Of a stretch of DNA of 39,747 nt, positions 1 to 39,747 are shown piece by piece; within the stretch, counting starts at the first letter, position 1; each line of letters opens with the position of its first letter. The notes beneath the pieces were generated by a model that was not told where the DNA came from, did not search any database, and worked only from the letters and a program-made list of their open reading frames with translations. The DNA lies in assembly GCF_020179405.1 (NCBI RefSeq), contig NZ_JAICBZ010000036.1, positions 1-39,747 of the forward strand, read 5' to 3'. The stretch comes from Xinfangfangia pollutisoli. Its GTDB lineage: Bacteria; Pseudomonadota; Alphaproteobacteria; Rhodobacterales; Rhodobacteraceae. The position numbers were made by a program, and so were the translations under genes.

Positions 1-18
1 CCCGTCCCGACGCACCGG

Positions 19-960
19 CTAGCCTGCCGTATTGCCGGCGTCAGGGTCTTCGGCGCGCGCTTCGGCCCGGCGTTCGGCCCGCCGCTCGGCGCCCGGCAGC
101 CGCAGCCGCAGCCGCTTGATCCGCCGCGCATCGGCATCGACGATCTCGATCTCGGCGCCGCTTTCGTGGAACACCACCTCGCCCCGCGCGGGCACGCGGC
201 CGGTGCGCAGGAAGACCAGCCCGCCCAGCGTGTCGATTTCCTCGTCTTCCTCGCCGGTGCGCAGCCGCAGGCCGATTGCCTGTTCCAGCTCTTCCAGCGG
301 CGCGCGCGACTGCGCAAGGATCACCCCGGGCTGCTCTTCTTTCCAGAGCGCTCCCTCATCCTCGTCATGTTCGTCCTCGATGGCGCCGATGACGGTTTCG
401 ATCAGGTCCTCGATCGTCACCAGACCGTCGACCCCGCCATATTCGTCAATGACCAGCGCCATATGCACGCGTTCCTTCTGCATCTTCTGCAGCAGAACGC
501 CGGTCGGCATCGAGGGGGGCGCATACAGGATCGGGCGCAAGAGCCGCTTCAGGCTGAACCGGCCCGAGGCGCCGAAGCCATGGGTCAGCGCCAGATCCTT
601 CAGCAGCACAAGCCCCTGCGGATGGTCCAGCGTGCCCTTGTAGACCGGCACGCGCGAAAACCCGTGTTCGCGGAACACCTCGACCAACTCGTCCTTGCCG
701 ATATCCATCGGCACGGCGACGATTTCGGTCTTGGGGACGGCCACGTCATCGACGCGCAGCCGCCGCAGCGCGGCAAGGCCGGGCGCTGGCTGGGGCACGG
801 GCGCGGCGGGCGCATCGCCGCCGGCGCCATCGTCGCCCGAAGGGGTGAATGCGGACAGAAGCCGCCCGAAGAACCCGCGTCCGGCGGGTTCCGTAGACCC
901 GTCTTCCGGCTCGGCCGATGCGGATTGCATCCCGGCCGGATTGTCGTTGCTACTGCCCAT
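19..960 (-). CDS. corC: CorC/TlyC-type CBS-domain protein
   Basis: Predicted 313-aa cytosolic CBS-pair protein of the CorC (YbeX) class, a family linked to divalent-cation homeostasis and tolerance. Two CBS motifs can be read, about residues 75-125 (ending QGLVLLKDLA) and 140-200 (with DEYGGVDGLVTIEDLIE). They are followed by an acidic linker (EDEHDEDEGA) and a C-terminal CorC/HlyC domain, about 210-290. There is no N-terminal DUF21 membrane domain, as in E. coli CorC. The N-terminal 65 residues are low-complexity Gly/Ala/Pro. It lies 41 nt after ybeY on the same strand, matching the ybeZ-ybeY-ybeX-lnt order of many proteobacteria, so lnt is expected beyond the left edge. The family is certain; the exact transport role is not. 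Confidence 0.92.
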   Translation of the reverse strand: MGSSNDNPAGMQSASAEPEDGSTEPAGRGFFGRLLSAFTPSGDDGAGGDAPAAPVPQPAPGLAALRRLRVDDVAVPKTEIVAVPMDIGKDELVEVFREHGFSRVPVYKGTLDHPQGLVLLKDLALTHGFGASGRFSLKRLLRPILYAPPSMPTGVLLQKMQKERVHMALVIDEYGGVDGLVTIEDLIETVIGAIEDEHDEDEGALWKEEQPGVILAQSRAPLEELEQAIGLRLRTGEEDEEIDTLGGLVFLRTGRVPARGEVVFHESGAEIEIVDADARRIKRLRLRLPGAERRAERRAEARAEDPDAGNTAG

Positions 961-1001
961 TGATCCTTTGCCCTGAAACCCCCCGTCCTGCGAGGGCGCG
1001 T

Positions 1002-1505
1002 CTAATATGGGTCAGAAAGCCCGAGTGTGGCAAGTATCGCAACTTCATGACCTTCCATCAGCGCGGCATCTGCCTCGGTCTCATGGTCATAGCCCAGAAG
1101 ATGCAAGGTTCCGTGAACGATCAGATGGGTCACATGATCGCTGAGCGGCTTGCCCTGTTCGGCGGCTTCGCGTTCGCAGGTCTCCCAGGCGATGGCGATA
1201 TCGCCCAGACCGTCGATCTCGCCCCCGGGCGCGGGATCGGGCCGTTCGGGCGCGGCGCCGGGGGTTTCCGGCGACAGATCCCAGGCCGGCCAGGACAGGA
1301 CATTGGTGGGCTTGGGCTTGCCGCGGAAATCCGCGTTCAGCACCGCGATGCGCGCATCGTCGCAGCCCAGAAGCGCGATCTGGAAGGCCTCGGGCACCAC
1401 GCCCAGATGCAGCAGCGCCGCCCGCGCCGCCGATTCGGCCAGGGGTTCAAGCCCGAAGGCCGCCCAGCGGTCGTCTTCGATCACGCAATCAACCAGCGGT
1501 TCCAT
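1002..1505 (-). CDS. ybeY: Endoribonuclease YbeY, rRNA maturation factor
   Basis: A 167-aa zinc-dependent endoribonuclease used in 16S rRNA 3'-end maturation and late 30S quality control. The UPF0054 metal site HGTLHLLGYDH is present near residues 130-140, within the family pattern H-x3-H-x5-H, and is followed by an acidic stretch ending in ALMEGHE. The central DFRGKPKPTNVLSWPA is the usual substrate-facing block. Length is typical for alphaproteobacteria (about 160-170 aa). It sits between phoH and corC, the conserved partner arrangement. It is separated from the upstream phoH by 145 nt that hold a copy of the dispersed repeat described at 1556-1609, so it may have its own promoter or depend on read-through. 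Confidence 0.96.
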   Translation of the reverse strand: MEPLVDCVIEDDRWAAFGLEPLAESAARAALLHLGVVPEAFQIALLGCDDARIAVLNADFRGKPKPTNVLSWPAWDLSPETPGAAPERPDPAPGGEIDGLGDIAIAWETCEREAAEQGKPLSDHVTHLIVHGTLHLLGYDHETEADAALMEGHEVAILATLGLSDPY

Positions 1506-1555
1506 GACCGGCCCCTAGCGCGCGCCCTGACCCGGCGCAAGAGCAAGCGGAAAGG

Positions 1556-1609
1556 CCGGGGGTTTCACACCCCCGGACCCCCGTGGGATATTTTTGCAGA
1601 GAGGAAGGC
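1556..1609. repeat. Composite intergenic repeat, copy 1
   Basis: A GC hairpin, CCGGGGG at 1556-1562 paired with CCCCCGG at 1570-1576, is followed by ACCCCCGT and then the 25-nt box 1585-1609, which starts GGGATATTT and ends GAGAGGAAGGC. The same box recurs at 10147-10171 (inverted), 29761-29785, 29807-29831 (inverted) and 33163-33187, each time beside a similar GC hairpin. This copy lies just beyond the 3' end of phoH (stop at 1651) and before ybeY. On the transcribed minus strand the order is box, then hairpin. Confidence 0.85.
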
Positions 1610-1650
1610 GGCTTTGGCCGTTTCCGTCCTGCTTTGGCGTGCCGCCGCGA

Positions 1651-2658
1651 TCAGACCTGCGCCTCGTCCCGGTCATAGGCCTCGATGATGCGGGCGACCA
1701 GCGGGTGGCGGACCACATCCTTGGCGGTGAAGTAGTTGAAGGTCACGCCCTTGACGCCCTTGAGGATGCGCTCGGCCTCGGCCAGGCCCGAGGCGGTGCC
1801 GCGCGGCAGGTCGATCTGGGTGCGGTCGCCGGTGATCACCATGCGCGAGCCTTCGCCCAGGCGGGTGAGGAACATCTTCATCTGCATCGAGGTGGCATTC
1901 TGCGCCTCGTCCAGCACCACGAAGGCGTTCGACAGGGTGCGGCCGCGCATGAAGGCCAGGGGGGCGATCTCGATCCGCTTTTCCTGGATCAGCTTTTCCA
2001 CCTGCTTGGCCGGCAGGAAGTCGTTCAGCGCGTCGTAAAGCGGCTGCATGTAGGGATCGACCTTTTCCTTCATGTCGCCGGGCAGGAAGCCCAGACGCTC
2101 GCCCGCCTCGACCGCGGGGCGCGAGAGGACGATCTTTTCCACCGCGCCGGCCAGGAACATGGTCACGCCCACCGCGACGGCAAGATAGGTCTTGCCGGTG
2201 CCGGCCGGGCCGATGCCGAAGCCCAGTTCGTTCTGGAACAGGTTGGCGACATAGGCCTTCTGCGCCTCGGTCCGCGGTTCGATCGGCTTCTTGCGGGTGC
2301 GCAGCTCCATCCCCGGGTTGAACAGTTCGATCTGTTCGCCCTCGGCCGCGGGGCTGACCGGGCGGCCCATGCGCAGCGCCCCATCGACATCACCTGCCGC
2401 CACGTTGCGGCCTCCTTCCAGTTTCGCGTAAAGCGAGCGCAGCACGGCGGCCGCCTGATCCCTGCCCGATTTCTCGCCGATCACCGCCAGCCGGTTGCCC
2501 CGGCGCAGGATATGGACCCCAAGCTGATGCTCGATCTGGGCGAGGTTGCGGTCAAATTCGCCGCACAGCTCGATCAGAAGCCGGTTGTCGGGAAATTCGA
2601 GGATGGTCTCGATCATATCCTCGGGCTTGGTCGGGGGGGTCAGCGCGCTGATGCCCAA
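1651..2658 (-). CDS. phoH: PhoH-like ATPase (YbeZ type)
   Basis: A 335-aa PhoH/YbeZ-family P-loop ATPase, a partner of YbeY in RNA metabolism. The Walker A motif GPAGTGKTYLA and a Walker B-like VVLDEAQN are clear. An N-terminal KH-like region (about residues 15-95, with LGVHILRRGNRLAVIGE) precedes the ATPase core. The start is taken as TTG at 2658 (LGISALTPP), because AGGAG lies at 2666-2670 about 7 nt upstream. The longer frame to 2721 crosses a probable promoter and is an unlikely N-terminus. An ATG at MIETILEF is a weaker alternative. The gene is set off from the upstream lipoprotein by a strong terminator at 2802-2835, so it probably starts a phoH-ybeY-corC transcript. Confidence 0.93.
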   Translation of the reverse strand: MGISALTPPTKPEDMIETILEFPDNRLLIELCGEFDRNLAQIEHQLGVHILRRGNRLAVIGEKSGRDQAAAVLRSLYAKLEGGRNVAAGDVDGALRMGRPVSPAAEGEQIELFNPGMELRTRKKPIEPRTEAQKAYVANLFQNELGFGIGPAGTGKTYLAVAVGVTMFLAGAVEKIVLSRPAVEAGERLGFLPGDMKEKVDPYMQPLYDALNDFLPAKQVEKLIQEKRIEIAPLAFMRGRTLSNAFVVLDEAQNATSMQMKMFLTRLGEGSRMVITGDRTQIDLPRGTASGLAEAERILKGVKGVTFNYFTAKDVVRHPLVARIIEAYDRDEAQV

Positions 2659-2684
2659 GCAGGGTCTCCTTCTTCGACAGGGCC

Positions 2685-2713
2685 TATATGGGATGGTGCG
2701 ACCGGGGCCGCAA
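2685..2713 (-). promoter_or_regulatory. Candidate sigma70-type promoter of phoH
   Basis: On the minus strand, TTGCGG (2713-2708) and CATATA (2690-2685, continuing AGG) are spaced 17 nt apart, 27 nt upstream of the proposed TTG start. The only transcript arriving from upstream is stopped by the terminator at 2802-2835, so a promoter is needed here. This assignment rests on motif match alone. Confidence 0.4.
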
Positions 2714-2801
2714 TCTGGCAAGGCAAAACATTTCGCACACCATATCTTGCGCGCGGATATGCAGGGCCTGTGACACTTTCCGCCCGATCGGCGGGCAAAC
2801 G

Positions 2802-2835
2802 AAAAAGGGCCGCGGCATCTGCCGCGGCCCTTTTT
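2802..2835. terminator. Strong bidirectional-looking intrinsic terminator
   Basis: A perfect 15-bp stem, 2802-2816 against 2821-2835, with a 4-nt ATCT loop. The stem starts with A5 and ends with T5, so a U-tract would form in either direction. It lies 22 nt after the stop of the small lipoprotein gene on the minus strand and most likely ends the OmpA-like/lipoprotein transcript. Confidence 0.9.
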
Positions 2836-2857
2836 CCGTCTTTGCCCCGCGGGGCCG

Positions 2858-3232
2858 TCACTTCTTGACGACCACCGTCTTGCGGCCGGGGCCGGGCACG
2901 TAATCGCGCAGCCCCGCGCCCGAGGTCTGGTAGTTCTTCACCACCGTGCCGGGCGGATACAGGTTGTTGCAGACCGGCAGGCCTGAGACCGGGTCATAGC
3001 GCGGGCTGGAATAGCCCTCGACCCCGTCATCCATGATCCAGACCTGGCAGCCGTCGGGATCATAGGCGATGGCGGCCTGGCCGTTGATCAGGCCGGTCTG
3101 GTCGACGCTGCCCTTGTCCTTGCCGGTGGCGATCACCGTGTTCGGATCGCCGTTATAGGCGGTCAGCCCGTCGGTGACGCAGCCCGACAGTGCCAGCGTG
3201 CCCAGAAGAAGTGCCGCGAATTTCATGGTCAT
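2858..3232 (-). CDS. Small lipoprotein sharing a block with the upstream OmpA-like protein
   Basis: A 124-aa predicted lipoprotein. The N-terminus has a hydrophobic stretch and lipobox ending LALSGC, so Cys18 would be lipidated. Residues about 55-95 carry the pattern DGC-x2-W-x2-D-x-G-x-EGY-x2-PR-x2-P-x-SG-x-PVC (from PDGCQVWIMDDG to GLPVCNN). The same pattern occurs in the OmpA-like protein 11 nt upstream. The rest shows no known fold, and the C-terminus ends basic (GPGRKTVVVKK). It is almost certainly co-transcribed with the OmpA-like gene and followed by a terminator. Function is unknown. Envelope location and a role beside the OmpA-like partner are inferred from the lipobox and context. 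Confidence 0.85.
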   Translation of the reverse strand: MTMKFAALLLGTLALSGCVTDGLTAYNGDPNTVIATGKDKGSVDQTGLINGQAAIAYDPDGCQVWIMDDGVEGYSSPRYDPVSGLPVCNNLYPPGTVVKNYQTSGAGLRDYVPGPGRKTVVVKK

Positions 3233-3243
3233 GGCCTTCCCCC

Positions 3244-3813
3244 TTACCAGCGGTAGCAGACAACTTCGACACGGCGGTTCTTCGCCATGCCGGCGGCCGT
3301 GCCATTCGACGCGATCGGCTGGCGTTCGCCATAGCCCAATTCGCGCTCGACCGAGGCGCCGACCGAGCGGGCCACTTCGGCCACCGCATGGGCGCGGCGC
3401 TTGGACAGGCCCATGTTGTATTCATCCGAGGCGCGGCTGTCGGTATGGCCGTAGATCGCATAGCCGAAGGCGCCCGACTCGGAGAAGAACCGCCGCAGGC
3501 GTTCGCGGCCCGAGGCGGTCAGCTTGGCGCTGTCGGTGGCGAAAAGCGTGTCGGTGTTTTCCACCAGACAGGTGTTCTTCTTCAGGCAGACCGGCTTGCC
3601 GGTCTGCGGATTGCGGCGGGGGACCATATAGCCTTCCAGCCCGCCATCCGCCCACCAATGCATGCAGCCGTCGTCATCGACCCACATGCCCCATTCGATC
3701 TGGCCCGTGACCTGAGGCGCGCCCTGCGCCAGGGCGGCACCGCCCGTCACAACACCGGCCGCAAGTGCGGCCCCTCCCAAAAACACCCGCATGGCGCGTG
3801 AAATCCGGTTCAC
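3244..3813 (-). CDS. OmpA-family peptidoglycan-binding protein with novel N-terminal block
   Basis: An exported protein of 189 aa from a GTG start at 3813, which has AAGGGGG 8 nt upstream. An upstream extension to 3897 lacks signal-peptide character. The signal peptide runs MRVFLGGAALAAG...ALAQG. Next comes a Cys-containing block (DDDGCMHWWADGGLEGY...TGKPVC) shared with the adjacent lipoprotein. The C-terminal half is an OmpA_C-like domain: FATDSAKLTASGRERL, then YGHTDSRASDEYNMGLSKRR, then GYGERQPIASN and KNRRVEV. This is the diaminopimelate-binding OmpA motif set. It has no visible beta-barrel, so it is probably periplasmic or peptidoglycan-anchored rather than a porin. It forms a two-gene unit with the lipoprotein. 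Confidence 0.88.
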   Translation of the reverse strand: MNRISRAMRVFLGGAALAAGVVTGGAALAQGAPQVTGQIEWGMWVDDDGCMHWWADGGLEGYMVPRRNPQTGKPVCLKKNTCLVENTDTLFATDSAKLTASGRERLRRFFSESGAFGYAIYGHTDSRASDEYNMGLSKRRAHAVAEVARSVGASVERELGYGERQPIASNGTAAGMAKNRRVEVVCYRW

Positions 3814-4021
3814 AGCCAGAGCCCCCTTCACCGAAATCTGTGACAGCTGCGCGAAGGATTGCCGACCAACCCCTGTGAAGTAAAGCGGATTCGGCAAGAA
3901 ATGGCCCGGATTGGGGCATTTATGTGGCGGTTCGTTCCTTCTTAACCACCATATCCTGTGGATGGCCGGCGATTGTCGCAGCTGTGGAAACCTGAAGCGG
4001 CGCGATCTGCCTGCCGTTGCG

Positions 4022-5344
4022 TCAGTCGGGAATCCGGTCGGCGGCCAAAGAGTTAGGCGCCGAAGCTGAGACGCGGGCCCGGACCAGATCTCCGACCTGG
4101 CCGGTAGGGTCCTGCACGAAGACTGCCATCAGATGCTGCGACTTGCCGACCATCTGTCCGGGCAGGCGGCCGGGCTTTTCATACAGCACCTGCACCTCGC
4201 GCCCGACCATGGCGGCCTGGGCGGCGTGCTGCTGGTCCAGGATTAGCGCCTGCAGGGCCTGCAGACGGGAATCGGCAATCTCGGCCGCGACGGGCGGCTT
4301 TTCCGCGGCGGGCGTGCCGGGACGGGCCGAATATTTGAACGAGAAGGCCGCGCCGTAATGCACCGCGCGGATCAGCGCCATTGTCGCTTCGAAATCGGCA
4401 TCGGTTTCGCCGGGGAAACCCACGATGAAATCCGAAGTCAGCAGCATATCGGGCCGGGCCGCGCGAATGCGCGCGACCAGATCCAGATAGTGCGCCGCGG
4501 TATGTTTGCGATTCATCGCCTTCAGAATGCGGTCGCTGCCCGATTGCACCGGCAAATGCAGATAGGGCATCAATTGCGGCACTTCGGCATGGGCGGAAAT
4601 CAGATCCTCGGCCATGTCATTGGGGTGGCTGGTCGTATAGCGGATCCGGTCCAGCCCCGGGATCGCCGCCAATTCGCGCACCAGATGTCCAAGGCCCCAG
4701 ACCCCGCCCGCCGGGCTTTCGCCATGCCAGGCGTTGACGTTCTGCCCCAGAAGCGTGATCTCGCGCACCCCGCGGCTGACCAGATCGCGCGCCTCGGCCA
4801 GAAGGCGCGCGGCGGGGCGGCTGACTTCGGCGCCGCGGGTATAGGGCACGACGCAGAAGGCGCAGAACTTGTCGCAGCCTTCCTGCACGGTCAGGAAGGC
4901 AGTCGGGCCGCGGCGGCCCTTGCGGGCGGGCAGATGGTCGAACTTGTCCTCGGCCGGGAAATCGGTGTCGACGCTTTGGCCGGGCAGGCGCAGCATCTCG
5001 GGCAGGCGGTGATAGGCCTGCGGGCCGACGACCAGATCGACCAGCGGCATGCGGCGCAGGATCTCGGCGCCCTCGGCCTGGGCCACGCAGCCGGCGACGC
5101 CGATCTTCAGCCCGGGCTTTTCCGCCTTCAGCGGCTTCAGCCGGCCCAGATCGGAATACAGCTTCTCGCTGGCCTTTTCGCGGATATGGCAGGTGTTCAG
5201 CAGCACCATGTCGGCGTCTTCGATGACATCGGTCGGAACATAGCCCTCGGCGCCCAGCGCCTCGGCCATGCGTTCGCTGTCATAGACGTTCATCTGGCAG
5301 CCGTAGGTCTTGACGAACAGCTTCTTCGCTTGGGGTCCGGACAT
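4022..5344 (-). CDS. miaB: tRNA-2-methylthio-N6-dimethylallyladenosine synthase MiaB
   Basis: A 440-aa radical-SAM methylthiotransferase that converts i6A37 of tRNAs reading UNN codons to ms2i6A37. The N-terminal UPF0004 domain has [17 protein letters not shown] and two more cluster cysteines ([22 protein letters not shown]). The radical-SAM motif CDKFCAFC is followed by VVPYTRG, and a C-terminal TRAM domain covers about 375-440. The ATG at 5344 is chosen because AGGAGG lies at 5352-5357. The frame can be extended 17 codons, but those codons are GC-rich and lack homology signals. It is first in the minus-strand block. In relatives miaB often sits close to phoH-ybeY; here the OmpA-like pair intervenes. 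Confidence 0.96.
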
Positions 5345-5520
5345 GGGCGCGCCTCCTGAAGGGGGCCTTTTACACAGAGCCCGGGCGCGGGGCAACGGCG
5401 GGCGGTGCGGCGGGGCAGGGTGGCTGGGCGGTGCGGCGGGCCCCCTTGCCTTACCGCTGGATTTGACCGACTCTTCGCGCCGCGGCCCAAGGGGCCAGGG
5501 CAGGCCGATCAGGGGCGGAC

Positions 5521-6393
5521 ATGATCCACAAGGACCTCGACAGTTTCCTTGCCACCTCCAGCACGGCGCTGGCGAAGGGCCCGCTTGCGGTGATCATGGC
5601 CGAGGATGCGGTCGAGCTGGGCTCGACCTTGCGCCACCATCTGGCGGCGGGCTTCCCCGAGATCGTGCTGCTGGCGCCCGAGGGGATCGACCCGCCCGAA
5701 GACATTCTGGACCGGCTGCATCTGGTGCGCCACGATGTCTATGCCGATGCCGCCCTGCCCGAGGCGGTCAGCCGCATCGCCGATGCCGCGCCGGGCTTGT
5801 GGATCTATTACTGCTACAATGCCGAATACCTGTTCTTCCCCTTCTGCGAGAGCCGGGGCATCCGCGATCTGGTGGCCTTCCATGCCGAGGAACGGCGCGA
5901 GGCGATGCTGACCTATGTCATCGACCTTTATGCCGGCGATCTGGACCGCTACGGCAATGCCGTCTCGCTTGAGGATGCCCATCTCGACCGGTCGGGCTAT
6001 TACGCGCTGGCCCGCAAGGACGAGGCCAAGGCCTGGGCGCCCAAGGAGCGGCAGCTGGATTTCTTCGGCGGGCTGCGCTGGCGGTTCGAGGAACATATCC
6101 CCTGGACCAAGCGCAAGATCGACCGGATCTCGATCTTCAAGGCGAAGAAGGGGCTGCGGCTGCGGCCCGATTTCACCTTTGCCGATGAAGAAGAGATGAA
6201 CACCTATGCCTGTCCCTGGCACAACAACCTGACGGCGGCGATCTGTTCCTTCCGCACCGCCAAGGCGCTGCGCAGCAATCCCGGCTCGCGCTTCGACATC
6301 CACAGTTTCCGCTGGCACAATTCGGTGCCCTTCGACTGGCACAGCCAGCAACTGATGGATCTGGGCCTGATGGAGCCCGGGCAATGGTTCTGA
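5521..6393 (+). CDS. Conserved glycosyltransferase-2-like protein
   Basis: A 290-aa cytosolic protein with no signal peptide or membrane segment. The N-terminal part ([19 protein letters not shown] and [11 protein letters not shown]) looks like the Rossmann-like start of a GT-A nucleotide-sugar enzyme. The middle ([33 protein letters not shown]) and the C-terminus ([30 protein letters not shown]) are motif-dense, as in a conserved enzyme family. From memory, close relatives in Rhodobacterales are annotated as glycosyltransferase family 2. No classical DxD is obvious, so activity is unproven. It is monocistronic: a 150-nt gap and opposite strand lie upstream, and a long palindromic repeat lies downstream. 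AGGGGCGGAC precedes the ATG. Confidence 0.7.
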
Positions 6394-6515
6394 CCGGGGC
6401 GTGCCGGCCAGTGATTTGCCAGTGATTTGCCAGTGATGTGATCGTGCGGCTGCGCCGCAGATGATTTTCTCGCCTCTGGCCTTCGGCCAACCGGCTCGGG
6501 TCTGCGCTCCGCGCG

Positions 6516-6613
6516 GGGATATTTTCGGACAGATGAAATGCCAAAGCGTCTTGGCTGTTTCATCTGTCCGAAAATATCCCGGGGGGAGCCGAAGGCGGGG
6601 GGCAGAGCCCCCC
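6516..6613. repeat. Composite intergenic repeat, copy 2 (paired, variant box)
   Basis: A 23-bp perfect inverted repeat: the left arm at 6516-6538 starts GGGATATTTTCGGACAG and the right arm is at 6558-6580. An inner 5-bp stem (GCCAA 6540-6544 with TTGGC 6551-6555) makes a nearly continuous 65-nt cruciform. It is followed by a GC hairpin, GGGGGGC 6597-6603 against GCCCCCC 6607-6613, then TTT. The box differs from the other copies in its inner half (GGACAGATGAAA instead of GCAGAGAGGAAGG) but has the same GGGATATTTT outer end and the same hairpin neighbour. The 413-nt gap 6394-6806 contains this element and the rpsA promoter; no gene is visible in it. Confidence 0.85.
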
Positions 6614-6651
6614 TTTCGGCGCCTGCCATCCTCGCGCCTGCAGGGTTTTGC

Positions 6652-6680
6652 TTGCCCCGCGGCCCGGATGCGACTATAGG
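6652..6680 (+). promoter_or_regulatory. Candidate rpsA promoter
   Basis: TTGCCC at 6652-6657 and TATAGG at 6675-6680 are separated by 17 nt, 127 nt upstream of the rpsA start. This leaves a leader of about 120 nt, which could host the known autogenous control of S1 synthesis. Motif match only. Confidence 0.5.
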
Positions 6681-6806
6681 CCCGCCATCCCGAAACCGCC
6701 TTCCCCCGACCGGCCCGCCCGGCGGGGCGTTGCGTGTTCGGGGCCAGCCAAAGACCGGCGGAGCCAACCGCATGGCCAGAAAAACCGTAAAAAGGATGAA
6801 ACTCGC

Positions 6807-8486
6807 ATGTGCGCCAAGAACGCAATGGAAGAATTTGAAGCCCTTCTGAAGGAGAGCTTCGAGATCGACACCCCCGAAGAGGGTTCGGTCGTCAAGGGCA
6901 AGGTCATCGCCATCGAGGCGGGCCAGGCCATCATCGACGTCGGCTACAAGATGGAAGGCCGCGTCGACCTGAAGGAATTCGCCAATCCGGGCGAGCAGCC
7001 GAACATCACCGTGGGCGACACCGTCGAGGTCTATCTGGACCGCGTCGAGAACGCCCGTGGCGAAGCGGTCATCTCGCGCGAGAAGGCCCGTCGTGAAGAA
7101 GCCTGGGATCGTCTGGAAAAGGCCTATGCCAGCGAGCAGCGCGTCGATGGCGCGATCTTCGGCCGGGTCAAGGGTGGCTTCACCGTCGATCTGGGCGGCG
7201 CTGTCGCCTTCCTGCCGGGCAGCCAAGTCGATGTGCGCCCCGTGCGCGATGCCGGCCCCCTGATGGGCATGAAGCAGCCCTTCCAGATCCTGAAGATGGA
7301 CCGTCGCCGCGGCAATATCGTCGTGTCGCGCCGCGCCATCCTGGAAGAATCGCGGGCCGAACAGCGCGCCGAAGTCATCGGCAACCTGTCGGAAGGCCAA
7401 GTGGTCGACGGCGTGGTCAAGAACATCACCGAATACGGTGCCTTCGTTGACCTGGGCGGCGTTGACGGCCTGCTGCACGTCACCGACATGGCCTGGCGCC
7501 GCGTCAACCACCCGTCGGAAATCCTGTCGATCGGCGAGACCATCAAGGTTCAGGTCATCAAGATCAACAAGGAAACCCACCGTATCTCGCTGGGCATGAA
7601 GCAGCTGCAGTCGGATCCGTGGGATGCGGTCGAAAAGGCCTATCCGATCGGTTCGGTTCACAAGGGCCGCGTCACCAACATCACCGATTACGGCGCCTTC
7701 GTGGAGCTGGAAGCCGGTGTCGAAGGCCTGGTCCACGTCTCGGAAATGTCCTGGACCAAGAAGAACGTGCATCCCGGCAAGATCGTGTCGACCAGCCAGG
7801 AAGTCGATGTCATGGTCCTGGAAATCGACAGCGCCAAGCGTCGCGTTTCGCTGGGCCTGAAGCAGACCATGCGCAATCCGTGGGAAGTCTTCGCGGAAAC
7901 CCATCCGGTCGGCTCGACCATCGAAGGCGAAGTCAAGAACATCACCGAATTCGGTCTGTTCGTCGGCCTCGACAACGATATCGACGGCATGGTCCACCTG
8001 TCCGACCTGTCCTGGGACAAGCGCGGCGAGGAAGCCATCCAGGAATACCGCAAGGGCGACATCGTCAAGGCGGCGGTCTCGGAAGTCGATATCGACAAGG
8101 AACGCATCTCGCTTTCGATCAAGGCTCTGGGCGAGGATTCGTTCAGCGACGCGGTTGACGGCGTGAAGCGCGGCGCGGTGATCACCGTTCAAGTGACCGC
8201 GATCGAAGATGGCGGGATCGAAGTGGAATATAACGGCGCCAAGTCGTTCATCCGCCGCTCGGACCTGTCGCGCGACCGTGCCGACCAGCGCCCCGAGCGC
8301 TTCTCGGTCGGTGACAAGATCGACGTGCGCGTCGTCAATGTCGACTCGAAGACCCGCAAGCTGGGCCTGTCGATCAAGGCGCGCGAGATCGCCGAAGAAA
8401 AGGAAGCCGTCGAACAGTATGGCTCGTCCGATTCGGGCGCCTCGCTGGGCGACATCCTGGGCGCCGCGCTCAAGGATCGCAGCTAA
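6807..8486 (+). CDS. rpsA: 30S ribosomal protein S1
   Basis: A 559-aa ribosomal protein S1, the mRNA-binding protein of the 30S subunit. Six consecutive S1 (OB-fold) domains can be followed from about residue 25 to 540. The repeats are marked by phrases such as ITEYGAFVDLGGVDGLLHVTDM, split here as ITEYGAFVDLGG and VDGLLHVTDM, then ITDYGAFVELEAGVEGLVHVSE and ITEFGLFVGLDNDIDGMVHL. Domains 1-2 (30S-binding) are more divergent, as usual. The start at 6807 (MCAKNAMEEFEALL) has AAAGGA upstream and gives the standard alphaproteobacterial length. The codon choice is noticeably more biased to C-ending codons, as expected for a highly expressed gene. cmk, a frequent upstream neighbour of rpsA, is not adjacent here. 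Confidence 0.98.
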   Translation: MCAKNAMEEFEALLKESFEIDTPEEGSVVKGKVIAIEAGQAIIDVGYKMEGRVDLKEFANPGEQPNITVGDTVEVYLDRVENARGEAVISREKARREEAWDRLEKAYASEQRVDGAIFGRVKGGFTVDLGGAVAFLPGSQVDVRPVRDAGPLMGMKQPFQILKMDRRRGNIVVSRRAILEESRAEQRAEVIGNLSEGQVVDGVVKNITEYGAFVDLGGVDGLLHVTDMAWRRVNHPSEILSIGETIKVQVIKINKETHRISLGMKQLQSDPWDAVEKAYPIGSVHKGRVTNITDYGAFVELEAGVEGLVHVSEMSWTKKNVHPGKIVSTSQEVDVMVLEIDSAKRRVSLGLKQTMRNPWEVFAETHPVGSTIEGEVKNITEFGLFVGLDNDIDGMVHLSDLSWDKRGEEAIQEYRKGDIVKAAVSEVDIDKERISLSIKALGEDSFSDAVDGVKRGAVITVQVTAIEDGGIEVEYNGAKSFIRRSDLSRDRADQRPERFSVGDKIDVRVVNVDSKTRKLGLSIKAREIAEEKEAVEQYGSSDSGASLGDILGAALKDRS

Positions 8487-8536
8487 GCGGGCAAGTGCCA
8501 CGGCGGCCGATCCGGCAGCCGATCTGCACAAGCTGG

Positions 8537-8567
8537 GGGCCCCGCGGCATGCGGGGCCCTTTGCTTT
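8537..8567 (+). terminator. Intrinsic terminator of rpsA
   Basis: GGGCCCCGC (8537-8545) pairs with GCGGGGCCC (8551-8559) across a 5-nt loop and is followed by TTTGCTTT. It lies 50 nt after the rpsA stop codon. Confidence 0.85.
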
Positions 8568-8592
8568 GGTGCCCTCAACCCCGTGATTTCGT

Positions 8593-8621
8593 TTGTCAGC
8601 GGGAAATTCCTGCCGTTATAG
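8593..8621 (+). promoter_or_regulatory. Candidate ihfB promoter
   Basis: TTGTCA (8593-8598) and TTATAG (8616-8621) have 17-nt spacing, just after the rpsA terminator and 64 nt before the ihfB start. The position between a terminator and the next gene supports it. Confidence 0.55.
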
Positions 8622-8685
8622 TCCGGGAACAAAAGCATCGTGGCGGCCGCCGGTCCTGGGGCCGAACCACAGGGGGGACGAAGGG

Positions 8686-8967
8686 ATGATCCGGTCTGAA
8701 CTGATCCAGAAGATCGCAGACGCCAACCCGCATCTGACGCAGCGCCATGTCGAGCGTATCGTGAACACGGTTTTCGAGGAAATCATCGAGGCCCTGTCCC
8801 GCGGCGACCGGGTCGAGCTGCGTGGGTTCGGGGCCTTCTCGGTCAAGGCGCGCGATGCCAGGGTGGGGCGCAACCCCCGCACCGGCGAAGCGGTGCAGGT
8901 CGATGACAAGAAAGTGCCGTTCTTCAAGACCGGCAAGCTGCTGCGCGACCGGCTGAACGGCAACTGA
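8686..8967 (+). CDS. ihfB: Integration host factor subunit beta
   Basis: A 93-aa HU/IHF-family DNA-bending protein; with IhfA it forms the IHF heterodimer. The start [18 protein letters not shown] is typical of the beta subunit. The DNA-intercalating arm carries [12 protein letters not shown], with the conserved proline, and the C-terminus [16 protein letters not shown] matches IhfB rather than HU. The ATG at 8686 follows GAAGGG. It lies downstream of rpsA, the conserved rpsA-ihfB order, but with its own probable promoter. lapA follows 87 nt later. Confidence 0.97.
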
Positions 8968-9054
8968 CCGCCGCCGATCCGCTGCGCCTTGGGGTTGCAC
9001 CGGCGCGGCAGGCGCGGGATAACCGGGGAAAGTGACGCCCGGGGGCCCTGACGC

Positions 9055-9417
9055 ATGATCCGATACCTGCGCATCCTGTTCATCGCCGTGACGGCCATCG
9101 CGCTGCTGGCGCTGGCCCTGGCCAATCGCGCCCCGGTGACCTTCCGGCTGCTGCCCGAAGACCTGGCGGCGATGCTGGGGCTGAACCTTGCCTATCAGCT
9201 GCCGCTGTTTCTGGTGATTCTGGTCGCTGTCGCCGCGGGGGTGATGATCGGCTTCATCTGGGAATGGTTCCGCGAATGGCGCATCCGTGGCGCGCATCGG
9301 GTGAAGACCCGCGAAGTGGCGCGGCTGGAACGCGAATTGGCGGTGTTGAAGGATTCCAGCAGCACCCCGCCGCAGGATGAGGTGCTGGCCCTGATCGAGC
9401 CCGCCGGGCGGCGCTGA
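9055..9417 (+). CDS. LapA-domain inner membrane protein
   Basis: A 120-aa protein with two predicted transmembrane helices, about residues 4-24 ([20 protein letters not shown]) and 42-65 ([20 protein letters not shown]). They are separated by a short loop with [14 protein letters not shown], the signature of LapA/DUF1049 (YciS-like) proteins. A basic/acidic cytosolic C-terminus is probably helical. In E. coli the related LapA acts with LapB in controlling LPS synthesis through LpxC turnover. Whether this single-gene version does so is unknown. It is located between ihfB and trpF, the order common in this family, and its stop is one nucleotide from the trpF start, so the two are translationally coupled. 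Confidence 0.85.
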
Positions 9418-9418
9418 G

Positions 9419-10099
9419 ATGGCCCAGATCCGCGTCAAGATCTGCGGCCTGGTGACCGAGGCCGATATCGCCGCCGTCGCCGCGGCGGGCGCGGCCTATG
9501 CCGGGTTCAACTTCTTCCCGAAATCGCCGCGCTATGCCGCGCCGCCGCTGGCGCGCGCGCTGGCCCTGGCCGCGCCCGAGGGCCTGTGCAAGGTGGGCCT
9601 TGTCGTCGATGCCGACAATGCCACGCTGGATGCGATCACTGCCGAGGTGCCGCTCGACATGCTGCAATTGCACGGGCGCGAAACCCCGGCCCGGGTGACC
9701 GAGATCCGCGCCCGCTATGGCCTGCCGGTGATGAAGGCGATCGGCGTGGCGGAGCCGGGCGATCTGGCGCCGCTTCTGGACTATGCGCTGGTCTCGGACC
9801 AGATCCTGATCGACGCCAAGGCGCCCAAGGACGCGGTCCTGCCGGGCGGCAACGGGTTGACCTTCGATTGGCGCCTGGTGGCGCAGCGGCGCTGGATCCG
9901 GCCCTGGATGCTGGCGGGCGGCTTGACGCCGGAAAACGTGGCCGAAGCGATCCGCCTGACCGGCGCGCGGCAGGTCGATGTGGCCTCGGGCGTCGAAAGC
10001 GCGCCGGGGGTGAAGGATGCGGCAAAGATCGCCGCCTTCACCTCTGCGGCAACCGGTGCCGGCGCGGGCGCCCAGCAGGGCATTCCGATCCTGCGCTGA
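9419..10099 (+). CDS. trpF: Phosphoribosylanthranilate isomerase
   Basis: A 226-aa TIM-barrel enzyme of tryptophan synthesis that isomerises N-(5-phosphoribosyl)anthranilate to CdRP. The catalytic cysteine lies in the strand-1 motif VKICGLV, the general acid region is FILID-like (here [10 protein letters not shown]), and the phosphate-binding segment is [14 protein letters not shown] followed by [10 protein letters not shown]. It starts one nucleotide after the lapA stop (TGAGATG). trpB follows after 164 nt that contain a repeat element, so the lapA-trpF unit may be partly separate from trpB. Length is at the upper end of the family because of a 15-residue Ala/Gly-rich tail. Confidence 0.96.
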
Positions 10100-10146
10100 T
10101 CGCATCACCCCCTGCATCGGCCACATCCTCAGACCGCCTGTCTTCT

Positions 10147-10210
10147 GCCTTCCTCTCTGCAGAAATATCCCGGGGGGTGAGGCCGCAGGCCGAGGGGGGC
10201 AGCGCCCCCC
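10147..10210. repeat. Composite intergenic repeat, copy 3
   Basis: An inverted copy of the 25-nt box (10147-10171, reading GCCTTCCTCTCTGC to ATATCCC) is followed by the GC hairpin GGGGGGC 10194-10200 / GCCCCCC 10204-10210 and TTT. It lies between trpF and trpB. Relative to the upstream gene, the order (box then hairpin) is the same as in copy 1. Confidence 0.85.
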
Positions 10211-10263
10211 TTTCCCCCGCGTCCCAAGGGCGCTACACCCTCTGGGACAGACAGGAGGGCGCC

Positions 10264-11496
10264 ATGGCAGAAGACGGTGTGAACAGCTTCAGGACGGGCC
10301 CGGACGAGGATGGCCGCTTCGGCATCTTCGGCGGGCGTTTCGTCTCGGAAACCCTGATGCCGCTGATCCTGGAGCTCGAGGCGGAATATGAACGCGCCAA
10401 GACCGATGCCAGTTTCTGGGCCGAGATGGACGACCTGTGGAAACACTATGTCGGCCGGCCCTCGCCCCTGTATTTCGCCCCGCGCCTGACCGAACGGCTG
10501 GGCGGCGCGAAGATCTATCTCAAGCGCGAAGAGCTGAACCATACCGGCAGCCACAAGATCAACAATGTGCTGGGCCAGATCCTTCTTGCCCGCCGCATGG
10601 GCAAGACAAGGATCATCGCCGAAACCGGCGCCGGCCAGCATGGCGTGGCAACGGCCACGGTCTGCGCCAAGTTCGGGCTGAAATGCATCGTCTATATGGG
10701 CGCGCATGATGTGGAACGGCAGATGCCGAACGTCTTCCGCATGAAGCTTCTGGGCGCCGAGGTGGTGCCGGTGACCTCGGGCCGCGGCACGCTGAAAGAT
10801 GCGATGAACGATGCGCTGCGCGACTGGGTGACCAATGTCCGCGACACGTTCTATTGCATCGGCACGGTGGCCGGCCCGCATCCTTACCCCGCCATGGTGC
10901 GCGATTTCCAGGCGATCATCGGCAAGGAAACCCGGGCGCAGCTGCAGGAACAGGAAGGCCCCGGCCGCCTGCCCGATACCGTCATCGCCGCAATCGGCGG
11001 CGGCTCGAACGCGATGGGCCTGTTCCACCCGTTCCTGGATGACCCGGATGTCAAGATCATCGGCGTCGAGGCCGGCGGCAAGGGCGTGGACGAACGCATG
11101 CAGCATTGCGCCAGCCTGACCGGCGGCCGCCCCGGCGTGCTGCATGGCAACCGCACCTATCTGTTGCAGGACGAGGACGGGCAGATCCTGGAAGGCTTCT
11201 CGATTTCCGCCGGGCTCGACTATCCCGGGATCGGGCCGGAACATTCTTGGCTGCACGATATCGGCCGGGCCGAATATGTCTCGGTCACCGATGACGAGGC
11301 TTTGGCGGCGTTCCAGCTTCTGTGCGAGACCGAGGGAATCATCCCCGCGCTGGAGCCCAGCCATGCGCTGGCCCATGTGACGAAGATCGCGCCCGGCCTG
11401 CCGAAGGATCATATCATCGTGGTCAACCTGTCGGGCCGCGGCGACAAGGACATCTTCACCGTGGCCCGCCATCTGGGCGTCGAGATCAAGGGCTGA
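10264..11496 (+). CDS. trpB: Tryptophan synthase beta chain
   Basis: A 410-aa PLP enzyme that condenses indole and serine to tryptophan, acting in an alpha2beta2 complex with TrpA. The PLP lysine is in the motif [16 protein letters not shown], the glutamate loop is [15 protein letters not shown], and the PLP phosphate site is GGGSNAMG (here [13 protein letters not shown]). The C-terminus has [20 protein letters not shown] precedes the ATG at 10264. No trpA follows: the gene is closed by a terminator at 11520-11547 and then the PepSY cassette begins. TrpA must therefore be encoded elsewhere. Confidence 0.98.
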
Positions 11497-11519
11497 GCCA
11501 AGCTTCGGCCAAACCCTGG

Positions 11520-11547
11520 GCCCCGCGGTTCCGCCGCGGGGCTTTTT
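11520..11547 (+). terminator. Intrinsic terminator of trpB
   Basis: A 9-bp GC stem, 11520-11528 with 11534-11542, with a TTCCG loop, is followed directly by TTTTT. It is 23 nt after the trpB stop. Confidence 0.9.
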
Positions 11548-11572
11548 CATGCGCGCAAGGCCGGGGCAGGGC

Positions 11573-11590
11573 CATAAACCCCGGTTTATG
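11573..11590. promoter_or_regulatory. Palindromic operator-like site upstream of the PepSY cassette
   Basis: CATAAACC (11573-11580) and GGTTTATG (11583-11590) form an 8-bp inverted repeat with a 2-nt centre. Two further TAAAC-containing segments follow (around 11595 and 11622). It stands out as AT-rich in a GC-rich leader, 135 nt before the first cassette gene and after the trpB terminator. It is a candidate binding site for a dimeric regulator, possibly the cassette's own LuxR-type protein. No direct evidence. Confidence 0.4.
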
Positions 11591-11724
11591 CGGCTAAACT
11601 GCGGGGCAGGGCGGGGCGGATTAAACCTGCGGTCAATAGCGGGCGGGGCCGGGACGCGGTTTTTCTGGGCCTGTCGCCGGATGGGCGGCACCAGAACCGA
11701 CACCCGGACCGAAAGGATGCTTCC

Positions 11725-12219
11725 ATGACCTATCCCCTTCGCAGCCTGCTTCTTGGCACGAGTTTCGCCCTGGCCGGCACGGTCGCCGGCGCCGTCACCA
11801 CCGAAGAGCTGGTGCAGCGCTATCAGCGCGACGGCTATGACTGGATCGAAGTCACCCGCGGCCGCAGCCAGATCGAGGTCGAGGCGGTGCGCGGCACCGA
11901 GAAGGTCGAGATCGTCTATGACCGCGAGACCGGCGTGGTGCTGCATCAGGAAACCGAACGCGCCGACCGCGAGGATCTGGCCCGCAGCGGCGTGGAAGTG
12001 CGGTCGCGCGACCGGGATTTCCTGGATGATGACGATGACCGCGACGATGATCGGTTCGACGACCGCGACGACGACCGGGATGATGATCGCGACGACGACC
12101 GCGACGATGATCGTGACGACGACCGCGACGACGACCGGGATGACGACCGTGACGACGACCGGGATGACGACCGTGGCGGGCGTGACAGTGATCGCGACCG
12201 CGATCACGATGACGACTGA
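11725..12219 (+). CDS. Exported PepSY-like protein with DDDR tandem-repeat tail
   Basis: A 164-aa protein. Residues 1-23 form a signal peptide ending in AGA. A PepSY-like alpha/beta core follows at about 26-80 (TEELVQRYQRDGYDWIEV, VEIVYDRETGVVLHQE). Residues 101-150 are an almost pure Asp/Arg repeat: nine perfect DDDR units flanked by degenerate ones. The tail ends in RDSDRDRDHDDD. The core matches the next gene's core (GYD-x-I-x-V, EI-x2-NPATGEIL), so the two are paralogous. Such highly charged repeats suggest an extended polyelectrolyte that may bind cations or cell-wall polymers; this is inference. It is the first gene of a three-gene plus-strand cassette. The ATG has AAAGGATGC upstream. 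Confidence 0.82.
   Translation: MTYPLRSLLLGTSFALAGTVAGAVTTEELVQRYQRDGYDWIEVTRGRSQIEVEAVRGTEKVEIVYDRETGVVLHQETERADREDLARSGVEVRSRDRDFLDDDDDRDDDRFDDRDDDRDDDRDDDRDDDRDDDRDDDRDDDRDDDRDDDRGGRDSDRDRDHDDD
12025..12174 (+). repeat. In-frame 12-nt tandem repeat (DDDR-coding)
   Basis: About twelve units of the pattern GAY-GAY-GAY-CGN encode residues 101-150 of the PepSY-like protein. Units differ at third positions, so the repeat is old or under translational selection, but it remains a candidate for unit gain and loss in multiples of 4 residues without a frameshift. Confidence 0.85.
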
Positions 12220-12311
12220 TCCGGCGGAAATCGCGCCCCGGTCTTGCCGGGCCGGGGCGGGCTTGCGATGATTGGCCGGACAAGCCGGCGATGCGGTGCG
12301 GGATGGGCGGA

Positions 12312-12743
12312 ATGGATCGACGCAGATTCTTGGGGCTCTGTGCGGCGGGGATCATCCTCGCCGCGCCCGCATGCGCGGCCGAGGATTACGTGGCCCAGAT
12401 CGTGGGCCAGCTGACCGCGCAGGGCTATGACCAAATCACCGTCAGCCGCACGCTTCTGGGCCGGATGCGGATCACCGCCGCCGGCCGTCGCGGCAGCCGC
12501 GAGATCATCGTGAACCCGGCCACGGGCGAGATCCTGCGCGATCTGCAAACCGGCGGCAGCGACTCGATCCTTGGCGAAGACGGGCGCGGCCAGGGCGAGG
12601 GGGGCAAGACCGGCTCGGGCAGCGGCAAGGGTGATGACGATGATGACGATGATGACGACGACGATGGCGACGATGACGACGGCGACGACAACAGCGGCGA
12701 AGGCGGTGGGGGCGGCGATGGCGGCGATGGCGATGACGACTAG
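12312..12743 (+). CDS. Second exported PepSY-like protein with poly-Asp tail
   Basis: 143 aa from ATG 12312; in-frame ATGs at 12291 and 12303 are alternatives and no ribosome site decides. The N-terminus MDRRRFLGLCAAG followed by a hydrophobic stretch to APACAA looks like a twin-arginine or Sec signal. AAPAC could also be read as a lipobox. A PepSY-like core of about 55 residues follows (YVAQIVGQLTAQGYDQITV, REIIVNPATGEILRDL), paralogous to the previous protein. Next comes a Gly/Ser linker and a tail with 11 consecutive Asp and further GDDDD and GGDGDDD runs. The tail encodes strong negative charge without Arg, unlike its partner. It is the second gene of the cassette, 92 nt after the first and 37 nt before the regulator. 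Function unknown. Confidence 0.78.
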   Translation: MDRRRFLGLCAAGIILAAPACAAEDYVAQIVGQLTAQGYDQITVSRTLLGRMRITAAGRRGSREIIVNPATGEILRDLQTGGSDSILGEDGRGQGEGGKTGSGSGKGDDDDDDDDDDDGDDDDGDDNSGEGGGGGDGGDGDDD

Positions 12744-12780
12744 GCCCCGCGCGGCCGGATCGCTGGTCTAGGGGCCGGTC

Positions 12781-13356
12781 GTGGCGGGTCGCGGACTGCT
12801 GGCCGCCCTGTTCCTGGCGCAGTTCCTCTGCGCCTTCTTCTTCGTGTCCGATATCCTGACCTCGGTCCTGGGCATTCCCTTCGGTCCGATCCCCTGGGCC
12901 TATCGCGAGTTGATGGAACTGGGCGCGGCGCTGGGGCTGATCGCCGGGCTGGTGCTGGGCGGGCTTGCGCTGACGCGTGCCCTGCGCGGCCGCCACCATG
13001 CCGAGGAACGGCTGCGCCGCGCCTCGGGCGCCTTCATGGATCTGCTTGAAGAACGGTTCGCGGAATGGGGCCTGACCGCGGCCGAGCGCGATGTGGCGCT
13101 GTTCGCGATCAAGGGTCTGACCGGGGCCGAGATCGCCCGGCTGCGCAACACCAGCGAAGGCACGGTCAAGGCGCAGACCAATGCGATCTACCGCAAGGCG
13201 GGCGTCCCGGGCCGGCCGCAGCTTCTGTCGCTGTTCATCGAGGACCTGATGCGCGACGATGGCGCGATCCGGCCGATGCCGGAATTGCCGCCCCCCGCCC
13301 CGGCGCTGCCCGGGCCCGAGACGGAAGCGGCGAAACCGGCGCCAGAGCGCGCCTAA
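12781..13356 (+). CDS. Membrane-anchored LuxR-type transcriptional regulator
   Basis: 191 aa from a GTG start preceded by AGGGGCC. Two transmembrane helices are predicted, about residues 4-30 (LLAALFLAQFLCAFFFVSDI) and 45-65 (ELGAALGLIAGLVLGGLAL). They are followed by a short linker and a C-terminal LuxR/GerE helix-turn-helix at about 97-155: LTAAERDVALFAIKGLTGAE, then IARLRNTSEGTVKAQTNAIY and RKAGVPGR. There is no receiver, autoinducer or PAS domain, so the membrane part or the exported neighbours are the likely signal input. A Pro-rich tail ends the protein. It is the last gene of the cassette, and its stop overlaps the stop of the convergent hemoglobin gene by 3 nt. Cassette autoregulation is inferred. 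Confidence 0.82.
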   Translation: MAGRGLLAALFLAQFLCAFFFVSDILTSVLGIPFGPIPWAYRELMELGAALGLIAGLVLGGLALTRALRGRHHAEERLRRASGAFMDLLEERFAEWGLTAAERDVALFAIKGLTGAEIARLRNTSEGTVKAQTNAIYRKAGVPGRPQLLSLFIEDLMRDDGAIRPMPELPPPAPALPGPETEAAKPAPERA

Positions 13357-13763
13357 CGCAGGATCGGCGGGCCGCCGGGTGTGGCACTGGCGCGGTCGAC
13401 CAGCCCATAACGCAGCCCCGCGCCGATGCGATGCGCCAGCGCCGACCAGGCCGCCGCCGTCTCGGCCGGCAATTCGCGCTTCAGGACCGAATCGAACAGC
13501 CCCAGCCAGGCCTCGAACATGCCCGGCCGCACATTGCCGGCCGCGCGATGCACCTGCAGCGGATTGCCGTCATAGGCCCGCTCATGCAGGATCGCATTGC
13601 GCCAGAAGCCTACGATCTTCGCCTCATGCGCGGGCCAGTCGCGCACATGGGCGGCAAAGACCGGGCCCAGACCCGGATGGCTGCGGACACATTCGTAGAA
13701 TTCGGCCACCACGGCGGCAATCTGCGCCTCGGTCACCGGAAAGCGGGGCGGAAGACGGGCCAT
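13353..13763 (-). CDS. Group III truncated hemoglobin
   Basis: A 136-aa 2-over-2 globin of group III (trHbP). Family marks are FYECVRSHPGLGPVFAAHV, DWPAHEAKIVGFWRNAI and YDGNPLQVHRAA, with the proximal haem histidine most likely the H of VHRAA, and the WLGLFDSVL helix. Group III globins are thought to handle oxygen, NO or related reactive species at low oxygen; the physiological role is generally unsettled. It is the last of three minus-strand genes, 8 nt after the DUF2237 gene, so it is probably cotranscribed with it. The 3' end converges on and overlaps the LuxR-type gene, with no terminator between them. Confidence 0.9.
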   Translation of the reverse strand: MARLPPRFPVTEAQIAAVVAEFYECVRSHPGLGPVFAAHVRDWPAHEAKIVGFWRNAILHERAYDGNPLQVHRAAGNVRPGMFEAWLGLFDSVLKRELPAETAAAWSALAHRIGAGLRYGLVDRASATPGGPPILR

Positions 13764-13771
13764 GGTCGCGC

Positions 13772-14188
13772 CTAGCGGGCCTCGGGCGCGGCATCGTACA
13801 GCCGCAGCACCGACAGCGGCACCAGTTCCAGCGTATTGGCATGGGTGGCGCGCAGATGCACCTGCGGCGCCGCCCCTTCCTCATGCGCCTGCAGGAACCG
13901 CCCGGCACACAGACACCAGCGATCTCCGGGTTTCAGCCCGGCAAAGCCATATTCCGGCCGCGGCGTCGACAGGTCATTGCCGAGATATTTCGACAGGGCC
14001 AGAAACTCGGCCGTCATCACCGCGCAGACCGTATGCTGGCCGCGGTCCTGCGGGCCAGTATTGCAGCAGCCGTCCCGGTAAAAGCCGGTCATTGGGGCGG
14101 TCGAGCAGGGCTCGAGCAGCCCGCCAAGCACATTGAGCGAAGGGTCCATCATCCGGCCATCATGCCGGGGGGCGACGGCGCTGTCCAT
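13772..14188 (-). CDS. DUF2237 family protein
   Basis: A 138-aa soluble protein of the DUF2237 family. Recognisable blocks are NVLGGLLEPCSTAPMTGFYR, DGCCNTGPQDRGQHTVCAVM, GNDLSTPRPEYGFAGLKPGD and RWCLCAGRFLQA, with at least five conserved cysteines that could bind metal or be redox-active. The biochemical function is unknown. The start at 14188 lies 5 nt beyond the upstream gene's stop with GAGGTGA just before it. ATGs at 14152 and 14149 are closer to the usual family N-terminus and are plausible alternatives. It is coupled to the hemoglobin gene downstream and the secreted-protein gene upstream. Confidence 0.85.
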   Translation of the reverse strand: MDSAVAPRHDGRMMDPSLNVLGGLLEPCSTAPMTGFYRDGCCNTGPQDRGQHTVCAVMTAEFLALSKYLGNDLSTPRPEYGFAGLKPGDRWCLCAGRFLQAHEEGAAPQVHLRATHANTLELVPLSVLRLYDAAPEAR

Positions 14189-14193
14189 TCACC

Positions 14194-15057
14194 TCAGGGT
14201 GCGCATTCTGCGACATAATCCGCCACCTGGGGCAGGCTGCCATCTTCGGCGCCCTCGCCGACGGTGGTGACATCCAGCCTGCCGGCAGGGCCGGTGTAAT
14301 TGAAGGCGCAGAAGCCAAAGCCGGTGCCGGCGCAGGCCTGAACCTCGGGCACGCTGGCGGCCAGGTCCTGTGCGATGCCGAAATCCAGCGGCTCGGCCGG
14401 GGGGGCGGGCTGCCAGCCCGCCTCGGCCAGCAACTGCCGCGCCATGTCGATGGGCAGGCCGTACAGATAGGGCAGCACCGCGCGGCCGCCGCAGACCTTT
14501 TCCTCCAGTGCGGGTTGGGTGATGATCAGCCCATCCGTGCCCAGCACCCGCAGATCGGCCACCGGCTGGGGCAGGAAATCGCCGCTGAACAGTCGCAAGC
14601 CGCCCTGGCCGAAGGGCACCAGATGGCCGATCTGGGTCGCGGGCCGGTCGGTCGCATAGACCAGGATTTGCAACTGGTCGCCCTGGAACAGCCCGATATT
14701 GCCATCGGACAATTCGCAACTGCCGCTGGTGCCGGCGCCATAGCCCGACACGAAGCTGACCGCGGTCCAGCCGCCCAGCGGCTCTTCTGCGGTGACGCCC
14801 CAGCCCAGCTGCGCCAGCCGCTGCCCGGCCGGCGTGGCGGGCTGATCCAACAGCAGATGTGCGCAGGCCGCGCGATCGGCGCCCGGCTGCGGGGCCGCGG
14901 GCAGGGTGTCGTAGCGCAGCACCGCCAGGCCCGCGACCTGCGAGGCGACATTGGGCCGGGCCAGGGCCGGCGCGGTGGTCAGGGTCAGAAGGGCAGGGGC
15001 CAGAAGGGCAAGGGTCAGAAGGGCGGGGGCAAACTTGGAAAGGGCGGCAGGTTTCAT
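14194..15057 (-). CDS. Secreted hypothetical protein
   Basis: A 287-aa exported protein. The N-terminal 34 residues form a long Leu/Ala-rich signal peptide ending PALA-RPN, lengthened by a repeated PALLTL phrase. The mature part has paired cysteines (AACAHLLL, GSCELS, EKVCGG, VQACAGTGFGFCAFNY, VAECAP), consistent with a disulfide-rich periplasmic protein. The last 100 residues (DMARQLLAEAGWQPAPP, then ACAGTGFGFCAFNYTGPAG and LDVTTVGEG) resemble a recurrent small domain of secreted hypothetical proteins (pattern AR-x3-L-x-AGWQP ... CxGTGxGxC) that I know only by pattern. It is the first gene of the minus-strand trio with DUF2237 and truncated hemoglobin. No function is assigned. Confidence 0.75.
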   Translation of the reverse strand: MKPAALSKFAPALLTLALLAPALLTLTTAPALARPNVASQVAGLAVLRYDTLPAAPQPGADRAACAHLLLDQPATPAGQRLAQLGWGVTAEEPLGGWTAVSFVSGYGAGTSGSCELSDGNIGLFQGDQLQILVYATDRPATQIGHLVPFGQGGLRLFSGDFLPQPVADLRVLGTDGLIITQPALEEKVCGGRAVLPYLYGLPIDMARQLLAEAGWQPAPPAEPLDFGIAQDLAASVPEVQACAGTGFGFCAFNYTGPAGRLDVTTVGEGAEDGSLPQVADYVAECAP

Positions 15058-15159
15058 GCGGGAACCACAGCAGGATCAGGGATTTGCGCCATCAAGGCCG
15101 GCTGCGGCGCGCTTGTCCAGTCGGGAAGGGCCGACCCCGCGGGGCCGCGCCGGCGCCAC

Positions 15160-15188
15160 TGGACCCGGACCCGCGCAGCGCCTATAAG
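15160..15188 (+). promoter_or_regulatory. Candidate ileS promoter
   Basis: TGGACC (15160-15165) and TATAAG (15183-15188) are 17 nt apart, 115 nt upstream of ileS. If correct, transcription would begin near 15195, almost on the ATG of a 15-codon leader ORF at 15196. Motif match only. Confidence 0.4.
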
Positions 15189-15195
15189 GCGCGCC

Positions 15196-15257
15196 ATGCG
15201 ATGCGGCCTGCTTTTCTTGCGAATTAGCAGCCCGGCGGTCTGATCCTGGCCGCCGGG
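15196..15257 (+). promoter_or_regulatory. Possible ileS leader: short ORF overlapping a hairpin
   Basis: A 15-codon ORF (15196-15243, MRCGLLFLRISSPAV) ends inside a hairpin formed by CCCGGCGG (15231-15238) and CCGCCGGG (15250-15257), followed by TTTCTG. A short ORF running into a stem upstream of an aminoacyl-tRNA synthetase is the layout of ribosome-dependent attenuation, but only one Ile codon is present and the T-tract is weak. Speculative. Confidence 0.25.
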
Positions 15258-15302
15258 TTTCTGCCGTTCTTTCCCTGATCAAGCCGCAAGAAAGCCGCCC
15301 CG

Positions 15303-18191
15303 ATGTGCGCCGATACGCCCGACTACCGCGATACCGTCTTCCTGCCCGAAACCGATTTTCCCATGCGTGCGGGTCTTCCGCAGCGCGAACCCGGCTGGCT
15401 GGCCCGCTGGGAAGAGATCGGTATCTATGACCGGCTGCGCGAAAAGACCGGCGCCGATGGCAAGCCGCGCCCGCCCTTCGTGCTGCATGACGGCCCTCCC
15501 TATGCCAACGGGCACCTGCATATCGGCCACGCGCTGAACAAGGTCTTGAAGGACATGGTGGTGCGCAGCCAGCAGATGATGGGCCGCGACAGCCGCTATG
15601 TGCCGGGCTGGGATTGCCACGGTCTGCCGATCGAATGGAAGATCGAGGAACAGTATCGCGCCAAGGGCCTGAACAAGGACGAGGTCGACACCGTCGCCTT
15701 CCGCCAGGAATGCCGCAAATTCGCCGAGGGCTGGATCGACATCCAGCGCGCCGAGTTCAAGCGCCTGGGCGTCACCGGCGCCTGGGACCGGCCTTACCTG
15801 ACCATGGACTATCACGCCGAGGCGGTGATCGCCGGCGAGTTCATGAAATTCCTGATGAACGGCACGCTCTATCAGGGCTCGAAGCCGGTGATGTGGTCGC
15901 CGGTCGAAAAGACCGCCCTGGCCGAGGCCGAGGTGGAATATCACGACCATACCTCGCATCAGGTCTGGGTGGGCTTCCCGGTGCTGGATGGCGATCTTTC
16001 CGGTGCCAAGGTGGTGATCTGGACCACCACGCCCTGGACCCTGCCGCAGAACCGCGCCGTGGCCTATAACCCGCTGATCTCTTACGGGCTTTACGAGGTG
16101 AAGGGCGAGGCTCCGGGCCGGTATCTTGTCGCTGACAAATTGGCCGCTGCCACCTTTGCCGCTGGAAAGATCGAAGATGGCGCAGTGCAGCGGCTGCGCG
16201 ATGTGCCGGCGCACCAGCTGAAGGACCTGTTCCTGGCGCATCCGTTCCGCGGTGTGGCCGAGGGCAAGGGCGAGTGGGATTATGACGTGCCGCTGCTGCC
16301 GGGCGACCATGTCACCGATGATGCCGGGACGGGCTTTGTCCATACCGCGCCGTCGCATGGCGATGACGACTATCAGCTGGGGCTGAAATTCGGCCTGCCG
16401 ATGACCTATAATGTCGAGCCGGACGGCAGCTATCGCGCCGATCTGCCCTTGTTCGGCGGCCAGCACATCGTTCTGCCCGATGGCAAGGAAGGCCCGGCGA
16501 ATGTCAGCGTGATCAAGCAGTTGGCCTATGCCGGCGCGCTGTTTGCCAAGGGCAAGCTGCGCCACAGCTACCCGCATAGCTGGCGGTCCAAGGCGCCGCT
16601 GATCTATCGCAACACGCCGCAATGGTTCGTCGCCATCGACAAGGCGCTGGACGATGGCATGACCACCTATGGCGACACGATCCGCAAGCGGGCGCTGACC
16701 TCGATCAACCAGCTGGTGGAATGGACCCCGGGCACCGGCCGCAACCGCCTGCATTCGATGATCGAGGCGCGCCCCGACTGGGTGCTGTCGCGCCAGCGCG
16801 CCTGGGGCGTGCCCTTGACCTGCTTTGTCAAGAAAGGCGCCAAGCCCACCGCGCCCGACTTCCTGCTGCGCGATCCGCGCGTCAATGCCCGCATCACCGA
16901 GGCTTTCGAGGCCGAAGGCGCCGATGTCTGGTATGTGCAAGGATTCAAAGAGCGGATCCTGGATGGCATCGTCGATCCGTCGGATTATGAACAGGTCATG
17001 GATGTGCTGGACGTGTGGTTCGACTCTGGCTCGACCCATGCTTTCGTGCTGCGCGACCGGGCGGACGGCACCGAAGACGGCATTGCCGATCTGTATCTGG
17101 AAGGCACCGACCAGCATCGCGGTTGGTTCCATTCTTCGATGCTGCAGGCCTGTGGCACCAAGGGCCGCGCGCCCTATCGGGGCGTGCTGACCCATGGCTT
17201 CACGCTCGACGAGAAGGGCATGAAAATGTCCAAGTCGCTGGGCAACACCATCATCCCCGAAGAGATCGTCTCGCAATACGGTGCCGATATCCTGCGGCTC
17301 TGGGTGGCGCAGACCGATTATACCAACGACCAGCGGATCGGGCCCGAGATCCTGAAAGGCGTGGCCGACAGCTACCGCCGGCTGCGCAATACGCTTCGGT
17401 TCCTGCTGGGCAACCTGGCGGGCTTCTCGGAAGAAGAGCGCGTCGCGCCGGAAGAGATGCCGGAACTGGAACGCTGGGTGCTGCACCGTCTGGCGGTGCT
17501 GGATGCCAAGGTGCGCGAAGGTTATACCAGCTACGATTTCCAGGGCGTGTTCCAAGAGCTGTTCGCTTTCGCCACCTCGGACCTGTCGGCTTTCTATTTC
17601 GACATCCGCAAGGATTCGCTTTATTGCGACGCGCCCGGCGCGCTGACACGGCGGGCCTGCCGCACGGTGCTGGACATCCTGTTCCAGCGCCTGACCACCT
17701 GGCTGGCGCCGATCCTGGTCTTCACCATGGAAGAGGTCTGGCTGTGCCGGAACCCGGGCGAGGGCGCCTCGGTGCATCTGGTCGATTTCCCCGACACGCC
17801 CGCCGCCTGGCGCGATGCCGCGCTGGCCGCGAAATGGGAGGGCATCCGCAGCGCCCGCCGCACCGTGACCGGCGCGCTGGAAGTGCAGCGCACGGCCAAG
17901 GTGATCGGCGCCTCGCTGGAAGCGGCGCCGGTGGTGCATGTGGCGGATACGGCCATTCTGGCGGCGCTGAAATCGGTGGATTTCGCCGATCTCTGCATCA
18001 CCTCGGGCATCGAGCTGACGGCCAATCCCGAACCGCAAGAGGCCTTCCGCCTGCCGGAAGTGCCCGGCGTGGCGGTGGTGTTCGAACGCGCCCAGGGCGA
18101 GAAATGCCAGCGCTGCTGGAAGGTCTTGCCCGATGTGGGCAGCCATTCCCATCCGGGCACCTGCGCGCGCTGCAACGCGGCCTTGGGCTAG
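15303..18191 (+). CDS. ileS: Isoleucyl-tRNA synthetase
   Basis: A 962-aa class I aminoacyl-tRNA synthetase that charges tRNA-Ile and edits valine. The HIGH motif lies in GHLHIGHALNKVLKD and the KMSKS motif in KGMKMSKSLGNTI. The CP1 editing domain covers roughly residues 200-400, with WTTTPWTLPQNRAVAYNP and GTGFVHTAPSHGDDDY. The C-terminus ends in a zinc-ribbon, CQRCWKVLPDVG followed by CARCNAALG, typical of bacterial type-1 IleS. A second ATG (MRAGLPQRE) occurs 20 codons in, but the upstream residues (DYRDTVFLPETDFPM) match the family N-terminus. The P1-peptidase gene follows after 11 nt. Confidence 0.98.
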   Translation: MCADTPDYRDTVFLPETDFPMRAGLPQREPGWLARWEEIGIYDRLREKTGADGKPRPPFVLHDGPPYANGHLHIGHALNKVLKDMVVRSQQMMGRDSRYVPGWDCHGLPIEWKIEEQYRAKGLNKDEVDTVAFRQECRKFAEGWIDIQRAEFKRLGVTGAWDRPYLTMDYHAEAVIAGEFMKFLMNGTLYQGSKPVMWSPVEKTALAEAEVEYHDHTSHQVWVGFPVLDGDLSGAKVVIWTTTPWTLPQNRAVAYNPLISYGLYEVKGEAPGRYLVADKLAAATFAAGKIEDGAVQRLRDVPAHQLKDLFLAHPFRGVAEGKGEWDYDVPLLPGDHVTDDAGTGFVHTAPSHGDDDYQLGLKFGLPMTYNVEPDGSYRADLPLFGGQHIVLPDGKEGPANVSVIKQLAYAGALFAKGKLRHSYPHSWRSKAPLIYRNTPQWFVAIDKALDDGMTTYGDTIRKRALTSINQLVEWTPGTGRNRLHSMIEARPDWVLSRQRAWGVPLTCFVKKGAKPTAPDFLLRDPRVNARITEAFEAEGADVWYVQGFKERILDGIVDPSDYEQVMDVLDVWFDSGSTHAFVLRDRADGTEDGIADLYLEGTDQHRGWFHSSMLQACGTKGRAPYRGVLTHGFTLDEKGMKMSKSLGNTIIPEEIVSQYGADILRLWVAQTDYTNDQRIGPEILKGVADSYRRLRNTLRFLLGNLAGFSEEERVAPEEMPELERWVLHRLAVLDAKVREGYTSYDFQGVFQELFAFATSDLSAFYFDIRKDSLYCDAPGALTRRACRTVLDILFQRLTTWLAPILVFTMEEVWLCRNPGEGASVHLVDFPDTPAAWRDAALAAKWEGIRSARRTVTGALEVQRTAKVIGASLEAAPVVHVADTAILAALKSVDFADLCITSGIELTANPEPQEAFRLPEVPGVAVVFERAQGEKCQRCWKVLPDVGSHSHPGTCARCNAALG

Positions 18192-18202
18192 GGCGGCGGC
18201 CG

Positions 18203-19180
18203 GTGCCGCGGCTGCGGGATCTGGGGCGCCGGATCGGGCATTTCCCGCCCGGGCCCCTGAACGCGATCACCGATCTGGCCGGCGTCGCCGTCGGCCATGT
18301 CACCCTGATCGAGGGCGACCGTACCCGCACCGGCGCGACGGCCATTCTGCCGCATCCGGGCAATCTGTTCCGCGACAAGCGGCCGGCGGCGCTGGCGGTG
18401 CTGAACGGCTTTGGCAAATTCGCCGGCGCCACCCAGCTGCAAGAGTTGGGCCAGCTGGAAACGCCGATCCTGCTGACCAATACGCTGGCCGTCGGCCGCG
18501 GCATCGAGGCGTTACTGCGCCATACGCTGCAAGATCCCGAGAATGCGCGTGCCACCTCGGTCAATGCCGTGGTGGGCGAGACGAATGACGGGCGGCTGAA
18601 CGATATCCGCGCGGCCCGGCCCAGCGTGGACGAGATGCGGCTGGCCATTGCCGCGGCGCGGCCCGGGCCGGTGGCCGAGGGCGCGGTGGGCGCCGGCACC
18701 GGCACGGTGGCCTTCGGGCTGAAGGGCGGGATCGGCACCGCCTCGCGGCTGGTGGGCGGGCAGCGGCTGGGCGTGCTGGTGCAGGCGAATTACGGCGGTC
18801 ATCTGCGGATTGACGGGGTGGCGGTGGACAACCTGGCCGCGCATGATGCCGATGGCTCGATCGTGATCGTGCTGGCCTGTGATGCGGCACTGGACGCGCT
18901 GACGCTGCGCCGTCTGGCCACGCGCGCCTTTGGCGGGCTGGCGCGGACGGGGGCGGCGCTGTCGCATGGCTCGGGCGATTATGCGTTGGCGTTTTCGACC
19001 TGCGCCCAGCCCGCGCCCCAGCCCGAAGCGCTGCTGTCGCTGCTGTTCGAAGCGGCGATCGAGGCGACGGAAGAGGCGATCCTGAATGCGCTGCTGATGG
19101 CCGAGGATATGTCGGGCTATGATGCGGCCGAGGACCGGCCGTCGCAGGTGCGCGCCCTGCGCCTGGACCCGGCCGGCTAG
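18203..19180 (+). CDS. P1-family (DmpA-type) peptidase
   Basis: 325 aa from GTG 18203. This is a DmpA/P1-family N-terminal-nucleophile hydrolase (aminopeptidase or amidase). Seen: NAITDLAGVAVGHVTLIEGD at the start, VVGETNDGRLNDI, the glycine-rich VGAGTGTVAFGLKGGIG, and the self-cleavage/nucleophile site ADGSIVIVLACDAAL. In that site the Gly-Ser bond is where DmpA is cut, with Ser becoming the catalytic residue of the beta chain. The active enzyme would be a processed alpha/beta heterodimer. Substrates of most members are unknown; D-aminopeptidase and beta-peptidyl activities are known for some. It is 11 nt after ileS and probably cotranscribed, although no functional link is evident. Confidence 0.88.
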   Translation: MPRLRDLGRRIGHFPPGPLNAITDLAGVAVGHVTLIEGDRTRTGATAILPHPGNLFRDKRPAALAVLNGFGKFAGATQLQELGQLETPILLTNTLAVGRGIEALLRHTLQDPENARATSVNAVVGETNDGRLNDIRAARPSVDEMRLAIAAARPGPVAEGAVGAGTGTVAFGLKGGIGTASRLVGGQRLGVLVQANYGGHLRIDGVAVDNLAAHDADGSIVIVLACDAALDALTLRRLATRAFGGLARTGAALSHGSGDYALAFSTCAQPAPQPEALLSLLFEAAIEATEEAILNALLMAEDMSGYDAAEDRPSQVRALRLDPAG

Positions 19181-19213
19181 TTCCGAAACCCCCGCTTGCG
19201 TCGGGGCGACAAG

Positions 19214-19240
19214 GTCGCGAGGGGCAGGGCCCCCCGCGAC
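19214..19240. terminator. Hairpin between convergent genes
   Basis: GTCGCG (19214-19219) and CGCGAC (19235-19240), reinforced by GGGG (19221-19224) with the C-run before CGCGAC, form a stable hairpin in the 66-nt gap between the P1-peptidase stop and the DUF1127 stop. It has no clear T-tract, so the terminator role is inferred from position. Confidence 0.55.
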
Positions 19241-19246
19241 AGTCGG

Positions 19247-19441
19247 CTAGCCCGCCACAGGGAGTGTCCGGGCCAGGTTCCCCGACAGCCTCGGGAGGGC
19301 CGAGGCCGTGGGGTCGAGGTGAAGCCGTTCCAGATCGGCCCGGGTCAGGCCGATATCGTCAAGAAGCCGGTCATCCGCCCGCGTCAGCAGGAACGCGGTC
19401 GAATGGCGCAGCTGCATCCAGGTGAAAAAGCGGGTGAACAT
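19247..19441 (-). CDS. DUF1127 small protein
   Basis: 64 aa from the ATG at 19441, which has GGAGG just upstream (within ATGGAGGCCCCG). The frame can be extended 17 codons, but without a better ribosome site. The DUF1127 signature is LLTRADDRLLDDIGLTRADL in the C-terminal half, preceded by an amphipathic basic N-terminus (MFTRFFTWMQLRH). In alphaproteobacteria, DUF1127 proteins are short, often stress-induced, and in some cases bind RNA. The gene is divergent from the LysR regulator at 19565, so the regulator may act on the shared 123-nt region. A second DUF1127 gene lies at 31380. Confidence 0.85.
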   Translation of the reverse strand: MFTRFFTWMQLRHSTAFLLTRADDRLLDDIGLTRADLERLHLDPTASALPRLSGNLARTLPVAG

Positions 19442-19480
19442 CGGGGCCTCCATGAACTGAGCCTTGTTCTCGCACCGGCT

Positions 19481-19509
19481 TTGACATTTCACAAACGAAT
19501 AGCTCTAAT
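19481..19509 (+). promoter_or_regulatory. Strong sigma70-type promoter of the LysR gene
   Basis: A consensus TTGACA (19481-19486) with exactly 17 nt to TCTAAT (19504-19509), 55 nt upstream of the LysR ATG. It is the best -35/-10 match noticed in the window. It is located in the intergenic region shared with the divergent DUF1127 gene, so LysR autoregulation is likely. Confidence 0.7.
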
Positions 19510-19564
19510 GGGTGTCATTGGGAAAACTGATGGGTTTCCCTGCCAGACCCGGAAGGGGGCCGCG

Positions 19565-20461
19565 ATGAGCGTTCCGTTGGACAGCGATCTGATGCGCAGC
19601 TTTCTGGCCGTGGCCGATACCGGCTCGGTCACCGCGGCGGCGGGGCGGCTGATGCGGACGCAATCGGCCGTCAGCCTGCAGATCAAGCGGCTGGAAGACA
19701 GTCTGGGCCAGCCGCTGTTCGACCGGCGCGCCCGCGGGGTGGCGCTGACGCCGCGGGGCGAGCAGCTGGTGCCCTATGCCCGCCGCGTGGTGGCTTTGCT
19801 GGACGAGGCGGCGGTGGCGCTGCGGGAAAAGCCGTTGGTCGGGCCGGTGCGGGTGGGGATTCCCGACGAATATTCCGGCACGGTGCTGCCGCGCGCGCTG
19901 GCGGCCTTTGACGAACGGCATGAGGGCGTTCAGGTGACCGTGCGGGTCGATCATTCCGAGAACCAGCAGCGCGCGCTGGAGGCGGACGAGCTGGATCTGG
20001 CGGTGATCTATGACTGGTCCTATGTCGACGAGGGCGAGATCCTCTGCGTCGATCCGACGGTCTGGGTCACCTCGACCCTGCATGCACAGCATCTGCGCCG
20101 CCCGGTGCCGGTCTGCAGCTATCTGCGCTCGGACTGGTGCCGCGACTTTGCCGAGGAATCGCTGAACCGGCAGGGGATCGACTGGCGCGAGGCCTGGACC
20201 TGCGATGTGGCCAGCGGCTTCCGCATCGCGGTGGTCAATGGCATGGGGATCGCGCCGCTGTCGCGGTCGACCATTCCGGCGGGCTGCCGCGAGCTGAGCT
20301 CGGAAGATGGCTATCCGATCGTCGACAGCGCGCGGGTGGTGCTGCGGCGCAATCCGCGCGGCACCTCGCCCGCGGTCGAGGGGATGGCGGCGCTTTTGCG
20401 TGAGGCTTTCGCGCCTTTGTCGGGCAGCCTGCCCGGACCCGCCCGGCGGGCCGCGGAATGA
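19565..20461 (+). CDS. LysR-family transcriptional regulator
   Basis: A 298-aa LysR-type regulator. The N-terminal winged HTH (about 8-66) reads DLMRSFLAVADTGSVTAAAG, with TQSAVSLQIKRLEDSLG and PLFDRRARGVALTPRGE. The C-terminal effector domain has the periplasmic-binding fold (VRVGIPDEYSGTVLPRALAAF, DLAVIYDW, GMGIAPLSRSTI). ATG 19565 follows GGAAGGGGGCC. Its stop overlaps the ogt start by 4 nt (ATGA), so regulator and repair protein are cotranslated. It is divergent from DUF1127. The ligand and regulon cannot be told from sequence; targets in the divergent gap are expected. Confidence 0.93.
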   Translation: MSVPLDSDLMRSFLAVADTGSVTAAAGRLMRTQSAVSLQIKRLEDSLGQPLFDRRARGVALTPRGEQLVPYARRVVALLDEAAVALREKPLVGPVRVGIPDEYSGTVLPRALAAFDERHEGVQVTVRVDHSENQQRALEADELDLAVIYDWSYVDEGEILCVDPTVWVTSTLHAQHLRRPVPVCSYLRSDWCRDFAEESLNRQGIDWREAWTCDVASGFRIAVVNGMGIAPLSRSTIPAGCRELSSEDGYPIVDSARVVLRRNPRGTSPAVEGMAALLREAFAPLSGSLPGPARRAAE

Positions 20462-20901
20462 CTGCCGCGCTGCAAACGCCCTTCGGGCCGGTGGGGCTGC
20501 GTGTGGCGCAGGGGCGGATCCGGGCGCTGGTCTGGGACGCGGCGGGCGATGGCGACCCGCTGGCGCTTGAGGGGCTGCGCCAGTTGGCGGGCTATTTCGA
20601 CGGCACCCGGCAGGACTTCGATCTGCCGCTGGACTGGGGCGCGGGGCTGAACGGCGCCGTGCGCCGGGCGATGGCGGCGATCCCCTTTGGCGAGACGCGC
20701 ACTTATGGCCAGATCGCCCGGGCCTTGGGTGCGCCGGCCCAGGCGGTGGGCCAGGCCTGCGGGGCGAACCCCATTCCCTTGATCATTCCCTGCCACCGGG
20801 TGCTGGGCGCCAAGACGCTGGGCGGCTTTTCCGCACCGGGCGGGGTTGAGACCAAAGTGGCGCTTCTGCGCCATGAGGGCGCGGCTGGCCTGTTGCTGTA
20901 G
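20458..20901 (+). CDS. ogt: Methylated-DNA--protein-cysteine methyltransferase
   Basis: A 147-aa O6-alkylguanine DNA alkyltransferase that transfers alkyl groups from O6-guanine to its own cysteine in a suicide reaction. The active-site motif IIPCHRVLGA and the helix-turn-helix arginine-finger region (IPFGETRTYGQIARALGAP, AVGQACGANPIP) are intact. It lacks an Ada-type regulatory domain and is close to the minimal Ogt length (about 150-170 aa). The N-terminal ferredoxin-like part is short. It overlaps LysR by 4 nt, so it is expressed from the LysR promoter at 19481. Confidence 0.94.
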   Translation: MTAALQTPFGPVGLRVAQGRIRALVWDAAGDGDPLALEGLRQLAGYFDGTRQDFDLPLDWGAGLNGAVRRAMAAIPFGETRTYGQIARALGAPAQAVGQACGANPIPLIIPCHRVLGAKTLGGFSAPGGVETKVALLRHEGAAGLLL

Positions 20902-20937
20902 GGCAGGGGCCCGGTTTCATCACTCCCGGGCCTGCCC
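20901..20937 (+). terminator. Hairpin downstream of ogt
   Basis: GGGCAGG (20901-20907) pairs with CCTGCCC (20931-20937), and CCCGG (20910-20914) with CCGGG (20926-20930), with a GG bulge. It starts at the ogt stop codon. No T-run follows, so termination is uncertain. Confidence 0.45.
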
Positions 20938-21049
20938 GATCTCGGCGATCTGAGGCTATCGAAACCCCCGCGCTGGACCTAAGCCCTGGCTTGTGCCCAT
21001 CGCGGCCGCGGCTTAGGCCTGCATGTAACGGTTTCATGACAGGTGTGCG

Positions 21050-21886
21050 GTGAGCCTTGGCGTCTTTCTGGCGGTTCTTGCCGCCGCTTTCCTGCATGCG
21101 CTGTGGAATGCGCTGATCAAGCTTGGCACCTCGAAGCTGGGCGCCATGGTGATCATGTCGATCTTCGAAGTGCCGATCGGCCTGGCTCTGGTCCTGTTCC
21201 TGCCCGCCGTCAGTTGGGAGGCGCTGCCCTGGATCATCGCCGCCGGCTGCACGCATTTCGGCTACAAGTTCTTCCTCTGCACCGCCTATGAGCGGGGCGA
21301 TCTGAGCCGGGTCTATCCGATCGCGCGCGGGGCCGCGCCGATGATCGTGGCGCTGGTGGGCGCCTTCATCCTGACCGATGCGCTGAGCGCGCGACAATAT
21401 CTGGCGATCGCGGTGCTGGCGGCAGGCATCCTTTTGATGGCGCGCGGGGTCTTTGCCGCGGGCGAGGACCGCCGGCTTCTGCCCTATGCTCTGGGCTCGG
21501 CCGCGGCGACGGCGGCCTATACGCTGATCGACGGCATGGGGGCACGGATTTCCGGCTCGGCCGTGGCCTATGTGTCCTGGGTGTTTGTCGCCGACGGGCT
21601 GATCTTCTCGGTGGGGATGCTCGCCTGGCGCGGCAGCCGGATCCTGCCGCGCGAGGGGCGGGCCTGGCGGCTGGGGGCGCTGGCGGCGGGGGCCTCGTTC
21701 GGGTCTTACGCGGTGGCGATCTGGGCGATGACGCTGGCGCCGATCGCGCTGGTGGCGGCGCTGCGCGAGACGTCGATCCTGTTCGCGGTGCTGATCGGAT
21801 GGCTGGCCTTCGGCGAAAGGATGGCCCCCGCCAAGGCGGTGGCCGCCGGGGTGATCGTGCTGGGCGTGTTGTTGACCCGGATCTAG
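21050..21886 (+). CDS. EamA-family (DMT) transporter
   Basis: 278 aa from GTG 21050. This is an inner-membrane drug/metabolite-superfamily transporter with about ten hydrophobic helices arranged as two EamA repeats. The first repeat opens with LAVLAAAFLHALWNALIKLG (the usual AA-x2-HA-x-WN start) and the second begins around residue 140 (LLPYALGSAAATAAYTLIDG). The last helices read LRETSILFAVLIGWLAFGER and AVAAGVIVLGVLLTRI, the typical ending. The substrate is unknown; export of a metabolite or amino acid is the usual role. It is monocistronic, facing pcs across a hairpin terminator. Confidence 0.88.
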   Translation: MSLGVFLAVLAAAFLHALWNALIKLGTSKLGAMVIMSIFEVPIGLALVLFLPAVSWEALPWIIAAGCTHFGYKFFLCTAYERGDLSRVYPIARGAAPMIVALVGAFILTDALSARQYLAIAVLAAGILLMARGVFAAGEDRRLLPYALGSAAATAAYTLIDGMGARISGSAVAYVSWVFVADGLIFSVGMLAWRGSRILPREGRAWRLGALAAGASFGSYAVAIWAMTLAPIALVAALRETSILFAVLIGWLAFGERMAPAKAVAAGVIVLGVLLTRI

Positions 21887-21888
21887 CG

Positions 21889-21921
21889 GGGCTGCGAATT
21901 TTCGTCGAAAATTCGCAGCCC
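21889..21921. terminator. Bidirectional terminator between EamA transporter and pcs
   Basis: A perfect 15-bp stem, GGGCTGCGAATTTTC (21889-21903) with 21907-21921, and a 3-nt loop. AT-rich upper and GC-rich lower parts read equally well in both directions. It sits exactly between the two convergent genes. Confidence 0.8.
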
Positions 21922-21930
21922 TGCGGGCTG

Positions 21931-22635
21931 TCAGCGCAGGCGGACGGGGCGTTCGGGGATGATCTGCTGCGCGATCCCGGCCAGCGCCAGATACAGCGAG
22001 GTCAGGATCAGCCCCCAATGCGACAGGCTGCCCTCGGCGAAATCCATCCAGGCGGCCCAGGCGGCAAAGCCGATCCAGGCGATGCAGACCGGCAGGCTGA
22101 TCCAGTGCCAGCGCTTGGTGCGGGTCGGGTGGATGAATTTCAGATTGGTGAACATGGCCAGGGTCAGCCCGACGGTCACGAAAAGGATGGTCCATTCGCC
22201 CGGACTGACCGCGAACAGCACCAGCACCACCATGTTCCAGCAGGCGGGGAAGCCGGCAAAGCTTTTGTCCTTGGTCTTCATCCGCGTGTCGGCGAAATAG
22301 ACGACCGAGCCGTAGCAGATCACGATGATCGCCAGCCAACCCGTCCATCCCGTCAGCATGCCGGATTTGAACAGGGCGAAGGCGGGAATGAAGACATAGG
22401 TCAGATAGTCGATGATCAGGTCCATCAGGACGCCGTCATAGGTCGGCCAGTTCTTCTGTACCTCATAGCGCCGCGCCAGCGGGCCGTCGACGCCATCGAC
22501 GATCAGCGCCACGACAAGCCACAGGAACATCAGGCTCCATTTCTCTTCGACGGCCGCCAGCATGGCAAACATCGACAGAACGGCGCCAGTGGCGGTGAAG
22601 AGATGAACCGAAAGGGCTTTTAAACGCAGCGTCAT
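21931..22635 (-). CDS. pcs: Phosphatidylcholine synthase
   Basis: 234 aa from ATG 22635; a longer frame to 22710 has no membrane-protein character. This is an integral membrane CDP-alcohol phosphotransferase that joins choline and CDP-diacylglycerol to make phosphatidylcholine in one step, a pathway typical of alphaproteobacteria. The catalytic motif DG-x2-AR-x8-G-x3-D-x3-D is visible in VDGVDGPLARRYEVQK and YDGVLMDLIIDYLTY. About seven to eight hydrophobic helices cover the rest. The C-terminus is PERPVRLR. It lies 82 nt downstream of xerC and may be read from the DUF484-xerC transcript or its own promoter. Confidence 0.93.
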   Translation of the reverse strand: MTLRLKALSVHLFTATGAVLSMFAMLAAVEEKWSLMFLWLVVALIVDGVDGPLARRYEVQKNWPTYDGVLMDLIIDYLTYVFIPAFALFKSGMLTGWTGWLAIIVICYGSVVYFADTRMKTKDKSFAGFPACWNMVVLVLFAVSPGEWTILFVTVGLTLAMFTNLKFIHPTRTKRWHWISLPVCIAWIGFAAWAAWMDFAEGSLSHWGLILTSLYLALAGIAQQIIPERPVRLR

Positions 22636-22717
22636 GTCGCGTTGTTGCCGCAAAGCGGCCGGCATGGCAATGCCTGACGCGCGACCGTGGCAGCGACCTG
22701 CCTGCGGCAAAGGCGCC

Positions 22718-23641
22718 TCAGGCGCGGGGATGCGCCTTTTCGTAGACCTCCATCAGCCGCGCGGCATCGACGGCGGTATAGGCCTGGGTCGTCGACAGCG
22801 AGGCATGGCCCAGAAGCTCCTGGATGGCGCGCAGATCGCCGCCGGCGGACAGGAGATGGGTGGCAAAGCTGTGGCGCAGGGCGTGCGGCGTGGCGGTGGC
22901 GGGCAGGCCCAGCTGGGCGCGGGCCTTCTGCATCGTCAGCTGGATCAGCCTTGGGCTAAGCGGGCCGCCGCGCGCGCCGCGGAACAAGGGGCCCTCGGCG
23001 GGCAATGCGCCCGGGTAAAGCCGCACATAGTCGGCCACCGCCTGGGCGGCGGCAGGCAGAACGGGCACCAGCCGGGTCTTGTTGCCCTTGCCGGTGATGC
23101 GCAGCACCGGCGGCAGGGGGTGGTCGGCGGCCTTCAACGACAGCGCCTCGGAAATCCGCAGGCCGCAGCCGTAAAGCAGGGTGACGACGGCGGTATCGCG
23201 GGCCTGCTGCCAGTCTTCGCGCGCCTGTTCGCCCACGCAATCCAGCATGGCGCCGGCGCCTTCGACCGTCAGCGGCCGCGGCAGTTTTCGCCGGTATTTC
23301 GGGCCCTTGGCCGACAGAAGCACCGTCGCCTCCACCCCTTCGCGCTCGGCCGCCCAGGCGGTGAAACCCTTGACCGCCGACAGCGCGCGCGCCAGCGAAC
23401 GCGGGCCCAGCCCCGCAGCCCGGCGGGCGGCCATCCAGGCGCGCAGATCGGATTGGTCGGTGGCCAGAACCGCCGACAGGCCAAGGGTTTCGCCGCGATG
23501 CAGGGTCAGGAAGCCCAGGAAATCGCGCAGGTCATGGGCATAGGCCTCGACCGTATGGGCCGAGGCGCCTTTCAGCGCCTTGATCTGCGCCAGCCAGTCC
23601 GCCAGCGCCGCCGAGACCTGGGCCGAGGGGGGCGGGGTCAC
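22718..23641 (-). CDS. xerC: Tyrosine recombinase XerC
   Basis: A 307-aa tyrosine recombinase resolving chromosome dimers at dif with XerD. The N-terminal SAM-like core-binding domain is readable (TVEAYAHDLRDFLGFL, RSLARALSAVKGFTAWA). The catalytic set is present: Arg in LLYGCGLRISEALSL, Lys in ITGKGNKTR, HALRHSFATHLL, the second His in ELLGHASLSTTQAYTAV, and Tyr in the same segment. The GTG start overlaps the DUF484 stop by 4 nt (GTGA), a conserved DUF484-xerC pairing. It is a core chromosomal copy rather than a phage integrase, judged by the partner gene and the lack of phage neighbours. Confidence 0.95.
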   Translation of the reverse strand: MTPPPSAQVSAALADWLAQIKALKGASAHTVEAYAHDLRDFLGFLTLHRGETLGLSAVLATDQSDLRAWMAARRAAGLGPRSLARALSAVKGFTAWAAEREGVEATVLLSAKGPKYRRKLPRPLTVEGAGAMLDCVGEQAREDWQQARDTAVVTLLYGCGLRISEALSLKAADHPLPPVLRITGKGNKTRLVPVLPAAAQAVADYVRLYPGALPAEGPLFRGARGGPLSPRLIQLTMQKARAQLGLPATATPHALRHSFATHLLSAGGDLRAIQELLGHASLSTTQAYTAVDAARLMEVYEKAHPRA

Positions 23642-24330
23642 GCCAGCCAGCGCCGCATCGTCCGCTCGAAGATGCCGGCGAAAAAGGCAAGCAGATCGGT
23701 GCCTTGCGTGGGTTTGAAGTGATGCGGATCCTCGGCGCCGAAGACCAGCATGCCGGGCAGGCGGCCGGGGCCGAAATCCAGCCGCATCAGCGCCTCGGAG
23801 CGAATGAAACCGGCGCGGTCGCCATAAAGCGCATCGCTTTCGGGCATGGTCTGGCGCAGCGTCACCGGACGCAGCGGCGAGGTGCGCCCCCCCGAGATAT
23901 AGCGGGACACAAAGCCCGGCGCCGCAACATGCAGCACTTCGCCCAGGCGGCGGGCGGCGGGGTCTTCGGCTTCGGCGCGGGATTCCAGGACCAGGCGGAC
24001 GCAGTCGACGCGCAGGGTGGCGGCGACGTCGCCGGCAAGGGTGCGCAGGAAGTCTTCGAAGCCCAAGGGATCGAGCAATTGCAGGATGGCGCGGTGGACC
24101 TGGTTGGTGCCGGCGAGGTTTTCATAGGCCGCGGCAATCACCGAGCGATGGGTGTCTTCCAGCCGCTCCAGCCGCGTCTCGAGCCGCTGCATGGCGATGC
24201 CGCGCAGATCTATGATGTTGTTTCCCATCGCTCTTTCGTTCGCGGCGACAAGGGCATTCATCACGTCGCGATCCTCGAGCAGGACTTCCGGCTCGGACAG
24301 GATGCGGTCGCGCAGGTCTGGTTCGATCAT
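23638..24330 (-). CDS. DUF484 family protein
   Basis: 230 aa from ATG 24330 (MIEPDLRDRILSEPEVLLED). This family has a GAF-like fold and is commonly encoded just before xerC in gamma- and alphaproteobacteria; its function is undefined. Features: N-terminal helix, the phrase NNIIDLRGIAMQRLETRLER (coiled-coil-like, about residues 35-75), and a C-terminal GAF-like domain with FGPGRLPGMLVFGAEDPHHF and FKPTQGTDLLAFFAGIFERT. Its stop is embedded in the xerC start. An upstream in-frame extension of 27 codons is not supported by a ribosome site. Confidence 0.88.
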   Translation of the reverse strand: MIEPDLRDRILSEPEVLLEDRDVMNALVAANERAMGNNIIDLRGIAMQRLETRLERLEDTHRSVIAAAYENLAGTNQVHRAILQLLDPLGFEDFLRTLAGDVAATLRVDCVRLVLESRAEAEDPAARRLGEVLHVAAPGFVSRYISGGRTSPLRPVTLRQTMPESDALYGDRAGFIRSEALMRLDFGPGRLPGMLVFGAEDPHHFKPTQGTDLLAFFAGIFERTMRRWLA

Positions 24331-24544
24331 GGAAATTCTGCCCGCAGTTTCTTGTGATTTGCCCGGCAGTATAGCGGGAATGTGCAAGCCCGCGGTAGGG
24401 CCTGAGGGCAACAGGCGGCGTATTTCCCGCCGTCTTCCTGCCGTCTGCCACGCGTCTTCCTTCCGTCTCTACGCGCGCCGGGGTCGCAGGGCGTTAAGAT
24501 TTCGCCGCGATCCTTTGGGCCGCAACGCACCCGCCGAGGCCCCG

Positions 24545-25057
24545 ATGCCGAACCTGACCCGACAGACCCCCCGCCAGCGCGCCCATATGACCTATATGAT
24601 GGATGTGATGCGGCGCCTGGAATGGGACCTGCACAACACGATCGAACTGACCGGCCGCATCCCGGCGGAATGGCACGAGATCGCGCAGGCCACGCCGCGG
24701 TCGACCCGGGTGAAGGTTAATATCGGGCTTGAGGCCGATGTGGTGAAGTTCTTCAAGTCGATGGGCGCGGGCTACGGGCCGCGGATCAACGACGTCTTGC
24801 GCAGCTATATGCATGCGCGGCTGGCCGGCGTGATCCGTGGCGCCGAGACGATTGCGCATTACCGGGAACGGGCCGAGCGCCATGACGGGCCGAAACCCGA
24901 CTTCGGCGATCTGGCGCGGGAGATGGGCGAGGCCTGGGCAGATGAGGGGCCGGCGGTGGAACAGGCGGCGCGGGCGAAGATGCAGGAGGTGAAGCAGCGG
25001 CGGTTTGGAGAGGGCGGAGTGCCGGAGGGGGAGGAGGGGGTGCCTTGGGTTAGGTGA
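24545..25057 (+). CDS. Orphan BrnA-antitoxin-like protein
   Basis: A 170-aa protein with a BrnA-like ribbon-helix-helix segment, about residues 55-95: RVKVNIGLEADVVKFFKSMG, then GYGPRINDVLRSYMHARLAG. In BrnTA modules this region is the DNA-binding antitoxin. Here no BrnT toxin gene is adjacent on either side. The N-terminal 50 residues (RQRAHMTYMMDVMRRLEWDL) and the charged C-terminal tail (GGVPEGEEGVP) are longer than in a standard BrnA of about 80-100 aa. It may be an orphan antitoxin or a stand-alone regulator. It directly borders the AT-rich island. Confidence 0.7.
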   Translation: MPNLTRQTPRQRAHMTYMMDVMRRLEWDLHNTIELTGRIPAEWHEIAQATPRSTRVKVNIGLEADVVKFFKSMGAGYGPRINDVLRSYMHARLAGVIRGAETIAHYRERAERHDGPKPDFGDLAREMGEAWADEGPAVEQAARAKMQEVKQRRFGEGGVPEGEEGVPWVR

Positions 25058-25079
25058 GGGGGGGATGAAACTAACTAGA

Positions 25080-25655
25080 TTACTCCTCAGGTCTATGCAT
25101 TTTATCACTCAAATAGTACATTCCTAAGAAAGTGGCGACAAGCATGTGAAATAGAAGAAACAAGAAAATGACAAATCCAACCCATTGCAGCAAGAAGCTG
25201 GCCCCCTCAAACTTTGCATCCGGTCCAATAAGGAATGGTACAATCAGTGAAAATAGAAAAAGTATCATAGAAATTGCGCTACAGTAGCCGAACAGAAGCG
25301 ACAGGAACTGGCGCATTGTTAGTTCGCGGATCACCCATTGTCCCTTGTCAAGGTGCCGTATCTCCAGTGAATCGGTCATCTGAAACTTTTTGTCGAATCC
25401 GTTCTGGCCGACAAATGTTGAAACTGCTGCCAAGGACGCAATATAAAAGGGCGCAAGAATTGCAAGAACCTGAGAGAACCCGCTAACTAGACCGTCTGAG
25501 GTAAGTAACTCGTATCTGCTGAAAGTGCACAACGCTACTGTGACGGAGAGAGTTAGAATTGAAGGAATAAGTACGTTATACCTCCAGGCGTATCCATGCT
25601 GGATTCGAATGTAATTAAATATACGAAGGGGGATGCTCTTTTCTATGAAATCCAT
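25080..25655 (-). CDS. Four-TM membrane protein of AT-rich island
   Basis: 191 aa from ATG 25655. The upstream stop and this start overlap as TGATG, indicating translational coupling. An in-frame GTG one codon earlier is less likely. Four transmembrane helices are predicted, about residues 27-46, 60-83, 116-143 and 153-178, with short loops and a cytosolic loop at 84-115 (GFDKKFQMTDSLEIRHLDKG). The N-terminus MDFIEKSIPLRIFNYIRIQH is amphipathic. No known family was recognised. Base composition is far from the surroundings (23 of 60 G+C in lines sampled at 25141 and 25561) and codons are A/T-ending, so it is foreign. It may act as the membrane effector or anchor of the soluble partner; this is inferred only from coupling. 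Confidence 0.8.
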   Translation of the reverse strand: MDFIEKSIPLRIFNYIRIQHGYAWRYNVLIPSILTLSVTVALCTFSRYELLTSDGLVSGFSQVLAILAPFYIASLAAVSTFVGQNGFDKKFQMTDSLEIRHLDKGQWVIRELTMRQFLSLLFGYCSAISMILFLFSLIVPFLIGPDAKFEGASFLLQWVGFVIFLFLLFHMLVATFLGMYYLSDKMHRPEE

Positions 25656-26608
25656 CACGGCGGCATGGCTCCCTTCATTTTTTCAACGAGGTCGTTTCTA
25701 ATTTCGTTTTCGCAACTACGCAGCAGGGTTTCGAACCCGTCGAGCCTAGTTTGCCGAATTAGGAAATCATCGGTGATATCTGGGAGATCAAGATCTAGCT
25801 TCTCTGTCTTTCGGCGATCCTCTGCTTCAATAACAATTTTCGCTGACATGAGGCCTTCCTTTCTGCTGGAAGTAATCTTTTCCTTTAGCCAGCTAATTGC
25901 GCCTTCCCCAGTTGGCCTCCCTTGGACTTGAATTTCTACTTGTTGCTTTGTTACGACGGGGTACTTCCCTTCGCCAAAACCGTCTTCTTTGGTAGAAGCC
26001 GTCTCCAAGTGAACTCCTAACAAGACGCCACCTGAAGACAAGATGCTCTTAATTGTGCTAGATTGGTGGCCTCGTAGGTTGAGGCGCACTCCATACTCCT
26101 GATCTACTTTTGCTCCTGGCTTCCGGCGCTTCTCAGTGAAGAAATCTCGGCATGCGGTATTGAGGCAGGCCATCATTAGAGACCTGGAAACGGAGTCAAC
26201 ATTTTCTACTATTGTGGGGTATGCTGAAGTAGCTTCGTGCGGCTCTGCAAGGTCTATTAACATGTGCGCCGATACTGCATGAATTTCTTTTTCAAGAAGC
26301 TCTAAGCGCCTAAGTCCGCGTGTTTCAATATTTTCTGCGGTGCCTTCAGAAATTTCTGGGTCACTATATCGAAAGAGAATTATCACATAGTCGCCATCTA
26401 TCCGGATATCGTGAATTCTTCCAGTCGCTAAGCCGGTGCTCTTTACAGGTAGCTCCCCCTTCTTGCACTTCTCTGCAAGCGCTTGAAATACCGCACGCGC
26501 GGTAGGTGGGGGAAACCTGTCATAGAGGGTGCTTATGCCGATCTCGCAGACGAAAACATACCGGTGTGAAGTGGATATCAAAGGCTCCCCCAAAACCCAA
26601 GAGGCCAA
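25655..26608 (-). CDS. Unrecognised soluble protein of AT-rich island
   Basis: 317 aa if read from TTG 26608. Its frame is closed by TGA three codons upstream, so the start must be TTG 26608 or later (TTG 26581 has GGGGGAG just before it), or the protein begins in another frame (see 26520-26711). No signal peptide or membrane helix. Readable blocks: YVFVCEIGISTLYDRFPPPT, GRIHDIRIDGDYVIILFRYS, AVSAHMLIDLAEPH, YPTIVENVDSVSRSLMMACL, and a C-terminal Glu/Lys-rich stretch. The mixed beta-strand and helix pattern resembles no family I can name. It is translationally coupled to the four-TM protein. A foreign origin is indicated by AT-rich DNA. Confidence 0.7.
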   Translation of the reverse strand: MASWVLGEPLISTSHRYVFVCEIGISTLYDRFPPPTARAVFQALAEKCKKGELPVKSTGLATGRIHDIRIDGDYVIILFRYSDPEISEGTAENIETRGLRRLELLEKEIHAVSAHMLIDLAEPHEATSAYPTIVENVDSVSRSLMMACLNTACRDFFTEKRRKPGAKVDQEYGVRLNLRGHQSSTIKSILSSGGVLLGVHLETASTKEDGFGEGKYPVVTKQQVEIQVQGRPTGEGAISWLKEKITSSRKEGLMSAKIVIEAEDRRKTEKLDLDLPDITDDFLIRQTRLDGFETLLRSCENEIRNDLVEKMKGAMPP

Positions 26609-26711
26609 ACCACTTCAATCGGTAGTCGGCAATCGTCCGTCCGTCAATATCGCTCGCGTCTCGGCTCAATAGAGCGGAAAGCAGCTTAAGAGATGCAAGT
26701 AGTGCGGCCAT
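26520..26711 (-). CDS. Short ORF preceding and overlapping the island's first gene
   Basis: A 63-codon ORF with an ATG at 26711, out of frame (+1 relation) with the 317-aa gene and overlapping it by 89 nt. It reads MAALLASLKLLSALLSRDAS, then an acidic/basic stretch (DIDGRTIADYRLKWFG), and runs into GFGGAFDIHFTP. It could be (a) a real small coupled protein, (b) the true N-terminus of the 317-aa protein separated by a frameshift (mutation, sequencing error or programmed slip), or (c) non-coding. Its start codon lies at the centre of a 10-bp inverted repeat. No ribosome-binding site is obvious. Confidence 0.35.
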   Translation of the reverse strand: MAALLASLKLLSALLSRDASDIDGRTIADYRLKWFGLLGFGGAFDIHFTPVCFRLRDRHKHPL

Positions 26712-26727
26712 AGGTCAACTACTTGCA
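26694..26727. promoter_or_regulatory. Operator-like inverted repeat at the head of the island operon
   Basis: TGCAAGTAGT (26694-26703) and ACTACTTGCA (26718-26727) are perfect 10-bp arms with a 14-nt spacer. The spacer contains the ATG of the short ORF (26711-26709). Placement at the head of the operon suggests repressor binding or an RNA hairpin that hides the start. It could also be the boundary of the inserted DNA. Confidence 0.55.
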
Positions 26728-26747
26728 ATCGCTGGCGATTTCTTTAG

Positions 26748-27401
26748 TTACAGGATCTTCTGACCCGTCTTCGCCCAGTCCTTCATGAACTGCTCCAGCC
26801 CCTTGTCGGTCAGCACATGCCCCGCCATGCCCTTGATCACCGAAGGCGGCGCGGTCATCACGTCGGCGCCGATCAGGGCGCATTGCGAGGCGTGGTTCAG
26901 CGTGCGGACCGAGGCGGCCAGGATCTGGGTCTGGAAGGAATAATTGTCATAGACCTGGCGGATATCGGAAATCAGCTCCAGCCCGTCGAGGTTGATGTCG
27001 TCCAAGCGCCCGATGAAGGGCGAGATGAAGGTCGCGCCGGCCTTGGCGGCCAAAAGCGCCTGGTTGACCGAGAAGCACAGCGTCACATTGACCATGTGGC
27101 CCTCGCCCGACAGCACCTTGCAGGCCTTCAGCCCGTCCCAGGTCAGCGGCACCTTGACGGCGATGTTCGGGGCGATCTCGGCCAGCTTGCGGCCCTCGGC
27201 GATCATCTCGGGGGCGGTCAGCGCCACCACCTCGGCCGAGACGGGGCCCGAGACGAAGGAGCAGATCTCTTTCGTGACCTCAAGGATGTCGCGGCCGGAT
27301 TTCAGGATCAGCGAGGGGTTGGTGGTGACGCCATCCACCATGCCCAGGTCGTTCAGCTCGCGGATCGCCTCGACATCTGCAGTATCGACGAAGAATTTCA
27401 T
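26748..27401 (-). CDS. tal: Transaldolase (small TalC/FSA-type)
   Basis: 217 aa from ATG 27401, with AAAGGAG 8 nt upstream. A class I aldolase-fold enzyme of the pentose phosphate pathway that forms decamers in this subfamily. The N-terminus [20 protein letters not shown] and [13 protein letters not shown] are diagnostic. The Schiff-base Lys is in [11 protein letters not shown]. At the two positions that distinguish fructose-6-phosphate aldolase (Gln, Tyr) from transaldolase (Glu, Phe), this protein has Glu in SAEVVAL and Phe in [10 protein letters not shown]. That points to true transaldolase activity. It is divergent from priA, and its stop abuts the AT-rich island. Confidence 0.93.
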
Positions 27402-27515
27402 GGCCGGCTCCTTTCGGGGGATCGGGGGGTAGAGATCAGGGATTGCGGGGGCTATTACCACGAAGGGGCGCCGCGGCGGAAGATGCGGCGGGGCGGAAAG
27501 ATGTGAGCGCAAACA

Positions 27516-29705
27516 GTGGTCGAGCGGGTCTTCAGCGCGGGTGAGCTGGTCGGGGTGCTGACGACCGAACCGCTGGGGCGGGTGTTGGATTACAAGGCGC
27601 CCGAGGGGGGCTGCGGGACGGGCGATTTCGTCGAGGTGCCGCTGGGGCCGCGGCGGGTGCTGGGCGTCGTGTGGGGCGCGGGCGCGGGGGGCTGGGATCC
27701 GGCGAAGCTGCGGCCGGTGACGCGGGTGCTGGATGCGCGGCCGATGCGCGCGGAATTGCGGCTGTTGCTGGCGCGGGCGGCCGATTACACGCTGACGCCC
27801 TTATCGGCGATGCTGCGGCTGGCGACGCGGGCGCCGGGTCTGGGCGATGCGCCCTCGGTCCGGCGGGTCTACCGGCTGGCGGGGCCGGTGCCGAACCAGC
27901 TGACCGAGGCGCGGCATCGGGTGATCGAGGCCCTGCGCGGCTATGGTGGCGCGGCGGTGACGCTGGGGGAACTGGCCGAGGCGGCCTCTTGCGGGACGGG
28001 CGTGGTCAAGGGGCTGGTGAAGCTGGGCGTTCTGGCCGAGGAGGAGGCGCCGAAGGACCTGCCCTATCCCCGGCTTGATCCATCCGGCACGGCGCGGCTG
28101 GAGGGCGATCAGATCGCCGCGGGCGCGGCCCTGGCGCAGGCGGTGGCGGCCGAGGCCTATCAGGCCTTTCTTTTGAAAGGCGTCACCGGATCGGGCAAGA
28201 CCGAGGTCTATCTGGAAGCGGTGGCCGAGGCGCTGCGGCGGGGCCGGCAGGCGCTGGTCTTGCTGCCGGAAATCGCTTTGACCGCGGATTTCCTGGGCCG
28301 GGTCGAGGCGCGGTTCGGCGCGCGGCCGGGCGAATGGCATTCGGGTGTCACGCAAACCGAACGGCGCCGGCTGTGGCGGATGGCGTCCGAAGGCGAGGTC
28401 GGGCTGGTCGTCGGCGCGCGCTCGGCGCTGTTCCTGCCCTTCCGCGATCTGGGGCTGATCGTCGTCGATGAGGAACACGACACCTCGTACAAGCAGGAAG
28501 AGGGCGTCTTGTACAATGCCCGCGACATGGCGGTGCTGCGCGGGTCGATCCTGGGCTGCCCGGTGGTGCTGGCCTCGGCCACGCCCTGCCTGGAAAGCTG
28601 GGTCAATGCCGAGACCGGCAAATACACAAGGCTGGATCTGGCCTCGCGCTTTGGCGTGGCGGAAATGCCGGCGATGAAGGCGGTCGACATGCGCGCCGAA
28701 AGCCTGCCCGCCAATCGCTGGATCTCGGAGACCCTGGCGCGCGGGGTCGAGGCGCGGCTGAAGGCGGGCGAACAGGCGATGCTGTTCATCAACCGCCGCG
28801 GCTATGCGCCGGTCACGGTCTGCCGGGCCTGCGGGGCGCAGGTCGGCTGCGACCATTGCGACGCGCGGATGGTGGAACACCGCTTCCTCAAACGCCTGGT
28901 CTGCCACCAATGCGGCGCGACGAAACCCGTGCCCACCGCCTGCCCGGCCTGCGGGGTCGAGGGCAAGATGCATGCGGTCGGCCCCGGGGTCGAACGGCTG
29001 GCCGAAGAGGTGGCCGACCGTTTCCCCGAGGCGCGGCTGGCGGTGCTGTCTTCCGACCTGTTCGGCTCGGCCCGGGCACTGAAGGCGCAGATCGAAGAGA
29101 TCGCGGCCGGGGCGGCCGATATCGTGATCGGCACCCAGATCGTCGCCAAGGGGCATAATTTCCCGCTGCTGACCTTGGTCGGTGTGATTGATGCCGATCT
29201 GGGCCTGCAAGGCTCGGACCTGCGGGCGGCGGAACGCACCTTCCAGCTGATGCGCCAGGTCGCGGGCCGGGCGGGGCGCGCGGAACGGCGCGGCGAGGCC
29301 TGGCTGCAGACCCATCAACCCGAACATCCGGTGATCCAGGCGATCCTGTCGGGCGCGGATGAGGCCTTCTGGCGCGCCGAGGCGGCCGAACGCCGCGCGG
29401 CGGGCGTGCCGCCCTATGGGCGGATGGCGGGGATCATCCTGTCGGGCCCGGATGTGGCGCAGGTCTTCGATCTGGGCAATGAACTTGCCCGCCGCGACGG
29501 GCCCTTGCGGCTGGCCGGCGCCGAGGTGCTGGGCCCGGCCCCGGCGCCGATCGCGCGGGTGCGCGGCCGGCACCGGGTGCGGCTGTTGGTCCGGGCGCCG
29601 AAATCGGTGCAGTTGCAGCCGGCGCTGCGCGACTGGCTGGCGCAGCTGCGCCTTCCGCCGCAGATCCGCCTGGCCGTCGATATCGACCCGCAGAGCTTCT
29701 ATTAG
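27516..29705 (+). CDS. priA: Primosomal protein N' (PriA helicase)
   Basis: A 729-aa replication-restart helicase, from GTG 27516. The N-terminal 3'-DNA-binding domain ([20 protein letters not shown]), Walker [17 protein letters not shown], Walker [16 protein letters not shown] and motif [13 protein letters not shown] are present. The zinc-binding insert has [14 protein letters not shown] and [18 protein letters not shown], eight cysteines for two Zn ions. Late helicase motifs are [20 protein letters not shown] and [16 protein letters not shown]. It recognises stalled forks and loads DnaB through the primosome. It is divergent from the transaldolase gene with 114 nt between them. An inverted pair of repeat boxes lies after its stop. 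Confidence 0.97.
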
Positions 29706-29760
29706 GCCGGGTTCCCTTCGGTCAGACCGTGCGCCCCTTGGCGGGCCTTCGCCTCCGGCG

Positions 29761-29853
29761 GGGATATTTTTGCAGAGAGGAAGGCCCGAAGCCTTTTCAG
29801 CTTGCGGCCTTCCTCTCTGTCCAAATATCCCGGGGTCCGGGGCAGCGCCCCGG
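29761..29853. repeat. Composite intergenic repeat, copy 4 (inverted pair)
   Basis: A forward box at 29761-29785 and an inverted box at 29807-29831 face each other across 21 nt. They form a long imperfect hairpin (the second box reads TGTCC where the first has GCA). A GC hairpin, CCGGGGC 29837-29843 with GCCCCGG 29847-29853, follows. It lies between priA and prmA. Confidence 0.85.
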
Positions 29854-29929
29854 GGCCTGCCGCGCCACGCGCCTCTTGCCATGCCGGGCCCCTGCGCCTA
29901 AAGCGCTGCACAGCCGAAGGAGCCCGCCC

Positions 29930-30802
29930 ATGCCCACCTATTCCGCCCTGACCACGCTGACCGGCGAAGACCCCGCGCGCGCCCTGGGCGAGGCGATGGA
30001 GCGGATGGAGCCCGAGCCCTATGGCGTCGGCGTCTTCGAGGTCGAGGACGGGTCCGGCATCTGGGAGGTCGGCGGCTATTTCCACGAGGCGCCGGACGAG
30101 ATCGTGCTGGAGATCCTGGCCACCGCCTTTGGCGCGAAGTCGTTCCTGGTCAGCGAACTGCCCGATGTTGACTGGGTGGCCAAGGTGCAGCGCGAATTGC
30201 ACCCCGTGGATGCCGGGCGCTTCTTCGTTTACGGCAGCCATGATGCCGACAAGCTGCCCGAGGGCCGGGTGGCCTTGCAGGTCGAGGCGACGATGGCCTT
30301 CGGCACCGGGCATCATGGCACCACGCTGGGCTGTCTTCTGGCCTTCGACCGGCTGTTCACCGAAGGCTTCCGCCCGGCGAAAGTGGCCGATATCGGCTGC
30401 GGCACGGCGGTTCTGGCGATGGCGGCGGCCAAGATGCTGCCCGAGGCGCTGGTGATCGCCAGCGACATCGACCGGGTCGCGGTGGATGTGGCCGAGGCGA
30501 ATGTGGCGATCAACGGGCTGGAGGGGCGGATCACCTGTCTGGAGGCGGCGGGCTTCGGCCATCGCCGTCTGGCCGAGGCGGCGCCTTACGAGCTGATCTT
30601 CGCCAATATCCTGAAGGGTCCGCTGATCGAGCTGGCGCCCGACATGGCGCGCCATGCCGCACCGGGCGGCAAGGTGATTCTGTCGGGCCTCTTGGTCGTG
30701 CAGGCCGAGGCGATCATCGCCGCCTATCAGGCGGCCGGCTTCCGTCTTGAAGATCGCAACGATCTGGGCGAGTGGTCGGCATTGGTGATGGTTCGCGAAT
30801 AA
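29930..30802 (+). CDS. prmA: Ribosomal protein L11 methyltransferase
   Basis: A 290-aa SAM-dependent methyltransferase that trimethylates ribosomal protein L11. The N-terminal substrate-recognition domain (about 1-95) contains the linker region ending SELPDVDWVAK. The catalytic domain has AFGTGHHGTTLGCLLAFD, the SAM motif VADIGCGTAVLAMAAAK, and the PrmA signature FANILKGPLIELAPDMA. ATG 29930 has GAAGGAG 8 nt upstream. The longer frame to 29729 crosses the repeat element and is rejected. Length is typical (about 290 aa). Confidence 0.95.
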   Translation: MPTYSALTTLTGEDPARALGEAMERMEPEPYGVGVFEVEDGSGIWEVGGYFHEAPDEIVLEILATAFGAKSFLVSELPDVDWVAKVQRELHPVDAGRFFVYGSHDADKLPEGRVALQVEATMAFGTGHHGTTLGCLLAFDRLFTEGFRPAKVADIGCGTAVLAMAAAKMLPEALVIASDIDRVAVDVAEANVAINGLEGRITCLEAAGFGHRRLAEAAPYELIFANILKGPLIELAPDMARHAAPGGKVILSGLLVVQAEAIIAAYQAAGFRLEDRNDLGEWSALVMVRE

Positions 30803-30887
30803 TCCTTTGAAAATTAACGCCAAATGACGGGCGCCCCCGGGCGCGCGCCGCATTTCTGCCACATTTCCGACGCACCCCTTCCACAAG

Positions 30888-31265
30888 ATGGCAAACCTGG
30901 CTGGGATGGCTTGGATGTGGGCGGACCCGAATCTGAATGATTTTCATGGCCGTGTCCGGCGGATCGAACGGATGCGCCGCAAGGGCTATGGCTTCGAGGC
31001 CGCGGGCACGCTGGGCCTGTCCTCGACCTATCGGCGGCAAAGATCCTGGGGGCGGATGGCGCGCACGGCGCTGGTCGTGCTGGCGCTGGGCTTCACGCTG
31101 AAAGGGGCGATCCATTTCTCCGTGGGGGCCGAGACCTATGACCAGCGCGTGACGCAAATGGCGCAGGGCACGGGGGTTGATCCGGTGGCGGCGACGCTGA
31201 TGGCGGCCGATCCGGTGACGCGGGGGATTTCGGCCTTCCTGGGCGAGGTGTTTCCGGCGCGGTAG
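30888..31265 (+). CDS. Small single-TM conserved hypothetical protein
   Basis: A 125-aa protein with a basic N-terminal half (FHGRVRRIERMRRKGYGFEA, STYRRQRSWGRMAR), one transmembrane helix at about 58-76 (TALVVLALGFTLKGAIHFSV) and a short outer C-terminus (AETYDQRVTQMAQG, DPVTRGISAFLGEVF). The topology is probably N-in, C-out. Starts at 30906 (MAWMWADPN) or 30915 (MWADPN) are equally possible, as no ribosome site decides. From memory, similar proteins are common in Rhodobacterales genomes without assigned function. It is followed by a strong terminator. No function proposed. Confidence 0.65.
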   Translation: MANLAGMAWMWADPNLNDFHGRVRRIERMRRKGYGFEAAGTLGLSSTYRRQRSWGRMARTALVVLALGFTLKGAIHFSVGAETYDQRVTQMAQGTGVDPVAATLMAADPVTRGISAFLGEVFPAR

Positions 31266-31312
31266 TTCCGGTGCGGTAGGCGCGGGGCTTCGCCAGAGGT
31301 CGGAAGAAACAG

Positions 31313-31347
31313 AAAGGCCGTCTTCGGTTCCCCGAAGACGGCCTTTT
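31313..31347. terminator. Strong bidirectional terminator
   Basis: A perfect 15-bp stem, AAAGGCCGTCTTCGG (31313-31327) with 31332-31346, and a TTCC loop, with A-rich and T-rich flanks. It lies between the convergent small membrane protein gene and the DUF1127 gene. Confidence 0.9.
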
Positions 31348-31379
31348 GTCCGGCGACCGTTCTTGTGGTCTTGATGGGC

Positions 31380-31583
31380 TTAGCGCCCCAGCATCTCGAT
31401 GTCACCGCGGCACAGGCCGATATCGTCCAGCTCGCGATCCGAGAGCTTGGCCAGGGCCTTGCGGGTGACGCGCGCGTCGTTCCACACCGCGAACGTCGCG
31501 AAGACGTTCGACAGCGCATTGACAGCGCGGTAAGTCGTGATGGCGCCGAACGGCGCCGGGCGGCTCGTTTCGATGGCGGCCAT
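31380..31583 (-). CDS. DUF1127 small protein
   Basis: A 67-aa protein with the DUF1127 motif near the C-terminus (KALAKLSDRELDDIGLCRGD). Before it comes a region (VNALSNVFATFAVWNDARVT) that fits the longer alphaproteobacterial YjiS-like form. AAAAGGAAACC precedes the ATG, a good ribosome site. In Rhodobacter relatives some DUF1127 proteins are stress-induced RNA-binding regulators encoded with small RNAs. No obvious sRNA repeat (such as CCUCCUCCC loops) is seen downstream, where the terminator begins 34 nt away. It is the second DUF1127 gene in the window. Confidence 0.9.
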   Translation of the reverse strand: MAAIETSRPAPFGAITTYRAVNALSNVFATFAVWNDARVTRKALAKLSDRELDDIGLCRGDIEMLGR

Positions 31584-31930
31584 GGTGGTTTCCTTTTCAA
31601 AAACTGCTTAAAACGGGTGCATTCCCGCTTGCATGAGGCCAGATAATCCGGCGCCCTGAACAGAGCAAGCGAAGCCCAGACAAGGCAGCCTTGCATTTCC
31701 CGCATGGCTGTTGACGAATTTCTGCCATGTTTTGAGGAAGCTATGCGAAAGACGGCAGGATGTGTCGCTTTCGTCTGCAGGCCTGTCGTTTTCCATCGCT
31801 TTTTGACGGGCCCGCGCCGCGCCGCAAGCCCAGGTTTCGGCGGTGGCGCCTGTTCTCTGTTCGTGCTAATTTGCAACATAATGAAAAGATCGCGGGAACG
31901 AGCGGTCTTGGACAGGCGGGCGGGGCGAAA
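31584..31930. other. Divergent intergenic region DUF1127 / ruvC
   Basis: 347 nt without a convincing gene; short frames here lack ribosome sites and codon bias. It is more AT-rich than the surroundings. It contains the leader of the DUF1127 gene on the minus strand and a putative LexA-like box and -10 element for ruvC near 31852-31882. Confidence 0.5.
31852..31882 (+). promoter_or_regulatory. Candidate LexA-like box and -10 of ruvC
   Basis: GTTC (31852-31855), seven nt, GTGC (31863-31866) matches the alphaproteobacterial LexA site GTTC-N7-GTTC at 7 of 8 defined bases. A CATAAT at 31877-31882 could be the -10 of a promoter whose -35 region the box would cover. ruvC starts 48 nt further on. 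SOS control of ruv genes is common, which supports the idea, but the match is short. Confidence 0.35.
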
Positions 31931-32443
31931 ATGCGGGTGATCGGGATAGATCCGGGGCTCAGAAACCTGGGCTGGGGGGTGATCGACGTCTCGGGCGCCC
32001 GAATCAGCCATGTCGCGAACGGGATCTGTCACAGCGAAAACGGGGTGGAGCCTCTGGCGCAGCGGCTGGCGCGGCTGCATGCGGCGCTGACCGAGGTGTT
32101 CCGCGCCTGGGCGCCCGAGGCGGCGGCGGTCGAGCATACATTCGTCAACAAGGATGCGGTGGCGACCTTGAAGCTGGGCCAGGCGCGGGGGATCGCGCTG
32201 CTGGTGCCGGCGCAATTCGGGCTGGCCGTCGGCGAATATGCCCCCAATGCGGTGAAGAAGACGGTCGTGGGCGTGGGCCATGCGGCCAAGGTGCAGATCG
32301 ACCATATGGTGCGGCTGCAACTGCCGGGGGTACAGATCGCCGGGGCGGATGCGGCGGATGCGCTGGCGATTGCGATCTGCCACGCGCATCATCTGCAATC
32401 GGCCGGCCGGTTCGAGGCGGCGGTGAAGAGGGCGGCAGGATGA
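31931..32443 (+). CDS. ruvC: Holliday junction endonuclease RuvC
   Basis: A 170-aa RNase H-fold resolvase that cuts Holliday junctions symmetrically. The catalytic acidic residues are in [17 protein letters not shown] (Asp7), AAVEHTFVN (Glu) and [17 protein letters not shown] (two Asp). The DNA-binding helix [20 protein letters not shown] is typical. The start at 31931 is the only one compatible with the conserved MRVIGIDPG. Its last 4 nt overlap the ruvA start (ATGA). Confidence 0.97.
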
Positions 32444-33129
32444 TCGGGCGGATCGCGGGGCGGATCGACTGGAAGGGCGGCGACAGCGTGCTGATCGACG
32501 TGCGCGGCGTGGGCTATATCGTCCATGTCAGCGAGCGGACCCTGGCCGGGTTGCCGGGTCCGGGCGAGCATTGCGCGCTGTTCACCGAACTTCTGGTGCG
32601 CGAGGATCTGCTGCAGCTGTTCGGCTTTCCCACCATGCTGGAGAAGGAATGGCACAAGCTGCTGACCACGGTGCAGGGCGTGGGCGCCAAGGCGAGCATG
32701 GCCATTCTGGGCACGCTGGGGGCCGAGGGCGTGGCGCGGGCGATCACGCTGGGCGATGCGAAAGCGGTGCAGGCGGCGCCGGGCGTGGGGCCGAAACTGG
32801 CGCAGCGGGTGATTCTTGAACTGAAATCCAAGGCGCCGGGGGTGATGGTGCAGGCCGCGGGCCTGTCGGCGGCGCCGGAACTGGACGAGGTGATCGAGAC
32901 CCCGGTGGTGGTGGCGGCGGCCCGGGCCGCAAAGGCGCCGGGCAAGGCCGCGGCAAGCGAGGGCGCCCGGCGCGCCGCGCAGTCGGCCGATGCTTTGTCG
33001 GCGCTTCTTAATCTGGGCTATGGCCAGGGCGATGCCGCCCAGGCGGTGGCCTCCGCCGCGGGCGAGGCGCCCGAGGCCGACACTGCGGCGCTGATCCGCG
33101 CCAGCCTGAAGCTGCTGGCGCCTAGGTAG
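32440..33129 (+). CDS. ruvA: Holliday junction helicase subunit RuvA
   Basis: A 229-aa tetrameric junction-binding protein that targets RuvB. The N-terminal OB-fold ([20 protein letters not shown]), two helix-hairpin-helix motifs ([19 protein letters not shown] and [17 protein letters not shown]) and the C-terminal RuvB-contact domain ([20 protein letters not shown]) are all visible. A low-complexity Ala/Pro/Lys linker of about 50 residues precedes domain III. It is translationally coupled to ruvC. ruvB does not follow directly: a repeat element and htpX intervene. Confidence 0.97.
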
Positions 33130-33137
33130 CGGCACGG

Positions 33138-33187
33138 CCGGGGGCTCTGCCCCCGGACCCCCGGGATATTTTCGCAGAGAGGAAGGC
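33138..33187. repeat. Composite intergenic repeat, copy 5
   Basis: The GC hairpin CCGGGGGC (33138-33145) with GCCCCCGG (33149-33156) is followed by ACCCCC and the box 33163-33187 (GGGATATTTTCGCAGAG onwards). The layout is the same as copy 1 on the plus strand, starting 9 nt after the ruvA stop. It could terminate the ruvCA transcript. Confidence 0.85.
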
Positions 33188-33263
33188 CAAAGCCCGGTGG
33201 CGGCGCGATCTTGCGCGGTCTGGCCGGGCTTTCCATATCGTCTGGCGAAAGGATGGGAAGCCG

Positions 33264-34172
33264 ATGATCCGTACAGTCGTTCTGATGGCCGCGATGACGG
33301 CGCTGTTCATGGGGCTTGGTGCGCTGCTGGGCGGGGCCACTGGCGCGGTGATCGCGCTGGCGATTGCCGGCGCGATGAACCTGTTTGCCTTCTGGAATTC
33401 CGACAAGGCGGTGTTGCGGATGACGGGGGCGCGGCCGGTCGATGCGCGCTCGGCCCTCGATCTGGTGCGGCTGGTGCAGGATCTATCGGACCGCGCCGGT
33501 CTGCCGCATCCGGCCGTCTATGTGATCGAGACGGCGCAGCCCAATGCCTTTGCCACCGGCCGCAGCCCCAGCCATGCCGCCGTCGCCGTGACGACGGGGC
33601 TGATGCAGGCGCTGAGCCGCGAGGAACTGGCCGGCGTGATCGCGCATGAGCTGGCCCATATTCGCCATCGCGACACGCTGACCATGACGGTCACCGCGAC
33701 CATGGCCGGGGCGATTTCGATGCTGGCGAATTTCGCGCTGTTCTTCGGCGGCAATGACCGCGAGCGGCCGGGCGGGGTGATCGGGACGATCGCGCTGATG
33801 ATCCTGGCGCCCTTGGCGGCGGGGCTGGTGCAGATGGCGATCTCGCGCAGTCGCGAATACGAGGCCGACCGGATCGGGGCCGAGATCTGCGGCCAGCCCC
33901 TGTGGCTGGCGCAGGCCCTGCAGAAAATCGAGGCGCTGGCGCGGCGGGTGGTGAACCCCGCGGCCGAGCGCAACCCGGCCATGGCGCATCTGTTCATCAT
34001 CAATCCGTTGAACGGGCAGGGGGCGGACAATCTGTTCGCCACCCACCCCTCGACCGCGAACCGGGTCGCGGCGCTGATGCAGATGGCGGGACGCGAGCCG
34101 GTGGCGGCGCCGGCCCTGCGCAGCGGCATTCCGCGCGCCGGGCAGCGCCGCGGTGCTGCACCCTGGCGCTAA
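33264..34172 (+). CDS. htpX: Zinc metalloprotease HtpX
   Basis: A 302-aa M48-family inner-membrane protease for quality control of membrane proteins. N-terminal hydrophobic helices ([37 protein letters not shown]) are followed by the zinc motif [12 protein letters not shown] (HExxH), two further membrane segments, and the third zinc ligand region [17 protein letters not shown]. The C-terminal family motif [12 protein letters not shown] is present. ATG 33264 follows AAAGGATGGGAAGCC. It is placed between ruvA and ruvB, which splits the usual ruvCAB order. Confidence 0.95.
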
Positions 34173-34226
34173 GGCGCGGGCGGCCGGGCCTTGCAAACCG
34201 GCTGCCGTTCGGGGATTGTTCCGGCC

Positions 34227-35258
34227 ATGATCGCCCCCGACCCCCAATTGCGCCCCGAGCGCCTGCCGGAAGATTCCGACCGCGCCCTGCGCCCGCAAGC
34301 GCTGGAGGAATTCATCGGCCAGGCCGAGGCGCGGGCCAATCTGCGCATCTTCATCGAATCCGCCCGGATGCGCGGCGAGGCGATGGACCATACGCTGTTC
34401 CATGGCCCGCCCGGTCTGGGCAAGACCACGCTGGCGCAGATCATGGCGCGCGAACTGGGGGTCGGCTTCCGCATGACCTCTGGCCCCGTGCTGGCCAAGC
34501 CCGGCGATCTGGCGGCGATCCTGACCAATCTTGAGCCGCGCGATGTGCTGTTCATCGACGAGATCCACCGGCTGAGCCCGGTGGTCGAAGAGGTGCTGTA
34601 TCCGGCGATGGAGGATTTCGCGCTGGATCTGGTGATCGGCGAGGGGCCGGCGGCGCGGACGGTGCGGATCGACCTGCAGCCCTTCACGCTGGTCGGCGCC
34701 ACCACGCGGCTGGGGCTTTTGACCACGCCTTTGCGCGACCGGTTCGGCATTCCGACCCGGCTGCAATTCTACACCGAGGACGAGCTGTTCGAGATCGTCT
34801 CGCGCGGGGCGCGGCTTTTGGGCATCGAGGCCGAGGCCGAGGGCTGTCTGGAAATCGCGCGGCGGGCGCGGGGCACGCCGCGGATCGCCGGGCGGCTGCT
34901 GCGCCGGGTGGTGGATTTCGCGCTGGTCGAGGAAGGCGGGCGGATTTCGCGCGCGCTGGCCGACCGGGCGCTGACCCGGCTGGGGGTGGACCGGCTGGGG
35001 CTGGACGGGGCCGACCGGCGCTATCTGTCGCTTTTGGCCGAACATTACGGCGGCGGGCCGGTGGGGGTGGAAACCATCGCCGCGGCGCTGAGCGAGCCGC
35101 GCGATGCGATCGAAGAGGTGATCGAGCCCTATCTGTTGCAGCAGGGTCTGATCCAGCGCACGCCGCGCGGGCGGATGCTGGGGGCGCGGGCCTGGCGGCA
35201 TCTGGGGCTGGAGCCGCCGAAACCGCCGGGGCAGAGCGATCTGTTCGGCGACGCTTGA
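34227..35258 (+). CDS. ruvB: Holliday junction branch-migration ATPase RuvB
   Basis: A 343-aa AAA+ motor of the RuvABC complex. Seen: the N-terminal [20 protein letters not shown], Walker [17 protein letters not shown], Walker [17 protein letters not shown], the sensor-1 region [19 protein letters not shown] and the C-terminal winged helix ([20 protein letters not shown]). The start at ATG 34227 gives the standard length. The 12-codon longer frame starts with a non-ATG codon inside the htpX-ruvB gap. It is 54 nt after htpX. Confidence 0.97.
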
Positions 35259-35268
35259 GGTGACAGCG

Positions 35269-36078
35269 ATGCGCGGATGGATCCTGATCGGGCTGCTTTG
35301 TGCGGCGCCCGCCCTGGCGCAGGACATCGACCGGGAATTGGACCGGATCGACACGGTCTCGGGCCCGGCGGTGCTGCGCCGGGTGGGCCCGGATGTGGTG
35401 CTGGAGATCGCGGGGCAGCGTTTCGTCGCGGAAGGCATGACCTATGCGGCCTTCGACGAGCCCCTGGGCGAGGTGCGGCTGGTGCGTTTTTCCGCCGGCG
35501 GCACGGCCTGTCCGGCGCTTTATGCCTGGCTGGATCCGCGGCCGGGCTCGGTCCGGCTGACCGACCTGTTCGGCACCTGCGCGGACCTGCCGGTGGTCGG
35601 CTGGACGGCCGATGCGGCGGTGGTGACGCTGCCTTCGCTGGTTGCGGGCGAGGGCAAGGTGGATTTCGTCTGGGACGGCAAGGGGCTGGACGTGGCCGAA
35701 GTGCCGCAGGGCCTGGCCGAGGCGGGGCTGCCGCCGGGCGGGCCGGCCTCGGCCTGGGTCGGGCGCTGGTCGCAGGATCTGCTGGACGCGGCCGAATGGC
35801 AGGGCCCGTTGCAGGCGATGCTGGGGGCTTCGGCGCTGGAGGATCTGCGCCGCATGGTCTCGGGCCCGGGCTATCCGTTCGAGGTGCAGGGCGACTGGGT
35901 GGTCTCGCAGACCTGCCAGGCGCATAATTGCGGCGACACGACCGCGATCGTGGCGCTGCGCCGCGCGGATGGGGCGCTGCTGGTGGCGCTGTGGGAAAAC
36001 GGTCAGGGCACGCGGGTCTTCGGCGACAGTTCGGGTGCCGTGCCGGCGGGGGTGACCGAATTGAGGACGAAGCCGTAG
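35269..36078 (+). CDS. Exported hypothetical protein
   Basis: 269 aa from ATG 35269, which has GAGG 8 nt upstream; a GTG 9 nt earlier overlaps the ribosome site. The signal peptide reads MRGWILIGLLCAAPALAQ, with cleavage after ALA. The mature protein is acidic and rich in Gly/Val/Asp. It carries cysteines in GGTACPALY, FGTCADLPVV and SQTCQAHNCGDTT, probably two disulfides. The C-terminal block QTCQAHNCGDTTAIVALRRA resembles lysozyme-inhibitor-like or DUF1176-type repeats, but I cannot confirm this. It follows ruvB by 10 nt and precedes the MazG-like gene by 3 nt, so all are likely cotranscribed. Confidence 0.72.
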   Translation: MRGWILIGLLCAAPALAQDIDRELDRIDTVSGPAVLRRVGPDVVLEIAGQRFVAEGMTYAAFDEPLGEVRLVRFSAGGTACPALYAWLDPRPGSVRLTDLFGTCADLPVVGWTADAAVVTLPSLVAGEGKVDFVWDGKGLDVAEVPQGLAEAGLPPGGPASAWVGRWSQDLLDAAEWQGPLQAMLGASALEDLRRMVSGPGYPFEVQGDWVVSQTCQAHNCGDTTAIVALRRADGALLVALWENGQGTRVFGDSSGAVPAGVTELRTKP

Positions 36079-36081
36079 GGG

Positions 36082-36405
36082 GTGCGGGTGAGGATTGCGG
36101 AAGTGCAGCAGGCGGCGGCCGAGGTGGGGCGCCTTTATGCCGAACGGTTCGGGATCGCGCGCGATCCGGCCTTCTATCTGGGCAAGCTGACCGAAGAGAT
36201 GGGCGAGATGACGGCGGCCTGGCTGAAACTGAACGGCCGTGCCCGGGGCGAGGGCAGCCGCGCCGCGCTGGAAGACGAGGCGGCCGATGTGCTGGGCTTT
36301 CTGCTGGTCTTTGCCGATTGGCAGGGGATCGACCTGGCCGAGGCGTTCCGCCGCAAATGGGGCGTCCATCTGCCCGACACGTTCGCATCGGAGTGCCGCC
36401 CATGA
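36082..36405 (+). CDS. MazG-like nucleotide pyrophosphohydrolase
   Basis: 107 aa from GTG 36082. This is an all-alpha NTP pyrophosphohydrolase of the MazG/dUTPase-2-like superfamily. The metal-binding pattern is clear: KLTEEMGEMTAAWLKL (ExxE) followed about 20 residues later by LEDEAADVLGFLLVFAD (ExxD). Such single-domain proteins dispose of non-canonical or damaged nucleotides, or act in nucleotide-pool control; the substrate is unknown. It begins 3 nt after the upstream stop and overlaps the next gene by 4 nt (ATGA). Confidence 0.8.
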   Translation: MRVRIAEVQQAAAEVGRLYAERFGIARDPAFYLGKLTEEMGEMTAAWLKLNGRARGEGSRAALEDEAADVLGFLLVFADWQGIDLAEAFRRKWGVHLPDTFASECRP

Positions 36406-37028
36406 CCCCCGAAGCGATCGAGGCGCTGTTTGCCCGCGCCGACGGGCGCTATCTCTGCGCGCGCTGGGGCCGGCCGGTGGTGCCGGTGGTGTTCGGCGTC
36501 GATGATGCGACGCTGTCGGTGGTGAAGGGCGCGATCGAGGCGGTGGTGGCGCTGGCCGGGCACAGGATGGCGGAAACCGACCCGGAACTGGGCGCCAATC
36601 TGATGGTGTTCTTCTTCCGCGACTGGGCCGAGCTGCCCGAGGTGCCCAATCTGGACCGGCTGATCCCCGATCTGGCCCCGCTTTGCGCCCGGCTTGCCGC
36701 GCAGGAGGCGAACCAGTACCGCAGCTTTCGCTTCGACGAGACCGGCGCGATCAAGGCGGCCTTCGTCTTCCTGCGCATGGATGACCATCTGGCGGCGCTG
36801 CCGGCCGAGGCGCTGGCGCTGGCGATGGCGGCAGAGATCATCCTGCTTTGGGGCGAGCGCGCCTTTGCCGAGACCTCTCCGCTGGCCGAGATCGAGGGCC
36901 GGCTGATCCTGCGCCCCGACATCGCCGCGGTGATCCGCGCCGCCTATGATCCGGTGCTGCCGGCGGTGGCGCAGGATGCCAGCCATGCGCTGCGGATGGG
37001 CGCGCGGATCGCGCTGGGCGGGGGCTGA
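36402..37028 (+). CDS. Conserved hypothetical protein
   Basis: A 208-aa soluble protein with no signal peptide or membrane helix. Readable: RYLCARWGRPVVPVVFGVDD, LGANLMVFFFRDWAEL, a helical middle (QEANQYRSFRFDETGAIKAA) and LAMAAEIILLWGERAFAE. No family was recognised. Overlap with the MazG-like gene implies coupled translation and perhaps a joint role. It is convergent with creA: the two stops are 3 nt apart with no terminator, so antisense read-through is possible. Confidence 0.7.
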   Translation: MTPEAIEALFARADGRYLCARWGRPVVPVVFGVDDATLSVVKGAIEAVVALAGHRMAETDPELGANLMVFFFRDWAELPEVPNLDRLIPDLAPLCARLAAQEANQYRSFRFDETGAIKAAFVFLRMDDHLAALPAEALALAMAAEIILLWGERAFAETSPLAEIEGRLILRPDIAAVIRAAYDPVLPAVAQDASHALRMGARIALGGG

Positions 37029-37031
37029 GCC

Positions 37032-37514
37032 TTAGTTCGGCGGCGGCACCTCGGCCGGCAGCGGCACGACCGAGATCGACATCTTGCCCGAGCCTTCGGT
37101 GATCTCGCTGGCATGGGCCAGATAGACCAGCGCGTGGTTTGCCGCGTCATAGACCCGGGTGATCTGGATCGATTTCAGGATCAGCGACTGGCGTTCGGAG
37201 AACACCGTCTCGCCGCTGTCATCGGTGTCGATGTCGCCCAGGGTGATGGGCCCGGTCTGGGTGCAGTCGACCGCCGACCAGGACGGATCCTCGAACCAGT
37301 TGCCCTGGGTCAGCCGGTCGTAGATCGAGCGTTCGAAATAGGCCAGATGGCAGGTCACACCCTGAACCTTGGGATCGGCGATCGCCTCGATGATGATGTC
37401 ATTGCCGACCCAGTCGACCCCGACCTGGCCGATTTCCTCGGCCGCAAGCGGGGCGGCAAGCAGGGGCAGGACGAGAAGGGCGGGCAGAAGGCGGCGGCGG
37501 AAGGGGTGGGGCAT
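37032..37514 (-). CDS. creA: CreA family protein
   Basis: 160 aa from ATG 37514. An exported CreA-family protein of unknown biochemical role (it sits beside creBCD in E. coli, but not here). The signal peptide is RRRLLPALLVLPLLAAPLAA. The family core EIGQVGVDWVGNDIIIEAIA, with DPKVQGVTCHLAYFERS and SLILKSIQITRVYD, is intact. Two cysteines (VTCHLAY, AVDCTQT) could form the expected disulfide. The upstream frame to 37550 adds 12 residues without a signal-peptide role. Confidence 0.9.
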   Translation of the reverse strand: MPHPFRRRLLPALLVLPLLAAPLAAEEIGQVGVDWVGNDIIIEAIADPKVQGVTCHLAYFERSIYDRLTQGNWFEDPSWSAVDCTQTGPITLGDIDTDDSGETVFSERQSLILKSIQITRVYDAANHALVYLAHASEITEGSGKMSISVVPLPAEVPPPN

Positions 37515-37638
37515 CGGTACTCGCCTGGGGTTGGGGATCTGGAAGGGCAACGCCGGGCGGGGCGGGGCGTTCCGTGGTGGCTTTCGGGCGGCGGCGATGC
37601 GATAGGGGCTGAGGCATATTCCGTTCCAAGGCCCCGCG

Positions 37639-38052
37639 ATGACCGAGATCCCGCCCCATCTGCATGCGCTGCGCGTCTATTACGAAGATACCGATCTGGC
37701 GGGAATCGTCTATTACGCCAATTACCTGAAGTTCATCGAACGCGGCCGCAGCGAATGGGTGCGCGATCTGGGCATCGACCAGGCGGCCTTGAAGGCGGAA
37801 AAGGGCCTGGTCTTCGCGGTGCGCCGGGTCGAGGCCGATTACCTGCGCCCGGCGCGGTTCGGCGAGGATCTGACCGTGGTCACCCGGCCCCAGCAGGTCA
37901 GCGGCGCGCGGATCGTGCTGGAGCAAGAGGTGCGGCGCGGCGCCGAGCGGCTGTTCCAGGCGCTGGTCGTGCTGGTCTGCCTGACCGAGGACGGCCACGC
38001 GGCCCGGCTGCCGCCCGAGTTGCGCGCAAGGCTGGCGCCGGCCCTGCATTAG
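37639..38052 (+). CDS. ybgC: Acyl-CoA thioesterase YbgC (Tol-Pal associated)
   Basis: A 137-aa hotdog-fold thioesterase of the YbgC/4-HBT type that acts on short or acyl-carrier substrates and is linked to the Tol-Pal system by conserved gene order. The catalytic motif YYEDTDLAGIVYYANYLKFI (active Asp) and ERGRSEWVRDLGID are diagnostic. It lies 171 nt upstream of tolQ with a likely separate promoter between, so ybgC and tolQ may be only partly cotranscribed. Confidence 0.95.
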   Translation: MTEIPPHLHALRVYYEDTDLAGIVYYANYLKFIERGRSEWVRDLGIDQAALKAEKGLVFAVRRVEADYLRPARFGEDLTVVTRPQQVSGARIVLEQEVRRGAERLFQALVVLVCLTEDGHAARLPPELRARLAPALH

Positions 38053-38145
38053 CCGCCGGGCGCTTTGGCGGGCCCGGGTTCCCGCGGCGGGGCCGCCGAC
38101 ATGCAGATTTCGCATGCGCGGCATGCTGCCGCTCGCCAATCTGTG

Positions 38146-38175
38146 TTGGCATTCCCCCTGTAAACTGGATAGAAT
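38146..38175 (+). promoter_or_regulatory. Candidate tolQRA promoter
   Basis: TTGGCA (38146-38151), then 18 nt, then TAGAAT (38170-38175), 48 nt upstream of tolQ. The local AT-richness fits a promoter. Motif match only. Confidence 0.45.
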
Positions 38176-38223
38176 CGGGGGTAACGGGCTGCGTGACGGC
38201 CCGACCATGAACGAGCAGGCGCA

Positions 38224-38922
38224 ATGAACACCGACACTCTCGCTTCGGCGGCGACCGAGATCGACTTCTCGTTGCTCGCCCTTTTCGCACGAGCCACCGT
38301 GACCGTGCAGATCGTGATGATCCTTCTGATCGTCATGTCCTTCTGGTCTTGGGCGATCATCGTCCAGAAACACATCCTGTTCCGCGCTGCCAAGCGCGAG
38401 GCCGAGATCTTCGACCGCGCCTTCTGGTCGGGCGAGCCGCTGGATGAATTGTATGAAAAGATCGGTCCCGACCCGCAGGGTGCCTCGGAAAAGGTGTTCG
38501 CGGCGGGGATGCTGGAATGGCGGCGCAGCCACAAGCCCGATGGCGCGCTGATCGCCGGCGCCCAGGCGCGGATCGACCGGGCGATGGATGTGGCCATCGC
38601 GCGCGAATCCGAGAAGCTGAACAAGGGCCTGTCCTTCCTGGCCACCACCGGCTCGACCGCGCCCTTCATCGGGCTGTTCGGCACGATCTGGGGGATCAAG
38701 CATTCGTTTGAAATGATCGCGCTTTCGCAGAACACCTCGCTGGCCGTCGTGGCGCCGGGGATCGCCGAGGCGCTTCTGGCCACCGGCATCGGCCTGATCG
38801 CGGCCATTCCGGCGGTGGTGTTCTTCAACAAGCTGAATGCCGATAGCGAGCATATCCAGGGCAATTACGAAAGCTTTGCCGACGAATTCGCGACGATCCT
38901 GTCGCGCCAGCTGGATTCGTAA
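38224..38922 (+). CDS. tolQ: Tol-Pal system protein TolQ
   Basis: A 232-aa inner-membrane proton-channel subunit of the Tol-Pal complex. Three transmembrane helices: ATVTVQIVMILLIVMSFWSW near the N-terminus, and the pair in the C-terminal half (LSFLATTGSTAPFIGLFGTI and AEALLATGIGLIAAIPAVVF) that carries the conserved ExbB/TolQ/MotA motif GSTAPFIGLFGTIWGI. The long cytosolic loop is typical. It is first of tolQ-tolR-tolA, 3 nt before tolR. Confidence 0.97.
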   Translation: MNTDTLASAATEIDFSLLALFARATVTVQIVMILLIVMSFWSWAIIVQKHILFRAAKREAEIFDRAFWSGEPLDELYEKIGPDPQGASEKVFAAGMLEWRRSHKPDGALIAGAQARIDRAMDVAIARESEKLNKGLSFLATTGSTAPFIGLFGTIWGIKHSFEMIALSQNTSLAVVAPGIAEALLATGIGLIAAIPAVVFFNKLNADSEHIQGNYESFADEFATILSRQLDS

Positions 38923-38925
38923 GCC

Positions 38926-39399
<474 letters not shown>

Positions 39400-39413
39400 G
39401 GGCGGGCCCGGTC

Positions 39414-39747
39414 ATGCAGGATGGCGTGATGCAGGACAAGATGAAGCTCGGGGTCATCGCCTCGGGGATCGGCCATGCCGGCGCGATCCTTTGGGTGGTC
39501 CTGGGCGATTTCCTGTTCACCGCCACGCCGCCGGAAGAGCCGCCCTCGATGTCGGTCTCGATGATCAGCGCGGCCGATTTCGCCGAGATGCAGGCGCAAA
39601 GCACGCCGCCCTCGGACAGCCCGCCCACGGTCGAACCGGCCGGGCCGGAGGCGCCGGAAACCCCGGCGGCCGAGCCGGTGCCGGAACCCGCGCCCGAACC
39701 CGAGCCCGAAGTGACGCGTGCGTCAGGCGCTGTCGATCGCGCTGAAC
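39414..39747 (+). CDS. tolA: Tol-Pal system protein TolA, N-terminal part
   Basis: Partial: the frame is open to the window edge (111 codons seen). The start is ATG 39414, with ATG 39429 and 39444 as alternatives. One N-terminal transmembrane helix (GHAGAILWVVLGDFLF) is followed by the short motif SVSMISAADFAEMQ and then a Pro/Glu/Ala-rich segment (PEPAPEPEPEV), the start of the periplasm-spanning domain II. It is 14 nt after tolR. tolB and pal are expected beyond the right edge. Confidence 0.88.
   Translation, partial: MQDGVMQDKMKLGVIASGIGHAGAILWVVLGDFLFTATPPEEPPSMSVSMISAADFAEMQAQSTPPSDSPPTVEPAGPEAPETPAAEPVPEPAPEPEPEVTRASGAVDRAE

Follow-up and report, generated by a model that had tools for sequence, protein, structure and literature searches.

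The low-G+C insert in the window (the whole 39,747-nt stretch analyzed) carries two coupled genes, here called A and B, which we read, with a probability of roughly 0.78, as a divergent member of the RexABpp/PDC-M53 family: a two-gene exclusion system of the growth-arrest type, directed against phages and horizontally acquired as cargo. Support from this analysis comes from family membership, tight A-before-B pairing, the mobility of the relatives, the position of a foreign insert at a cargo site, and one conserved residue. The kind of system is itself known; the new elements are that PDC-M53 appears to be the same as RexABpp, that the family is large and mobile, and that the cargo site is exchangeable.

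With this assignment an anonymous PADLOC candidate, PDC-M53, would gain a tested biological identity of RexAB type, and hence so would at least 90 clusters of pairs. According to the available text of PMC12894663, only five RexAB-like systems have been described so far, and the activation of lambda RexAB is still unexplained after 70 years. This diverse family, some members of which stand alone on chromosomes outside phage regulation, may offer simpler material for this question, and the conserved positions of A and B, together with Y182 of B, are candidate sites at which to test it.

The insert and its chromosomal site

The features of the locus are:

25060–26751, no strand: low-G+C insert between the 3' ends of the BrnA-like (+) and transaldolase-like (−) genes, delimited by blastn against the congener G011 and by G+C
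24545–25057, plus strand: left flank, BrnA-antitoxin-like gene (PF14384, E 3.8e-10), convergent with the insert genes
26748–27401, minus strand: right flank, transaldolase / fructose-6-phosphate aldolase gene (PF00923, E 1.2e-60)
25655–26581, minus strand: gene A, RexA-type soluble protein of 308 aa, TTG start (PDC-M53A, E 8.9e-15; AF2 pLDDT 93)
25080–25658, minus strand: gene B, RexB-type four-helix membrane protein of 191–192 aa, overlapping the A stop (PDC-M53B, E 3.2e-35; AF2 pLDDT 92)

G+C is 0.469 over 25060–26751, compared with 0.674 in the 15 kb to the left, 0.684 on the right side and 66.4% over the whole window; by gene it is 0.482 in A and 0.435 in B. None of 694 other 1692-bp stretches of the window has a value under 0.616; of 393 segments of 500 bp, 15 have G+C below 0.55, and all of these lie on the island or at its edge. 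GC3 is 0.48 in A and 0.49 in B, against 0.81–0.90 in five neighboring genes. In a blastn comparison with the nearest congener, G011, homology ends at position 25059 of the window and restarts at 26752. The sequence-only reading had described an AT-rich island at 25060–26747 with an abrupt drop in base composition and a change in codon use; both traits are confirmed, and its limits proved almost exact.

That reading had also placed the island at a junction of core genes, but the BrnA-like gene does not look like one. The transaldolase gene is present in 13/13 genomes of the genus (its own included), whereas the BrnA-like gene is found at the locus in one of 12 congeners, G011, and is absent where transaldolase and DUF484 are adjacent. 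The latter arrangement, with no cargo, is seen in three congeners (L203, L205, and L210), and the surroundings of transaldolase differ in the remaining ones. The BrnA-like gene (89% identical), DUF484, and xerC are common to the window and G011. No BrnT partner was noticed beside the BrnA-antitoxin-like gene at 24545–25057.

When the locus was compared across relatives, neither A nor B was found beside transaldolase in any of the 12 other congeners (1.5 kb examined in three, 3–15 kb in nine). The same slot in G011 (L216:13142-14266) is occupied by another low-G+C gene. Its product (374 aa) carries the N-terminal domain of type I restriction HsdR (PF04313, E 9.4e-9, 35.8 bits vs a cut-off of 25.1). 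Because homology with G011 breaks at 25059 and 26752 and a different gene lies between these points, the gap where the two convergent genes end has taken up unrelated cargo in each of the sister genomes. No PADLOC model matches the 374-aa HsdR_N gene, which suggests that the slot in G011 may hold an undescribed defense gene. No direct repeats of at least 14 bases were detected in 24900–26900, and no tRNA in the window.

Genes A and B

The reading frame of A is open to a TTG at 26608 (25655–26608, 317 aa); we placed the start at the TTG at 26581, because the proteins of two relatives, L009 and L095, begin at that point (L095 judged by eye). B has 192 aa if read from a GTG, with a four-base overlap with A, and 191 aa if read from an ATG, in which case it overlaps the A stop as TGATG, as noted from the letters alone. 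A soluble protein of about 300 aa coupled to a four-TM protein of about 190 aa had been read from the letters, and the models agree. The AF2 model of A (pTM 0.84) contains no TM helix, and that of B (pTM 0.88) has long helices at residues 24–46, 57–81, 115–144, and 153–184, with a hairpin between the second and third; B is thus a predicted four-helix membrane protein. A small ORF upstream of A (26520–26711) is taken as non-coding because, apart from the window's own DNA, the loci compared contained nothing related to it at E < 0.05.

The best surviving alternative, though an unlikely one, is that the insert is decayed or silent cargo: a pair that descends from the family but has lost its function or its expression in this host. 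Such cargo would accord with the TTG start of A, with the lack of a promoter-like site upstream of A (sites in 24900–26900 are no more numerous than in shuffled sequence), and with a search of 100 relatives in which A matched its own genome alone. Against this, the two coupled reading frames remain intact across almost the whole of the profiles, and the models of A and B are confident.

Assignment to the RexABpp/PDC-M53 family

In the sequence-only reading neither protein was recognized, but each is matched by PADLOC and PHROGs profiles. In PADLOC, A matches PDC-M53A (PDLC04696) over profile positions 5–315 of 320 and B matches PDC-M53B (PDLC04699) over 7–187 of 188, nearly the whole profile in both cases; in PHROGs they match phrog_16499 and phrog_8257, both without an assigned function. 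PADLOC labels PDC-M53 as a candidate anti-phage system, without a mechanism, and the name was not met in the literature searched. A PDC-M53A model is matched by each of the 74 members of the A alignment at E ≤ 0.1, and conserved positions are R7 and H106 in A and F71, A74, L76, A77, A78, and R116 in B. As anticipated, neither protein was assigned to a metabolic or structural family: Pfam gave no match at E ≤ 1 and NCBIfam none near its cut-off, and the aligned relatives have only scattered weak Pfam matches among those listed (the best 25 of 51 and the best 25 of 32 families).

RexABpp (PP_5643/PP_5644), carried by prophage P1 of Pseudomonas putida, is a RexAB-type defense pair described in a 2026 paper (PMC12894663). 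Deletion of either gene is reported to sensitize the host to phages; RexApp dimerizes and binds DNA without sequence preference, and its over-production leads to growth arrest that depends on RexBpp and to membrane leakage, with the RexBpp change Y181H relieving toxicity (PMC12894663). The available text of the same paper further reports that two-hybrid assays gave no contact between RexApp and RexBpp, that RexApp supplied in trans failed to restore defense, and that no depolarization was observed. Its main text names neither PADLOC nor DefenseFinder.

A viral contig in our collection (L238, IMG taxon 637000222) carries a CI-like gene, two small ORFs, an A gene of 330 aa, and a B gene of 188 aa. 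We take this taxon to be P. putida KT2440. Its A protein has a mass of 36.6 kDa, compared with 37.5 kDa reported for RexApp with a His6 tag, and its B protein has W25, F35, L55, S145, G153, and Y181, six of the seven RexBpp mutation positions reported in the available text; at the seventh, T103, it has D103, with T at 102 (PMC12894663). On the strength of this gene layout, mass, and residue agreement, the L238 pair fits RexABpp. Since its proteins match PDC-M53A at E 8.4e-157 and PDC-M53B at E 2.8e-72, PDC-M53 and RexABpp seem to form a single family; the putative RexApp matches five PDC-M53A models.

The window pair appears to be a divergent member of this family. By blastp, window B aligns with the putative RexBpp at E 4.5e-17 (30% over 183 aa) and window A with the putative RexApp at E 0.017 (23% over 179 aa); A shares 51 of 299 aligned positions with it, and this distant protein is tied in through the family profiles. 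Common to both pairs are PADLOC models for each protein, gene order, tight spacing, a soluble protein followed by a four-TM protein, and near-invariant residues that include Y181/Y182. Y182 of window B aligns with RexBpp Y181, and the position is Y or F in 79/79 aligned rows; by this alignment, one residue needed for RexBpp toxicity is conserved in window B, which carries a different residue at the other five residue-matched mutation sites. The window pair differs from RexABpp in its divergence and in the lack of an adjacent CI repressor, and its function is a prediction. The suggestion of a small antiphage pair on foreign DNA is thereby upheld at the level of the family, both proteins falling in PDC-M53 together with the putative RexABpp.

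Pairing, frequency, and genomic contexts of the relatives

No relative emerged from an initial search of genome contigs with B alone. With a profile built from ten B proteins, genome contigs gave 105 relatives and viral contigs 144; the analysis used the 80 best from each set. The homologs are paired rather than scattered singly, as a two-gene system had been expected to be: in 169/174 loci, A immediately precedes B on the same strand (the 174 include the window itself twice and some near-identical loci). The genes overlap or lie within 20 nt in 162 loci and are never more than 100 nt apart. Of the five loci without A, L011 has a short B, L091 has masked upstream DNA, and L022, L040, and L046 show no A-like ORF upstream. 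Clustering at 70% identity reduced 156 pairs of L015–L174 to 90 clusters, with overlap or a gap of ≤ 30 nt in 87 of them. Frequency among the genomes sampled is low, with B present in 8/292 genomes of the order and 2/398 of the phylum sample (own genome counted in both).

The contexts of the pair are varied. In Shigella phage SfII it lies, reversed, between antiterminator Q and holin; near copies occur in 9/5426 E. coli genomes, with the one prophage examined showing the same arrangement, and in Salmonella phage F1055 holin genes follow it. Two tailless Vinavirales prophages of Vibrio (L002 and L003) carry the pair at one genome end, adjoined in L003 by an integrase-like gene; the pair takes up about a tenth of these 13.5–14.6 kb genomes. 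On the Sulfitobacter plasmid pDSM110093_d (L225:679-7761), a type ISP restriction-modification gene is followed after 18 bases by A, B, and a recombinase gene. L025 likewise has an ISP-domain gene just upstream of A (2/150 scanned genome-contig neighbors carry ISP domains), and a copy on an Acinetobacter plasmid has IS66 genes downstream. By visual inspection, P2-like tail genes precede the pair in its nearest relative (L015/L095), and core genes surround it in L044.

Neighbors were scanned at E ≤ 1e-5 for 43 loci (172 neighbors, the first 150 scanned). Among the best 25 of 134 families listed were HTH_3 (7), Peptidase_S24 (5), ResIII (4), Type_ISP_C (2), HSDR_N (2), and Vsr (2), and the same neighbors gave single matches to many PADLOC models; as these counts are of families, not loci, and have no control set, no defense-linked fraction is given. 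On balance, we favor the view that Rex-type systems form a large mobile family reaching beyond phages, not a rarity of a few temperate ones. PDC-M53/RexABpp would then occur in tailed and in tailless PM2-like prophages, on plasmids beside restriction enzymes, and as stand-alone chromosomal defense cargo in an exchangeable slot, functioning without prophage or CI.

CI-like repressors were sought with a profile seeded on the lambda and Hafnia CI proteins. In 18 of 82 eligible clusters one lies ≤ 1 kb upstream on the same strand (10 within 200 nt), whereas two lie upstream on the opposite strand, one downstream on the same strand, and one downstream on the opposite strand; the corresponding counts before clustering are 33, 3, 2, and 1. 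A repressor upstream in part of the family would suit a lysogeny-regulation module, stranded on the chromosome, in which A acts on phage gene switches and not on foreign phages, much as RexA is reported to bias the lambda switch (PMC11077077). We nevertheless judge this decidedly improbable: no CI gene adjoins the window pair, many relatives lie outside the repressor slot, and RexABpp, in the available account, left its own repressor promoter unaltered (PMC12894663).

Relation to lambda RexA–RexB

The family resembles lambda RexA–RexB in having the soluble before the membrane gene and, in part of PDC-M53, in its CI-operon position, lambda rexA–rexB lying behind cI. It differs in showing no clear sequence similarity once shuffled controls are considered, and in PADLOC the lambda proteins match no models other than RexA and RexB. 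The window pair does not lie downstream of a CI repressor in a prophage; its flanks are the BrnA-like and transaldolase-like genes. RexApp is reported to resemble RexA by HHpred and DALI, 8.8 being the DALI Z-score given for it (PMC12894663), and RexA (8TWQ) is described as a two-domain RdgC-like protein (PMC11077077).

Homology with lambda Rex by sequence was considered and set aside, as the initial resemblance of A to the RexA C-terminus and of B to the IAAL region of RexB did not clearly beat the controls. With a RexB profile, five B proteins came out on top of 14,859 ORFs, with borderline values: the best B score was 13.7 bits against up to 13.2 for shuffles, the lead over other ORFs was 8.9 bits against up to 8.7, and reversed RexB placed 14 B proteins in the top 20, compared with 15 for real RexB. 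The RexA profile placed 10 A proteins in the top 20; for 20 shuffled profiles the mean was 8.0 and the maximum 20. A RexApp-subfamily profile scored at best 22.9 against RexA (shuffled maximum 23.7), and the published HHpred match of PP_5643 to RexA was not reproduced by the profile comparisons made here. The window proteins had no match to the Pfam RexA and RexB families at E ≤ 1; a search for the RexB family in 249 genomes found none and was uninformative, its controls being silent too.

In Foldseek, 8TWQ was absent among the best 50 of 934 rows for the A model, whose top match had E 0.048; the best 50 of 934 rows for A and of 233 for B included no convincing PDB relative, and searching solved structures by sequence gave nothing convincing for the window proteins. 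The order of strands and helices in the A model is compatible, by eye only, with the available description of RexA. In the viral fold library BFVD, four uncharacterized phage proteins (A0A8S5MSR5, A0A8S5S8L2, A0A6J5Q1Z2, and A0A8S5QGP5) match the fold of A at E < 0.001 with 10–12% identity, and these possibly represent further Rex-type families.

Proposed mechanism and remaining alternatives

The mechanism we propose for the window pair is transferred from RexABpp of P. putida. A would act as a dimer that binds DNA irrespective of sequence and senses phage DNA or an intermediate of replication or recombination; once activated or over-produced, it would switch on B. B, an oligomeric four-helix protein of the inner membrane, would then compromise the membrane and stop growth, so that the phage could not complete its cycle and the infection would be aborted. 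That the window pair is expressed and active in its native host, and acts there against phages, is an inference, as is what triggers it.

A toxin–antidote pair, in which one protein restrains the other and defense is incidental or the roles are reversed, is very improbable. It has a precedent in the Rex-like pair of Butters, where the soluble protein is held in check by the membrane protein (an account given in the available text of PMC12894663), and a BrnA-antitoxin-like gene adjoins the insert. That gene, however, is common to G011, lies outside the insert, and is convergent with it, and the membrane protein of RexABpp is reported to be the effector (PMC12894663).

The sequence-only reading had compared the pair with Kiwa, and the likeness extends to one membrane and one soluble protein of similar sizes: in nine Kiwa loci, KwaA has 172–221 aa with TM helices and KwaB 288–324 aa. 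These loci were obtained by searching 299 phylum genomes for the KwaB family, which gave 11 matches, two of which (L180 and L185) were dropped with the KwaB gene broken up or at a contig end; in 61 family genomes there were no matches, and the controls were silent too. The TM gene comes first in all nine, whereas soluble A comes first in the window pair. Profile similarity is absent by hhalign (A vs KwaB, p 0.4; B vs KwaA, p 0.15), no Pfam family matches window A at E ≤ 1, and KwaB (PF16162) is absent among the best 25 of 32 families listed for the 74 A members. A divergent Kiwa system, with KwaA as the membrane protein and KwaB as its soluble partner, is thus scarcely credible, and homology is unsupported. 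One KwaA protein (L178:605-1159) also matches PADLOC PDC-M39A at E 7.7e-4, which suggests that the candidate PDC-M39 may be a relative of Kiwa.
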